Shown here: in pieces, positions 1 through 64,000 of the stretch
How positions within the stretch are numbered: the first letter of the stretch is position 1
How the letters are laid out: the number at the start of each line of letters is the position of its first letter
NCBI RefSeq assembly: GCF_011386835.1
Contig: NC_088792.1
Location: 39,112,882-39,176,881, forward strand
DNA: 64,000 bases
Reading direction: 5' to 3'
DNA from: Chrysemys picta bellii
Lineage: Eukaryota > Chordata > Testudines > Emydidae
The notes under the pieces: generated by a model
Database searches by the model: none
What the model saw: only the letters and a program-made list of their open reading frames with translations
Told to the model about the DNA's origin: nothing
Program-made: the position numbers and the translations under genes

Positions 1-2182
1 ATGCCTTTGGGCTGTCCTTGCCAAAAACACAGTATCCTTTGCACAATTCTGAAAACAATCTTTGTATGGCTATCCCTGAGCTTATGCCAGCTGTCCCACT
101 TGTTTGTGTGCACCCAAGCATTGGTGTGCATGTACTCTACACATGTCCAGCCACTCCTTTGGAAAAGCAAATCTGTGCCCATCTGCTGCTTGAGGCACAC
201 ACATTGGGATTTGACCTACAAGAGTTTTTGAATATGCCTTATGCTCACAAATTTGTAAATGGGCCATTTCAGGTTCAGCCAACAGTGCACAAGACAAGTG
301 AGCTGAGTATTAACAGTCCTCTGCTTTAACAAGGTGGTGCTCCAGGTGACCAAGACTATTCCTTACTAGGTCATAATTCAGTTACTTTATCCCTGCAGTC
401 ATAGGTAAAGACCAAATCTCTTTTAGTTTTGTGTTGGAATCTGAGGAGAATATTTTAGTCAAGTGTTCCTGAAAGTGGAAAAGGAGAGACCCATGAGCAA
501 TAGGAAATTCTCACTCCTTCATACCTAAAATAATGGAATTGTCCCTTTATAATTGTTGCTCTGAAAAATGTTGGTGTCTCCTGCCAGTCAATTCTGTACT
601 ATAGAGGCATGTGCCAAGTTCTGCTAGGATGTGATTTTTATATTTGTTTATTGTTGTGTTTGCTGACTGTACATGATTGGCTGCCCATTAGTACTTCTTC
701 ACATGCTATGGTAAGATTATTCTTGTTGCTAACTATAATGTCCACTTTGCATAATACTCAAGTGGCAGAATCAGGCCCTGTGATAAACTTTGATTGGCTG
801 ACCACTTTTAGAATGTCCTTGCTGTATCTCAAGAGTTAAATAGAAAGCAATGTTACCAATCTATAAAACCATCTATCAAGATTTTTCTATAGATTCATAC
901 TGTTGGAATCATATTACAGAAAATAATGGTTTCTACACCGTGTTATTTTTGTTGCTGTTTACCTATGAAAACTCTAGGCTTAGCTTGTCTAGAACCAAAG
1001 TTGGAAACATATTTCCTCTGACCCTAGTATATGATCTATACTAAGGGTGGATGCTTTCCCAGTAGACAACTTAAATGCACGTTTCCATAACAGCACCCCA
1101 GACAGCCTTAAGCAGAATCATGTCAAAATTGTATTGTTTCTATTGGAAATGTAACTGTGTGGAGTTTCTTTTTTATGTGGTTAAAAGTAAACTCAGACAG
1201 AGGGGGAGGAAAACTGACTGGCTCTTCCTATGCCCACTGATCTGAGTTTCATTTTTTCTCCTCTCCACATAGTTAAGTATAGCCACAGCTTTCAACAAAG
1301 TCTTTTCCATCATTATTATTTATTATCAGTATTATAGTAATACCTAAAGGCTCCACCTCATATTCTCTGTCCAGGGCCTTAATCTGGCTGCAAGACTATC
1401 CTTCCTCTCCACACATTATAAAATACTTGTTATGTACTTTAGCCAATATCCAAGCCTAACAGGCTGATTCTGCTCTCCTTACATTGAGTGTAGTACCTTA
1501 CCCAGCAAGTAATCCCAACCTTCTACTTGTAAAAGGAGCATATTTGATCTGAAGATCAGTGAAAGATGAGATAGAAACTCAGTATCGCTACCAATAAATC
1601 CAATGTCAGTTTTTACAATAATCTTTTAGACTAGAATCTCTTGAATATTTAATCTACTGATGTTTTGTAGACCACCACCTCTAGAGGCTTTCTATAGTAG
1701 GAAAATTATCCAAGGATGACAGTGAGTGCAGCTGAAGTAGTGCAGAACAGTTTAATTGCACATGTAAGTCAGGATAAACCACGTCCAGCTCACTTTCAGA
1801 AACCATGATTAAAATCTGCAAGAATTAATGAAAAAATCATTTTTCCAAGCCCTGAAAAAAGTCAGTAATGGCCTTAATTTGAGAGAACTGCTGCCTGCCC
1901 CAGCAGAAAAGCAGCCATGTTCCAGGTAGCAAACACAGGCCCCATCCTCAAGTGTGATCTACAAGGGCAGGTCTTTATGCCCAAACACAGCCCCATTGCG
2001 TTCCATGGGACTCAGTGCAGGCAGAAAAGTGTACACTGTTGCCGATTTTTGCAAACTTACTGCAGTAAGACCTGGGCTGTAGGAGCTCTTCACAACTCCT
2101 GCCTTCATGATTTTTGCAGGGGACCTTTCTCCGTGCTATGCTGGGTCACCTAAGGGAACATGCACTGAATTGCAAGCCAGAA
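1..2182. other. Upstream flank of NEBL, no gene recognised
   Basis: AT-rich sequence with only short, unrelated open frames and no codon pattern, splice structure or protein motif that I recognise. One short SINE-like fragment lies near 1300-1375 and is listed separately. I read this as intergenic or distal upstream sequence of the gene whose CpG island begins near 4470. Confidence 0.5.
1300..1375 (-). repeat. MIR-like SINE 3' fragment
   Basis: The reverse complement reads as a run of the type 'ggagcctttaggtatta' followed by ATAATA-rich sequence. This is the usual 3' tail of the MIR/CORE-SINE-like repeats seen elsewhere in the window (for example near 10700 and 56160). Boundaries are approximate. 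Confidence 0.4.
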
Positions 2183-2390
2183 GACATAAAAACATAAGAA
2201 TGGCCCTTAGATCCATCTGACCCAGTATCCTGTCTTCTGACAGTAGCCAGTGCTAGGTGCGCCAGAGGAAATGAACAGAACAGGTAATCATCAAGTGATC
2301 CACCCCCCGTCGCTCATTCCCAGCTTCTGGCAAACAGAGGCTAGGGACACCATTCCTGCCCATCCTGGCTAAGAGCCCTAGCTGTTCCAC
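2183..2390 (-). mobile_element. CR1 LINE 3' end fragment
   Basis: The block opens with 'aacataagaatggccc' and continues with phrases such as 'gacagtagccagtgctagg' and 'cccagcttctggcaaacag'. I recognise these as the 3' untranslated end of a sauropsid CR1 read on the opposite strand. It is about 200 bp, 5' truncated and diverged, with no coding potential left. The family call is from memory of the consensus. Confidence 0.6.
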
Positions 2391-3335
2391 TGACTGCTGT
2401 TAATGTATCTGTTCAGGCCTCATGCCTCTACCTTAGGAGAGGTAATTATAATTTACCCATTTTTATAGATGAGAATTTGTAAAACATTTCAATTAAAAGA
2501 AATTTTGATTCTTGAACTTTTGGGATTGGCAGTATCATTACCTACAGATCAGATTTCAGGACTGGTGCACTAGTTGGGCTACAGTTTACCATCTTCTATT
2601 GCACCAAGAAAGTTAGAAGAGATGGTATTCATCTACACAATTTTCTACAACTCTTTTTTTCTCTGCAGAAACACCATCTGCACATTTCTTACTTTACTGG
2701 GTTTAAAATATTTACAGCTAGAGGAGATAGAAACCCAATATCATTACCACTTGTGGCTTATGATATTGGTGACCTCATAATTGGTAAGTATCTATTGTAT
2801 GCTGTTCTAAACTGAATTTTACTTAATTTGTTTGGCAGTACATCCCATGATTGAAAACAACTGATGAGGGTGAATGTAATTTTTTGTATTAAAGATCCCA
2901 TGTCGTCTTTTATAAGAGTTGGGCTGTTAAACCAGGAGTTATAGCCAAGTTCTAGTTTAGCTGATTTCATTCTGACTACCTAATAAAATTCCACCTTAGA
3001 TGTACTTCATCTTCACTTCTTGTCACAAAGTGGTGGAGTGTTGCTGTGTACTGTTGAAGAGTTGTAGTACTTCACCCCAGAAATGGTTGTATGTCATTGG
3101 ATAAAGTGCTCCCGTTGGGATGGTTTGCATACCAATTTGTTAAAGAGGACTGTGTTCAAGGCAAAAATGCAAGACTTTTGCCATAACATTCCCCAAACAC
3201 TAATAATGTCTGTATTAAAATAAATTACTAAAGCCTACTCTCAGAGAGTTTGATTCTGCTAGTCACACTCAGGCTGAGTAGTACTTACATATGTGAGTAC
3301 TTGATGGGACTAACGGTCTGCATAAGTACAACTCA
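2391..3335. other. No recognisable feature
   Basis: AT-rich sequence between a CR1 fragment and a palindromic MITE. I see no ORF with protein-like composition, no RNA gene and no clear repeat. Confidence 0.4.
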
Positions 3336-3629
3336 GCCTGGTCTTCACTACGGGGGGGGGTGGGTCGATTTAAGATACGCAAATTCAGCTACGCGAATAG
3401 CGTAGCTGAATTCGACGTATCGGAGCCGACTTACCCCGCTGTGAGGACGGCAGCAAAATCGACCTCCGCGGCTCCCCGTCCACAGCGCTTACTCCCACCT
3501 CCGCTGGTGGAGTAAGAGCGTCGATTCGGGGATCGATTGTCGTGTCCCGACGAGACGCGATAATTCGATCCCCGAGAGATCGATTTCTACCTGCCGATTC
3601 AGGCGGGTAGTGTATGAGAAAGGCCCAGC
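3336..3629. mobile_element. GC-rich palindromic MITE
   Basis: A CpG-rich island of about 290 bp inside AT-rich DNA. The left end (cctggtcttcactacggggg) and the reverse complement of the right end (ctgggcctttctcatacactacccg) are related imperfect inverted termini. The interior is a chain of hairpins: 3375-3394 pairs with 3400-3420, 3486-3499 with 3506-3520, 3521-3545 with 3556-3583, and a short CTACC/GGTAG stem lies near 3587-3610. It has no coding capacity. It looks like a non-autonomous DNA transposon; the superfamily is not assigned. Confidence 0.7.
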
Positions 3630-3734
3630 AAAGTCAGGCCAGAAAGGGTGGGAGGTATAAGATAGTGAAGATAAATTCCTGGCTCGAGGGAAGAGGAAAC
3701 CCAAGTCTATGTGTTGATTCTGATACAGCTTGAC

Positions 3735-4130
3735 ATACTTTTGTCAGGTGTAAAGTTGGTTGGAAAAACTTTGACAGAACCATTTTCTGTCAGAAAATGC
3801 AGTTCTATCAAAATGCTTCACAAAATTATGTCAATTTTGCCAAAATTTCATTTTGGAGAAAAACCAAAAGTTCTGACAGTGCCAGAATGTCCCATTTCCA
3901 CATTTTTGGGAAGGAAACATTTAATTTTTTTAATTTTGAAATGACTTTGTTTCCCTTTTTTGTACTGTATTTAAATTATAATATAAAATAAAGTTGCAAT
4001 CACACCAGTGTGAGTGAACTGATTCAAAATGATTCCATCCTCCCCAAAATTTTCCTTTGAGGAGAATTTTCAAATGTTTGAGTTTTGTTCCAATTCAAAA
4101 TAAAGCCATATTTTCCAATTTCAAAATCCT
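3735..4130. repeat. AT-rich interspersed repeat, possible
   Basis: A low-complexity block rich in 'aaaattttg', 'ttgaaaatg' and 'catttt' phrases. In style it resembles the better matched pair at 26130-26415 and 58600-59035. I could not align it base by base, so membership of that family is tentative. Confidence 0.3.
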
Positions 4131-4801
4131 TTGCCAAAGGGAATTTCTGTCCTCTGCCCAACCCCAGGCAGGTGGTTAGATACACTGGAGATGGTCACAG
4201 TATAATGAGTGCCCGGATCCTGCAGCTTCACCCACATAGACTCAAGGCACCATTGGCCAGGCTCTGACTTCAGGCTCTGGGTCTTAGTTTGTAAAATGCC
4301 CTGAGATGTCCCATAAATGGGGTTATGGAAATACAAAGTATGTCTGGGGTGCCAATTCTGGTTGGACGGATTCCTGAAGGTTTCCTCGGATGACATATTT
4401 AAATCCTGGAGACTCCAGGACAATCCTGGAGGATTGGCAACCCTGGGTATTACTATGAAATGCCAACAAGCAGCCGCGCGTTCAGCCTTTCCCCTGGGCG
4501 GAGGCAGGTGTGTTTGAGGCGCGTGCGAGGGCCACAGGCCCAGCTATCATTTCCCAGCCGGGGTTGAGGCTCTTTGACCATTGTGCTGGCAGCGGAGTGT
4601 CCCTGTCACCCGCTGTCTCTCCGGCCGCCCAGCAGGTTGCCTCAGGCAGGCAGCGCCCCGCTGCGGAGATGCGGCGGCCGCTGCCCACGCCGCGCGGGGG
4701 CGCCCCGGCTGAGCTCCGCCGCCTAGGCTGGCTCGCTGCGGCGCGTCGGTGGGTTTGGCTTGTTCCTGCGCGGCGAAGGGCGCCGGGAGCGGTGAGCAGC
4801 G

Positions 4802-4808
4802 TGAGTCA
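4802..4808 (+). promoter_or_regulatory. AP-1-type site TGAGTCA
   Basis: An exact TGAGTCA lies inside the CpG island about 320 bp upstream of the NEBL start codon. It matches the AP-1 consensus. A 7-mer occurs often by chance, so function is only suggested by its position. Confidence 0.3.
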
Positions 4809-5125
4809 CCCAGCCCGTCGGCGCGGGGAGCCCAGAGCGCAGGCACCGAGCGGAGGAGGAGGGTGGAGGGAGGCAGGCAGGCAGGCAGGCGGGGGACACG
4901 GGCTCCCCTCCCTCCCACTCGCACATGCTGCCGCGTTGCAGTCAGCTGGAGCAGCGCCTCCGCCGATGACCTTCTCGCCCGCCCGCCGCCCCTGAGCTGA
5001 GGACGCCCGGCTCGGCTGCCCTCTCGCCCGCGCGGGGCGGGGATGCCACAGCGGCTCCCGAGAGCTGCTTCCACCGCCGGGGCCAGTTGCAGAGCCGCCG
5101 CCGCCGCTCGCGAGGAGCCTGAAAA

Positions 5126-5194
5126 ATGAACCCTCAGTGCGCCCGCTGTGGCAAAGTCGTCTATCCCACGGAAAAAGTCAACTGCCTGGATAAG
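5126..5194 (+). CDS. NEBL: NEBL (LIM-nebulette/LASP2 isoform), coding exon 1
   Basis: The frame starts at the ATG at 5126 and encodes 23 residues beginning [17 protein letters not shown], the N-terminus of the LIM domain of LIM-nebulette (LASP2). The related LASP1 begins MNPNCARCGKI, so Gln4 and Val11 favour NEBL over LASP1. Zinc ligands Cys5 and Cys8 are present. The reading frame ends at AAG|GTGCTG, a phase-0 splice donor that is weaker than GTAAGT. The protein is an actin-binding LIM/nebulin-repeat/SH3 protein of focal adhesions and Z-discs. The nebulin repeats and SH3 domain are encoded by exons beyond this window. The start is supported by the family N-terminus and by the purine-rich context GAAAAATGA. 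Confidence 0.95.
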
Positions 5195-6601
5195 GTGCTG
5201 GGCGCCCCGCCGAGGGGACGGGGCACTGGGGAGGACAGGCGTGTGGGGGATGGAGACAAGGGAGGAGGTGATAGATGGGTGAGCGTGGGGCTGAGGATGG
5301 TGACTATGAGGGTGTCATTGGGATGTGCTCCCTTCCTCCCTCCCCAAGTATCACCATTTTGCCTGCTGGACTAAGTACGTCGTCTGAAATGAGTGAAAAA
5401 CAGTAAACCGCCTCCTAAAGCAGGCGTCCATGCTGGGGGGAGCTGTTTGGAAGGGTTAATGTTTAGTCACTAGGGGGAGGAGGGCAGTCGCCTTGGAGAA
5501 GCGGTGCAAGAGTATCTCTTTCGTCCTGGGAGCTCGGCTGTTGCTGCAGGGATCTAACTGATGTGGCTTAAAAAACAAAACAAACAAACAAAAAACAGGG
5601 AGAGCGTAACATATCTGCAGGTTGCAAAAAAAGTACCGCACCTCTGCCTGTCACTGCGCTGGAATCTGCTCCTCTTCTAATCGCAAGGAAATAGGCAGAT
5701 AGTAATTAGCATGTCATAGCACTGCCGCTGCTGACGCATTGCTATGAATACATGCTAGGGAGCCCAGAATTGAGATCGAGATTCAAATGCCCATTCACCA
5801 GTCAAGCACAACAGGGTTTTATGACTGTTTCAGACAACAGCCCTTAATCTAATGCCTATAACAGGACAATGTTTTAGAGAATAGATAATAGAGTCCTTTT
5901 TTTCTCTCTTTCCCTAAAGGAAGTTATATTCAAAGGTGAAACCCCTATGAGCTATAGCAGATTTCTTCCCAGGTTGACGCAGCTTTGAGATGCTTCAACA
6001 GCATATCATGCAACTATTCTGCTGTGGCTGATCATTAAACCACACCAGGGCAAGAGAGATGACCTTTCCCTTGATATTATTCCTGTTTAATATTAGTTAT
6101 CATGAAGCATGATCATTTCATAACTGTACAAGCATCAAGACTGTGATGGGTGCTCCAGATTGACACCCCCACACACCCTGGAAAGGAAGTAGTGGCTGTT
6201 AGATGAAAATACTATACTGTGTATTAAATGTAGTTTATATTTAGTATACCAACAACCATATTAATTAGTGGTTTTATCCATGTAGTATTTTTAGAAAACA
6301 TTTTTATTGATGTTGTATTAATCAAAATGTGAAAAATGCTGCTTCAGGTGACCTTTAAATAATTACACTAAGGTTAAGCTGCTGTGATCTTGGCATTCAC
6401 TTTACTAGAGGTTTTATGGGATTTGGAGTTGTTTCAGAAGTGCTTACAGTTGCATAAATCTTTAAATTACAGAAATACTTATTAAACATCCTAGTGGTAA
6501 AAATCCTCTCCTAATTTGCAAAAATATTGACTTAAATTGTATTTAAATACTTAATGTAACTTCAAACATTTTAATTAACTATAATTTAAATTTATTTGCA
6601 G
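5195..6601 (+). other. NEBL: NEBL intron 1
   Basis: A 1,407-bp phase-0 intron that starts GTGCTG and ends TTTATTTGCAG. The first part is still inside the CpG island; the rest is AT-rich and unique-looking. An A/C-rich run (aaaacaaacaaacaaaa) lies near 5570-5597. I see no other gene in it. Confidence 0.85.
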
Positions 6602-6696
6602 TACTGGCATAAAGGATGTTTCCATTGTGAGGTCTGCAAAATGGCTTTAAACATGAACAACTACAAAGGATATGAAAAGAAACCATATTGCAATGC
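6602..6696 (+). CDS. NEBL: NEBL (LIM-nebulette/LASP2 isoform), coding exon 2
   Basis: This 95-bp exon follows a good acceptor (TTTGCAG) and ends with the strong donor GC|GTAAGT. It encodes residues 24-54 plus two bases of codon 55 and starts [13 protein letters not shown]. It supplies LIM zinc ligands His26, Cys29, Cys32, Cys35 and Cys53; the last ligand (His56) should be in exon 3. It joins exon 1 in phase 0 and leaves in phase 2. Glu33-Val34 and Ala38 match LIM-nebulette rather than LASP1 (ETCKMTL). The exon is uninterrupted and shows no sign of being a processed copy, so the gene is intact here. Confidence 0.95.
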
Positions 6697-9600
6697 GTAA
6701 GTATTATAAATGTCAAGTCTTGCAAAAATGCATTTGAGAAAATAGCTGGTTGGGGAGATTATCAGAGCACAAACATGAATTGTATTGCTTTAAAAAGTTG
6801 GTTAATTGTATTACATAGGTGTGGCAGTGCAGTCCTAAGCATCAATGTATCTTTTGCTTTAATAAAGATCACCATGTCTATTTACTGTTTTAATGTTTAA
6901 TGTTTAATGCTGTTGTATCAAATTTCTGCATAAAACCCCCATTTTGCAATGAGTGTGGTTAGACCCCAGTGCTGAGCCCCATTAATTTCACTGGGAATCT
7001 GCAAGGATAGAGAGATTCCCTCACACGGAGCTCAATGCATGTTTAGGTCTATAATCAGTATTTTAGATACAAAAATTTTCACTTCTGGTAAGAATTTTAC
7101 TGGGGAACTGTACAATTTATTTTTTTGTAAAAATCCTTATTTCTGTTGTTCAAACAACACCTTGGTTTACTAAAGTTGGATACTTTTAAAATTCATTTTA
7201 CTTTTCGCTGTTCTTGCCATCTACTTACCTCCTGCATTTATCTCAGCTTTGATATTCAAAAAAGCTTAGTCAGTTTCACTTTTGTCTGTAGTCTGATTCT
7301 GGTCAATCTCATCTTCTTGTTCTAATGAACTAGCACAGTGCTTCTGTGTTTGGGTTACAAATACTATAGGGGAAGATTTTGGTATATAAAAAATGTTCCT
7401 GTTGTTGTTTGTACCGTGCCCTAACATTTGCTAGGTGCATTCGAGTATATATTTTTTAAGCTTTAGAAACATTTGTTCTTTGCTTTTTTAAAAGGGTATT
7501 TTTTTTTTATAAAACATGGACCAAATTTGACCTTAATGTCCCTTTAAAGTATATGCTCATATTGTGATAATTTCCATGCCAATCCATGCCAAAAGTATTA
7601 ATACATGAAATATTTGTCAAAAAAGTATTATCCTAAACGCCTTATTTCATCAGTGTAACATTTCACTATGGACCCATACAGAACAGTCCAATAATTTGTA
7701 ACTAGCTTATGCTTATCCTCTTCCATGATAAAATCATTTACAAATAAATGTAAAAATCCCTGTGTACTGTAAAAATATGAACATTTTCAGTAAATGTTGT
7801 TACTCTGCTGCCAAACCTTGAAGATTTTCCTTTGAAGGTGTGTAATCACATTTTAGGAATTTATTTTCCTATCCCTAAGTTTCTAGTTCTTCCTGCAGGA
7901 TTGTACCTTGCACTGTGAACCCAGGCCTCTTACATTACACATGTACAGGCTTCATCAGTAGTTGCAGGATAAAAACAGGGTTACAGGAAGTGGTGTTGAT
8001 GATTCCGTAGATGGCACACTTCCCTTTGAGTCAGTCAATGGCCCAGCATGGTTCTGGATGGTCCTCTGCTGTTGGAAGTGTTGTCTTTTGGATGAAGTCT
8101 GAAATAGAGCCCATATAACTTGTGGTCATTACAGATCCCATGATACTTTGGTACTTCTTGCAAGAGCACATTTTTGTATATCCCTTGTCATGGCTACATT
8201 TCAACTCTGGTATTCTGCTCACTTAAAACTTTCTAAGTAGTTTCAATTGGTTATTTATATTTAATAACCCACTCTCCAACAGAAGATTCCTCCGTGCTGT
8301 GAGTGCATGGTAGGTGCAGTATTTCTATGCCAAAGGTTCCTACGTTTCAGTTGGGGAAGTGATGTTCTTCTGTTCAGTCTAATGTGTGCTGAGATCTTTC
8401 AGAGTGGGGGTGAGGAGAAAAAGTGCTATTAACATGTAAGGTACTAGTCTTCCTGTTAGCTGATTTAATGAACTTAGTGTGTAATAATGATCCTTAAAAA
8501 GGAATGTATTGCCCTTTTAAAAAAACAGAATTATGTAATAATCACTGTTCAGATTAGTCAGGAGGACCTAATATGTATAATATGGGAGATCATAATTCAG
8601 AAAATGAGAGCTGAATTAGTAAAAATCATGTAAGAACATCATAAAGGTGAGTACCCCTGAGATTGTAAAGTTTTCTAAACTTTGTTCGTAAATTTTATCA
8701 AAATTGTACTGGGTTTGTGAATATTACTTTGAGCATTTGCGTAAAGTATTGATTTGCATATGTCTTATTGTTGAACCACATAAAGCAGAGTAATATTTTT
8801 AATAGGAGTAACAAATGTTGGTCTGAACAAATGTTGAATACTTTTCAGGGAAATATGAGACACTAGTTTGATGTAATGCAAAATGATATTTTGAAAATGT
8901 AGTTTGTTTATTTGAATTATTATCTTTTGACTTATGAATCTTGCATCTGATTGATCACATAGTTAAAGTTACTTAGTTAAGTAACAGTAATATAAATATT
9001 TTAAATGAGATTTACCTTCTTTAGTGTTCATCAGTAGGAGACCGCTGAAACCCCTGTTGGTTGCTTGATCATAAAATCTGCAAAAGAAAAACAGAATGTA
9101 AATTTACTTATATAGGCTACTGGAAGTGCTTGACAAAAGCAGTTATTATTAGACAAGTAACTGAGGCCATCCATCAGTAAGAGTATAATTTATAGAAAAA
9201 AGTACAGAATTATGTACAAATCATTTTAATGGAAGAACAACACTAAAACCATTTAATAGGCGTGAAAGCCATAGTTAACTTTTCATTTAGATAAGTCAAA
9301 AGGCATTATAACCTCAGTAATTTCAGTGCCTCTTTATTAGTTCCTGAGTTAATGTATTTGCTACATTGTATTTTGAACTTTATTTTCCATTCCATTGTGC
9401 AGATACTGTATTTGCCTTTCTTCTTACTCATTTCACTGGTGTACTTACAAGAAATGGAACTGTTGAAACCAACTTCATTTTCCAGTAGAAATAACAGTAA
9501 TAGATATTTATCTGTGAATGTGCTGACTTCAAACTATGCTTTGTTTTGGTAGGGCAGAGGGAACAGAATGGGTGGAATTAATAGACCAGGGAGGACTAGA

Positions 9601-9980
9601 TTATATGAAATAGTTTAATTCAGTACACTTTGGAGTAAAACACAATTAAGTACACATACAAAGTTCACATTTTTTATAGACAAGAAAGAAATCTGTTTTA
9701 ATGGTCTGTCTAATTTCTAGCTGATGGATTTTATGCAATTCTTGTGATCAGGACATGTTGATAGAAAGGATAATCTCTGCTTGTTCTAGTACAGCAGAAA
9801 TGTCAAGGCTATGTACCTCTTGCAGTATGTACCTGAAATTCCTTTTATATGTTATTTACTGAAGGAGCAACTCTATTGCAAAAATTCCTCAACAGCTGTG
9901 AGGAGAACTTTGCCTGCACCATGCTTAGATGTGCTATTAATATGAAAAGAAGAACTGTGTTGTGGGTAAGGAGCTGGACG
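6697..9980. other. Intronic stretch, nothing recognised
   Basis: AT-rich unique-looking intron sequence. A short phrase near 6970-7000 (ccattaatttcactgggaa) resembles fragments of old vertebrate repeats, but I cannot delimit an element. No ORF, RNA gene or conserved motif stands out. Confidence 0.4.
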
Positions 9981-9984
9981 GGAT

Positions 9985-10125
9985 TTGAAATTTGGGTTCA
10001 ATTATCTTTTCTGCCACAGATTTCCTATGTGATCATGGGCAAGTCATGTAAGCTCTTTACTTTAGTTCACCCATCAGTAAAATGGGGATGCTACCACTTC
10101 TTTTCTTCCACCTTTTGTCTGTCTT
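9985..10125 (+). repeat. MIR-like SINE fragment
   Basis: Contains the recognisable core order of MIR: a 'ttctgccacaga...' stretch, then 'gtgatcatgggcaagtca', then 'cagtaaaatgggg'. The 5' tRNA-like head is poorly preserved. It is an old, diverged copy lying directly left of a MITE. Confidence 0.65.
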
Positions 10126-10134
10126 ATTTATTTA

Positions 10135-10407
10135 GGCTCTGTCTATATGTACAGTGCTGCAGAGCACAGCTGTACTGATATAGTTGCAACGCTGCAGTGT
10201 GTCTGGTGAAGACTTTCTATGCCAATGGGAGAGCTCTCTTCCATCAGCATAAAAAACCACCTCTGTGAGCAGCGTAAGCTATGTTGGCGAGAGAAGCTAT
10301 GCACGTGACCACTTATGTTGGTGTAACTTGTGTCACTTGGGGGTGGAATATTCATTCCCCTGAGCAATATAAGTTTTGCTGACATAGGCTGTACTGTAGA
10401 CAGAGCC
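10135..10407. mobile_element. MITE with 11-bp TIR and TTA duplication
   Basis: Termini are GGCTCTGTCTA on the left and its exact complement TAGACAGAGCC on the right. TTA flanks both ends (10132-10134 and 10408-10410). A 3-bp TWA duplication fits PIF/Harbinger-type insertion. It contains 'cccctgagcaatata', a phrase shared with the neighbouring element at 10438-10698. It is 273 bp with no coding capacity. Confidence 0.75.
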
Positions 10408-10437
10408 TTAGTTTGTAAGCTCTTTGTTCCTTACTGT

Positions 10438-10698
10438 GGACATGTCTACACAATGGGTGTTTCAGTGGCACACAGTTTTTATAGCTATGCTGCTGTAGTG
10501 CCAAAGTGTAGACACTTCCCATTGATGGAAGGGTTTTTTCCTTGGTAGTAAGTGACCCACAGTGTAAGTGACCCACCTTTTTGAACGGTGATAGTTAGGT
10601 CAATGGAGGTCAGCTCACTATGATTCTCGGATGTGAATTTTTCAGACCCCTGAGCAATATAGCTAAGTTGATCTAAATTTTTAAGGCTAGACCAAGGC
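10438..10698. mobile_element. Related GTCTACAC-type MITE
   Basis: Starts with 'ggacatgtctacac' and ends near 'aaggctagaccaaggc', a decayed inverted terminus. Internal 'cccctgagcaatatagctaagttgatcta' phrasing links it to the element 30 bp to the left. A short tandem duplication of 'gtaagtgacccac' is present near 10547-10577. Ends are approximate. Confidence 0.55.
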
Positions 10699-10699
10699 T

Positions 10700-10775
10700 G
10701 TTTGTTTGTACAGTGCTTGGAACAGTGGTGCTTTGATCCCCGTTGGGGCCTCTAGGTGCTACCATAATACATATA
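10700..10775 (+). repeat. MIR-like SINE 3' fragment
   Basis: Contains 'gtacagtgcttggaacag', then 'ttggggcctctaggtgcta', then an ATAATA-rich tail. This is the typical 3' end of the tetrapod MIR/CORE-SINE-type repeats also seen near 35560, 46345, 49115 and 56160. Confidence 0.55.
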
Positions 10776-10884
10776 ATAATAGAATAGTATTTAAGTTTTC
10801 AGTTCACCTAATTCACATTCCTCTACAAACTCTCATACATATAAGACTTTTTTTTTTCCTGTCTAATACATGGGGCACATGATT

Positions 10885-11045
10885 GTCAGATCTGGGTTAT
10901 AATTTTGTTCTGCCTTTGGTGCGCTGCGTGACTTCAGGCAAGTCACTCAACAGCTCTGTGCCTATTCGGTGAAATGTGGCTAATGACACTTTTCTCTGTG
11001 GAGTGTTTTAAGATCTATAAATGAAAAGTATTATAAAATTGCTTA
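10885..11045 (+). repeat. MIR-like SINE fragment
   Basis: A diverged MIR core: 'gcgtgacttcaggcaagtca', then 'gctctgtgcct', a damaged 'aaaatgggg' box, then 'agatctataaatgaaaagt'. Two MIR-like pieces and two MITEs lie within about 1 kb here. Confidence 0.55.
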
Positions 11046-13866
11046 TTGTATATATGGCAACCATGGGAAGACAACCCATCTTACCTTTTTCTGTACAAAC
11101 ATAGTGCCGATTCCACGTAACTGTAAATAACCAAATAGTTGGTGCTAGGAAGTAAATAACATTTTGACAGCAGCTGGTTGTACATAATAGTTCTTAAGCT
11201 TGTTAAATCACTGAATCATCTATGATCATACGGTGACTTATTCTTATAAATATTCATTTGTGTAGAATTAAAAAATGAATCTCCAAGGTTTGCTTTTATT
11301 TTTTCCTTGGGTCAGTTTTTGTTTTGTAATTTAGGTATGCATTACCTAATTTGATAGAAATTTTCAGACAGTTTCACCTGACCAAAATATGAGACTATTT
11401 TTTAATGCAAAGCATTTTTGTCTTGTAGAAAATGAAACATATGCATTTTTTTTTAGCATGAGCTATACCCTGGTGATGAAAACGGGCTTCCTGCTTGACA
11501 AATTCAGCCAACAAAACATGTCTTAGATTTTGTAGAAATTAACAAAACAAACAGCTGTAACCTATGCAGACCAATTATACCCTCCTGCCAAAGGCATCCA
11601 ACTTTACTGACCGGATACATCCTTCCAAGATGGTCAGCATCTAAAAACGTCTACTCATCTCTGCACAGTACAACTTAATTAATGTTTTTATTCATGACAG
11701 CTACCATATGGACTGATTATATAACTTCCTGTGGAATCAAAATCCACTGTCATCAGTCTTGGTATGGGCTATTTATGCTAGGGAGAAAAAACACTAATAC
11801 ATTGGGTGTTCTAGATTTTTACCTTGGTTTTAAACATATGTTTCTTTGAAGTATTTATATGAACATATATCTGAAAGATTTTGGTATTAGAAACATTAGG
11901 AGCCAAAGTTAAAGGGAAGAGATGAAACTATTAAGGTTCTTGTAAACTCTGTTGGGAGGCAGTATAAAGTTATAGAACTATCTAGATGCCTACATGGGGT
12001 GGGGAGTGGATGAGACTAATTGGTAACTGGAGAGAGAGGTGTGACTAGTGCAGGTACTCCACTGTCACTGGATTTTGTACATGGGGGATTGAATGTGAAA
12101 CTACAGAGGGCTTGATTTCCTATAGTCAGGAAAATTCTTGGAAGTGGCCATTATATCTCCTAACATAGTTCTAGATAAAGCTTATTTTTCAATATTGAGT
12201 TCACTAGGGGGTTGTTTCTCATTCTAATTGTAATAAAAGTGAAAGCTACTGATCAACTGTAAATGACAGATTAATTATTAGTGTTTAATGATTACCAAAT
12301 ATTAGACTATATGTTTCTGACTCAGTATGCCTAAGATTGAAAGAAATAATAGGAAACAAGAAATGGAATGGACATTTAGTAATGAAAATGGATAATTCTT
12401 CTCAAATACAATGTAAATAGTCAAGAGTTGTTGAGTAGCAAGAGAGGATTTGTGCTCCTCTGAAAAAGTCCAGATAACCAGTTTCTTTGGCTTCTTCCTG
12501 ATCAAATTGTTTAGTGAAGTGAAAGAACAGAATATTGAGTTTGATCCTGCAAATGAGAGTTGTTTATTGTCATAATTGAAAAATAGCTGATGATGTGATG
12601 TAATTTCCTGTAGTAGGCTTTCTAGCAGCTTTTGATCATCAGCTTTATTTTGGAGTAAACTTTGTTAGTCACAGCCATCCCCAAATGGCAAAATCAATTG
12701 ATGAGTATGCAAAAAACAACTAACAATCACTTCCCCCCCTCCACACCTCATCTGAAAGACAAAGATATACATTTTCTAACCAAGTTGCTAACCTTTCTTT
12801 ATGCTAACAACATAGTCTTCAATATACCATAAAATGAACGGTTCAAAGGAATTGACTGACGCTCTTCCTATGTTCCTGGAAACAGACTTAAACTTGTAGG
12901 TCCAGTGCTACCGCTGTAACTGAAGAAAGTGGAGAAAATTAAGGAAGAACTTAATAATTGTTGACAGTAATACTGAACTATTTGTTCAAATGTTAGAAAT
13001 AACGTGATATCTACAAGCTTCCATGCAGGGAAAAATGTATTCCTATTTAATTCTATAAAATCTTAATTTGAAAACAGAATATATGTCCAACTTGCTGCTG
13101 ATGGCATTCAGCAATGAAGAGAAAAGTATGACAAAAGAGGCCTTTGCCATTTGCTCAAACAATGGAAATAAAATGGAAAAGATGAGAACATCTTAGGTAC
13201 AATTGTTCTAAATTTCTGACATATCAGCACACTGCTTGTTGAAGAAGACATGATCCTTAAGACACATTGTGGAGTTCAAAACATTTTCTGCAATCACCAT
13301 CAGCTTCAAAGTTGTAGAAGAAATAGAAAAACAGGAATAATACTCCAGCTTCTCAATGACGCTTGGAACTTTTAGGAAGATTGTGATCCCAATTCAGGAT
13401 CATGTTCCAAACCCCCGTTAGTGGGGCAATGGGTCTGGAAAGCTGCCCCAAATGGGCAGTTGAGGGTTTCCCCTCTGCATGGAAGAATCTCCAGCTTCTG
13501 TAGAGCCAGTGTAGCCAGCCCTACACCACTCCTACCAGTTTCCCCCTACCAGGGTAGGAGTTATGATTGGAGCTGCTGCATTCCAGCAATTTCCCACTTG
13601 ATGTAATTGCCCCAGCGTTCCATTAGAAGCTGGCATAATTTAGAACAGCTGTGGCAAATAAGTAACATTATGCAGATTAATTGTATTTTTATGAAGGTCT
13701 GCAAATTGCACAATATCTAATGCTTTACTTCAGCAATACCCTTTAAGAGTCTGGCTGTCTTGTAAATTGGTCAATTGTGTTTTCTGTCGGTTTTGGTGTT
13801 TAGGGTTGAATAAACACACACAGTTTTCAACATTCAAATGGTCTTTGGTCATCAGAGTGTGTAGAT
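11046..13866. other. Intronic stretch, nothing recognised
   Basis: AT-rich, apparently unique sequence. A more GC-balanced patch at about 13400-13620 may be an old repeat, but I cannot name it. No gene, RNA or clear transposon terminus was seen. Confidence 0.4.
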
Positions 13867-14388
13867 CAGTAGTTTTCAAACTTTTTGAGCTGAGTCCCCC
13901 CCCTTTGAGTTACAATTTTTGGTTGTGCCCCGCAAACGGAGACCAAAATAGATACATGCAAAAGTATGATTGATAGTCTATTCATAAACCTAACAGAGAC
14001 CATAGCACAACTTTAATTAATTACCTACACCTGTAGTTTCAGATACAGATACCAATGGCACAGCCAATGTTTCCTCAGCAGTGGGCAGCTTCTACCTTAC
14101 AATCAGGCTGCACTGGTAGGGCGGGGACAATATCTCTACCCCCCCCCCCCCGGGTTTCAGGTGGGGGAAGGCGCATGCGATGGTCTCTGGGGGAGGAGCC
14201 AGTGCTGGGTGCAGAGGCTGCTGGGAGTGGAAATCGGTGTGGCTCGGCAGATGTTAACACTGACCCACAGGCTGGGTGGCCCACTGAGGTGAGTCAGAGG
14301 GTGGAGGTGTGTTTGCTTTCCCGAATGTTCCTCGAGCTCCCCAGGGCGGGGTTGGGGGGGAAGGAGGGGCATCGTTTGAAAACCTCTG
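13867..14388. mobile_element. Non-autonomous hAT-like element with 8-bp TSD
   Basis: Begins CAGTAGTTTTCAAAC and ends GTTTGAAAACCTCTG, a near-complementary pair with CAG/CTG tips. The exact 8-bp direct repeat GTGTAGAT flanks it (13859-13866 and 14389-14396). An 8-bp duplication with these tips is the hAT signature. It is 522 bp with a GC-rich centre including a long C run near 14140. The 155-residue open frame from 14055 runs through the GC-rich centre and is not protein-like. Confidence 0.85.
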
Positions 14389-14396
14389 GTGTAGAT

Positions 14397-15273
14397 ATTT
14401 TTTTTTTTCAGGTAAGTAAGTGGGTGTGGGGAAACAGTCCCTCAGGAGCTGTAATCACAGGAAGAAGAGTGAAAATTCTTAGCATTATGTGGATATTGAG
14501 AGAGAATATTAGGACAATTTGAGCAGGAATTTCAGTAATGGTAAGAACTCAGTTGCTTGACAGTATCTCTTCCTGTGGTGATACTCAGTAGAAGCTTAAT
14601 GTTTCTTATCAGGTGTAACTGTGGGAACTAAGGGCTAAGAGACTGCTCAAGATTCACCTTAGTTGTGTTTTCTAAAATACTTAGGTAGCAGAGCAATAAA
14701 AATGGAGGAACTTGTGTTGTAATTCCAGATCCATTTAGTTGAATGAGTCAAGCATTGATAAGTGGAAGAAACTGGAACATCTGTAGTTCCTGTATGATGT
14801 CTGATGGTATATTCTGCTAGTGGTATTGTCACTTGATGTTATGGGCATTGAAAATTCTAGACCACTTGAATTCCCATTTTTTGTTTTGTTTTTTCAAAGT
14901 GTCCTTTAAATTAATCTTTGCCACATTTGTAAAATCCTTATTGCTGTATTGATATGGTTGTTGACAATTCCGTTTTGATGATCTGTACTCCAGTGCTGAT
15001 ATTTTGTCTCATAAGAAGTTTTCTCAGGAATGTTGAATGATATGATAAACTCTGTGTTCTGTTATGCATGAAGGAAAATATTCCAACTTTGAGTCCCCTT
15101 GAGTTTTCAAAATGGATGAAGTATAATGGAAAATGACAGCATCAGGGAGATCGTCTCATAGTGGTAATAAATATGCAGAGCTATTTACTTGTTACGTCCT
15201 TGGAAACACTCTTGCCTTGAAGATCCAGATAGATCACAATCTTGGCAGAGCTACTTATAAATAATGTTGTATT
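14397..15273. other. Intronic stretch, nothing recognised
   Basis: AT-rich sequence between the hAT element and the tandem PLE fragments. I see no repeat or gene. Confidence 0.4.
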
Positions 15274-16476
15274 GGTATGGGTACCCGAATGGCCCCACAG
15301 TATGCCAACATTTTTATGGCTGACTTAGAATAGCGCTTCCTCAGCTCTCGTCCCCTAATGCCCCTACTCTGCTTGCGCTACATTGATGACATCTTCATCA
15401 TCTGGACCCATGGAAAAGAAGCCCTTGAGGAATTCCACCAGGATTTCAACAATTTCCACCCCACCATCAACCTCAGCCTGGACTAGTCCACACAAGAGAT
15501 CCACTTCCTGGACACTACAGTGCTAATAAGCGATGGTCACATAAACACCACCCTATACCAGAAACCTACTGACTGCTATACTTACCTACATGCCTCCAGC
15601 TTTCATCCAGACCACACCACACAATCCATTGTCTACAGCCAAGCTCTACCATTGTCTGTGATACAATCGCATTTGCTTCAACACCTCAGTCAGAGACAAA
15701 CACCTACAAGATCTCTATCAAGCGTTCTTACAACTACAATACCCACCTGATGAAGTGAAGAAACAGATTGACAGAGCCAGAAAAGTACCCAGACGTCACC
15801 TACTACAGGACAGGCCCAACAAAGAAAGTAACAGAACGCCACAGGCCGTCACCTTCAGCCCCCAACTAAAACCTCTCCAGTGCATCATCAAGGATCTACA
15901 ACCTATCCTGAAGCATGATCCAACACTCTCACAGATCTTGGGAGACAGGCCAGGCCTTGCTTACAGACAGCCCCCAAACCTGAAACAAATACTCACCAGC
16001 AACCACACAACAAAAACACTAACCCAGGAACCTATCCTTGCAACAAAGCCCATTGCCAACTCTGTCCACATATCTATTCAGGGGACACCATCGTAGGACC
16101 TAATCCCATCAGTCACACTATCAGAGGCTCGTTCATCTGCACATCTACCAATGTGATATATGCTATCATGTGCCAGCAATGCCCCTCCGCCATGTACAGT
16201 GGCCAAACTGGACAGTCTGTACGTAAAAGAATAAATGGACACAAATCAGACATCAAGAATTATAACATTCAAAAACCAGTTGGAGAACAACTTCAATCTC
16301 CCTGGTCACTCAATTACAGACTTAAAAGTCACAATTTTACAACAAAAAAACTTCAAAAACAGACTCCAATGAGAGACTGCTGAATTGGAATTAATTTTCA
16401 AACTGGACACCATTAAATTAGGCTTGAATAAAGACTGGGAATGGATGGGTCATTACACAAAGTAAACTATTTCCCA
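15274..16476 (+). mobile_element. Penelope-like element fragment, RT end plus GIY-YIG
   Basis: A 5'-truncated PLE that starts inside the reverse transcriptase at the region corresponding to motif B (MAPQYANIFMADLE in the intact copy). It runs through the YIDDIF catalytic box, the C-terminal linker and the GIY-YIG nuclease (around 16153-16260, VIYAIMCQQCPSAMY). It carries several stops and frameshifts, for example a TAG shortly after the MADLE motif. It ends where the next partial copy begins, in a tandem arrangement. Sequence style matches the minus-strand copy at 53393-54052 more closely than the long copy at 26801. Confidence 0.85.
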
Positions 16477-17080
16477 TCATGTGCCAGCAATGCTCCTCTG
16501 CCATGTACTTTGGCCAAACCGGACAGTCTCTACGCAAAAGAATAAATGGACACAAATCTGACATCAGGCATCATAACATTCAAAAACCAGTAGGAGAACA
16601 CTTTAACCTGTCTGGTCACTCAATAAGAGACTTGAGGGTGGCAATTTTGCAATAGAAAAGCTTCAAAAACAGACTCCAAACGAGAAACTGCTGAACTTGA
16701 ATTGATATGCAAACTAGATACAATCAACTTAGGCTTGAATAGAGACTGGGAATGGCTGAGCCATTACAAACATTGAATCTATCTCCCCATGTAAGTATTC
16801 TCACACTTCTTATCAAACTGTACTGGGCTATCTTGATTATCACTTCAAAAGTTTTTTCTCTTACTTAATGGTCTCTCAGAGTTGGTAAGACAACTCCCAC
16901 CTTTTCATGCTCTCTGTATGTGTATATATATCTCCTCAATATATGTTCCATTCTATGCATCTGAAGAAGTGGGCGGTAGCCCATGAAAGCTTATGCTCAA
17001 ATTTGTTAGTCTCTAAGGTGCCACAAGTACTCCTGTTCTTTTTGCAGATACAGACTAACACGGCTGCTATTCTGAAATAT
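16477..17080 (+). mobile_element. Second tandem PLE 3' fragment
   Basis: The sequence restarts inside the GIY-YIG domain ('atcatgtgccagcaatgctcc') immediately after the first copy has reached its C-terminus. It then continues through the 3'UTR to the element terminus 'cagactaacacggctgct'. It contains an in-frame stop (TAG near 16653). The 3'UTR holds a hammerhead-like motif at 16961-16998. Confidence 0.8.
16961..16998 (+). ncRNA. Hammerhead-ribozyme-like motif in PLE 3'UTR
   Basis: Order of elements: CTGAAGA core, stem II GTGGGC/GCCCAT with loop GGTA, GAAA core, a tiny stem III GC-TTAT-GC, then TC at the expected cleavage position. This matches the conserved CUGANGA...GAAA...UH layout. Hammerhead motifs are documented in Penelope-like elements. 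Stem I is not convincing in the monomer, so activity is uncertain. Confidence 0.6.
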
Positions 17081-17430
17081 TTCCCCATGTTTATTCCCCC
17101 CCCCCCCACTGCTCCTTACACCTTCTTGTCAACTGCTGGAAATGGACCATTTTGATTACCACTACAAAAAGTTTTTTTTTCTCTCCTGCTGGTAATAGCT
17201 CACTTTAACAAATTACTCTCCTTATAGTGTGTATGGTAACACCCATTGTTTCATGTTCTCTGTGTGTATAGATATATCTTCCTACTGTATTTTCCACTGC
17301 ATGCATCCGATTAAGTGGGTTTTAGCACACGAAAGCTTATGCTCAAATAAATTTGTTAGTCTCTAAGGTCCCACAAGTACTCCTGTTCTTTTTGCTGATA
17401 CAGACTAACACGGCTGCTACTCTGAAACCT
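17081..17430 (+). mobile_element. Third tandem PLE 3' terminus
   Basis: Contains a third 3'UTR ending in 'cagactaacacggctgct', with the 'gaaagcttatgctc' block and a decayed hammerhead-like core (CCGATTA, 17307-17344). No coding sequence remains. A C run occurs near 17096-17109. Confidence 0.75.
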
Positions 17431-18939
17431 GTCAGAATGTTGTATTTGTAATTGTTGGGGTACACTTACAGGAACCTCACTAGATTTAGTGGTTTTTAGG
17501 CAGTGACTCATATAATAGACATACATACAACTGGGTGCTTTGAGTGAGATCCTGAACACCAGAGTAGCATTAATTCATTGCAAAGCCTAAACCTACAAGT
17601 CCAATGAAATTTCCTCCTTTAGTTTGCAGCTCAGTCAATCTCTTTTCCACTCTGACACTTCCTCTCTTGACGTTGAGAAAGGTGAACAGATCATTCCTCT
17701 GAGTATTGGTGTAGACTGAAAGGTGTGGGCTACTTGCCTAAATAACTTTTGTTGGTGCTGATAGGGGTGCTCTGAACCATGGAAGTTGAGAATCCAGTGT
17801 AGAAACTGAAAAAATAAAATCCACCTTCTGTTCCTGGTTGCAGTGGAAGTGCATGACATGCGATTGGCCTCATATAATTGAAGTTTGAGGAAATGATGAA
17901 AATATACTATCAGTATTGCATGTTGGTGAGGAACATCATAGCATAGCTTTCAATTAAAAAATATTGTTGAGACTTTTGGCCAGTGATTATACTAACTGTT
18001 GCAAAGGATTACCTGGAAAACATATAGTTACCACTTCAGAGTATTTCTTAAACAAAGGAAATAGCTTTACAATTTCTGGACAATTTTATCTTTTAGAACT
18101 TGTTTCACAGTTGCCAAAGATTCCTACCAGTTTTCTTTTCTTGGTAGGACAAATGTTGGGATGTAGCCTTTTACATTCTAAAGCTCTCCATGGCCACATT
18201 TTTCATATAGGTGCACTGGTTTGATGACAGATTTTTAAATTAAACCTAAATTCATACTGTTTTAATTTTTAAGGGTAAAGTAATTTTGTAGGTTTTTTTT
18301 TCTGGAAACGAGAAGACTATATGATCTGGTGGTAGCTGTTTGTTTTTTTTCCCAGTTTTACTCAGAAAAAATTAAGAAATGGGCTCACAACACCATTCCC
18401 GCCAACATTTTAACTTATAAATGTGGATCATTAGGGAGAAAAAAATAGGGGCCCTGCTTTTAAACTTAATTGAAATACACTGGGTTTATGTGAACTTTGG
18501 GGAGGGACAAAGTAGTAAAATTAGATTTTTTTTTTCTTTACTTAAAAAAACAAAAAGTAGAGAATGGCCCTCTGAAACAGTGAAAGTTGGCATGTATTCA
18601 GTACAGTAAATAGTGTTCACACATTGTGTGGCAATGATTACTTTAATCCATGAATGCCAGGGTGTTGGAATTCTTGGTTGGATTTGTCAAGATATTCAAA
18701 AGAAAGGGAGCTATTATTGTGACTACTACCAGCAAAAACTGCTCAGTAACACAAAGAAAGGGACATTAGTACTACTTTAGGCAGTAGCCTTTCCCCTGGA
18801 GATATGTTTGAAATAAATCCTTGGTATAGAATAAAAGGGATCTGAGAGTTTCAAATATTTGCATGTGCCTTTTTCACATTAAGTATTTGGTAGGAATTTT
18901 TCAGAATACCAGAAAAGAGAGACAAAGATAGCTGATACA
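17431..18939. other. Intronic stretch, nothing recognised
   Basis: AT-rich sequence with homopolymer T/A runs. No gene, repeat terminus or RNA was recognised. Confidence 0.4.
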
Positions 18940-19812
18940 TACACCGTGGCAAAATGAGAACATATGCATGGAATTAAACTGCAGGCTGCAATTTTTATGA
19001 AACTTTAACTCAGGGGAGGGGTGCTACCTGCCTATTACCCATGCTGTCCTATACCAGGCATTTAATTGGTTCCATTGGCGATGGTTACAGGGCTCCTTAC
19101 CATATAACCTCTAACTCGGGGTAGGCTCTCCTCATACTAACCCACCAGGACTCCGCTGTCTCTGAGTCCTAGCATCTTCCCCTGCCAGGAGAGGGGCAGA
19201 TGGTGCAGAAGGGTGGGGACCTTGGCCCATGAGGGCCACAAGGTCTTATCCTCTCCTATGAGCCTATGTCCCATCACCAAAATCCCTGGTCTTTTACCTC
19301 TGGAAACCATTTTATCCTTTTAACCTCACTTGAAACTGGCCACAAGCTGCAAAAAATTAACAACTCAACCTAACTACCTCAGTACTGCCTTCCTATTTAA
19401 CCTACTGTAGCTTGAAGGTGGTGCAAGGACAGTGGAAAAACTCCCTAGTCCTCTGCCAGTTGGCCCATGGGAGAAAAAATTCCTGACCCCCAAACCAGTG
19501 ATCAGCTAGACTCATAGCATCTGTCAGGCCAGATTCCCATTCCTAGTTCAGCGTGGGGCTGCTGGAATGGATTTGAAAGACATTCCACATGGTTCCTGCT
19601 CCAGGTTAAATCCTGGGGAATGTTGGCCAGTCAGCACCTGTCTCCTGCAACTGCCCAGTGGGTACAAGAGACTCCTGAGAAGAGGAGTTACCTAGTGTCC
19701 TTCAGCAAGTGTCTCCCTCCCTCGCTCCTGGGACTGTCCTCTTTCACTGCTGCCTCCATCAAGTACATCCACTCCTTGAGGCAGGTGGGTGGCATGTACA
19801 ACAGGTGTTAAT
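18940..19812 (-). repeat. LTR-like interspersed repeat, copy A
   Basis: About 870 bp that is clearly related to 57275-58195. Shared phrases in the same order include 'gtggcaaaat', 'caggctgcaa', 'tggcccatgggagaaaaa', 'tgtcaggccagattcccat' and 'acctagtgtccttcagc'. The sister copy has ATTAAT/TTTATT-type sequence that reads as AATAAA on the minus strand, suggesting a solo LTR in minus orientation. I could not identify the target duplication, so the LTR call is an inference. Confidence 0.6.
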
Positions 19813-20013
19813 GTAGCTTGGCTACAGATTTTTTTGAGGGAATAGGGAGAGAACAGTGCAGGTGAAACTAGGTTAAATGAGAGAAAATATCATAGAGAGT
19901 TTTAGACAGAATATGAACTGAAATATAAAAGGATGAACAATCCTAGTAAACTAGACTGAAGGAAAACTACTGAAGGAAACCCAAAGCACAGACACCTCCA
20001 GTTATATAATAAA

Positions 20014-20036
20014 TTGTGTGTGTGTGTGTGTGTGTG
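20014..20036. repeat. (GT)n microsatellite
   Basis: A run of about 11 GT units followed by 'gcatgcatgtgtgca'. Confidence 0.9.
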
Positions 20037-20479
20037 CATGCATGTGTGCACAGAGAAAGGAAAGGGTGAGGGAAGGGAGCTAAGGTTATAAAATTTCTTA
20101 TTTTATGCAAATTTTTATTCAGCCTTTTGATGTGATTGTAAGAGTGGCAAATGCTAACTTTTTGAAATTGGAAATGTTTTTCTGACCTTTGACTGAATGG
20201 GTCTTATGATAACAGGTAATATTTTAATCATGTAATGGCTTTTAATTTACCACGAACACCATTTATTTTGATGTTAAGATTCTAATTCTTTGTTTGGTAA
20301 GAGAAATTGAAAACACAATTACATCTCCAAGTAAATCTTTCACTATTTAGAGTAAAACTCTTCTTCATATCTCTTACTGTAGTTGTGACATTTAATTTTG
20401 GGACCCAGATTGACAAGGATGAGTGAAACTGAAAGAGAAAGTAGAAACAAATAGATGAACTCTGTTTCTGGTTGACTCA

Positions 20480-20963
20480 AGCTATGTCTATACTACAGCT
20501 TATGTTGGCATAACCTATGTCACTCAGGGGTGTGAATAACCCATCCCCCGGAGTGACGCCAACGTAAGTGCTGGTGTGCACAGCGCAATGTCAGTGGGAG
20601 AGCTTCTCCCACCAACAGCTACCACCGCTCGAAGGGGCTGGAGTAGGTAAGCTGATGGGAGAGCTCCCGTCATCTTAGAGCAGCTACATTAGAGAGCTTT
20701 GTTGTATCAGCCAGGTAAGGTACTAACAAACTTCAACAGGACTTTATTTTTAAAGTGGAAACCTCTTTACCAAGCTGCTGCTGCACCCTCTGTAACTCTC
20801 ACTCAGCATCTTCATCACTCCTCCCCTCTCCTTCCTGTTTCCTGTCCTTTCAGACTCCCAACAGCCAGTGCTCCCAGTTCTAATAATTACAAGCAGCATC
20901 TAAACACCACAAGCTTGCATTGGTGCAGCTGCACCGATACAGCTCTTGAGTGTAGCTGAAGCC
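20480..20963. mobile_element. GTCTACAC-type MITE split by a solo LTR
   Basis: The left terminus 'agctatgtctatactacag' and the right terminus 'gagtgtagctgaagcc' are decayed inverted repeats. The interior 'cactcaggggtgtgaat' and 'ggtgcagctgcaccgatacagc' match the elements at 10135-10407 and 60251-60477. It is interrupted by the LTR at 20700-20911; without that insert and its duplication it would be about 267 bp, the size of its relatives. Confidence 0.65.
20700..20911 (-). mobile_element. Short solo LTR with 5-bp TSD
   Basis: Begins TG, ends CA and is flanked by the exact pentanucleotide AGCTT (20695-20699 and 20912-20916). It contains TTTATTTTTAAAG near the left end, which reads as an AATAAA signal on the minus strand. 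It is 212 bp and non-coding. TG...CA ends with a 5-bp duplication are diagnostic of LTR retroelement integration. No internal retroelement genes are present, so this is a solo LTR or a small terminal-repeat element. Confidence 0.75.
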
Positions 20964-21019
20964 TCAGTCTCCTTCATTCTTTACCTGTTTCATCCAGCTG
21001 AGCTGTAGTTCTCACAATT

Positions 21020-21733
21020 TACTCTTTGGGGAATTCTGTGCCAGAAAAATCTGTGCACAATATTTTAAAATTCTGCAAAATTCTGCATATTTTATTTAAA
21101 ATAACAATATATAATCACAACAGTTTCAGTTATTTTAGTAGTTTATTTCAAAATATCTGTCAGCAACTATGTCTGTAACAATACAGACAACAAAAAAATT
21201 TCCCCGAGGAGTAGAGAGTTGAAGAAATCCTTACGACAACCCAATTCCTGTTTCTCTGTCCCCTTGGCTGGGCTTTGCGGGGGGAGCATGCAAACACCCA
21301 CACCACCTACCCCCAGAGTCCAGCTGCGGGCCTCCCTCCCTGACACCTGCATCTTCTACCCCCCCAGAGCCCAGCCACGGAATGTCCCTCCAGCCCAGAC
21401 GCTTGCATCCCCCTCCCCGCCGCCTTGGGATCCAGTGGGAGAAAACAGCCTGATGCTGAGTCCCAGGCTTATGTGGAGTTTCCTGCATGCCGCCTTCTAT
21501 CCTTCAAGGGTGTGCTGGGAACTGCAGCTATCGGGAAACCCTCCTTCCCCTCCCCTGGACAGTGTCTTGTATTTGTGAGCTAGGGAGATGGACTCTGCCA
21601 GGTCCAGCAGCCCCTAGTGGTGACCAGCAGCTCTGCAGCCCATTTCTGCGAGGGGAAGAAGGAAATTTTGTGCAGAACATTAATTGTGCACAAATTCTGC
21701 ATTGCGCAGTGGTGCAGAATTCCTCCAGGAGTA
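21020..21733. mobile_element. Non-autonomous DNA element, copy A
   Basis: Ends are inverted: TACTCTTTGGGGAATTCTG on the left and CAGAATTCCTCCAGGAGTA on the right. Subterminal 'gtgcacaatattttaaaattctgcaaa' and its relatives near the right end extend the symmetry. The interior is C-rich with no genuine gene. It is the same family as 42390-43061. Confidence 0.75.
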
Positions 21734-21739
21734 ATAGTT

Positions 21740-22448
21740 GTTGACTGACTGGCAGAATCCTGTTAACTCTTCATGTCCATGGTCATCTATTCTTCAAAAA
21801 CAAGGTCAGGAAGACAAACCATTGAAAGTTACTTAGTTCATAGAAAGTTTCAAAAGTATTAGAGTATAATTTCTTAATTTGTCTATTACATACACCATGC
21901 AAAGTGTTCCAGTTTCATGGTTTCCAGATAATTTCTCTGTGAAGGGGAAAAACTTGGACAAAAAAAGGGTAGGGGAAAAGACAGTACTGTGAAACTTTGG
22001 ATAGTATTTATGCTTAAGATTTTTCCAGTTGTTTGTGCAATTTAAGGTACATTTTAAACTTTATTTTAGTGCAATGAGATGATGAAAAGTACCATTCTAG
22101 GTCATAATAAATTGGCTGGTTTGGATTTAAAAATTTGATCTTATTTATTAATAACAATTAGGACATAATTTGAGAATTGTCCTTTGAAGATGTCAAATGG
22201 TGCATATAATCTGGGTTCTGGTAGACCCCATAGCTGCCAGAGGGTATTGTGTGAATCTTGGCAAGTTTTAGAATTGTTATTGAATAGTTCTTAATTTAGT
22301 AGCTCAGAAGTTTTAGATACAAACCCAGACATCTGAATCAGAACCAATGATGTCTTGTAACCACCCACTTGCACTAATCTCTCACTTTGAAGACTTTCCC
22401 TACCTATAGTTCTTATCTTTGGGGGAGGAGAAGCTTAGGAGAGGAGAG
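21740..22448. other. Intronic stretch, nothing recognised
   Basis: AT-rich sequence without a recognisable element between a DNA element and the small PLE derivative. Confidence 0.4.
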
Positions 22449-22460
22449 TAGAATATCTGT

Positions 22461-22648
22461 AAAAAGCAACAGAGAGTCCTGTGGCACCTTTAAGACTAAC
22501 AGATGTATTGGAGCATAAGCTTTCGTGGGTGAATGCCCACTTTGTTGGATGCATGCTTATGCTCCAATACATCTGTTAATCTTAAAGGTGCCACAGGACT
22601 CTGTTGCTTTTTACAGATCCAGACTAACACGTTTACACCTCTGATACT
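22461..22648. mobile_element. Mini-PLE: two inverted PLE termini with 12-bp TSD
   Basis: The first half (22461 to about 22550) is the reverse complement of a PLE 3' end. The second half (about 22551-22648) is a PLE 3' end in plus orientation, so the whole folds into one long hairpin. The exact 12-bp repeat TAGAATATCTGT flanks it (22449-22460 and 22649-22660), so it inserted as a unit. The left arm starts at 'aaaaagcaaca' and lacks the last ~36 bases of the right arm, as in the long copy at 26801. The minus-arm ribozyme core is damaged (CAACAAA). Confidence 0.8.
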
Positions 22649-23214
22649 TAGAATATCTGTGTTCCTAGCAGTGATTAAATGCTTAATTTTGATGACCCAG
22701 CTGTTGCTGCTGTTCCAAGCCTCATTTGGTTCATCATCAGGGAACTCCCCATTACTGGGCAAATGGCTATGACAGATTATATCTTTTCCATGGAGGATGG
22801 TATTGTATATAGAAAGTATAAGCAAAAAAGAAATATCAGATTGGCATGTCAAACAAATTTTATATAGAGAGAGATAACAGCATTTTTTTCAGAGTTGCAG
22901 GAAGAAGATCCGAATAGAGAGGGGTTAAAAAAAATCCAACATAATCACAGAGATCAATCTTTTCCTTGTCCTCCCGAAGGAGGGAAACTCTTCACCTTCA
23001 TTGCATATGCCCACCCTACCTATCATCCCTAAAAATGCTGCATCTGGTCTGCCAGCCTTCATCAGTCACTGTTTAACTTTCGAACAAGTACCTTCACTTA
23101 TTCTGCCATGTTGCATCCTGTGCATAAGACGACTCATATGCAGAGACACCTCATTGTCCTCCTTCAAATCCATCCTTAAGATTCTTCTCATCTGTGATGC
23201 CTCCCGTCGGTGTA

Positions 23215-23275
23215 AGTAATGTCTACAATAAGTGCTGCAGTGGCTCCGCTGCAGCGTTTTAAGTGTAGACCTACC
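23215..23275. repeat. Fragment of GTCTACAC-type MITE
   Basis: Contains 'gctgcagtggctccgctgcagcg' and the terminus-like 'gtgtagacctaccct'. Only one end is recognisable. Confidence 0.4.
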
Positions 23276-23434
23276 CTGAATGCTTAGCAGCCTCTGATTT
23301 TATTTTCTGTTTATAGGGTATATACCCTCTTATTTTTGAGGAGGCTGTGTTTGAAATAATGTAGTTTCTTCTTTATAGGTTTAATTAACATTATTGACTC
23401 TGACTTTTGTCCACTGATGATTATTTAAACATGC

Positions 23435-23612
23435 CAAGAAATTCCACGGGTGGTGGTGGATTCTCCACCACTTACAATTTTTAAATCAAGATTGGATGTT
23501 TTTCTAAAAGATCTGCTGTAGGAATTATTTTGGGGAAGTTCTATGGCCTGTCTTTATAGAAAAGGTCAGACTAGATGATCACAATGGCTCCTTCAGGTCT
23601 GGAAATCTATTA
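23435..23612 (+). mobile_element. CR1 LINE 3' end fragment
   Basis: Contains 'tggtggattctccaccac', 'aatcaagattggatgtttttct' and the CR1 3'UTR phrase 'gtcagactagatgatcacaatgg', ending near 'ggaaatctatta'. It is 5' truncated as usual for CR1. Confidence 0.8.
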
Positions 23613-23615
23613 ACC

Positions 23616-24714
23616 AATGAATTGTAAGTGAAAGAACGCCTCTGATAGATCTATTGAATATAGTCCTGAACCAGTATCTTTTGACTCCAAAAACCCCAGT
23701 GCTGATGAAAATGCTCAGGAGCATTGCAACCATTTCAGTATTTGTTAATTTGTTTACTTCCTTTGCTGCTCCCAAATAGTTAAAAAGACGTTAGTTTATT
23801 CTGAAAATAATTCTTTATTGTCTAAAGATTTCTCTGCATGTGACAGTTTTTGAAAGTTTTGGCTCAGAATATAAAAATGATAGTCTTCTAGACTTTCGGG
23901 TCTTGAAGTTAGGACACAAAATGTAGAACCGAATGATGTAGGCTTGTCAAAACACATTTCTGTAGTCACAAATCAGAAGGCTTTACCGGAAGCTCAAACC
24001 TATACAGTAATTACAAATAGGGTTAGTGTTCCTCATAGCATGGAGAACATAGAACGTAATTTTAAATAGAGTAATTTAAGACTAATTAACTTACATGTTT
24101 TTGTCTTTTAGGAATTCCCATGATGCTTTTATTGATATGTTTAAAACTTGTTTGAGGGAAATCCTTAAAGGAGGAGTTACTTCCTCCCTTTTTGTTTTTG
24201 CTTTGACTTGGCTCTTAGGTATACTCGAATGTCTATTTGGAGTATATTGCTAGCTACTGTTCAAGTCCCAGATCTTTAGTTCAAAAGTAAGATACTGTTT
24301 CAGTCAGGACTTAGCTACTTTCTCTAAATCTAAAGTTAGACAGGGACTGGCTTTCTAAGCCTGACTAGCAGTATCATGCACTTTTCCATAATCATAAAAT
24401 CCTGATCTATCATAATGTCGCATATGCTATTTTGCAATGTAAATAAATTTTTGTTCTGTAATGAGGGCAAACAAATTCAAGATGAGATTAGACTTACTCA
24501 TGTATAGTTACTTATAATCATGCACACTCTCTTTGATCCAGATCAGATGAAGGAATTTATAAATGTGTATATTTTGGGGGAATTAGTTGTATTTCCCCAT
24601 CCTACATTTGCTCTTATTGTGATGGAAGATTCTACTGAAGCTGTAAAGTAGTTGATATAGCTGCACTTTATTATTTGAAATATAAATTAACTGCTCAACA
24701 CAAAGTAGGGTTTC

Positions 24715-24747
<33 letters not shown>

Positions 24748-26129
24748 GAATATATAAAATTATGGTTACTAATTCAAATTGGTAATATATGACTGTGTTT
24801 ATTACTGTTTTTTCCATTTCAGTTTAACGGATGAGAGCATTTTTATTGGATTTTTTTATCTATAGTTTTTCAAAAAAATATTTTTAAAGCAAAAACAGAG
24901 AGAAGCGATCTTATCTTTTTTTTATTTTCAAGAAGCAGGAATATGCACCGTGGAAGCGTTTGCAGCATTACTTTCATCCGTGCAATCAAACAAATATACT
25001 AAAGAAACATCTCTTTTGGTAGTGGCAGATGTAGATGAACTAAGGGAGGAAAATTAGACTGGTATCAGTTTACATAGCTCCACAAATAGTCAAGCATCAC
25101 CCAGTTATTGGGCAGTTTTCTCAGAGCAGTAACTGGTTAAAGGTGAAAGTGTCATTGGACAAGGAAATCTAGATCACATCTGCCGTGGATAGAAAGATAC
25201 TAGATGGGACTTGTGAGTGGAGGAAGAAATAAACAATTGAGCTGAAGAGACTTCATCTATGCCAAGTTCTCCAGTTGTTAGCAGAGATTGCAACTCAATA
25301 AATAAATCTGTTGATGTGGGCATAGAATCTGGTTAATTCTGTGTTACCTCTGCAGTGCAAACAAGTGCAAAACAGTAAATACTTCCTGCCACTAAAATTA
25401 GCAGGTACAGTCTGACTGTAAATATGTATAGGGAGCAGAACCTACAGTCATTTTTACATAGTTACTTTTCAGTGTATAAACACATTTTACTGCAAAAAGG
25501 TTGTCATGTCAATTATTTTATTAATTTCTATAATGCCTCTCAGTGCCATAGCTGCATGCTTATTTACATAAGGTACATCAGTTATATAAAACTGTTAGGC
25601 AAAAATACTATTTAAAACAATAAAATATCTTTTGCTTGGTGATCTGGAGCGCCTCATACTCTTGGAGGACTGTTACAAGTAGTGAATTTTAGACATGATG
25701 ACCCTTCATTGAGAGAGCCTTGTCATTTGCTTAGAGAGTTTAAAGAACATACTGGTTTATTGTAGATAATAGAATAGGGTTAAAATATTTCAAGCTGTCT
25801 TATGAAGTGTACCATAGTATTTAGTTTTGTTGTACACTGCTATGAAAGAGCTCTTTGAAGAGAGGATCCTGAAAGGTGCTTTTTGTTCATGGTTACCAGT
25901 GGGCAATTGTATCCGCTACCTCTGGCATCTCCTTAGAGATTCCCATCATACAAAGGGGTTTGTGCACGCAGGACCTCTGTGAAAAATAATACAAGTGGGA
26001 CAATATCATCTCTGTTTAATGTTTGTTTGTGAAAGGAGTTAAGAAAAAGAGCTGTGAATAAATAATATTTGATTTGGTGGCTGAACTGAAAAATTGAAAA
26101 AAAGCAACAACCCTCAAAACATTTCAGAT
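23616..26129. other. Intronic stretch; only a (GT)n tract
   Basis: AT-rich intron sequence. A (GT)n microsatellite lies at about 24716-24746. No other repeat, RNA or gene was recognised. Confidence 0.4.
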
Positions 26130-26415
26130 TAACCCACAACAAAATGGTTTGTTTTATTTTCCAGTTTCTTTAATCTTTTTAAAAATAAAACTGCAGGAAA
26201 ATCCTAAACAGAAAGGAATATTGAACTGAAATATCAAAATGTTTCATTTTAAAAATGTCAAAACAAAACATTTAGATTTTTTGGGAACTTTTTTCTATTA
26301 TTTTTAAACTGAAACAATTTGGCAAATTCAATCAAAATTTGCAAATTATTTTGGTCAACCTGAATCTGCATTTTTCTTGCAAAAAAAGTTTTGGGTGAAA
26401 AACATTGCCTTGCTC
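26130..26415. repeat. AT-rich interspersed repeat, copy B
   Basis: Shares a run of phrases with 58600-59035 in the same order: 'gaacttttt', 'actgaaacaattt', 'ggcaaa...aatttgcaaa', 'tttggt', 'tctg(c/g)att', 'gcaaaaa', 'gaaaaa(c/t)(a/g)ttgcc'. This indicates an old dispersed family. The class is unknown. Confidence 0.5.
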
Positions 26416-26660
26416 TGTTATGAAATAATAATAGTTCTTACATAGTTCTTACTAATTCTACAGTCCAATTTCACTCTTGCTGTAAGCAGACACAGCCCTA
26501 ATTGACTTCAGTGGAAGATGCACCCTCTTCAATCAGTCATGAATTTGGTCACATATGTTCTACTTGGTTTAAAACATTAAGCCTTAGAATCACTCCTCTG
26601 AGGTAGGTAATACCTTAAATGTCAGTGAGAGAAATGTGAAGGAAAAAGAAGAGATACTAT

Positions 26661-26783
26661 TAGGGTGACCAGATGTCCCAATTTTATAGGGACAGTCCCG
26701 ATTTTTGGGTCATTTTCTTATATAGGCTCCTATTACCCCCCACCCCCGTCCCGATTTTTCACACTTGCTGTCTGGTCACCCTA
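26661..26783. mobile_element. hAT-like MITE with 8-bp TSD
   Basis: Perfect inverted tips TAGGGTGACCAGA and TCTGGTCACCCTA enclose a 123-bp C/T-rich core. The octamer GATACTAT flanks both ends (26653-26660 and 26784-26791), consistent with hAT-type insertion. The right-hand octamer is also part of the repeat flanking the adjacent PLE. Confidence 0.85.
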
Positions 26784-26849
26784 GATACTATAGTCCATAG
26801 AAAGCAAGAGAGGGTCCTGTGGCACCTTTAAGACTAACAGAAGTATTGG

Positions 26850-26887
26850 GAGCATAAGCTTTCGTGGGTAAAACCTCACTTCTTCAG
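26850..26887 (-). ncRNA. Hammerhead-ribozyme-like motif, left PLE arm
   Basis: On the minus strand: CTGAAGA, stem II GTGAGG/ACCCAC (one A.C mismatch), GAAA, mini stem III GC-TTAT-GC, then TC. It is the inverted counterpart of the motif at 29728-29766. Confidence 0.55.
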
Positions 26888-27022
26888 ATGCAAGTAATGG
26901 AAATCTCCAGAGGCAGGTATAAATCAGTATGGAGATAACGAGGTTAGTTCAATCAGGGAGGGTGAGGTGCTCTGCTAGCAGTTGAGGTGTGAACACCAAG
27001 GGAGGAGAAACTGCTTCTGTAG

Positions 27023-29662
27023 TTGGATAGCCATTCACAGTCTTTGTTTAATCCTGATATCATCTTCCTTTCCAAATGCAAACGGATGGACATCATACCA
27101 AATGGACTGAAGGTGAAAAATCCATTGCTATCTACATACTGCACAGACCACAGTGAGAGATTATGCCATACACTATCAAAGAAACTGAGGAACCACCTGA
27201 TCAGCATCCTATACAGCAAACAGAAAAACTTCAAGAAAGAGCTCTCCAACCTGGAGACTTTCATAAATAACCAACCCTCCACACAAATGGACTTTACTAA
27301 AATAAGACAGGAGATCTACATTACACACTTCACCTCTCTACAAAGGAAAAAGGACCGTAAGCTGTCTAAAATCCTACCTGCCACATGGGGCCACAACAGG
27401 GGTACCCCTAACTCACCCAGCAATATCGTCAATTTATCCAGCTACACACTCAACCCAGCAGAAGAGTCTGTCCTATCTCGGGGACTCTCTTTTTGCCCCA
27501 GCTCTCCCACGAACATGATACAGTTCTGCGGTGATCTGGAAGCCTACTTTCACCGCCTCCGACTCAAAGAATACTTTCAAGATAACACTGAGCAGCGCAC
27601 TGATACACAGATACCCTCCCACCAACAACATAGGAAGAAGAACTCCACATGGACTCCTCCTGAGGGTCGAAATGACAGTCTGGACCTATACATAGAATGC
27701 TTCCGCCGACGTGCACAGGCAGAAATTGTGGAAAAACAACATCGCTTGCCTCATAACCTAAGTCGTGCAGAATGCAATGCCATCCACAGCCTCAGAAACC
27801 ACCCTGACATTATCATCAAAGAGGCTGATAAAGGAGGTGCTGTTGTCATCATGAACAGGTCTGACTACCAGAGGGAGGCTGCCAGACAACTCTCCAATAC
27901 CAAATTCTACAGGCCACTTTCCTCAGATCCCACTGAGGAATACACTAAGAAACTGCACCATCTACTCAGGACACTCCCTACATTAACACACGAACAAATC
28001 AACATACCCTTAGAGCCCCGACCGGGGTTATTCTATCTACTACCTAAGATCCACAAACCTGGAAATCGTGGACGCCCCATCATCTCGGGCATTGGCACTC
28101 TCACTGAAGGACTGTCTGGATATGTGGACTCCCTACTCAGACCCTACGCCACCAGCACTCCCAGCTATCTCCGTGACACCATAGATTTCCTGAGAAAACT
28201 ACAATGCATTGGTGACCTCCCAGAAAACACCATCCTAGCCACCATAGATGTAGAGGCTCTCTACACAAACATCCCACACACAGATGGAATGCAAGCTGTC
28301 AGGAACAGTATCCCTGATGATGACACAGCACAGCTTGTTGCTGAGCTCTGTGACTTTATCCTCACACAGAATTATTTCAAATTTGGTGACAATATATACC
28401 TCCAGACCAGTGGCACCGCTATGGGCACCCACATGGCCCCACAATATGCCAACATTTTTATGGCTGACCTGGAACAATGCTTCCTCAGCTCTCGTCCACT
28501 CACGCCCCTTCTCTACCTACGCTACATTGATGACATCTTCATCATCTGGACCCATGGGAAGGAGACCCTGGAAGAATTCCACCATGATTTCAACAGCTTC
28601 CACCCCACCATCAACCTCAGCCTGGACCAATCTACACGGGAGGTCCACTTCCTAGACACCACCGTACAAATAAGCGATGGCCACATTAACACCACCCTAT
28701 ACCGAAAACCCACCGACCGCTATGCCTACCTTCATGCCTCCAGCTTCCACCCCGGTCACACCACACGATCCATCGTCTACAGCCAAGCACTGAGGTACAA
28801 TCGCATCTGCTCCAACCCCTCTGACAGAGACCAACACCTACAAGATCTTCACCAAGCATTCTCAAAACTATGATACCCACACAAGGAAATAAAGAAACAA
28901 ATCAACAGAGCCAGACATGAACCCAGAAGCCTCCTGCTACAAGACAGGCCTAAAAGAGAAACCAACAGAACTCCACTGGCCATCACCTACAGTCCTCAGC
29001 TTCAACCTCTCCAACGCATCATCAGTGATCTACAACCCATCCTGGACAATGATCCCTCACTTTCACAGACCTTGGGAGGCAGGCCAGTCCTTGCCCACAG
29101 ACAACCTGCCAACCTTAAGCATATTCTCACCAGCAACCACGCACCGCACCATAACAACTCTAACTCAGGAACCAACCCATGCAACAAACCTCGATGCCAA
29201 CTCTGCCCACATATCTACACCAGCAACACCATCACAGGACCTAACCAGATCAGCTACAACATCACCGGCTCATTCACCTGCACGTCCACCAATGTTATAT
29301 ATGCCATCATATGCCAGCAATGTCCCTCTGCTATGTACATTGGCCAAACTGGACAGTCACTACGCAAGAGGATAAATGGACACAAGTCAGATATCAGGAA
29401 TGGCAATATACAAAAACCTGTAGGAGAACACTTCAACATCCCTGGCCACACAATAGCAAATGTAAAGGTAGCCATCTTACAGCAAAAAAACTTCAGGACC
29501 AGACTCCAAAGAGAAACTGCTGAGCTCCAGTTCATTTGCAAATTTGACACCATCAGATCAGGATTAAACAAAGACTGTGAATGGCTATCCAACTACAGAA
29601 GCAGTTTCTCCTCCCTTGGTATTCACACCTCAACTGCTAACAGAGCACCTCACCCTCCCTGA
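27023..29662 (+). pseudogene. PLE polyprotein: reverse transcriptase plus GIY-YIG endonuclease, one TGA
   Basis: One frame of 880 codons, with stop at 29660, interrupted only by a TGA at 28871-28873; both sides are in the same frame. The first ATG (27023) lies in the inverted arm, and the ATG at 27086 is the likelier start. Reverse transcriptase motifs: TIDVEALYTNIPH (motif A, near 28240), SGTAMGTHMAPQYANIF (motif B, near 28410) and YIDDIF (motif C, 28523-28540, catalytic Asp pair at residues 503-504). After the TGA come a linker with a Cys cluster (CNKPRCQLC) and the GIY-YIG nuclease, VIYAI at 29294 and MYIGQTGQS at 29333, with the RKRINGHKSD helix. PLE proteins copy RNA at a nicked target. 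The stop would cut off the nuclease, so this copy is probably dead but young. No intron is visible. Confidence 0.9.
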
Positions 29663-29727
29663 TTGAACTAACCTCGTTATCTCCATACTGATTTATACCT
29701 GCCTCTGGAGATTTCCATTACTTGCAT

Positions 29728-29766
29728 CTGAAGAAGTGAGGTTCTTACCCACGAAAGCTTATGCTC
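29728..29766 (+). ncRNA. Hammerhead-ribozyme-like motif, right PLE arm
   Basis: CTGAAGA core, stem II GTGAG/ACCCAC with one mismatch, GAAA, mini stem III GC-TTAT-GC, then TC. It lies in the 3'UTR about 70 bp after the stop codon. The layout agrees with hammerhead motifs known from PLE terminal repeats. Confidence 0.6.
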
Positions 29767-29864
29767 CCAATACTTCTGTTAGTCTTAAAGGTGCCACAGG
29801 ACCCTCTGTTGCTTTTTACAGATTCAGACTAACACGGCTTCCCCTCTGATACTATAGTCCATAG

Positions 29865-30285
29865 ACTTACTCTTTACACCAAGATGGTGATACAGTCAGT
29901 GAATTAAAATATATTCTGGCAGGAAACATTAGAAAAAGAGAAAGAGAATCTACAGGAATTTAACATTCAAAGGGAAGTTGAGATATAAACGGTAGCTGTC
30001 ATTGCTTGGGAAATCATGGTGAAGAGGACAGTGGTCATATCACAGATTGAGCAGAGCTCTAGCACAGGAGAGAGGATAGTAAAGTTCATGGCAGTGTGAC
30101 ACAACCAGATTGAGGCCACTGTGTCTTCCTAATAATGGATGTAATAAGTTGTTTGGTAATTGTTTACATCTGGGCATGACTGAAAAAATGGCTTGTTTTG
30201 GGCTGCTGTGATGGATGTAGCACAAAAAATGACCACAGTATTTTCAATGTTTTTCTTTAGAGCTGGTTGACATATTTTTGACTAA
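29865..30285. other. Intronic stretch, nothing recognised
   Basis: About 420 bp of AT-rich sequence between the PLE and an LTR-like block. No feature was recognised. Confidence 0.4.
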
Positions 30286-30974
30286 ATATATGTAACCCTT
30301 CTGCCCATCTGAGTTGGCAGCAACAAGGGCCGGGTTCTGTATCTAGGGGTTCCGTTTAAATAACGCAATGCAAAACCGGCTCGAGCCCCCACCCAGTGAC
30401 CTGGGACAATTACATACCACCCCCTGGGCGCCTCTAAGAGGCAATACATCTCCTCTCGCAAGCACGGAGTCTGAGTGTAGCAGAAAATGTTTAATAACAT
30501 GAGGTAAACGACATCAGCATTAAATTGGAAAAAACACCATAAACAGGATTCCTAACACAAACCATGAGCAAAAGACCCACCCCAGCAAATTGGGCCGTGT
30601 CCTTTCCCTTTGGTTCTTGAATCCAGCAACCCAAAGATCACCCAGAGGCCCCAAATGTCCAACAACCCCCGAAGTCTCTGTCCCTGGTCAGTGCAGCCCC
30701 AGAGTAAAAGGGGGGAGGCACGCAGGGTGTTAAGGGGCACCTTACGTGATCCGAGGCCGACCGGCCGTCTCTCCGTGGTGTTCCGCCGCAGCCTTCACCA
30801 CGAGCCAGTCCACTTCCTGCCGTCCCACAAACTGCTCCGCTCTACGAGCTGCTCCGCTCTGCTCCGCTCACCGACCTGTGAGCCGCTCCAGCCATCCCCG
30901 CAAATGGCTCCGCTCACCGACCTGTGAGCCACTCCAGCCGTCCCCGCAAACAGCTCTTGCTGCACCCACCCAGG
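30286..30974 (-). repeat. LTR-like block, probable endogenous retroelement LTR
   Basis: Starts 'tgtaacccttctgcccat', which on the minus strand ends in GGGTTACA, a common LTR end. 'atgtttaataacatg' near 30487 gives ATTAAA on the minus strand. The right part is GC-rich with a two-unit tandem repeat at 30862-30953. I see no matching target duplication and the right boundary is blurred by a short tandem of 'cttgctgcacccaccca'. No retroviral coding sequence is present. LTR identity is an inference. Confidence 0.45.
30862..30953. repeat. 46-bp tandem repeat, two units
   Basis: The unit 'ctccgctcaccgacctgtg...' ending 'ccccgcaaa' occurs twice, at 30862 and 30908, with a few differences. It is followed at 30955 by two copies of 'cttgctgcacccaccca'. 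Confidence 0.8.
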
Positions 30975-31037
30975 CTTGCTGCACCCACCCAAGGGAATGT
31001 CATCATTTGAGACATCTTTCATTCTTCCATTTGGGCA
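30975..31037 (+). repeat. Perfect 63-bp inverted repeat, left arm
   Basis: Starts 'cttgctgcacccaccc' and ends 'cttccatttgggca'. The exact reverse complement is at 31425-31487 with no mismatch in 63 positions. Identity stops abruptly at both ends of the arm. Confidence 0.9.
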
Positions 31038-31049
31038 GAGGGAGAGACT

Positions 31050-31170
31050 CTCACTCTGTCTAGCCTGGTGGTTAGGTCAGAGTGCTCTGGGATGAAAAAC
31101 TCTGCTCTGAATCAGGCAGAGTAGGGACTTGAACTTGGGTCTTTCACTTTCCAGACCAATGCCCTAACTG
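31050..31170 (-). repeat. tRNA-derived SINE-like fragments
   Basis: On the minus strand the block reads 'gacccaagttcaagtccc', close to a tRNA B box (GGTTCAANTCC), followed by 'tctgcctgattcagagcag'. A second piece at the left, 'gcctggtggttaggtcag', resembles the head of the same kind of SINE on the plus strand. It is a disrupted, partly inverted remnant. Confidence 0.5.
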
Positions 31171-31424
31171 GATGGGGGCACACATACTCTCAGTCTCACT
31201 CACTCAGTCTCTTTCTAAACTGAAAAGCTCAGGATCCAGTCTGAAGAGAAATTTTGAAACCATGAAATTGAATTGTTTTCTCTGGTCAGCTCTACTTTTC
31301 TTAGCCTCTAGTGCAACTTCATCCATTAATACACAGCAATTTGTGACACGCAATACTTGTATATAATTTTATTATTAAAACTACACTGTAAAATATGAAA
31401 ACTAAGACATTCTTTTCACTCAGT

Positions 31425-31487
31425 TGCCCAAATGGAAGAATGAAAGATGTCTCAAATGATGACATTCCCTTGGGTGGGTGCAGCAAG
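31425..31487 (-). repeat. Perfect 63-bp inverted repeat, right arm
   Basis: Reverse complement of 30975-31037, identical over all 63 bases. It starts 'tgcccaaatggaagaatg' and ends 'gggtgggtgcagcaag'. The 387-bp spacer holds SINE-like fragments and AT-rich sequence. Confidence 0.9.
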
Positions 31488-32050
31488 ACAGTAATTTGTC
31501 TGAAAGCTATACGGTAGGGTTAAATATGGCCAGATCTCCATATTGTAAAGTATGTGTACTGTGCACCAGATCTGTATGTGTACGGATATACCTACCACTG
31601 ACATACACAGCATCCTTTTAGATATCAAGATTGTCAACAACTGTAAAACTATATTCAATTAACAAATCTTTCTCTTTTAATATGAAGACGCCCAATTCTC
31701 TTTGTCTATTAAAATTATGTTGTATTTGGATATTGTTACCTTGGAATTTTAATCTTAATTACACTGCTCTACAGCCAAAATGCTTCTGAAATAAATGTAG
31801 TCAAACTTTACTAATTCTGGGTGACTGAGAACGAAAATGATGCTTAAAATTGTTGATTGGCTCTGGTTTTCAAGATATGCTATTGGGTCACTATATATGA
31901 CCCTTGACTTGGGAATGGCGGAGGATAAGGGAGTTATAAAGGGAAGGGATCTCAATTTAAACCAGAAATGACTAAAATACATCTTTGACTGGATCTATGA
32001 ATAAATCTATGACTGGGTTTGGACAGTACTTGCTTTTTAGGCAAAACAAT

Positions 32051-32134
32051 GAATGATGCAATCTGAAGCTGGTATTGCGTCATACATGATATGAATTGCA
32101 TCATGTTATTCCTAGAAGTCATGGATGATGCAAT
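32051..32134. promoter_or_regulatory. Cluster of alternating ATGATGCAAT motifs
   Basis: Four related 10-mers lie upstream of the transposase-like frame: ATGATGCAAT (about 32053), ATTGCGTCAT (about 32074), ATTGCATCAT (about 32095) and ATGATGCAAT (about 32124). The middle two are inverted relative to the outer two. Such spaced, alternating motifs resemble subterminal transposase-binding sites, and also CRE/bZIP-like sites. Function is inferred only from position. Confidence 0.45.
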
Positions 32135-32271
32135 CATAACGAAGCTTACATCACTCTGCTGAACAAATTGCCCTAGATCAGCTCTAGAAATCATACAGTG
32201 TCGTGCTGTCTTATTTGTCAGTGTTTGATTTTGCAAAGGGACACATTTCTGTTTAGCCAAAGTGAGCAGAG

Positions 32272-34224
32272 ATGCCTCGTACTTGTGTGAACAGTGCAGA
32301 TAACTTCTGCTATGTTTGTGGTGAAGTGACTTTTGCATCACAAAAGCGCAGTATAACCACTATGGTTAAGAAAGCCTATCACCTTTATTTTGGCTGCAAA
32401 ATTGGAGATCAGGACAAGAGGTGGGCCCCACACATATGCTGCAACACTTGTGCAACAAATCTTCGCCAGTGGTTGAACAGGAAAAGGAAATCTATGCCTT
32501 TTGCAGTGCCAATGATTTGGAGAGAGCCAACAGATCATACCAGCAATTGTTACTTCTGCATGGTGCCTCCAGTTGGGAAAGGTGTGTCAAAGAAGAAAAA
32601 GTGGACTGTGCATTATACCAAGATTCCATCAGCTATACGCCCAGTACCCCACAGAGAAGGACTGCCGGTTCCTGATGCACCAGAATCATTCTCACTTGAG
32701 TCAGACGAGGAAGAGGATGAAACTTCTGGTCCTGAACCATCAATGTCACAGGACCCACATTTTCTCCCATCCTCCTCCTCTGAACCACACCTCCATAACA
32801 AAAGGTGAACTGAATGACCTTGTCAGGGATTTGGAACTACCCAAGAATAAGGCAGAGCTGTTGGGCTCCAGACTACAGCAGTGGAATCTCCTGGCAGGTG
32901 ATGTTAGGGTTTCCATGTTCCGTGACCGTCAAAAGGATCTTGTCCCATTCTTCTTCATGGAAGGTGATCTTGTAGCCTGCAACAACATCGATGGTGTGAT
33001 GGCAGCCCTCAACATCATTCACGATCCAGATGAGTGGAGACGGTTCATTGATTCATCGAAGACGAGTCTTAAAGCTGTTTTACTGCATAATGGCAATGTT
33101 TTGCCATCAATTCCAGTTGGTCATGCAGTCCATATGAAGGAAACCTATGACAACATGAAACAACTATTGAGATGCATAAACTATAGGGTTACCATACGTC
33201 CTCTTTTTCCCGGACATGTCCGGCTTTTCGGCAGTCAAACCCCCGTCCGGGGGGAATTGCCAAAAAGCTGAACATGTCCGGGAAAATGGCGGCTCTGCTC
33301 CTCCCCTGACTCTTCGGCACTGTTTAAGAGCCGAGCTGCCGGAGCGCTATGGACTTCAGGCAGCCCCCTTGCCTCCGGACCCCAGCCGCCGGCCGGGCAC
33401 TTCCCCTCCCGGGCTCCGGCGGCGCAGGGTCCGGAGGCACGGGGGCTGCCCGAAGCCGGTAGCGCTCGGGCAGCCCGGCTCTTAAACAGAGCCGAAGAGT
33501 CGGGGAGGAGCAGAGCCGCCGCGGCTGGAGGCTCTGCTCCTCTTCGGCTCTGTTTAAGAGCCGGGCTGCCCGAGTGCTGTCCGGAGGCACGGGGGCTGCC
33601 CGAAGTCGGTAGCACTCAGGCAGCCCGGCTCTTAAACAGTGCCGAAGAGTCAGGGGAGGAGCAGAGCCGCCGCGGCTGGAGGCTCTGCTCCTCTTCAGCT
33701 CTGTTTAAGAGCCGGGCTGCCCGAGTGCTACCGGCTTCGGGCAGCCCCCCGTGCCTCCGGACCCTGCGCCGCCGGAGCCTGGGAGGGGAAGTGCCCGGCT
33801 GGGGGCGCAGGGTCCGGAGGCATGGGGGCTGCCCGAAGCCAGTAGTGCTCGGGCAGCTTGGCTCTGTTTAAGAGCCGGGCTGCCCGAGCGCTACCGGCTT
33901 CGGGCAGCCCCCCGTGCCTCGGGACCCTGTGCCGCCGGAGCCCGGGAGGGGAAGTGCCCGGCTGGGGGCGCAGGGTCCGGAGGCACGGGGGCTGCCCAAA
34001 GCCGGTAGCGCTCGGGCAGCTCGGCTCTGTTTCCACCGAACTGCGCAGCAGTGAGCGACGAGCACGGCGAGCGATTTCACCAGGAGATTGCAACAATGGA
34101 GAAATGCTATCAGGGCAAATGGAGCCCATCAATGCTTGCAGACTATTGCTGGACAGTGACAAGAGATGCTCCATTTAATGAATACAAGAGACAAGCCAAG
34201 AAGCGCCGAGTAAACACTGAATAG
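32272..34224 (+). pseudogene. Broken transposase-like gene with CxxC zinc motifs
   Basis: Three colinear pieces belong to one protein. Piece 1 (32272-32808) starts MPRTCVNSADNFCYVCGE and has Cys pairs at residues 13/16, 57/60 and 93/96, likely zinc-binding, then an acidic Ser/Glu-rich linker (LESDEEEDE). One extra C near 32791-32794 shifts the frame; piece 2 continues in the +1 frame (GELNDLVRDLELPK ... LLRCINY) to 33184. Piece 3 resumes at 34030 in the original frame (FPPNCAAVSDEHGERFH) and ends at a TAG at 34222. The region between pieces 2 and 3 is replaced by GC-rich repeat DNA. I recall similar multi-copy 'uncharacterized' proteins in other animals and infer a DNA-transposon origin; the superfamily is not identified. 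The copy cannot make the full protein. Confidence 0.65.
33185..34029. mobile_element. GC-rich inverted-repeat array inserted in the transposase-like gene
   Basis: The left edge 'agggttaccatacgtcc' looks like a transposon terminus, but its complement is missing at the right edge. A 5' hairpin uses 'ggacatgtccgg' and 'aacatgtccggg'. The rest is an array of about 150-bp CpG-rich modules (for example 'ggctctgtttaagagccgggc', 'gcttcgggcagccccc') that alternate with their own reverse complements. Open frames on both strands are composition artefacts. The right junction is directly against transposase codons, so part of the element and part of the host gene were probably deleted together. Confidence 0.65.
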
Positions 34225-37200
34225 GACTAAACTATGTACAGAATAGTTATTTGCCTTTTGTTTCATAATACATTTTATTTATATAACCCTTTTGCTGATT
34301 TTTAAAGTGTTACATGAACAGGACAGGTGAAATATTATCATGTAAAGCAAACATAAACACATGGAAAGACCTAGGTTTACAATTTATGATTAAAACTCTA
34401 CTATCTACACAATTTACATAGACATAAAATGTAAAAACTTAAATATCTTAGAAACAGTAGCCAATCAGTTGTTTTAATTGTCATATTTGAATTCAGCACA
34501 TCAAAATACATAATAAATGGCACATTTTATCTCTGAAGCAGACGACTTCTCAAAAATTGTAGACCAGTGTTACAGAAGGTCTTGGTAACAGTTGCTTAGC
34601 AACACACATTTAAAAAACAGATTTGTTGATTTATGATGATATATCATACAAAACCTCTAAAATGAAATATATTGCAAGATAAGCAAGCACATAGTATGAA
34701 GAATGCATTTCTACTGACTGATTCTGGTAACCTCCACCTTTATGATGTGTGGCCAGATCCCAAAATAGAATGACTTTGTACTGATTTAGCTATTAAATAA
34801 TTTTTGTAACACGGGACTTATTTTTCTTGTACATCATTTTTGTTCTAGCTGTAAATCATATTAAATTGTGCCACTGGAGTGGCAGAATTTGGACATTCAT
34901 GTAGACTTGGACTACCGCAACTCTCTTATATGCAGGATAGGAATTGTAATCCCAGTAGAGCAGCCATTTGGTAAATCTGATACTTATGGCAAGGACAAGC
35001 TAGAAGATGGTGAGGAGCTTAAGGTTCTTTTTATACAATACTACTTTTCCATTCCTTGAAGAGCAAAGCATGTTATGGATCAGAGACCATAAGATTTCTA
35101 AGGTAACCTATTTTGAGAGCTAGAGGAAGTTTCTGGAGAAATCTCAACAGTTGGATGTGACTGAGTGTATATGTAGTTAGGGTATACCCGTATTTTCTGC
35201 ACCTTGTAATGAGTCTTCTATGTTTAAATGCAGAAGTCAAGCTGTTTACTGAATTCATGTATAAGGATTAAGAAATTGAGCAATTTGTAATGCTGGCATA
35301 TTCTCTGTGTAGAAATTCTGTGAACGCAAAAACTTAGTCAGCACCTCTGAGCCAGATGGACTGTTATTAAAATCCTAGTGCCTGCTATGAACACAGACCT
35401 AATCAAAGAAACAAATTGCAAATAAAATTATGCCATTTATAAATACAACAAAGCTAAACATCCTGTATCATGAGTCTTTATTTCAATCTGCCTTTTTACA
35501 TATATTTTGAAGCATAAAAAGAGAGCGTGCATCTCAGTTTTATCATTGGGATAGTACTCAGAACAGGGACTTCGTCTCCTTGTGTAGTGCCAAGCACACT
35601 GTAGGTGTTTAAGTAGTAATAATTGTCCTGATCTTCCATCTAACATATCTTGCTGAATTCCTTGTGAAACAAGGTTCTCTATGTCCTCATCTGAACCAAA
35701 AATATATAGAGGTCCATTCAAGTTGATGCTTTTCTGATAACAAAAGGATTCTTTTCTTTCACATCTTCAAAGGCTTTTTTCCCCGTTTGTAACTAAACTG
35801 GGTTACTGTAGTCTGGATAAAGGAGATAATGAATATTTCAAAAACCACCTTACCCGTGGCTCTGTATATGTATAGAATATCATTTAATATTTTCAAACAC
35901 TGGTGTGCTATTACAGCTGTTCTACTGCCATCTTATTAATTCAGTGGAGACTTTGTGCTCTAGCTAACTCATAGTAATTACTTATGAACAACACTCATAA
36001 CCAAACGTTTTCATTTTCCTGTCGACAAAGAACTTCTAGTCACCCAGTTTTTCATCTCTTCAAGATGTCACGTGCTGGTGATAAAATAATGTGTATTTAA
36101 TAGTGAAAATTTCAGTAGTACCTTTTTCTTATGACCTATGATTTGAGTCCCAACACTCAAATTTGTCGCCTCTTTGTCTGCCTAACTCTGGTAGGCAGTG
36201 ACCCCATATGCTTATCTTGGCTTCTCAAATACAGATAAATGTCTCAATAATAAGAACAAAACTGTTGATAATACTTTGGTTTCCATACTAATTATATCCT
36301 AGTTTAAGAAACTTGCTTTCCTGGTATCAGAGTTCTGTTGTTCAATTCTGGTTGCAGCAGAGCTGTACCTCGTCCTAGCCTAGCCAGCCTAGTAAGTTTG
36401 GTATGAGTTCATCAAACCCACACCTTGCCTGTAGATTCACAATGAAATTAAACTATGGGAAAATTGGGTTCATTCAAATGTGAACCTTTTTTCACTTCAG
36501 GGCTTGTGAATCCATGCAAACTGGGTTTCGGATAAAATTTTGTTGAACCCCGTTAGAGCCAAACCTGGCAGGATTCATTCAGCTCAGATATTTCCTAGTC
36601 CATGCCACTTCTCGGGTTAAAATTTTTAATATCTGCCACATTCCCTGAGAACAGTGCATCCCACTGGCCAAAAGAGAATTTTACACAAAGCTTGTGTTTT
36701 GTTGTATTTCATTTGATCCTTTTTGAAAGGAGTTAATATAGTTGTTTTGTGCTGAGCATTAGTCAAAAACTGTTGTTATCATTACTAGTCTACTCAAATT
36801 CACTTGGCACAGTCACCTTCTCGTAAGGTTTAAATGAAATATATATATATATATATATATATATTTTCTGAATATTTCCTAAGAATTGCTGATTACTTTA
36901 TTGATCTCATAATTATTCAGTATTTGTATTTACTTCTGGAGTCATGTTAAAAACAAAAGTAATACATAGAATATTAGTGGGAAAACTTTGAATAGCAATC
37001 TGATTAGAAAAATTCTGTTTAAATGTCAACGTTCTATAAGTGAAGATGGCATTCCCCAATTCTTATTTACAAGACACATAGCAAATGTGTGCATGCATAG
37101 GATATGGTTTGTCTCCAGAATTCAGACAATAGAACTCTTGTGAAGTGTGAGCTACAAGAATTTTTTGTATACTAACATGAAAACTATCATAATAAATGTG

Positions 37201-37929
37201 CGGCTTTTGCTTCTGATTTTGAATATCCTGTACTGCCACTGAGTATTTGTGTGTATAGCTAGATATAGATATAATGTATGTTAAGTGTTCATCCTTTGTT
37301 ATAAAGGATGTTAATGTGACAGGCACCCTCTTGGGCCACACTCAGGGGATTGAACTCGGGACCTCCAGACCTGAGAACTACAGCTTTGAACGAAAGAGCC
37401 ATGGGTCCGTAGCAACTCAGATCTTCTGAATTGTCACAGAACAGGACTTGTAACACACACTCCCAGTGGTCACATTTGTATAGAAGCAGAATCTTTATTT
37501 TGTAAGAAATCATCAGTGACCATGATCCAGTAAAGGCCACTTATAGGCCTCTAGGCGATACTGTAATACAAATGATTAGTAAGTATTTTAAAATATCTTT
37601 TAGGAGGTACCTACAGTTGCTTAAGAGACACCAATAGATGTTAAAAACAAGTCATTGTAAAGTAAAAAGTAATTTAATACTATTGTGTTATACTCCTGTA
37701 TGTACCATGGGAATGTAAAGATTAAAAATAGAAGAATATTTGTTCTGAAAAAGTCCTTTTTCTAATTGAACTTTAATCTTTTTAGAAAAATATCAGACAA
37801 ACTCTGATTGGTTTGTGCTCTTAGGTCACATACTAATGACAACAAGGAAAAAGTTTATTTATGTTGGGTCCATTGTGCAGAAAGCTCTTCTGTGGTCACT
37901 CTTAAAGGTTTGTTTGCTAATTCAAATAC
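34225..37929. other. Intronic stretch with minor repeats
   Basis: The first part (to about 34900) is probably the 3' flank of the transposase-like element, but I could not find its terminus. A MIR-like 3' fragment may lie at 35560-35640 ('cagggacttcgtctcc...'). An (AT)n microsatellite is at about 36838-36864. Otherwise nothing was recognised. Confidence 0.4.
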
Positions 37930-39135
37930 TGTGTCCAGTCATCTGGAGTACTGTGTCCAGTTTTGGGCTCACACTACAAGAAGGATGTGGAAAAATTGGA
38001 AAGAGTCCAGCGGAGGGCAACAAAAATTATTAGGGGGCTGGAGCACATGACTTATGAGGAGAGGCTGAGGGAACTGGGATTGTTTAGTCTGCAGAAGAGA
38101 AGAATGAGGGGGGATTTGATAGCTGCTTTCAACCAGGGCCGGCTCTAGGATTTTTGCCGCCCAAAGCAAAAACAATTTTGGCCGCCCCCCCCCCCCCCCG
38201 GTTCTTTAATTACCCCACCCCCGGCCCCGCCTCATTTTCGCCCCTTCCCAAATCCCCAGCCCTGCCTCCTCCCCCCAGGCTCTCAAGCCTGGGAGGGAGG
38301 GAGGGAGGGAGGGGGAGAAGCGGTGCCCGCGCCGCGGCCACTCGGAGTCCCCCCCCCCAGGTTTGAGAGCCTGGGAGGGAGGGGGAGACTCCGAGTGGCC
38401 GTGGCGCGGGCGCCGCTTTTCCCCCTCCCTCCCTGGCTCCCAAGCCTGGGAGGGAGGGGGAGCAGCGGCGCGCGAAACGGCCGCTCGGGATCTCCCCCTC
38501 CCTCCCAGGTTTGAGAGCCTGGGAGGGAGGGGGAGACCCCGAGCCACCACGGCACGCGAAACATGTGATTCGCACGCCGCTGCTCCCCCTCCCTCCCAGG
38601 CTTGAGAGCCTGGGAGGGAGGGCGAGTAGTGGCGCGCAAATCAGCTGTTTCGCGCGCCATGGCAGCAGCAGCGGAGGTGAGCTAGGGCGGCCGGGGCACA
38701 TTTTTAGGGATGGCATTCTGGCGCCGGCCATGCCGCTCCTAAAAATGTGCCGCCCCAAGGACCAGCTTGTTTTGCTGGTGCCTAGAGCCAGCCCTGCTTT
38801 CAACTACCAGAAAAGGAGTTCCAAAGAGGATGGATCTAGATTGTTCTCAGTGGTAGCAGATGACAGAACAAGGAGTAATGGTCTCAAGTTGCAGTGGGGA
38901 GGTTTAGGTTGGATATTAGGAAAAACATTTTCATTAGGAGGGTGGTAAAGCACTGGAATGGGTTACCTAGGGAGGTGGTGGAATCTCCTTCCTTAGAGGT
39001 TTTTAAGGTCAGGCTTGACAAAGCCCTGGCTGGGATGATTTAGTTGGGAATTGGTCCTGCTTTGAGCAGGGGGTTGGACTAGATGACCTCCTGAGGTCCC
39101 TTCCAACCCTGATATTCTATGATTCTATGATTATT
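37930..39135 (+). mobile_element. CR1 LINE 3' portion, interrupted by a hAT element
   Basis: Encodes the C-terminal region typical of CR1 ORF2 (for example [20 protein letters not shown] in one frame near 37978-38040, then [20 protein letters not shown]). It continues after the insert with 'agaggatggatctagattgttctcag' and ends in the CR1 3'UTR 'gttggactagatgacctcctgagg' and the ATTCTATG tandem tail. Frames are broken. The insert at 38134-38796 sits inside the coding part. Confidence 0.9.
38134..38796. mobile_element. Non-autonomous hAT-like element with 8-bp TSD, copy 1
   Basis: Tips CAGGGCCGGCTCTAGG and CCTAGAGCCAGCCCTG are inverted with one mismatch in 16. The exact octamer CTTTCAAC flanks it (38126-38133 and 38797-38804), splitting the CR1. 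The 663-bp interior is GC-rich with several inverted 'cctgggagggagggggag' modules and a C run at about 38184-38200. It is non-coding despite many open frames. Its tips match 47714-48083. Confidence 0.92.
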
Positions 39136-41904
39136 TTCTTCTCCTCAAACAGATTATTCTTTCCCCACACAAATGCCACATTTGTTTATATAATTTCTTT
39201 TAACAATTTTCTCTATATTAAACTTCACATATTTTCTCATTGCCTGGCTATTTATATATAAAAACTTACGTGCATAATATCATGTGTGCTCATTAGGTCC
39301 TAAACAGTCAAGGTCTGTGTTGGTTACTCATGGATGAGGAACCTGAAAAAAATGTGTAGTGGTAAAATGAAAAGTCTACCAGTATGGATAAAAAGTTCAT
39401 TAAACAGGATGTACACTGAAGAAAACACTCTGTCTACGTTGGTGGTAACGGTGTAGGAAAAAGCAAAGAATGTTTGAAGAATGCCCGTAAGTGTTGATTA
39501 ATTGAGAGACTCTACCATGATCTGTAAAGATGAGGGCGTGGCACCAAGCTACTATTTGCAGTCAGAACTGGAGCTCAGGATATTTGTTTGACCACCTTTC
39601 TGATTGTGCAAAACTCCACTTCTAGTCTTGACATGGTTTGACTTACTTTAAAAAGAAAAACAAAACATAAAAAATATAAACACACACAAAAAAATCCAAA
39701 CAAAAAAACCCCACCACCATTGTGGCCAACATTTCCCTAGAGAGAATGGTCAGAAGTCTCACTTGTATACAGTGGGTTAGGGAAACCTTCCTCCCACAAC
39801 AAAGCAGCTTACTGTTTTTCACAACACAAAACTATTTAATCAGTAATCCAGTTTCCATAAAGCCAGTAACCACTTTCAGTCTGCGGATATTGCTTCACTC
39901 TTGTATTGAAAAAGTCAGACTGCTTGCTGAAGTTGGAATTTATACTTTTGGAAATGCAATGAACAAGTAGCTATTGTCTATTTGGTATTGTTAATCACTC
40001 GGGGCAACAGGAATTAATGAACACAACAAATTGGACAACTCCATTCTGAGGTGGGGTATTTCAGATGCATTTATTCCATGTTTTGGAAAACGGGAATCTT
40101 GAAACAGCTTCCAGCAATCCCTGTGGATTTTCCTCTAAAATGTGCAATCATATGAGTAGACTATTTTATCAAGAAAAAAGAAGTGATTTTGTTTCTGTTA
40201 CAGTTTTGAGGTCAGCAGTCTGTTAACGACCTGCCAAACTCACCAGTGGATCCAAATGTATTAAAAAAAGAAAAACAGTTGGCACAGTTACATCTGTTAC
40301 CACTAGCTCAACTGGTACTGCTCTGTTCTTGCCTTTCCCCTGTAGCTGATTGGGGGATAAAAAACAAACCCCAAATTCCTGAAGCTGGGATGGTGGGGGA
40401 GGCAAGAGAGCCAACTTCCAGTGGTAATACAGCAAATGAGGGGAAGTGCAATGCTGTCATTATTTAAAATAGGGGGGAAAGGGCTCTGGTGAAAGCCCTA
40501 TTTCTAAATAAAGTTGAGCCCCCAAACAAACCGTTATCAGCAATGTCAATATGAAGGAGGAAAAATCCTAATTTGTTTGATAATTATTTGCCTTTTTAAG
40601 GAATCTTGCTCTCTTCCTGCTCACTTAACTGTTAGCCAAATATCCCTAGAAATAGTTTTAAAATTGAATCTTAGCTGTTTTTATAAATGAGACTTTAATC
40701 TTATAAATATATTACTTTGACTTTATTTTCTATTCTGTGATTAGAAGGAGTGTGTGTGTGGGGGGGAGGGGGGGAAGGGGAAGTACTGTGTGTCTTGTAT
40801 TTTTTTAATATCCTAAGCAAGACGTATGATAACTTTAAGAAAATTATGAGAAAGGAAAAAGTTGCATTAGAGACCAAGTGGTAGTGTAGTTGTTCTTGGA
40901 GCATTTCCATTTAGTTTAGAGTTTTTATTATTTACTAAATCTTTAACCAGCAGAACTGGCTAAATAAAAGTATATCAACCAAAATGGGATTTTTTAAAAA
41001 AGATATTTATTTCAAACAATGAAATAATGGAATCTGATCAGATGGTTAATGCGCCAAGTGAATTTGAATAGCAGGTAGTGTACATTTAGCTGTTTTGTGC
41101 TGAGAGTTTCTAAAAATAAATAGATTCCCCTAACCCAAAAATCTACCAAACCAAATCACTGCACACACAATTCTCTCCCAGGGGAGAGGCTGAGAGAGAG
41201 AACAAACCTCATGTGACAATTGTTAATCGTATTGCTTAATGCACTACTGGAAGCCTACAGTGATGAGCTTGATACAAGAACCTATATGGAATAGAAAAAC
41301 ACATTCATTTGGGGAGGACTCGGGTGAAGAGGGTTCTAGGGGTACTGAGGGATGGAAAATTTTATGTGACATGCTGCAAAGGTAGGTTTTATGGAGTCAT
41401 TTGCTGGTTGTTTAGTATTTTTCTACTGTTGCCTCTTATTAAAAGTACAACCATAGCAATATTTTGTTACAGTTCCTGGGGACAGATGTCTTTTTGTGTA
41501 TTTGAAATTCAAATAAATATAATTCTATGAAGCCACTTTAAAATGACAAACCAAAATAATTTTTCATACATAGTTCCATGTGCTCTTTGTAAAAATATAG
41601 CTATAAGGTAGCTTGTGTTTGATGTTTGCAGACTATCATTTTTATTCTCCTTTTCATATATACAAAGTATGTTTATACATACTTAAAACAAAGCAAAACA
41701 AAGAAAAAACACACACCACCCCAAAATCACTTATGAAAACTTGCCCTTAAATTTAAAGGATTTCTCATTGTTGTAACAATGGTCTCATACTAACTTTACT
41801 TCAGATTAATGAAGAATCCTGACATACATGAGATTGGTTTTGTTATGTAACTGCAAGGTAAAGTGACTTTCGTTCAGGACCTAAGACTCTGATTCCATTA
41901 ATAA
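39136..41904. other. Intronic stretch, nothing recognised
   Basis: AT-rich sequence with purine-rich tracts (for example G-rich near 40760-40780). I recognise no gene, RNA or repeat boundary. Confidence 0.4.
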
Positions 41905-42335
41905 TAGGTATTAGGGATGTTAGAGCATTTAGGTCATCTAGTCCATTCTCCTGCCAATGCATTACTTTCTCTGAGTGTATTTGCTAGTGTTTATTTGACA
42001 CTAGTTTCCAATGTCTCCAGCAGTGGGACTTGCATCTCTTCCACTGTCAAGTGGATCTTTCTGTCAGGAGGTTTTTCATCATATTCAGTTTAAATTTTAT
42101 TTCTTATACCAACCTAAATAATTCCTGTCCCTCCTTGCTGCTCACATCATTCAAATACTTGTAAATGCTTATCATGTTCCCCTTAGTTAACACCTATAGT
42201 GCTTACCTTCAGGTCCGTATTAGGTTTGGTAACTCTTTTTTGAATTCCCTCCAGTTTGACTATATCTTTAAGGACTGACATGCCAAGAACTGAACACAGT
42301 ATTCCAGATGCAGTCTAAATCACATATTGCTTGAT
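41905..42335 (-). mobile_element. CR1 LINE 3' fragment
   Basis: Read on the minus strand, this is the CR1 ORF2 C-terminus and 3'UTR. Plus-strand phrases include 'ggtcatctagtccattctcctgcc', 'tgtccctccttgctgctc' and 'cacagtattccagatgcag'. It is diverged, with no intact frame. Confidence 0.7.
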
Positions 42336-42389
42336 CCTGCCTGGTGCTGAGGACTCAAGCCCGATTCAGCAAAGCACTTAAGTATGTTA

Positions 42390-43061
42390 CTCCTGGGGGA
42401 ATTCTGTGCCCTCCCCCAAAAGGTGTGCACAATATTTTAAAATTCTGCAAATTTTATTTGTCAAAATAATACTACATAATTATGCCAGTTTCAATTATTT
42501 TAGTAATTTTATTTCAGAATACCTGTCAGCAAGTATGTCTGTAACAATACAGACACACTCTCAGGAGTAACCCCTATGACAACCCAGTTCCTGTTTCTCT
42601 GCCAGCTTCCTCCCCTCCCAGAGCCCAGCTGGCTCCCCCTCCCCCAGCCAATACACCCGAACCCCCTATCCCCCAGAGCCCTGCCGCAGGACCCTTCCAG
42701 CCCAGATACCCGCATCCCTGTCCCCCAGAGCCCATCTGTGGGGCCCTCCTTGCCCAGACACCCGCCCCCTACTCCTCAGAGTCCATGGACCCAGAAGGAG
42801 AAACAGCCTGATACTTGGTCCCGGGTTTATGTGGAATTTCCTCCTAGCTGTCGTCTCCTTCCCTCGGGGCGTGCTGAGAACTGTAGCTGCCGGGAACCCT
42901 CTAGTTCCCTCCCTCTCCCACCCAACAGTGTCTTCTGTATGTGAGCTGGGTGGGCTCTGCAGCACTGCAGCCCATTTCTGTGGGGAAAAGAAATTCTGTG
43001 CGCACAACACTCATTTCTGCACAATTCTGCATTGTGCAGTGGAGCAGAATTCCCCCAGGAG
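42390..43061. mobile_element. Non-autonomous DNA element, copy B
   Basis: Inverted ends TACTCCTGGGGGAATTCTG and CAGAATTCCCCCAGGAG, better preserved than copy A at 21020-21733. Both copies carry 'gtgcacaatattttaaaattctgcaaa', a C-rich middle and 'cagcccatttctg'. The 3' flank differs from copy A. The superfamily is not assigned. Confidence 0.8.
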
Positions 43062-43633
43062 AAAGCATTTGCTTACCTTTAAAAAACATGAGTCATTCAA
43101 TGGATGTCAGTAGGACTACTGGTGGCCAATGTTAAGGACCAGAATGTTCAGCATATGGCAGAATCAAGTCCCTAAGAGGGAGTATCTCCATGATGCCCTG
43201 TCTCTGATTATGCAGCTCCAAATGACATTGATTTCTTGTTCCATTGCTCAGCTGCCTTGTCTTTTCCACTGTCAGTCATAAATCTCTTTTCTCCCTCTTT
43301 TCCACTAGAATATTGTTAAAATTGGGAATTTATTACAAAGAAAAAGTATCAAAAGGACCAAGGGAAACCATTATGGTATATCTTTATAGAGTTCCCATGA
43401 TAACCCTATCCCAGAGTGAGAAAATGACTTCATTTTAAGTGTGAACTGCATGATGATGCCTTTGCTAACCCCTTTATAAAGTGAGATTATGAAAGTATAA
43501 CAATTTCAAATCAATGAAACATTAGATAGAGATTAATTAAGGTTGGTTAACAATACTGCAATTTTAACATATTTTCTTTTTTCCATCCTTATGATGGGAC
43601 CTTTGATATTACTTTGGTCCTCTGCCACCAGTG

Positions 43634-44041
43634 CAGTGGCTCTCAGCCTTTCCAGATTACTGTACCCCTTTCAAGAGTCTGATTTGTCTTGCGTATCCCC
43701 AAGTTTCACCTCACTAAAAAATTACTGGCTAAAGCAATCAGACATAAAAATACAAAAGTGTGACAGCACACTATTACTGAAAAATTGCTTATTTTCTCAT
43801 TTTCCCCATATAATTATAAAATAAATCAATTGGAATATAAATATTATACATTTCAGAGTATAGTCTATAGAGCAGTATAAATAAGATATTGTCTGTCTGA
43901 AATCGTAGTTTGTACTGACTTCACTAGTGCTTTTCATGTAGCCTGTTGTAAAACTAGGCAAATATCTAGATGAGTTGATGTACCCGCTGGAAGACCTTTG
44001 CGTACCCCCAGGGTACACGTACCCCTGGTTGAGAACCACTG
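43634..44041. mobile_element. hAT-like MITE (CAGTGGTTCTCAACC type)
   Basis: Starts CAGTGGCTCTCAGCC and ends GGTTGAGAACCACTG, giving inverted tips with two mismatches. The AT-rich core contains 'gtacccc' repeats near both ends. I see no matching 8-bp duplication (flanks CACCAGTG and TCCCAATC), so the insertion is old or the flank was altered. Confidence 0.75.
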
Positions 44042-47000
44042 TCCCAATCTATATATGAATCTTGAATCTTGAAATACACATGTAGGTGGAAAATTGTGTG
44101 TGTGTGTGTACACTTTTCTGAGTAACTTACATTGAGTGATGAATGATTTCTAACTTGTATTTGATAAGTGACTGGTTAAAGGTAGAGCTGGCAGAATAAT
44201 GCAAACTTTTTTTTGTAAATATCTGTTCAAAGTGCTGAACTTGCTTCAGGCACATTCACACTCCTCTTGTGCTTGCTTGTGATGAGCAGGGCATTGCTTG
44301 GTCTGGCAAGCAGTATCATAAAAAAAAAAAATAGAAGTCCAAAGGCCCACTACATTAAGGCCTGAGATAGCAGCTAATATGGTGCTGGAAGGTTAAATTT
44401 GTATTCTGTAGCCCACAGAGCTAGTTTAAAAGTATTTTATTTAGCAGTAATGTAAGACCTACAGGCCTACATCATGTAAGATATTTAGCTTAAGTAGTTA
44501 GCATAAGGCTTTGTGGCCTGTGAGTCTTAGCATAAGTGAGTTGCCCGATGGTGACCCTGAGGACAGGCACTTCAGCACAACCCAAGATAATGCTGGACTG
44601 TACAGATGCAGCCTGCAGTGGTGAAGGATCAGAAGGAGAGAAAAAAATGGTCTCAGCAGAGACCATAGTTGAGGAACAGGACAAAGAGATGCCAGAGACC
44701 GTGCCTGGATCCCATAACGTTTTTAGGTAGTCATAAACAGCAGACATGGTGGAAACGGCAGCTGAGAAGTTTTGGGTGGAGGAAGAATTGGAAGACAAGA
44801 GACCCTTTATATGAGGTATACGGCTTTTTACTATTTGTTTTTTAACTGATTGGGCCTGGCTTTGCAGGCTCAGGCTGGCAGAACAGGTTTTTTTGTTATT
44901 GGTGGTGAACCTTGCAGCATGTGTTTCACAGACTACTGATCTCGTTCTCCACAGATACTGGTAGTTTGCCCTCTTCCAGTGCCTCCCTGGGATGCCTGGG
45001 GCACTTGATAATTACTTTTCAGGGGCTCCAAAAGTTATTCATCCGATCAGAGAGCAAGTTTTGATCCTTTAGCCCAACCTCCATCTTGAGAAAATCCTCA
45101 GAAATGGTAGTGATTCACAGGGAGTTAGATACATTTTCCCACAGTCTCCTCAAAGCCCTATATCTGTGGCATGAATGCAAAAATTCCTGTTGAAGAACAA
45201 ACCTAATTATTACAAGATTTATGCTTTTTGAGAATTATTATGCATTATGGTAAGTACCATGCCTGAAATTCAAGTTTAAAAAGATAGGGGAAATTTCAGA
45301 TAGATCAGTGAAATGTCTCACTTATCTGTTATGAGGTGATCCCTAGATTCACACTTATATAGGGTGGGGAAAAAAAGCTCAAATGGAGAATAAGGGCAGA
45401 GGTGGGAATCTAATAGTCAAGATAAAAAGCTCAAAATACAGTACATTAACTGTACAATAGCTGGCACTGCAAAAACTTTAAACATGGTATGCATGTATGT
45501 ACTACGTAAAATAGGTATAAACAACTTATTAGAAACTAGTTCATATTACTTGCCTACTATGTACTATAGTGTGTGTGGCGAGTATCCTGTATGTTATTAC
45601 TCCTATCCCTTTTGAGAAACCCATTAATACTCTTCCTTCCAGTCAGATGCTTGTTCAGTTTCAGTGAAGCGCAGAAGTAACCTCATTAAGTTGATAAATG
45701 ATGGTTTAGTTTGATATTGTGAAAACAGTATGTGTAGCAAATCCACATTTGTAAGCTCTTCTCAGCGGATTTGGCACTTCTCATTGACATGTGGCTTCAA
45801 CAGAACGTTCCTGACTAATTTTTAAAGGTTGTCTTTAATTTTTAAATTAAAACATGCATTGTAAGTGCTGTGTTTTGAATATTTGCTCTCTTCCTTGTCT
45901 GTCTGTATGGATCTTCTATGCATTATGACAAACGTGCTTGCTGCATATTATCCAGCACGGGAAAACTCACTGAAATATGTGCATTGGCTTGTGGTGCACA
46001 TCTGAGCACAGAGCTCATATGCAGGAGGTGGGCTTTCTCTTTTTTCATCCTCTCTCCAGCAACTGAGCAAGTACAGCACTCTCTGTATAAGTGTATTGTA
46101 CCTCTGTGTACAGGCAGGCTGGTCACTATTGAAAACGTCAGCATTTGCCAGCATCTACTTTAGCATATTCAAGTGGGCTTGCAAAACAACTTGCACTGCT
46201 CCCTGTACCCACAATCTGGATATATTCCCAATTCCTGTTAGCTGTATTCATACCAGTATGCACAGGTTTGGTCAGAATACTGAAGAGAAGTGAGATCATT
46301 CTTGAGTTTTATAATTCTGTATGATTTTTGTTAAGCAATTCCTAAAGGCCCAGAGTAGGATCAGGACCCCATTATGCTAGAAACACAGAGTAAAAAACAG
46401 TCCATGCCTTTAACAAAATGGACTCATTTTCCAAATCTTAATATATTGGTAGGGGAAAAACTTTGATATCTGTTGACAAATGTTAATTTTTTAATGGTAA
46501 CCATTGTACTAATTGGCTTCAGTGTAGAGAGTAAGAGAAAAATACCTCAGCACAGTCTGCTTGTGCTGTCTTTCTGAATGTTTGTTGTGCTCCTGTGCAA
46601 AAATAACAACAAAAACCACCATCCCCTTTTTACTTCAACCACTGTTGCCACAGAATACTCTCTAGCGTCAGAGTCTGTGTAAGTGGCCTGGGCCAAATGT
46701 TTGGAGCAGCCCAAAACATTCTACTATTGTTGCTCTCAATTATGTATAATTTTGTGAGCAGTCAAATTATTTTTTGCCACGTACTTTCTAATAAAACAGT
46801 TTGTCCATCTATTAATTGTAACAATATTGTTCTCAAAGCTTCCATTAAGACATAATTTTTTCGTCTCATTTTGCTTTTTTTCCCTTTCCCCTTTCCATCA
46901 TTATGCAGGTATTTGGGAGGGTCTCTCCTTCCACTTTTTCAGCCTGTCTTTTTGCTAAATGTATACAGGACTCAGAATTGTCACATGCCAATCTCATTGT

Positions 47001-47210
47001 ATGTCAATATCTAAGATAGCACTTATTGGTATATTGGTTCACTAAGCATCTATAATTTTTTACATTTTTGCACTTTGAAGGGGCTGCATCAACAAGATAA
47101 GGGTTTGTTACCATGTTTTCTATCTTACATACTACCTTCTGTATAAAATCACTATCCTGGTGATGGCCCTAGGCACATGTTGCACACAATGGACAAGCAT
47201 TAGGGATGCT
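44042..47210. other. Intronic stretch with one SINE fragment
   Basis: Mostly AT-rich unique-looking sequence. A short (GT)n stretch occurs near 44094-44110. A MIR-like 3' fragment on the minus strand lies at about 46345-46415 ('aggaccccattatgctag'). No gene was recognised. Confidence 0.4.
46345..46415 (-). repeat. MIR-like SINE 3' fragment
   Basis: Contains 'gatcaggaccccattatgctag' and 'acagagtaaaaaacagtcc', the reverse of the tail seen in related copies. Confidence 0.5.
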
Positions 47211-47214
47211 GCAT

Positions 47215-47385
47215 AGTCCAGCAAATAGATCACTGGGTTAAGAGTCATGAGACCTGGGATCTGTTTCTGGCTCTGCCATTATTTCTATGTGACCTTTGGC
47301 AAAAGCACTTTTACCCTGTAACATGAAGATGATAATGCTCACCTACATTTGAAAAGTATTTTGGATGGACGTTGTTGTTTAACTA
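47215..47385 (+). repeat. MIR-like tRNA-derived SINE
   Basis: A head-to-core order typical of MIR: 'agatcactgggttaagagtcatgagacctgggat', 'tggctctgccattat', 'gtgacctttggcaaa', 'gaagatgataatgctcacct'. An old but fairly complete copy. Confidence 0.65.
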
Positions 47386-47713
47386 CCAAGTATAATTTTA
47401 GCTGTTGGAGGAGGGGATAATTTATAGGGGAAAAATTGGAAAAGCTTACTTGGGAATAATCCCCAATAGGATTTGGGTGGTGTGGCAGCAGAGGTATGCA
47501 TGCCCCTTGATAACAGCAAATCAGGCCACTGCATCATCAAAGACAAGAGCATATTCCCTTTTTCTTATACAGGGTGCTAACGTGTTGCTTAGCAACATGA
47601 TTCCTTCTAGCTTGAACAACTGCTCTAGTCCATTGAAACTGACAGAGGAACAGAGTTTGAAAGTGAGATCTTTGACTTAAATCTTTCTTGGAGTGGAGTG
47701 AGAGCTGAGAAAG

Positions 47714-48083
47714 CAGGGCCGGCTCTGGCTTTTTTGCTGCTCCAGGCAAAAAAGCCTCCCGCTGCCCCCCGGCGGGAAGCGTGGCCGGGGAGGGCGCCGA
47801 GCCCGGCCACGACCCCGCTCTCCCTGGCCAGAGTGCCACGAGGAGGGTGGCGAGCCCGGCCGGGGCCCCACTCTCCCCGACCGGCCGGAGCGCCGGGAGG
47901 AGGGCAGAGAGCCGGGAGGAGGGCGGTGACCCCGGGCGCGGCCCCGTTCTCCCCGACCGGCCGGAGCGCTGGGGGAGGGCGGCGAGCCTGGGCGCAGCCC
48001 TGCTCTCCCCAGGTGAGCGCTGCCCCCCTCCAGGTGCCACCCCAAGCACATGCTTGGAGGGCTGGTGCCTGGAGACGGCCCTG
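47714..48083. mobile_element. Non-autonomous hAT-like element with 8-bp TSD, copy 2
   Basis: Tips CAGGGCCGGCTCTGGC and GCCTGGAGACGGCCCTG are inverted relatives of those at 38134-38796. The exact octamer TGAGAAAG flanks it (47706-47713 and 48084-48091). The GC-rich interior contains repeated 'ctctccccgaccggccggagcgc' modules. It is 370 bp, so the two copies share ends but not length. Long open frames on both strands are not genes. Confidence 0.92.
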
Positions 48084-48091
48084 TGAGAAAG

Positions 48092-51000
48092 AGAGAGCAA
48101 TAGGCAGAATAAAAGAAGAAAAAATGAGAGGAAGAGGAATTAGGAATAGAGAAACAAGGAAACGATAGGTTCTTACAGTAAATAGCAACTGAGAGGAAAG
48201 CACAAATGACGAAGACAAACACATGAAAATTTAAGAAGAGAAGTGGGTAGAAAAAGCAGTAAGTGTGATGAACTGGACTTGACATAGACATATCTTACAC
48301 TTTCTGATCATGTTCAGAGCAAATGCTTGAAGACAGATTTATCCAAAGTGTTTCTGACAGAGGAGGGTCATGACATTACCTTAAGGTAATGACACTGAAA
48401 TAAACCAGTACAAAATAATTGTGGGATTTGTGTATTTATAATTGTATTTACAAATGCCACTTATAAGAGTTTGTTCCGATACTATCTAATATAGTTACAT
48501 AAAACAGTTACAATCAATAAAATTGTATAATAGCTTTGATTAAAAAGGAATTTGCAGAACTAATCAGGTATGTATGAAAGTGGGTCTTATCTTATCTGGT
48601 TCTACATTAGTTGCCATCCATGTGAAGAAGAGTAATTCTTAAGCACGTCGGCTCCCCCATATTTAAGACAAGCACTGAGTCAATATGTAGCACTAAAAAT
48701 GCTCTTGGCTTCGGTGTATAGACATTGCAGCCAAAAATGATAGTCATATTGATTATAGGAATTACAGCTATAGTCAGACATTGGGGTGGGAGGGTAAGGC
48801 CAAGCGGAGGTGCTGCTGTCATTCTCTTGGACCTGGCATCACCCCACCATCCAGGCCTCAATTGGCCATCCCCTTTACCTAGCTTGGTGTGCTGGGGGAG
48901 GGTTCACATTTCCTCCACCTTCAGCCTCATTCTAATTTGTTCCTATGAACTTGTCCTCTCCCGCCATTCCCTCTCACCTCAACTTGACCCATAATAATAA
49001 ATAAAATTAGTGGCATAGAGCGAACAAAGCTTGTACCATCGTCATCCTGACCATTTTGCTATCATGCTGTATCCCTTTCCCCCACCATTGGCCTGAGGTT
49101 GTTGGGTTTTTTCTCCCTCTAGATCATACCATTTGGGACAGGAACTGTGTCTTCATATGTGTTTTGAAAGTACCTAGTACATTTATATAAGTAATAATTG
49201 TCAGGCAAGGAAGTGATTTTTTGCAGGAGAACTTGGGTGGGCTACAAGAGCGTGAGGTGGAAAGTTGGAAAGTCTAAGAAGAGGTTGAAGAGTTCAGAGT
49301 GAGAGGTGATCAACATCTGGACAAGAAGAATTTTCATTGTTCATATCCTTTCCCTCAGTACTGACAATCCCACCTGTGTAAAAATCAGTCAGGAGTCAGC
49401 TCCCTTGTCCCAAAAATGAGATTGAAAACTTGAACCCTAAAGACTCAAAATCCAGAAGGCAAATAAAAAGAACCACACAATTTATTATTTTTTAAAAAAT
49501 ATAATTTTTAATCAAACTGTTCTCTGCAATTGTGAGGGCTAGATATTTACTTTTAAAAAAAATTGATGCTAAGAATCTCTTGTAATCACCTGACTCCAGG
49601 AGTTGCGGCTTTAATAAAAATAGCAAATATCACAAGGCTCACAATAAAACTGTGAGTGTTGGCAACACTTGCCATCTTCACCCTTGCTCCATCATCAACT
49701 ACCACTCTACTTTCTTCCTCCCTTTTGCTTCTGTGCTTCTTGAATGTGCTGTCTGTTCTCTCATCTTTGACTTTCTTTATTGCTAAATCTCCATTGGATT
49801 CTGTCCACCACTGTAATCTGGTTTCTGTCCCCTCATTCCACAGAAACTGCACTCACCAGTCTCTCCCTGGCCACGTCACAAGGCCTCTTCTCCCTCCTGA
49901 TTCTTTTCAGTCCTTTCACTAGTATCCAAGTGTTTATCACTCCTTTCCGATGGAAATTTACCCTTTCTTAGGCTTCATGTTTTCCCATGTGTGTCTCTGA
50001 TTGCAACATTGGTGTAACCTTTTGGGAGATTCTGTTTTATTGTTATCCCTTGGGGAATGAAGGGGGCATCCTCACTAAGCCTCTCATCTTTTCCCTCTAC
50101 AACCTATCCCTGGGTGACTTCGTCTGGTTGTAAGACTTTCACTATCACTTGTATACCAGTGGCTAAAAGATTTCTGCTGACCACCTCTTTTCTCCTAAAC
50201 TATCCCTCTTCACCACTTCCTTGGTCAACACTGTAAACTTCACCATCTTCTAATAGTCACAGCCTTGGTGTGTAACTTACACTCATCTCCTCCTTCCCTC
50301 ACTTCTGCACCATTTCCTGGTGCTTTTTCCTTCACAACAACTGAAACATTTTCAACTTCCTTTCCAGTCTTGCCTTGAAACCCTTGTCTAAGCTCTGATT
50401 TCTTGTCTGGACTACCATAGCCTCCTCTTTCTCCTTCTCTGACCTCCCAGACACTTGCTCTCATCTATCTTCAGTGTGTAGCAGATGCGACCACAAAAAT
50501 ACGCTACTTTGTCTACCATTCCGACCACATCCAGCCCCAAGATTAATGATGACTCTTTTTGTCCCTTTACTGTTCCTGGAATTTAGGGATGCTCTTGAAA
50601 AATAGTTGAAGTGAGAAGAAATTTAAGGCATGGATGAAGATTTCAGCAGAAGTGGAAATGGGATGTGGAGATGTTGTGTGTGGGAACTGTTAGTGTCTAG
50701 AGTTTTAATAAATTTAATTAAATGTTGACTTACTTCACCTGGTCAGTTTCCTTTCAAAGAGAGTAATAAATGAAATCCATGCCGCCTTTATTGATGGCCT
50801 GAGGGTCACACTAGCTAATAAGGTAAAATCACATGATGGATTTAATTTTTTTGTTGTAGCTGCAGTCCCAGAATTAGCTGATTTTGAATTTGTGGTGAAG
50901 TATACAAGGCATTCCTCAATGCTACTTGCAGTATTCTTAGGGTATGGGATCTACGTTCAGATTTAAACTATGAAGGGAATGGAAATTTCCACTGTCACAG

Positions 51001-52440
51001 TTTCCTTGCAGTGAACCATTCTGCCTCCCACATACTATAGTAGTAGTATTTTTACAATCTTATGCAGGATATGCCTGTTCCATTTCTTTATCTTGTCGTA
51101 CTGAGACAGAGGCTTAGGTGCAGCTTTAAACTCCTCTGCACAAGTGCATGTGTATCTCTACCATTCCTGTGATTTTTTTTCCCCCTCTGTCTTTTTCTCT
51201 GAATAATAGGTCTGATAGTAAGCTAGTGTCTGTACCAAAACACTATTGCTGGAATTGTTTACAATAAGAAGTAGTTAGATGAAATCCTGCACATTTGCAT
51301 TCTAGTTGTAGCTCTGCATTAAAATTCATGACCTGCTGGTTTGTTTCTCAGCCCATCAGACAAGAAGAAAATTCAGATCCAGAGGGGAATTGCCACTGGG
51401 TAACTAAAAATTTTCTCTGTACATCAGTGACTTGACATAAGTCAAGCAATCCAATGTCTTCTTTTGTTTTGTAGTTTCATATCATGCTCCAGAGTAACAC
51501 CAGCTGTTTTAATGGTAGTGAGGTAGCAGGTATTTCTGTGCCAGCTAGATTAATTTGTAATCAGCACAGATTTAGCTGCACTAGAAGTCTCGGGGATGTC
51601 TACGTCGGATTTTAGTGTTGTCTCCTAAAAATCAAATTGTTTAACTTCCAGTTGACATTGACACAATTGGAATGGTATTTTTTTCTCTGTTATCACAGAC
51701 ACTGTTTTAAAAGTTACACATAGACTAGTATGTAATGTTAAGAACTGTAAAGCATATTTGTAAATGGTTAACTAAATCTTTAGATGTGGAATAACAAGGT
51801 GTTTAATAGAGATATTTATTTTCAGATACTATATGCAATGGAATATTTTTGGATAGCCGTGCCAATCTGAGTATTCTTCAATAGTGATTTTGATGAGCTA
51901 GGAATCTGTCTGTACAAATGTGTGAGTTCTGGCTGATATTATGAAGGGTTACTATGAAAACCACTGCATCATGAGTGCCTCTATGTATGTATATCCAGCA
52001 CTGTGGAGAGGACCTATGCCAGGTACACACTGGATGTGGGACAATGGGGAATATTTGATGTTAATGATGATACTTTGACCACACAAGTTATGCTAAAGAG
52101 TGGCTGCATCCTAAGGGATAATCAGTTTTACCCATCCTCTCTGAAGAAAGGATATTTTTGAGAGCACTGGAAAATTACCAGATATAGCACCGAGAAAGAA
52201 GTGTTAGAAGGAGGGCATATAAACTAAAGAGAGACACAGGAACAGGAAGCATTGGGCAGAAGAGAGGAAGGGTACACAGCAGCTAAGTAGCAAGGTGGAG
52301 AAGAGGACGACTTCGTGAGGGAGACGCACACCAGCATGTGGACGCCTGGATCAGGTAGGGGGCCCTGCCTGTCCATGTGAACACAGGTGGTCCTCCAAGG
52401 ATTCCCAAGGGAAGGGTGAGCTAGTGAGGGGCATTGTGTT
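48092..52440. other. Intronic stretch with minor repeat fragments
   Basis: Mainly unique-looking. A MIR-like 3' fragment may lie at 49115-49200 ('gggacaggaactgtgtcttc'). The block at about 49570-49670 looks like a dispersed repeat ('ctgactccaggagttg', 'gtgttggcaacac') that I cannot classify. A C/T-rich block with short open frames spans roughly 49650-50470. No gene was recognised. Confidence 0.4.
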
Positions 52441-52459
52441 TAGGAGGCTTATATTTTAT

Positions 52460-53365
52460 AAGAACTGTGCACTCTTGTGCTGTATCTGTTGAGTGTAAAA
52501 GAGCAATGGTGTTAGAATTTGAGCAAAGTGTCGGTCTGTATGTGTTATATGCCTCACAACTGCCACATGCCTCCTGAGAGAGTTGAATAGTAACCCAGAA
52601 GGCTCACACCTTGAAGTGTAGTTCTGGGAGAGGGTGTATTTAAGTGACAGGTGAGTCTGAAGCATCAGCACTGATTCCAAGTGATAGGCAGCTGGACAAC
52701 AGGTTCTTGTTCTTGCTTTCAGGAGGGACTGCCACACAGAGGGCCTGCAATCTGAGAGTGTACCTAGGGACCCTGCAGACTGGGGCAGTGGCTGGGAGGC
52801 TTAAAACACCCGGGGATCCAGAGGCTTTGATTCCTGTCACAGCAGTTTGGTTGGCATCTGGCAGGGGATTAGCAAAAAGGGGTCAGCAGTGGGTCAGAGG
52901 GAAAAAAAGTAAAGAGCTTTGGATGTTTGTTGTGTTCTGCACAATCTCTACTGTCTTGTGCTTTATATGATTAAGTAAAAGAGCAACGATGTGTTAGACT
53001 TCTGTGTAAAATGCCTGTGTGTTATGTTTCACAATTACCATGAGCCTTCGGAGAGAGTTGAACTGTAAACCAGAAGGCTCACGCTTTGAGGTGAAGTACT
53101 GGGAAAGGGTATGTTTAAGTGACTGGGTATCTTGGGGATCAGCGCTGGTCTGGGCGCATAAGGGAAATGGGCTGAGGAGCTCCATTTCTGTGAAGGGATG
53201 TTGGTGCCCAGGAAATGTGCCAGAGAGATTAAGGGAAGAAACAGTGCTGCAACCTACTGAGAGCACAGGGAGGCGTAAAACACTGGAGAGCCAGGGCTTA
53301 GATTCTCCTCACAGTAGTCCAGTGGGTGGCTGTGGCAGGGCGCTCCCAACCAGATCTGTGACAGT
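52460..53365. repeat. Diverged tandem duplication of an approx. 480-bp unit
   Basis: Two head-to-tail units start at about 52463 and 52937. Shared phrases in order: 'cttgtgctgtat/cttgtgctttat', 'gtaaaagagcaa(t/c)g', 'gagagagttgaa', 'cagaaggctcac', 'gggagagggtgta/gggaaagggtatg', 'tttaagtgac', 'gggaggcttaaaacac/gggaggcgtaaaacac'. Divergence is substantial. It may be part of an LTR or a satellite-like repeat; no coding content was recognised. Confidence 0.7.
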
Positions 53366-53392
53366 GATGTTATAGAAAGTTTGTGTGGATAT

Positions 53393-54052
53393 ATTTCAGA
53401 GTAACAGCCGTGTTAGTCTGTATCCGCAAAAAGAAGAACAGGAGTACTTGTGGCACCTTAGAGACTAACAAATTTATTAGAGCATAAGCTTTCGTGGACT
53501 ACAGCCCACTTCTTCGGATGCATATAGAATGGAACATATAATGAGGAGATATATATACACACATACAGAGAGCATAAACAGGTGGGAGTTGTCTTACCAA
53601 CTCTGAGAGGCCAATTAATTAAGAGAAAAAAAACTTTTGAAGTGATAATCAAGCTAGCCGAGTACAGACAGTGTGATAAGAAGTGTGAGAGTACTTACAA
53701 GGGGAGATAGAGTCAATGTTTGTAATGGCTCAGCCATTCCCAGTCCTTATTCAAACCGGAGTTGATTGTGTCTAGTTTGCATATCAATTCTAGCTCTGCA
53801 GTCTCTCTTTGGAGTCTGTTTTTGAAGTTTTTCTGTTGTAATATAGCCACCCGCAGGTCTGTCACTGAATGACCAGACAGGTTAAAGTGTTCTCCCACTG
53901 GTTTTTGAGTATTTTGATTCCTGATGTCAGATTTGTGTCCATTAATTCTTTTGCGTAGAGACTGTCCGGTTTGGCCAATGTACATGGCAGAGGGGCATTG
54001 CTGGCACATGATGGCATATATCACATTGGTAGATGTGCAGGTGAACGAGCCT
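53393..54052 (-). mobile_element. Penelope-like element 3' fragment with GIY-YIG domain
   Basis: On the minus strand it contains the GIY-YIG nuclease in an open frame (53713-54024, MIYAIMCQQCPSAMYIGQTGQ, then RKRINGHKSD) and the full 3'UTR to the terminus 'agcagccgtgttagtctg'-type sequence at 53400-53420. It is 5' truncated near 54052. It belongs to the same subfamily as the tandem copies at 15274-17430 ('gtgccacaagtactcctg'), not to the long copy at 26801. Confidence 0.85.
53480..53517 (-). ncRNA. Hammerhead-ribozyme-like motif in PLE 3'UTR
   Basis: On the minus strand: CCGAAGA (one change from CTGAAGA), stem II GTGGGC/GTCCAC with loop TGTA, GAAA, mini stem III GC-TTAT-GC, then TC. Relative to 16961-16998, stem II base changes keep pairing. 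Confidence 0.5.
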
Positions 54053-55658
54053 CTTAGTGCTGAAAAACGATTGCTCCCCCTGAATCAGATTGTAGTTTTG
54101 GGTGCTCAGCACCTTAGAAAATCAGGCCCAATATAACAGTATGTATGTATCATAATGTTTTTTAATTCCATTAGTCTTGCTTAAACAGACAGTTCTGGAG
54201 TCTTGCATTTTGTTATTGGCTTTTTGCCTTTCTTGAAAAACTGATGAAGACACATCATGATTTTATTTATAAAATAATTCTTCCAATGCTTACATCTTCC
54301 AACTCTCCCTGCTTGTATTGGTCATACAACCTACATTTACGTGAATTTAGAACCAGTTTAATTTCAGTCCTGCCTATAATTTTAATCAGGTTATATTGTT
54401 ATGTAGTCTTTTCTAAACACTAATTTTCGCATGCCTATGAATTATAATGAATGTCGTAATTTACGTCTTGATACTGGCTGATGTAACAGTTAAAGAATGC
54501 CAAAAGCTGGTGCATGTGGCCTAAGCAACCCCCACAGAATTCTATAATAACAACCTTTGTTTTATTAGAACTATTGGTATAGAGTTGATGGGAGTAGTTG
54601 CATTATTATTTGTGGGTATGTAATATTACAGTGCAGTAATATCTGAGACTATTGGACAGCTCGTGATTGTAAATGAGAACTTGCTGTCAAATGCTACTCT
54701 TTTTTGTTTAAGTAGGTAAAAAAGGAAATGAAATAACATTTTTGTAAAAATGTTTGTTCAAGAAGCTTAATGTAATTAAATAATACAATATTTGAAAGGA
54801 ATCAAAAGCCAGACTGGTAGATTATCACACAGTCAGAAGATTTCTTGAGTAGGCACTGGAAGATATCAGAGAAGGATAAATGTTCTCTTAGCTGCCTAAC
54901 AAAATGATTTTATGATGATTTAAGTGCCATATAAAGTCACTTGTTAACATTATTTTTGATGAGTTTGAAAGAGAGAATAATCCATAAAAGTTATAAAACA
55001 GTTTATGATATTTAGAAAAATCTTTGCACAAAAGAAGGTCAGAGAAATTTTGCACAATTAAGACTGTGTGAAGACTACATAATTTTTCTGAGAAGATTTT
55101 ATAAAGTGATTTTCTTTTATGTTTGTGCGGAGAATTTGGTTTATTGTCACTAGCAAGTTTTTGTCACTAGGATTCATTTTCCTCTATATTTTTATTGCTA
55201 TGAAAGGTGACAAAAATGACAGATCTGAAGCGGAAGTCTTCCATTATCTTCTGAATGGATACAGTATGGGTAACACTATCTTTTCTCATGCTTCTCTGTT
55301 AGTGTGCCTCAACCTTGTTACCATGTTCTGAATACATCTTCTGTAGCAGTGAGAGGTGCTCATTCAGACCACAACTTCTCTAATGGGCCAGCAAGAGTAT
55401 CAGTGAGTGACAAGTGTGATGATAGCTTCACAACTTGGATACCTGCTCAGTAGGAATTGAACCTATCATCTTTTATCACATAGGCCACAGGACAACCATC
55501 AGATGGTAGCAAATTGCAGTCACTGCAGACAAGGGCTGGATGCCGTTCAGCAACTGAGAGGAAAAAGGTCCTCTGTTTCATCACCAATCCCCTGTGCTAT
55601 GAAAAATATTTGTAATCTAAGCATTCTTTTCTTTTTACGTCTTTGTTAATGTTAAACC
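54053..55658. other. Intronic stretch, nothing recognised
   Basis: AT-rich sequence between a PLE fragment and a mariner-like MITE. No feature was recognised. Confidence 0.4.
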
Positions 55659-55660
55659 TA

Positions 55661-55850
55661 CACCGCTACCCCGATATAACGCGACCCGATATAACACGAA
55701 TTCGCATATAACATGGTAAAGCAGTGCTCCAGGGAGGGGCAGGGCTGCGCGCTCCGGCGGATCAAAGCAAGTTCGATATAACGTGGTTTCACCTATAACG
55801 CGATAAGATTTTTTGGCTCCCGAGGACAGTGTTATACCGGGGTAGAGGTG
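55661..55850. mobile_element. Tc1/mariner-type MITE with TA duplication
   Basis: Tips CACCGCTACCCCGATATAAC and the complement of GTTATACCGGGGTAGAGGTG are inverted with few mismatches, and TA flanks both ends (55659-55660, 55851-55852). The interior repeats 'gatataac' and 'tataacgcg' motifs. It is 190 bp and non-coding. TA duplication and the short TIR fit a Tc1/mariner (pogo/Tigger-like) non-autonomous element. Confidence 0.8.
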
Positions 55851-56159
55851 TACTTACAACATGGTAGGGTGAAGAACCTAAGAAAGGTAAGTGAAAATTT
55901 AGGGGTAGTGGTGTGGGATGAGATTTTTTTTTTTGGTATTACCTTAGCCCCTCATTTGTCTGCTCTATAAGTGTCACACAATTTGACATGATGGAAAATG
56001 AGATTTGCAGAGGCCCAGGATAAGAAGAAAAAATCCCAAGCGTGGCAACGGCTTGGTTGCTGGTATGCTGAGACTACTGCCTGAGACCGCTGAGCAATAT
56101 TGTCCCATTGTTTCCTTGTCCTCTCTTGTCTGTATCCATCTATTGTCTCTTCTTGTCTT

Positions 56160-56282
56160 ATATGTATATTGCAAGCTCTTTGGGGGCAAAGAGTATCTTT
56201 TTGTTCTGTTTGTACAGCATCTAGCACAGTGTGGTTCTGGATGATGACTAGGCACTATGGTAACACAAATAAATAATACATA
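56160..56282 (+). repeat. MIR-like SINE 3' fragment
   Basis: 'gcaagctctttgggggcaaagagtatc', then 'gtacagcatctagcacagtg', 'aggcactatggtaacacaaataaataata'. Typical 3' end of this SINE group. Confidence 0.6.
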
Positions 56283-56664
56283 ACAAAGAACAGGGCTGTT
56301 ACAAGTCAGAACTAAGATTCTGCATCAGAGTTGTTTTGAAATGCTCACAGTATGTCTGGCTACTGCCAATAAATTTAATTTCTCAGTCTTATTAACATAT
56401 CAATAATAAACATAACATAAAACAGAAATTGAAAAAGTTACTTTCTCATGTATGGAAGTGATCAATCTGGTTCGTGTAAGGGAGAGAATATGGGTGCAAG
56501 TTGAAGACAAAAGCTGTATGGTAGTGGTTTTTAAACATTCAAATAATACAGTTTTACTTGTTAGTGGTAGGCATAGTAAGAATCCTTGGGTTGGAGCAAT
56601 CTTTCTAGAGCAGATTTATTCTTGTAGCGACAAACACTGTTTCAGAAGCAGTTCACTGACAGTA

Positions 56665-56881
56665 TGGTATGCCTATATTGAGACACTCAAGAAAGTTAAG
56701 CTGAATTAACTAAAGGTGTGAATTTAAAGCACATTAGTTAAAGTACATTAAAGTAGGTCACTTTAATTCTGAATGTGAGCATCCACACAAGGATTTAATG
56801 TGCTTTAATTAATGCACTTTAAATTCACATCTTTAGTTAATGTAGCTTAATTTACCTGAGTATCCCTATGTAGACATGCCC
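56665..56881. mobile_element. MITE made almost wholly of a long inverted repeat
   Basis: The left arm (about 56665-56756) and right arm (about 56790-56881) are inverted copies. The best matched part is 'aactaaaggtgtgaatttaaagc' against 'ctttaaattcacatctttagtt'. The right tip 'atgtagacatgccc' resembles the GTCTACA tips of other MITEs here. The loop is about 33 bp. Non-coding. Confidence 0.7.
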
Positions 56882-57274
56882 ATTGAGTTTTAAGTACGAG
56901 AATGCTCTGATGCACTCTCTACTAAAGATACTTTATCAACTGGGAAGCTAACATTACCAATCAGATAAATCTACTGTTTGTGCCATGTGATTTAGGTTAA
57001 CGGATTTTGCAAATTTTTTTGTTTGCAAGGCTATAAAGACAGACTGATTTTCATTTTGTTTACACTGGAGTAAACTGGGAATAACTTAATTCATTTCAGC
57101 AGATGAGATCTGGATCAGGTGCATAAAGTGGATCTTGAATAAGAATACCAGACATAATTTCTTCATTAAAAATGACAAGTAATGTAATCCTGTGTTTTCT
57201 GGTGCAACTAATGTCTATTCTGAGAATTAATAGAGTGGTATTTTAAAAAAGATCTACATGTGACTAAAATGTAT

Positions 57275-58195
57275 GAAGTTGAGCCAGAAACAGTGGCAAA
57301 ATTAGGCCAGACACATGGATGGATTTTAAGCAGCAGGCTGCAACTTTTATTAAACTTAAACAAAGGGGAAGGGCACTACTTGCTCATACCCATACCTTCC
57401 TGTATCAGGCGTTTAAATGGTTCCAAGGCAGGAGTTCCAGGGCTCTGACGTATAACTCATAATTTGGGTAGGCTCTTTTCAGCCTCCCCACAGTACTGTC
57501 CTTGCTCTGAGTCCTACCCTTTCCCACTCCCCACGAGGGGGACACAGGGTGCAGAAGGGTGTGGACTTCAGCCCACGAGGACCACAGGGTCTCATATCCC
57601 CTGAGCCCAAGGCCCATCACCTAAATCCCAGGTCTTTTTCTTCTAGGAACCATAGATTTTATCCTTTTAACCCACTCTGGAAACCAGCCACAAATTGCAC
57701 CAGATTAATAACTCAACCAAGAACCTCAGTTATCTACTAAGTGCGTTCTTGTTTAACCTACTGTAGCTGGAAGGTGCTGTGAGAATGGTGAAAAACTCCA
57801 TCATGCAATTGGCCCATGGGAGAAAAATTCCTTCCTGACCCCCAAGTGGGCAATTGGCTAGATCTGTAGCAGCTGTCAGGCCAGATTCCCATTTCTATTT
57901 CAGGATGAGTAGGGTGATGCTGCTGGAAGAGACTTGCAAGAGGCGCCAGATGGCTTCTGCTCCAGCTTAAATCCTGGGAACTGGGGAATGCTGGCCAGTC
58001 AGTACCTCTTCCCCCACAACTGGCCAGCGGGTGCAAGAAACTCCAAATAGGGGGAGGAGGAGGAGTTACCTGGTGTCCTTCAGCGAGCATCACCTTTCCT
58101 CACTGCTGGGACTAGCCCCTTTCATCGCTTGCCCCGTTAAGTTCCTCCACCCTCTGAGATGGGTGGGTGGCTAGTCTGTTGAACTCTGTTAACAA
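57275..58195 (-). repeat. LTR-like interspersed repeat, copy B
   Basis: Sister of 18940-19812, same orientation. 'gcaacttttattaaact' near 57340 reads as an AATAAA signal on the minus strand, about 60 bp from one end, as in an LTR. No internal genes lie on either side, so both copies would be solo LTRs. TSDs were not resolved. Confidence 0.6.
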
Positions 58196-58599
58196 TTTAA
58201 ACAAATTTTCTTTTCACAACTCTCAAATTATAGCTAATGGCTTTTTCCTAGTCTGTTGTGGTAGTAATTTTTCTTTATTTTTTTTAACCTATCATTGAAC
58301 TGTGAAGTGAATGGAAAGTTGGGGAAAGCAGCAGGACAGTACTTGCAAACTATCACATGACAAGGAAAACAAAACAAAACAACCACCCTCTTTCCCCCCA
58401 CCACCTCCAAACAAAAAGCAAACACTTGAGGCCTGATTATCCTGTTACTTATACCAACTTTACACCAATGTAACTCTAATTACTTTAGTCGATTTACTCT
58501 TGATTCACACTGATGTTAGATGAAAACCAGACCTCTTATTGTTTAACAGTGTAATTTGTCTGAATTAGAGCTAGGTGATTAAAAGATTTTTTGGTTTAC

Positions 58600-59035
58600 T
58601 GATAATTCCAAAACAAACAAACAAAAAAACAGGGAAAAGTTGTTTTGGGTTGTGATGAAACAAAAATGAAAATTTTAGAGAATTTTCAGCAAATTGAAAA
58701 GTAAACAAAAAAATTGGGTTGAACAAAATTTTTTGATTAACCTGAAATGAAACATTTTATATTGATCATTTTGTAACATTTTTTAAATTAAAATAAATAA
58801 AATTAAAGGAAATTTTGAAATGAAAAGTAATTTGAATTGAAAAATCAAAACTTTTGATTGGAACATATCTAAATAAAATGTTTAGATTTTTTTCAGACTT
58901 TTTAAATTTTGTTGTTGTTGACTGAAACAATTGGGCAAAAAATTGACATGAATTTGCAAAATGTTTTGGTGTTGCCAAATCTGGATTTTTTGCCCGCAAA
59001 AAGCTGCAGTTGAAAAATGTTGCCCAGGCCTAACC
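58600..59035. repeat. AT-rich interspersed repeat, copy C
   Basis: A/T-rich with 'gaaaattttaga', 'attgaaaagta' and 'gactgaaacaattgggc', aligned in part with 26130-26415. Class unknown. Confidence 0.5.
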
Positions 59036-59933
59036 TGAACTGATTTTTTTCTTGTATAACAGGAACAAAGTTCGCAGCATTGCAGTTTACAGGCATCAGC
59101 TGCTTTTTCAGGTATCAAACACCACAGAACAACATCAACTGTGCACAGTACTCCTCCCTTAATTGTATAAAAGTACAAAATTTCATTTTTCATAAGTCCC
59201 TGTCATAATACAGTCATTAAAGTTATCGAAATTGCTATTTTAAATTCACATATTTTAAAACATTTTTATATAGGCAACCAGATTTCTTAGCCTTAAATAC
59301 CCTTGTTTTTGGGAACATTGAACAAATTGTTTATTAATTAATGGAAAACAGCAAGATGATAACATTGTGTTAAACTGTCAAGTTAGACAATGTTCTGCTG
59401 TCTCCTCCTCCAAGTGCAATTAATTCCATCTGCAGTTTCTTACAATTCCCTCTGGTACTTGAGAACCAAAATTTTAACTTTCTTAAATCTAAGAACTAAT
59501 TGTAAATTAATAGCACTCATATGTAATGAAGAAAAGGATTAATGCAGGCCCACACACACTTTTCCTTTTTGATTAAATTTCTGTACTGGATAATTCTCTT
59601 AGGACCTGATATCAAGCTGTAAAATGTGTTATTTCCTAGTCAGTGCACAGCATTTATACAGTGACTTCAGAGTTTTCTTTAGCGTACATTATTTGGTTGC
59701 GTTTCTAATATCCTCTTTAAGTTGCATTATCTTCCAGTGAAACCTGTTAATCGTTTTGATTAATCACTATTTAATTTGTGTGGAAATCATGAGAAAGTTT
59801 CCTAATATCTGTGTAGGTTATTGCAAATAAGTTGTCTGTGGTGGTGGGGGTTTCTGTTGTGAAAATAACCTGGTTTTGGTAATCCAGTTCAGACTAGTCT
59901 GTGTCTCAAGTGTCTTCCAACACCTTAGCGCGT

Positions 59934-59935
<2 letters not shown>

Positions 59936-60002
<67 letters not shown>
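59936..60002. repeat. (CA)n microsatellite
   Basis: About 33 uninterrupted CA units, the longest simple repeat in the window. Short open frames across it are artefacts. Confidence 0.95.
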
Positions 60003-60005
<3 letters not shown>

Positions 60006-60250
60006 CTTCTTTTCAAGAGTTTATGGTTGTATACTAATCAGTTTTAATATGACTTTTTATCTAGTACCACCATTCCTGGATACCTATGAACATTTGTTCC
60101 AGGGATTCCTGGGAGTTACAGTCTAAGATTCTGGGGATTGTAGTTCCCTGCAATGCTATGTAGCCTGGGGAAAAATTCCACCCTGCTGAATGGGTAAGGG
60201 GAATAATCTGGGAGCTTCTTATAATGCAGAATATTTGCCATCTTCTCTGA

Positions 60251-60477
60251 GGGCTTGTACACACTACCACTTATGTCAGTATAACTAGGCCACCCCCCTG
60301 AGCGACATAAATTACACTGACCCACCATGACTACTGCCACTTGTGGAGGTGGTTTTATTACGGTGACGGGGAGAGCTCTTTTCCATCAGCATAGAGCATC
60401 TTTACCAGACGTGCTACAGCAGAGCAGCTGCATCGGTGCAGCTGCACCACTGTAGCACTTCTAGTGTAGACTATCCC
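60251..60477. mobile_element. GTCTACAC-type MITE
   Basis: The left tip 'gggcttgtacacactac' and the complement of the right tip 'gtgtagactatccc' are inverted relatives. Internal 'gcatcggtgcagctgcacca' matches 20917-20940, and 'ccatcagcata' matches 10243-10253. 227 bp, non-coding. Confidence 0.65.
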
Positions 60478-62819
60478 AGAGATTGGAGTCAGAGGAAAAG
60501 AGAAATCTGAAGAAGTGCTTAGGCTACCGAAAGGATCTTTGCAGTGGAAAACATGAAGTCTACCATCTTTCTATTCTTGAACGCTGTTTTTAAGCTAGTC
60601 TTGCTTATATTTTTAATGTCCTATATAAGGGGATATAATAAAATTGGATTATCAGAGGTATCTATCTTATTATTTACTGAAAGATGTTTAACATGTAAAA
60701 ATGCATCTGCTAATGTTGCATGACATTCTTAAAAGAAAAGGTAACGATTTGGACCTAAAGTTACATCTTTAAGAATACTGATAGTTTATTTATGCTGATT
60801 ATATATCTCTTGTACCCATTAATTAAACTATGTCACTTCTCTCTTTTGATCTCCCCACTCTCCCTTAGTTGAACCCTCCTCTCCCCCTGAGTTGAGCCCT
60901 GCACAACTCTGCCCCAGCCTTCATCTTGGATTTTGCTGTTTAGTATGTCCCCTTGTCCACTTTGCTTCACCATCTAAACCAGCCTTAGGACCATCTTCAT
61001 TTTTTTCCACTTCCAACTTTCTGCCATCTTTCATGTTGCTCCTCCTGGCCTGAACCATCTCCCAAATCCTAGGGCACCAGACCCCACTGTCTGCTCTTTC
61101 AAACCCTCCGAAGTACTCACCTCTTCTATGAGGCACACACACCAAAACAAAGAAAAATATTAGCATGAGAGGGCTGTATACAAAACCACACCAAAGAAAA
61201 GTTAAGATATTTCCTTTGTCTGAATCTCTGTGTTGGCTCATTCAGTGTCTGTCTTCCACACTGTAATCTCTCTGAGGCAAAAACTCTCCTGGGATCTGTG
61301 TCTTGTGCATAGCCAAGCCTGTTGCTGTCACGTAAATATAATATAGTATTGCTTTAATGGCAAGAACTTTTTGTGACATCACTTAGCCTAAAGAGAACTG
61401 AGTGGTTTATTGAACGGAATTGTTTAGAAGTTGATTCAGTTTCTAGCCATGTTCCCTCATTTTGCTGTTCAATGAACCATACAAACAAGTTCTTGACAGG
61501 GGACCTGTTAAGCTTAATTATAAAAGCTGTTAAATTTTCTCAGTATCAAAGCAAAAACCCCAGTAGTTTATCATAAACGACCGTCATAAAAGAACTTCCA
61601 GTGGGTTAGAAATGAGAGTGCATCATTCAGTGTTTAACACATGCTTCTCAAAGAAGTGATTAAAGCTGATTTAAGCACCAAAATGTTTCCTAATACCCAC
61701 AGGCCAGATTCTAGCTCCCTCTCATGCTGCTTTATGTCACTGCAGTGAGACAAAGCAGCCTTAAAACTGCCTAAACTTGCTTTCTAGGGATTCCCCCACT
61801 CTGAGGAGGAATTCCTGGGTTGTGTAGCCAATCCTATGCTAAACCTCCTCTAACAGCCACCACTGTTGGTGTATGCATGAGGAAAGGGGTGAGACTACAT
61901 GGCCATAACCTACAAGTGATCCTCTGCTGTCAGAATGGCCTGTGGCATCTGGATGTATGCTAGAGCATCTCTGTCTTTCACAGAGAGATGGTTTACATCT
62001 ACATTTGTGGCTGTCCCCTCACAGACATTCACCAGGGACAGAAAGTCTGGTCTACAGGATCTGGCCTACAGACTTTACAACAACCATCAAAGATTTAGAG
62101 TATGAGCCACTCTCAGCTACATGGATGCAATGCACTAGCTGATAATTGAGGGTCTATAGCAGACTGAGCCTGGAGAGGATGATCAAGTACTTTAATTGGA
62201 AATAGGTGTCTGCACACTTAGATCATGATTGAATACATACATAAATAAAACAGGAAACGATGCCATATCCGTGTTTTACTCCCCTCCAACACTTTACTCA
62301 TAATGTCACATCAAGTAGATTAGGAGAAAATATTCTGAAAAGTGACCCACTATGGCATTCCATTATTTTAATCTCTTGATTTCCATATATAATGTGTTCA
62401 GTTTACAAGTTAAAAGGTTTTTCCTAAGTGCCCTCCTTGCAAACTCTGTCTGGGTTCAGACTCAGGCTGAGTTCTTTCCTTCTCCTGAATCTTCACCAGT
62501 CATAAAAGCTCTGTAGGCTAAATTAGGCCTCCAGTGACACCTGGGCAAGCTCATTGTTGCAGTGGGTTTGCACAGGTGTAACTAAGTAGAATTTAATAAT
62601 AAATTATTTTGAGGCTGTAGGAAGCCTACCAGAGCCAGACACACTAATACCCTAGGCCTATTTTAAAAGCATATGATGTGATGCAACTACGTGGTATAAA
62701 ATCAATTAACAAGAACCTAAGCATTGTGAGAGTAAACAGGAGGGCCAGAGTTATAAACTAAAGGGGCTAATCACCTCCAGGCAAGTCTTGATGCTGTAAT
62801 GATACACGGTAATCTAGTC
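60478..62819. other. Intronic stretch, nothing recognised
   Basis: Unique-looking sequence. Phrases near 61700-61760 and 62515-62590 resemble old vertebrate repeats but cannot be delimited. Confidence 0.35.
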
Positions 62820-62973
62820 ATTTTTCAATCTTCTTTTTGATAAGCTAAACAGATGGATTTCTTTAAATCTCTCTGTCTTGAGCCATTGAATACATTTTTG
62901 TGGGTCTTTTCTGCACCCTCTCCAATATCTTAATATCCCTTTAAAAACATGAACACCAGAACTGTATATGGTA
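62820..62973 (-). mobile_element. CR1 LINE, downstream part of an interrupted copy
   Basis: On the minus strand this is CR1 ORF2 C-terminal sequence. Plus-strand phrases include 'cttgagccattgaatac' and 'cttttctgcaccctctccaa'. It continues on the other side of the inserted CR1 at 63378: 'ctgtatatggta' here and 'tatcggtctcacc' there are adjacent in an uninterrupted copy. Confidence 0.75.
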
Positions 62974-63377
62974 CGGAGGGAATGGTTTGATGGGATAACG
63001 TGATTTTAGTCAATTAGTCAACAACGTGCCATCGCTGGTAAATAGTATCAATGGTCAATGAGGGTCTGGCTGGAGAATCTTGCCTGCATGCTCGGGGTTC
63101 TACTGATCGCCATATTTGGGGTCGGGAAGGAATTTTCCTCCAGGGTAGATTGGTAGAGGCTCTGGAGGTTTTTCGCCTTCCTCCGCAGCATGGGGCGGGG
63201 GTCGCTAGCTGGAGGATTCTCTGCGACTTGAAGTCTTTAAATCACAGGATTTGGGGACTTCAACAGCTGAGTTAAGGGAAAGGGGGTGGGTCAGCTTTTG
63301 TGGCCTGCATCATGCGGGAGGTCAGACTAGATGATCATAATGGTCCCTTCTGACCTTAAAGTCTATGAGTCTATGAG
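62974..63377 (+). mobile_element. Younger CR1 3' end inserted in an older CR1
   Basis: About 404 bp ending in the CR1 3'UTR 'ggtcagactagatgatcata', 'ggtcccttctgacc' and a TCTATGAG tandem tail. It is 5' truncated and in opposite orientation to the CR1 on either side. Better preserved than its host. Confidence 0.8.
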
Positions 63378-64000
63378 TATCGGTCTCACCGATGCTGTAT
63401 ACAGAGCTAAAATCACTTCCCTACTTCTACTCAGTACTCCCAGGATAGCATTGGCTTTTTTTGCCACAGCATCAAACTAGGAGCTCATGTTGGGTTACTT
63501 GTCTACTACAGTCCCTTTCAGACTCACTGCTTTCCAGGATACAGTCCCCCATTCAGTAGATATGGCCTGCATTGCTTGTTCTTAGATGTATAATTTGCAT
63601 TTGGCTGTATTAACACATATTTTTGTTTGACTGGGCCTAGCTTACCAAATGATCCAGATTGCTCTATCTGACTGCTCTGTCCTCCTCATTATTTACCTCT
63701 CCATGAATCTTTGCCACATGCAGTGATTTTATATTTACTTCTAGATCATTGATTAAAATGTTGAATAACATTGGCCCTAGTATTGACCCCTGTGGAACCC
63801 CACAGGGAACATCTCCATTCAATGATGGTTCTCCCTTTTGAGATCTGTCAGTTAGCCAGTTCTGAATCAATTTAATATGTGCTTTGTTGATATTGTATAG
63901 TGCTAATTTTTTAATCAGAATGTTTTGTGGTACTAAGTCAAACACCTTACACAAGTCTAAGCTTGTTACATCTACGGAGTTACCTTTATCAATCAAACTT
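63378..64000 (-). mobile_element. CR1 LINE reverse transcriptase fragment, runs off the window
   Basis: The minus-strand open frame 63664-63996 encodes part of a CR1-type reverse transcriptase: TSLDLCKVFD (motif A region), then IQNWLTDRSQ, then GVPQGSILGPMLFNILINDL (motif B region). The FADD/YADD catalytic box expected next is replaced by LHVAKIHGE, so the copy is inactive. Downstream codons (towards 63378) are broken by stops. The rest of the element lies beyond the right edge. Confidence 0.8.

Follow-up and report, generated by a model that had tools for sequence, protein, structure and literature searches.

A 5′-truncated Penelope-like element in the painted turtle and the pairing of tailed and tail-less ends among related insertions

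A Penelope-like insertion with inverted arms

The analysed window is a 64,000-nt stretch of the painted turtle genome (Chrysemys picta bellii, NC_088792.1, 39,112,882-39,176,881, forward strand), and all positions below refer to it. It contains an insertion of a Penelope-like element (PLE), in which a sense body with its 3′ end is preceded by an antisense copy of that same end:

26784-29865: PLE insertion including both target repeats, 3.08 kb
26784-26801, no strand: target-site duplication, left copy, 18 bp, GATACTATAGTCCATAGA
26802-27058, minus strand: antisense arm, the element's 3′ end minus the tail, delimited by inverted-arm alignment
27059-29556, plus strand: sense body with the bulk of the reverse transcriptase (RT)-endonuclease frame, starting 85 bp past the pseudo-LTR end of a normal unit
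28181-28618, plus strand: RVT_1, reverse transcriptase domain (Pfam)
28523-28534, plus strand: YIDD within RVT_1
28871-28873, plus strand: in-frame TGA, a sense codon in 37 of 38 fetched loci
29180-29314, plus strand: cysteine-rich segment, a Neptune-like feature with four conserved Cys ahead of the GIY-YIG match and a fifth just within it
29294-29419, plus strand: GIY-YIG endonuclease match (Pfam)
29557-29814, plus strand: sense 3′ arm or pseudo-LTR, holding the last codons and the stop TGA at 29660-29662
29728-29766 (plus), 26850-26887 (minus) and 16961-16998 (plus): hammerhead-ribozyme-like core, matched as CTGAAGA, stem II, GAAA, 3-bp stem III, TC
29815-29847 (33 nt), or to 29853 (39 nt) if GATACT belongs to the element, plus strand: tail, past the end point of the antisense arm
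29848-29865, no strand: target-site duplication, right copy, 18 bp, GATACTATAGTCCATAGA

The inverted arms of 260 bp given in the preliminary description were borne out at about 257 bp. After trimming of the target repeat, 26802-27058 and 29557-29814 differ by three substitutions and one indel (97-98% alike). The flanking direct repeat exists as well, at 18 bp rather than the 17 bp first given; its effective length is 12-18 bp, since its first six bases, GATACT, are ambiguous and may be the element's own 3′ end, as in the tail end of the small copy at 22449-22659. Arm and body meet at GAT (27056-27058), a 3-nt microhomology inside the 8-bp palindrome TGATATCA (27055-27062). At this joint the focal copy turns into the antisense arm, whereas the sister copy L047 shows the sequence that normally precedes the body. 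Because the outer ends carry a target duplication, a single insertion is the likelier history, rather than recombination within the window.

Immediately to the left lies a MITE-like element of 123 bp (26661-26783, in the region 26653-26791), with ends TAGGGTGACCAG and CTGGTCACCCTA, an 8-bp duplication GATACTAT and a weak mir-584 match under the gathering score. As the PLE inserted directly beside it, this MITE is probably older. Two further PLE stretches were seen elsewhere in the window. At 15276-17428, a second, ~80% identical subfamily forms a partial tandem that comprises a body, a repeat of the endonuclease end and, 345 bp from each other, two 3′ ends in direct orientation, and at 53386-54078 a degraded 3′ fragment lies on the minus strand (76-80% identity). 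A perfect 63-bp inverted repeat (30975-31037 and 31425-31487, 387 bp apart), near GCTCCGCTC-rich repeats at 30824-30952, is possibly the remnant of a DNA transposon.

The plus-strand frame 27023-29662 is open except for the TGA at 28871-28873. RVT_1 (E 3.6e-11) and GIY-YIG (E 2e-5) both exceed their curated cut-offs and, apart from the TGA, share one frame, the RT with C-terminal GIY-YIG arrangement of canonical endonuclease-containing PLEs. The frame and domains of the 880-codon RT and GIY-YIG frame first described, broken by the TGA alone, thus stand; its first 12 codons (27023-27058) are antisense arm. Cys 706, 711, 714 and 739 (P0001 numbering), ahead of the GIY-YIG match, are nearly invariant, and Cys 750 lies just inside it. 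A cysteine-rich domain between RT and endonuclease is described as a Neptune-like feature (PMC3846280); such a segment occupies the same place in the focal element. Against the 80%-identical copy in the window, third codon positions differ far more often (128/387) than second (38/386) or first positions (50/385), and this bias of third over second positions indicates that the frame evolved under purifying selection.

The closest protein relatives come from turtles, the best with 91% identity over 83% of the query (Gopherus). Among solved structures, the search returned weak RT matches alone (E 0.11 or worse), and phage records gave no match. Sea-turtle gene models P0003, P0004, P0011 and P0027 join a TRIM-like N-terminus to PLE segments, which in P0003 and P0004 include RT and endonuclease (the P0004 cluster has 49 member sequences); these joined models could be a real fusion or a model artefact. 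Caretta zinc-finger and DnaJ isoform models (P0017-P0019, P0029) also contain PLE segments, probably as exonised or mis-predicted repeat.

Hammerhead ribozymes combine a conserved core, CUGANGA and GAAA, with three stems. The strict core occurs at three window sites, all of them PLE 3′ ends and two of them the focal arms, against an average of 0.2 over 20 windows simulated with a Markov model; no clear stem I was recognised, and an Rfam search of these hammerhead-like cores in the PLE 3′ ends gave no match.

Truncation, sister copies and age

With 28300-28900 as query against the same genome, 2500 candidates were obtained and the top 40 scored; leaving aside the focal copy, the remaining 39 were all ~98% identical over 601 bp. 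We fetched 38 loci covering these 39 best matches; two of the loci (L009 and L010) are one insertion with the same target repeat. Across the aligned frame, their identity to the focal copy is 96-98%. The TGA site is covered in every one of the 38 and reads as a sense codon in 37 and as TGA in one, which removes the concern that all copies might share this lesion. Over the aligned part, 20 of the 38 have neither stop nor frameshift. Ten are body-complete, and six of these are free of stops and frameshifts over 27059-29662, which supports the earlier suggestion that a working sister copy may exist, as far as open frames can indicate.

The sister copies also define what the focal copy lacks. Just upstream of the body, all ten body-complete copies carry an open 84-nt stretch with a Met, preceded in nine of them by a pseudo-LTR end, and the spacer between pseudo-LTR and body measures 85 bp in L014, L016, L033 and L040. 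Their layout is pseudo-LTR, 85 bp, body and pseudo-LTR, the partial tandem arrangement characteristic of PLEs, and the focal copy has no direct 5′ pseudo-LTR. In L047, read by eye, the first ATG lies 25 codons ahead of the point at which the focal body starts. Protein relatives point the same way: of 120 aligned, 40 reach the query start and 34 of these, including a few fused gene models, extend at least 15 residues further at the N-terminus, and sea-turtle P0008, P0011, P0014 and P0116 carry a Met-containing stretch upstream of DIIFLSKCK, where the focal copy turns into the antisense arm. Given the Met stretch and pseudo-LTR of its sisters, the focal copy lacks its initiating Met, some 25 codons and the pseudo-LTR at its 5′ end, and was probably inactive from the moment of insertion, with or without the TGA.

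The element had been presented as one stop codon from full length. The frame itself lends this some appeal, with one stop in 865 codons counted from 27065 and, in a 16-row alignment, disagreement with most relatives at 2 of 148 constrained columns. Measured against sister copies that carry 85 bp more and mostly a preceding direct pseudo-LTR, a full-length element with a single lesion is refuted, and we regard this reading as highly improbable.

To date the insertions, turtle neutral rates of 8.43e-10 and 4.77e-10 were used (PMC4263362). Provided that a single source gave rise to both arms at the same time, the three focal substitutions in 257 bp correspond to 7.0-12.3 Myr (Poisson range about 1.4-37 Myr), and the untrimmed count of 4 in 261 to 9-16 Myr; such ages would be underestimates after conversion between arms and overestimates if the arms came from two source copies. 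The youngest dated insertions have arm differences of 1/1264, 2/2426, 2/1086 and 4/1535, about 0.5-3 Myr, with the youngest point estimates at 0.5-0.9 Myr. Among nine usable cases, the nearest relative of the inverted arm is the direct copy of its own insertion in five and ranks 2, 3, 5 and 10 in the others (L043, with 62 bp of overlap, was excluded), so by sequence similarity both arms would tend to come from one source.

The proposal of a recently active lineage agrees with these data, both in the 0.08-0.3% divergence of the youngest dated arms and in the 96-98% identity of the 38 best-match loci; the focal insertion itself, at 7-12 Myr, is not very recent. The painted turtle thus appears to harbour a large PLE family that was active within the last few million years and includes copies open over the body. 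Turtle Penelope families listed in Repbase, such as Penelope-2_CPB, belong to the same element class and, by name, the same host (PMC9004415); the focal family is probably one of them.

One tail per two-armed insertion

To score insertion ends, a tail was defined as a match to 29557-29853 reaching position 294-297, and an end as tail-less if the match stopped at 257-267 or further in. Target duplications had to measure at least 10 bp, with one mismatch tolerated from 12 bp. The first sample comprised the 38 loci and the focal copy, picked by a body piece regardless of tails. An inverted outer end was found in 18 insertions of this sample, 17 of them with a duplication, and among these 17 the tail was on the right only in 12 and on the left only in five. 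A second sample came from a 3′-end search; from the 39 matches listed, eight small loci representing seven insertions were fetched and yielded three two-armed insertions (L048, L047+L049 and L052, the last with one mismatch in its 12-bp duplication). All three have a tail on the left and none on the right. For L047, a tail-less right end was expected beforehand (this expectation was unrecorded) and was found on inspection.

Taken together, exactly one tail is present in 20 of 20 two-armed insertions with a duplication, on the right in 12 and on the left in eight (Fisher p = 7.9e-6 over the 20; 1.6e-4 in the first 17), in one genome and essentially one family. The duplications at their outer ends span 10-18 bp, and 10-17 bp in the non-focal insertions. 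Both the target-site duplication and the optional 3′ tail of 30-40 nt, by which PLEs are recognised, are present in this family. One-armed insertions with a duplication carry a tail in seven of nine cases.

Several loci were kept out of the tail count: L010 (identical to L009); L017 and L027 (with 7-bp and 8-bp duplications, respectively); L012, L015, L016, L018, L020, L021, L026, L030 and L044, where no duplication of at least 9 bp was found at the scored ends and, in several, the left end is not reached; L050, with a tail-less right end and an inverted piece 68% alike; and L051, L053 and L054, whose fetched piece is without an outward inverted pseudo-LTR end. L013 was included with a 13-bp duplication. 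L038 has two tail-less inverted ends; no target duplication was found, and this locus is not among the 20. In L014 and L033, the tail-less arm starts further in (positions 204 and 225) than at the usual tail-less site.

In L022 (positions 3352-3391 of the oriented locus), the left arm is barely more than the tail. This arm, started at the tail (257-294), breaks off no more than a few bases from where the other cDNA begins (255-257). Two cDNAs lying on one RNA would be expected to look like this, but it is a single case. At 22449-22659, outside the 20, the window holds a tiny two-armed insertion of another subfamily, with two 3′ ends head to head, the duplication TAGAATATCTG and a tail on one end only.

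Routes of integration

The focal locus is best explained as a 5′-truncated, inactive insertion of a recently active PLE that most likely arose by reverse transcription primed from both target strands (probability roughly 0.8). Two-sided priming is favoured by the target duplications at the outer ends, the single tail in all 20 insertions, and the biochemistry of PAc, a purified Penelope protein from the anole, which cleaves and extends both target strands and initiates reverse transcription at either of two neighbouring positions within the RNA, between which the genomic tail lies (PMC11167929). Under this model, the element's enzyme would cut the two target strands 12-18 bp apart, and the element RNA would be reverse-transcribed from primers on both. 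The right-hand cDNA would begin at the distal start, include the tail, run for about 2.8 kb and halt with about 25 codons of the coding region still uncopied; the left-hand cDNA would begin about 33 nt further upstream in the RNA, leave out the tail and run for about 257 nt. The two cDNA ends would then be joined at the GAT microhomology. What was observed directly is the anatomy, the duplicated target, the truncation, the asymmetric tails and the sister copies; we infer in which order the events occurred and that both arms were templated by RNA.

The pairing of ends suggests a further step, to which we give even odds: a single complex may integrate PLEs in a concerted way, priming both target strands and using each of the two tail-bounding starts exactly once, one per strand. 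The simplest cause of such usage would be that both cDNAs are begun on one RNA, or that a single RNP is asymmetric. Some observations sit uneasily with two-sided priming from paired starts, namely the inner arm starts of L014 and L033 and the two tail-less ends of L038. In vitro, moreover, the start site is reported not to differ between the strands, for an element of the Penelope/Poseidon group (PMC11167929).

Strict pairing favours either a single RNA on which each start is available once, or two subunits with fixed roles. With fixed roles, the first strand would always use one site and the second strand the other, through an asymmetric protein dimer or two RNAs. The 20 unlike pairs fit this arrangement equally well, the anole protein is predicted to dimerise (PMC11167929), and no point against it sets it apart from the one-RNA form; we hold it to be a possible reading, somewhat short of even odds. 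The tail being on the right in 12 and on the left in eight insertions means that the side is not fixed by the start site.

Self-priming, in which the 3′ end of the cDNA folds back and copies its own 3′ region into an inverted arm, has been proposed for rotifer Penelopes, whose inverted pseudo-LTRs with palindromic junctions the authors preferred to explain by self-priming on an antisense template (PMC3846280). The focal junction, with its inverted arm and the 8-bp palindrome TGATATCA, resembles these cases and in this respect speaks against two-sided priming, and arms that tend to share a source (own direct copy nearest in 5/9) would also suit a fold-back. A fold-back should, however, reach the cDNA end and so copy the same end twice, leaving tails alike on both sides, unless the second end was always trimmed at the same place. 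No insertion of the 20 has like ends, so the strict pairing argues against self-priming, which we consider unlikely.

Two-sided priming with a start site chosen freely and independently on each strand would agree with bulk reactions in vitro, in which no strand difference in start site was reported (PMC11167929). If the odds were the same at the two ends, no fewer than half of all insertions should be same-type pairs, whereas none was seen in 20 (0.5^20 = 1e-6). With a Fisher p of 8e-6 over the 20, and 1.6e-4 in the 17 picked regardless of tails, independent choice is already strongly disfavoured and, in our judgement, very improbable. Classical LINE-1-type twin priming inverts an upstream part without duplicating the 3′ end, so that, despite the inverted 5′ segment, target duplication and microhomology at the joint that it would share with the focal insertion, it is ruled out by an arm that presents the focal 3′ end in both orientations.

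Two published systems are close enough for comparison. Pen2a_Av and related Penelopes of the rotifer Adineta vaga, as described, have a ~840-aa RT and GIY-YIG frame with pseudo-LTRs; their 5′ inverted pseudo-LTR is 37 bp shorter than the direct ones, which is comparable to the turtle arms, a 31-bp tail is optionally present on one inverted pseudo-LTR, and the target duplication measures 9 bp (PMC3846280). They belong to the Penelope/Poseidon group (PMC3846280), probably unlike the focal element, and the focal copy is 5′-truncated without a direct 5′ pseudo-LTR. PAc, a Poseidon element of Anolis carolinensis, likewise has tandem pseudo-LTR units and two adjacent reverse transcription starts bounding a tail of 30-40 nt (PMC11167929); it differs in having a biochemically active protein (PMC11167929) and probably in belonging to another PLE group than the focal element.

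A tail on one of the inverted pseudo-LTRs has thus already been published, and what is new here is the count of how tailed and tail-less ends are paired. Neither such a count nor a paper on PLE integration in turtles appeared among the titles, abstract openings and passages surveyed, which is not proof of absence.

In summary, the focal element is an ordinary one, and the tail rule is the interesting part. The insertion preserves an integration route in a form that can be dated. With its pairing counted across 20 insertions, the 'optional' tail follows a rule, which limits the ways in which PLEs can copy both strands and is testable in the existing in vitro system.
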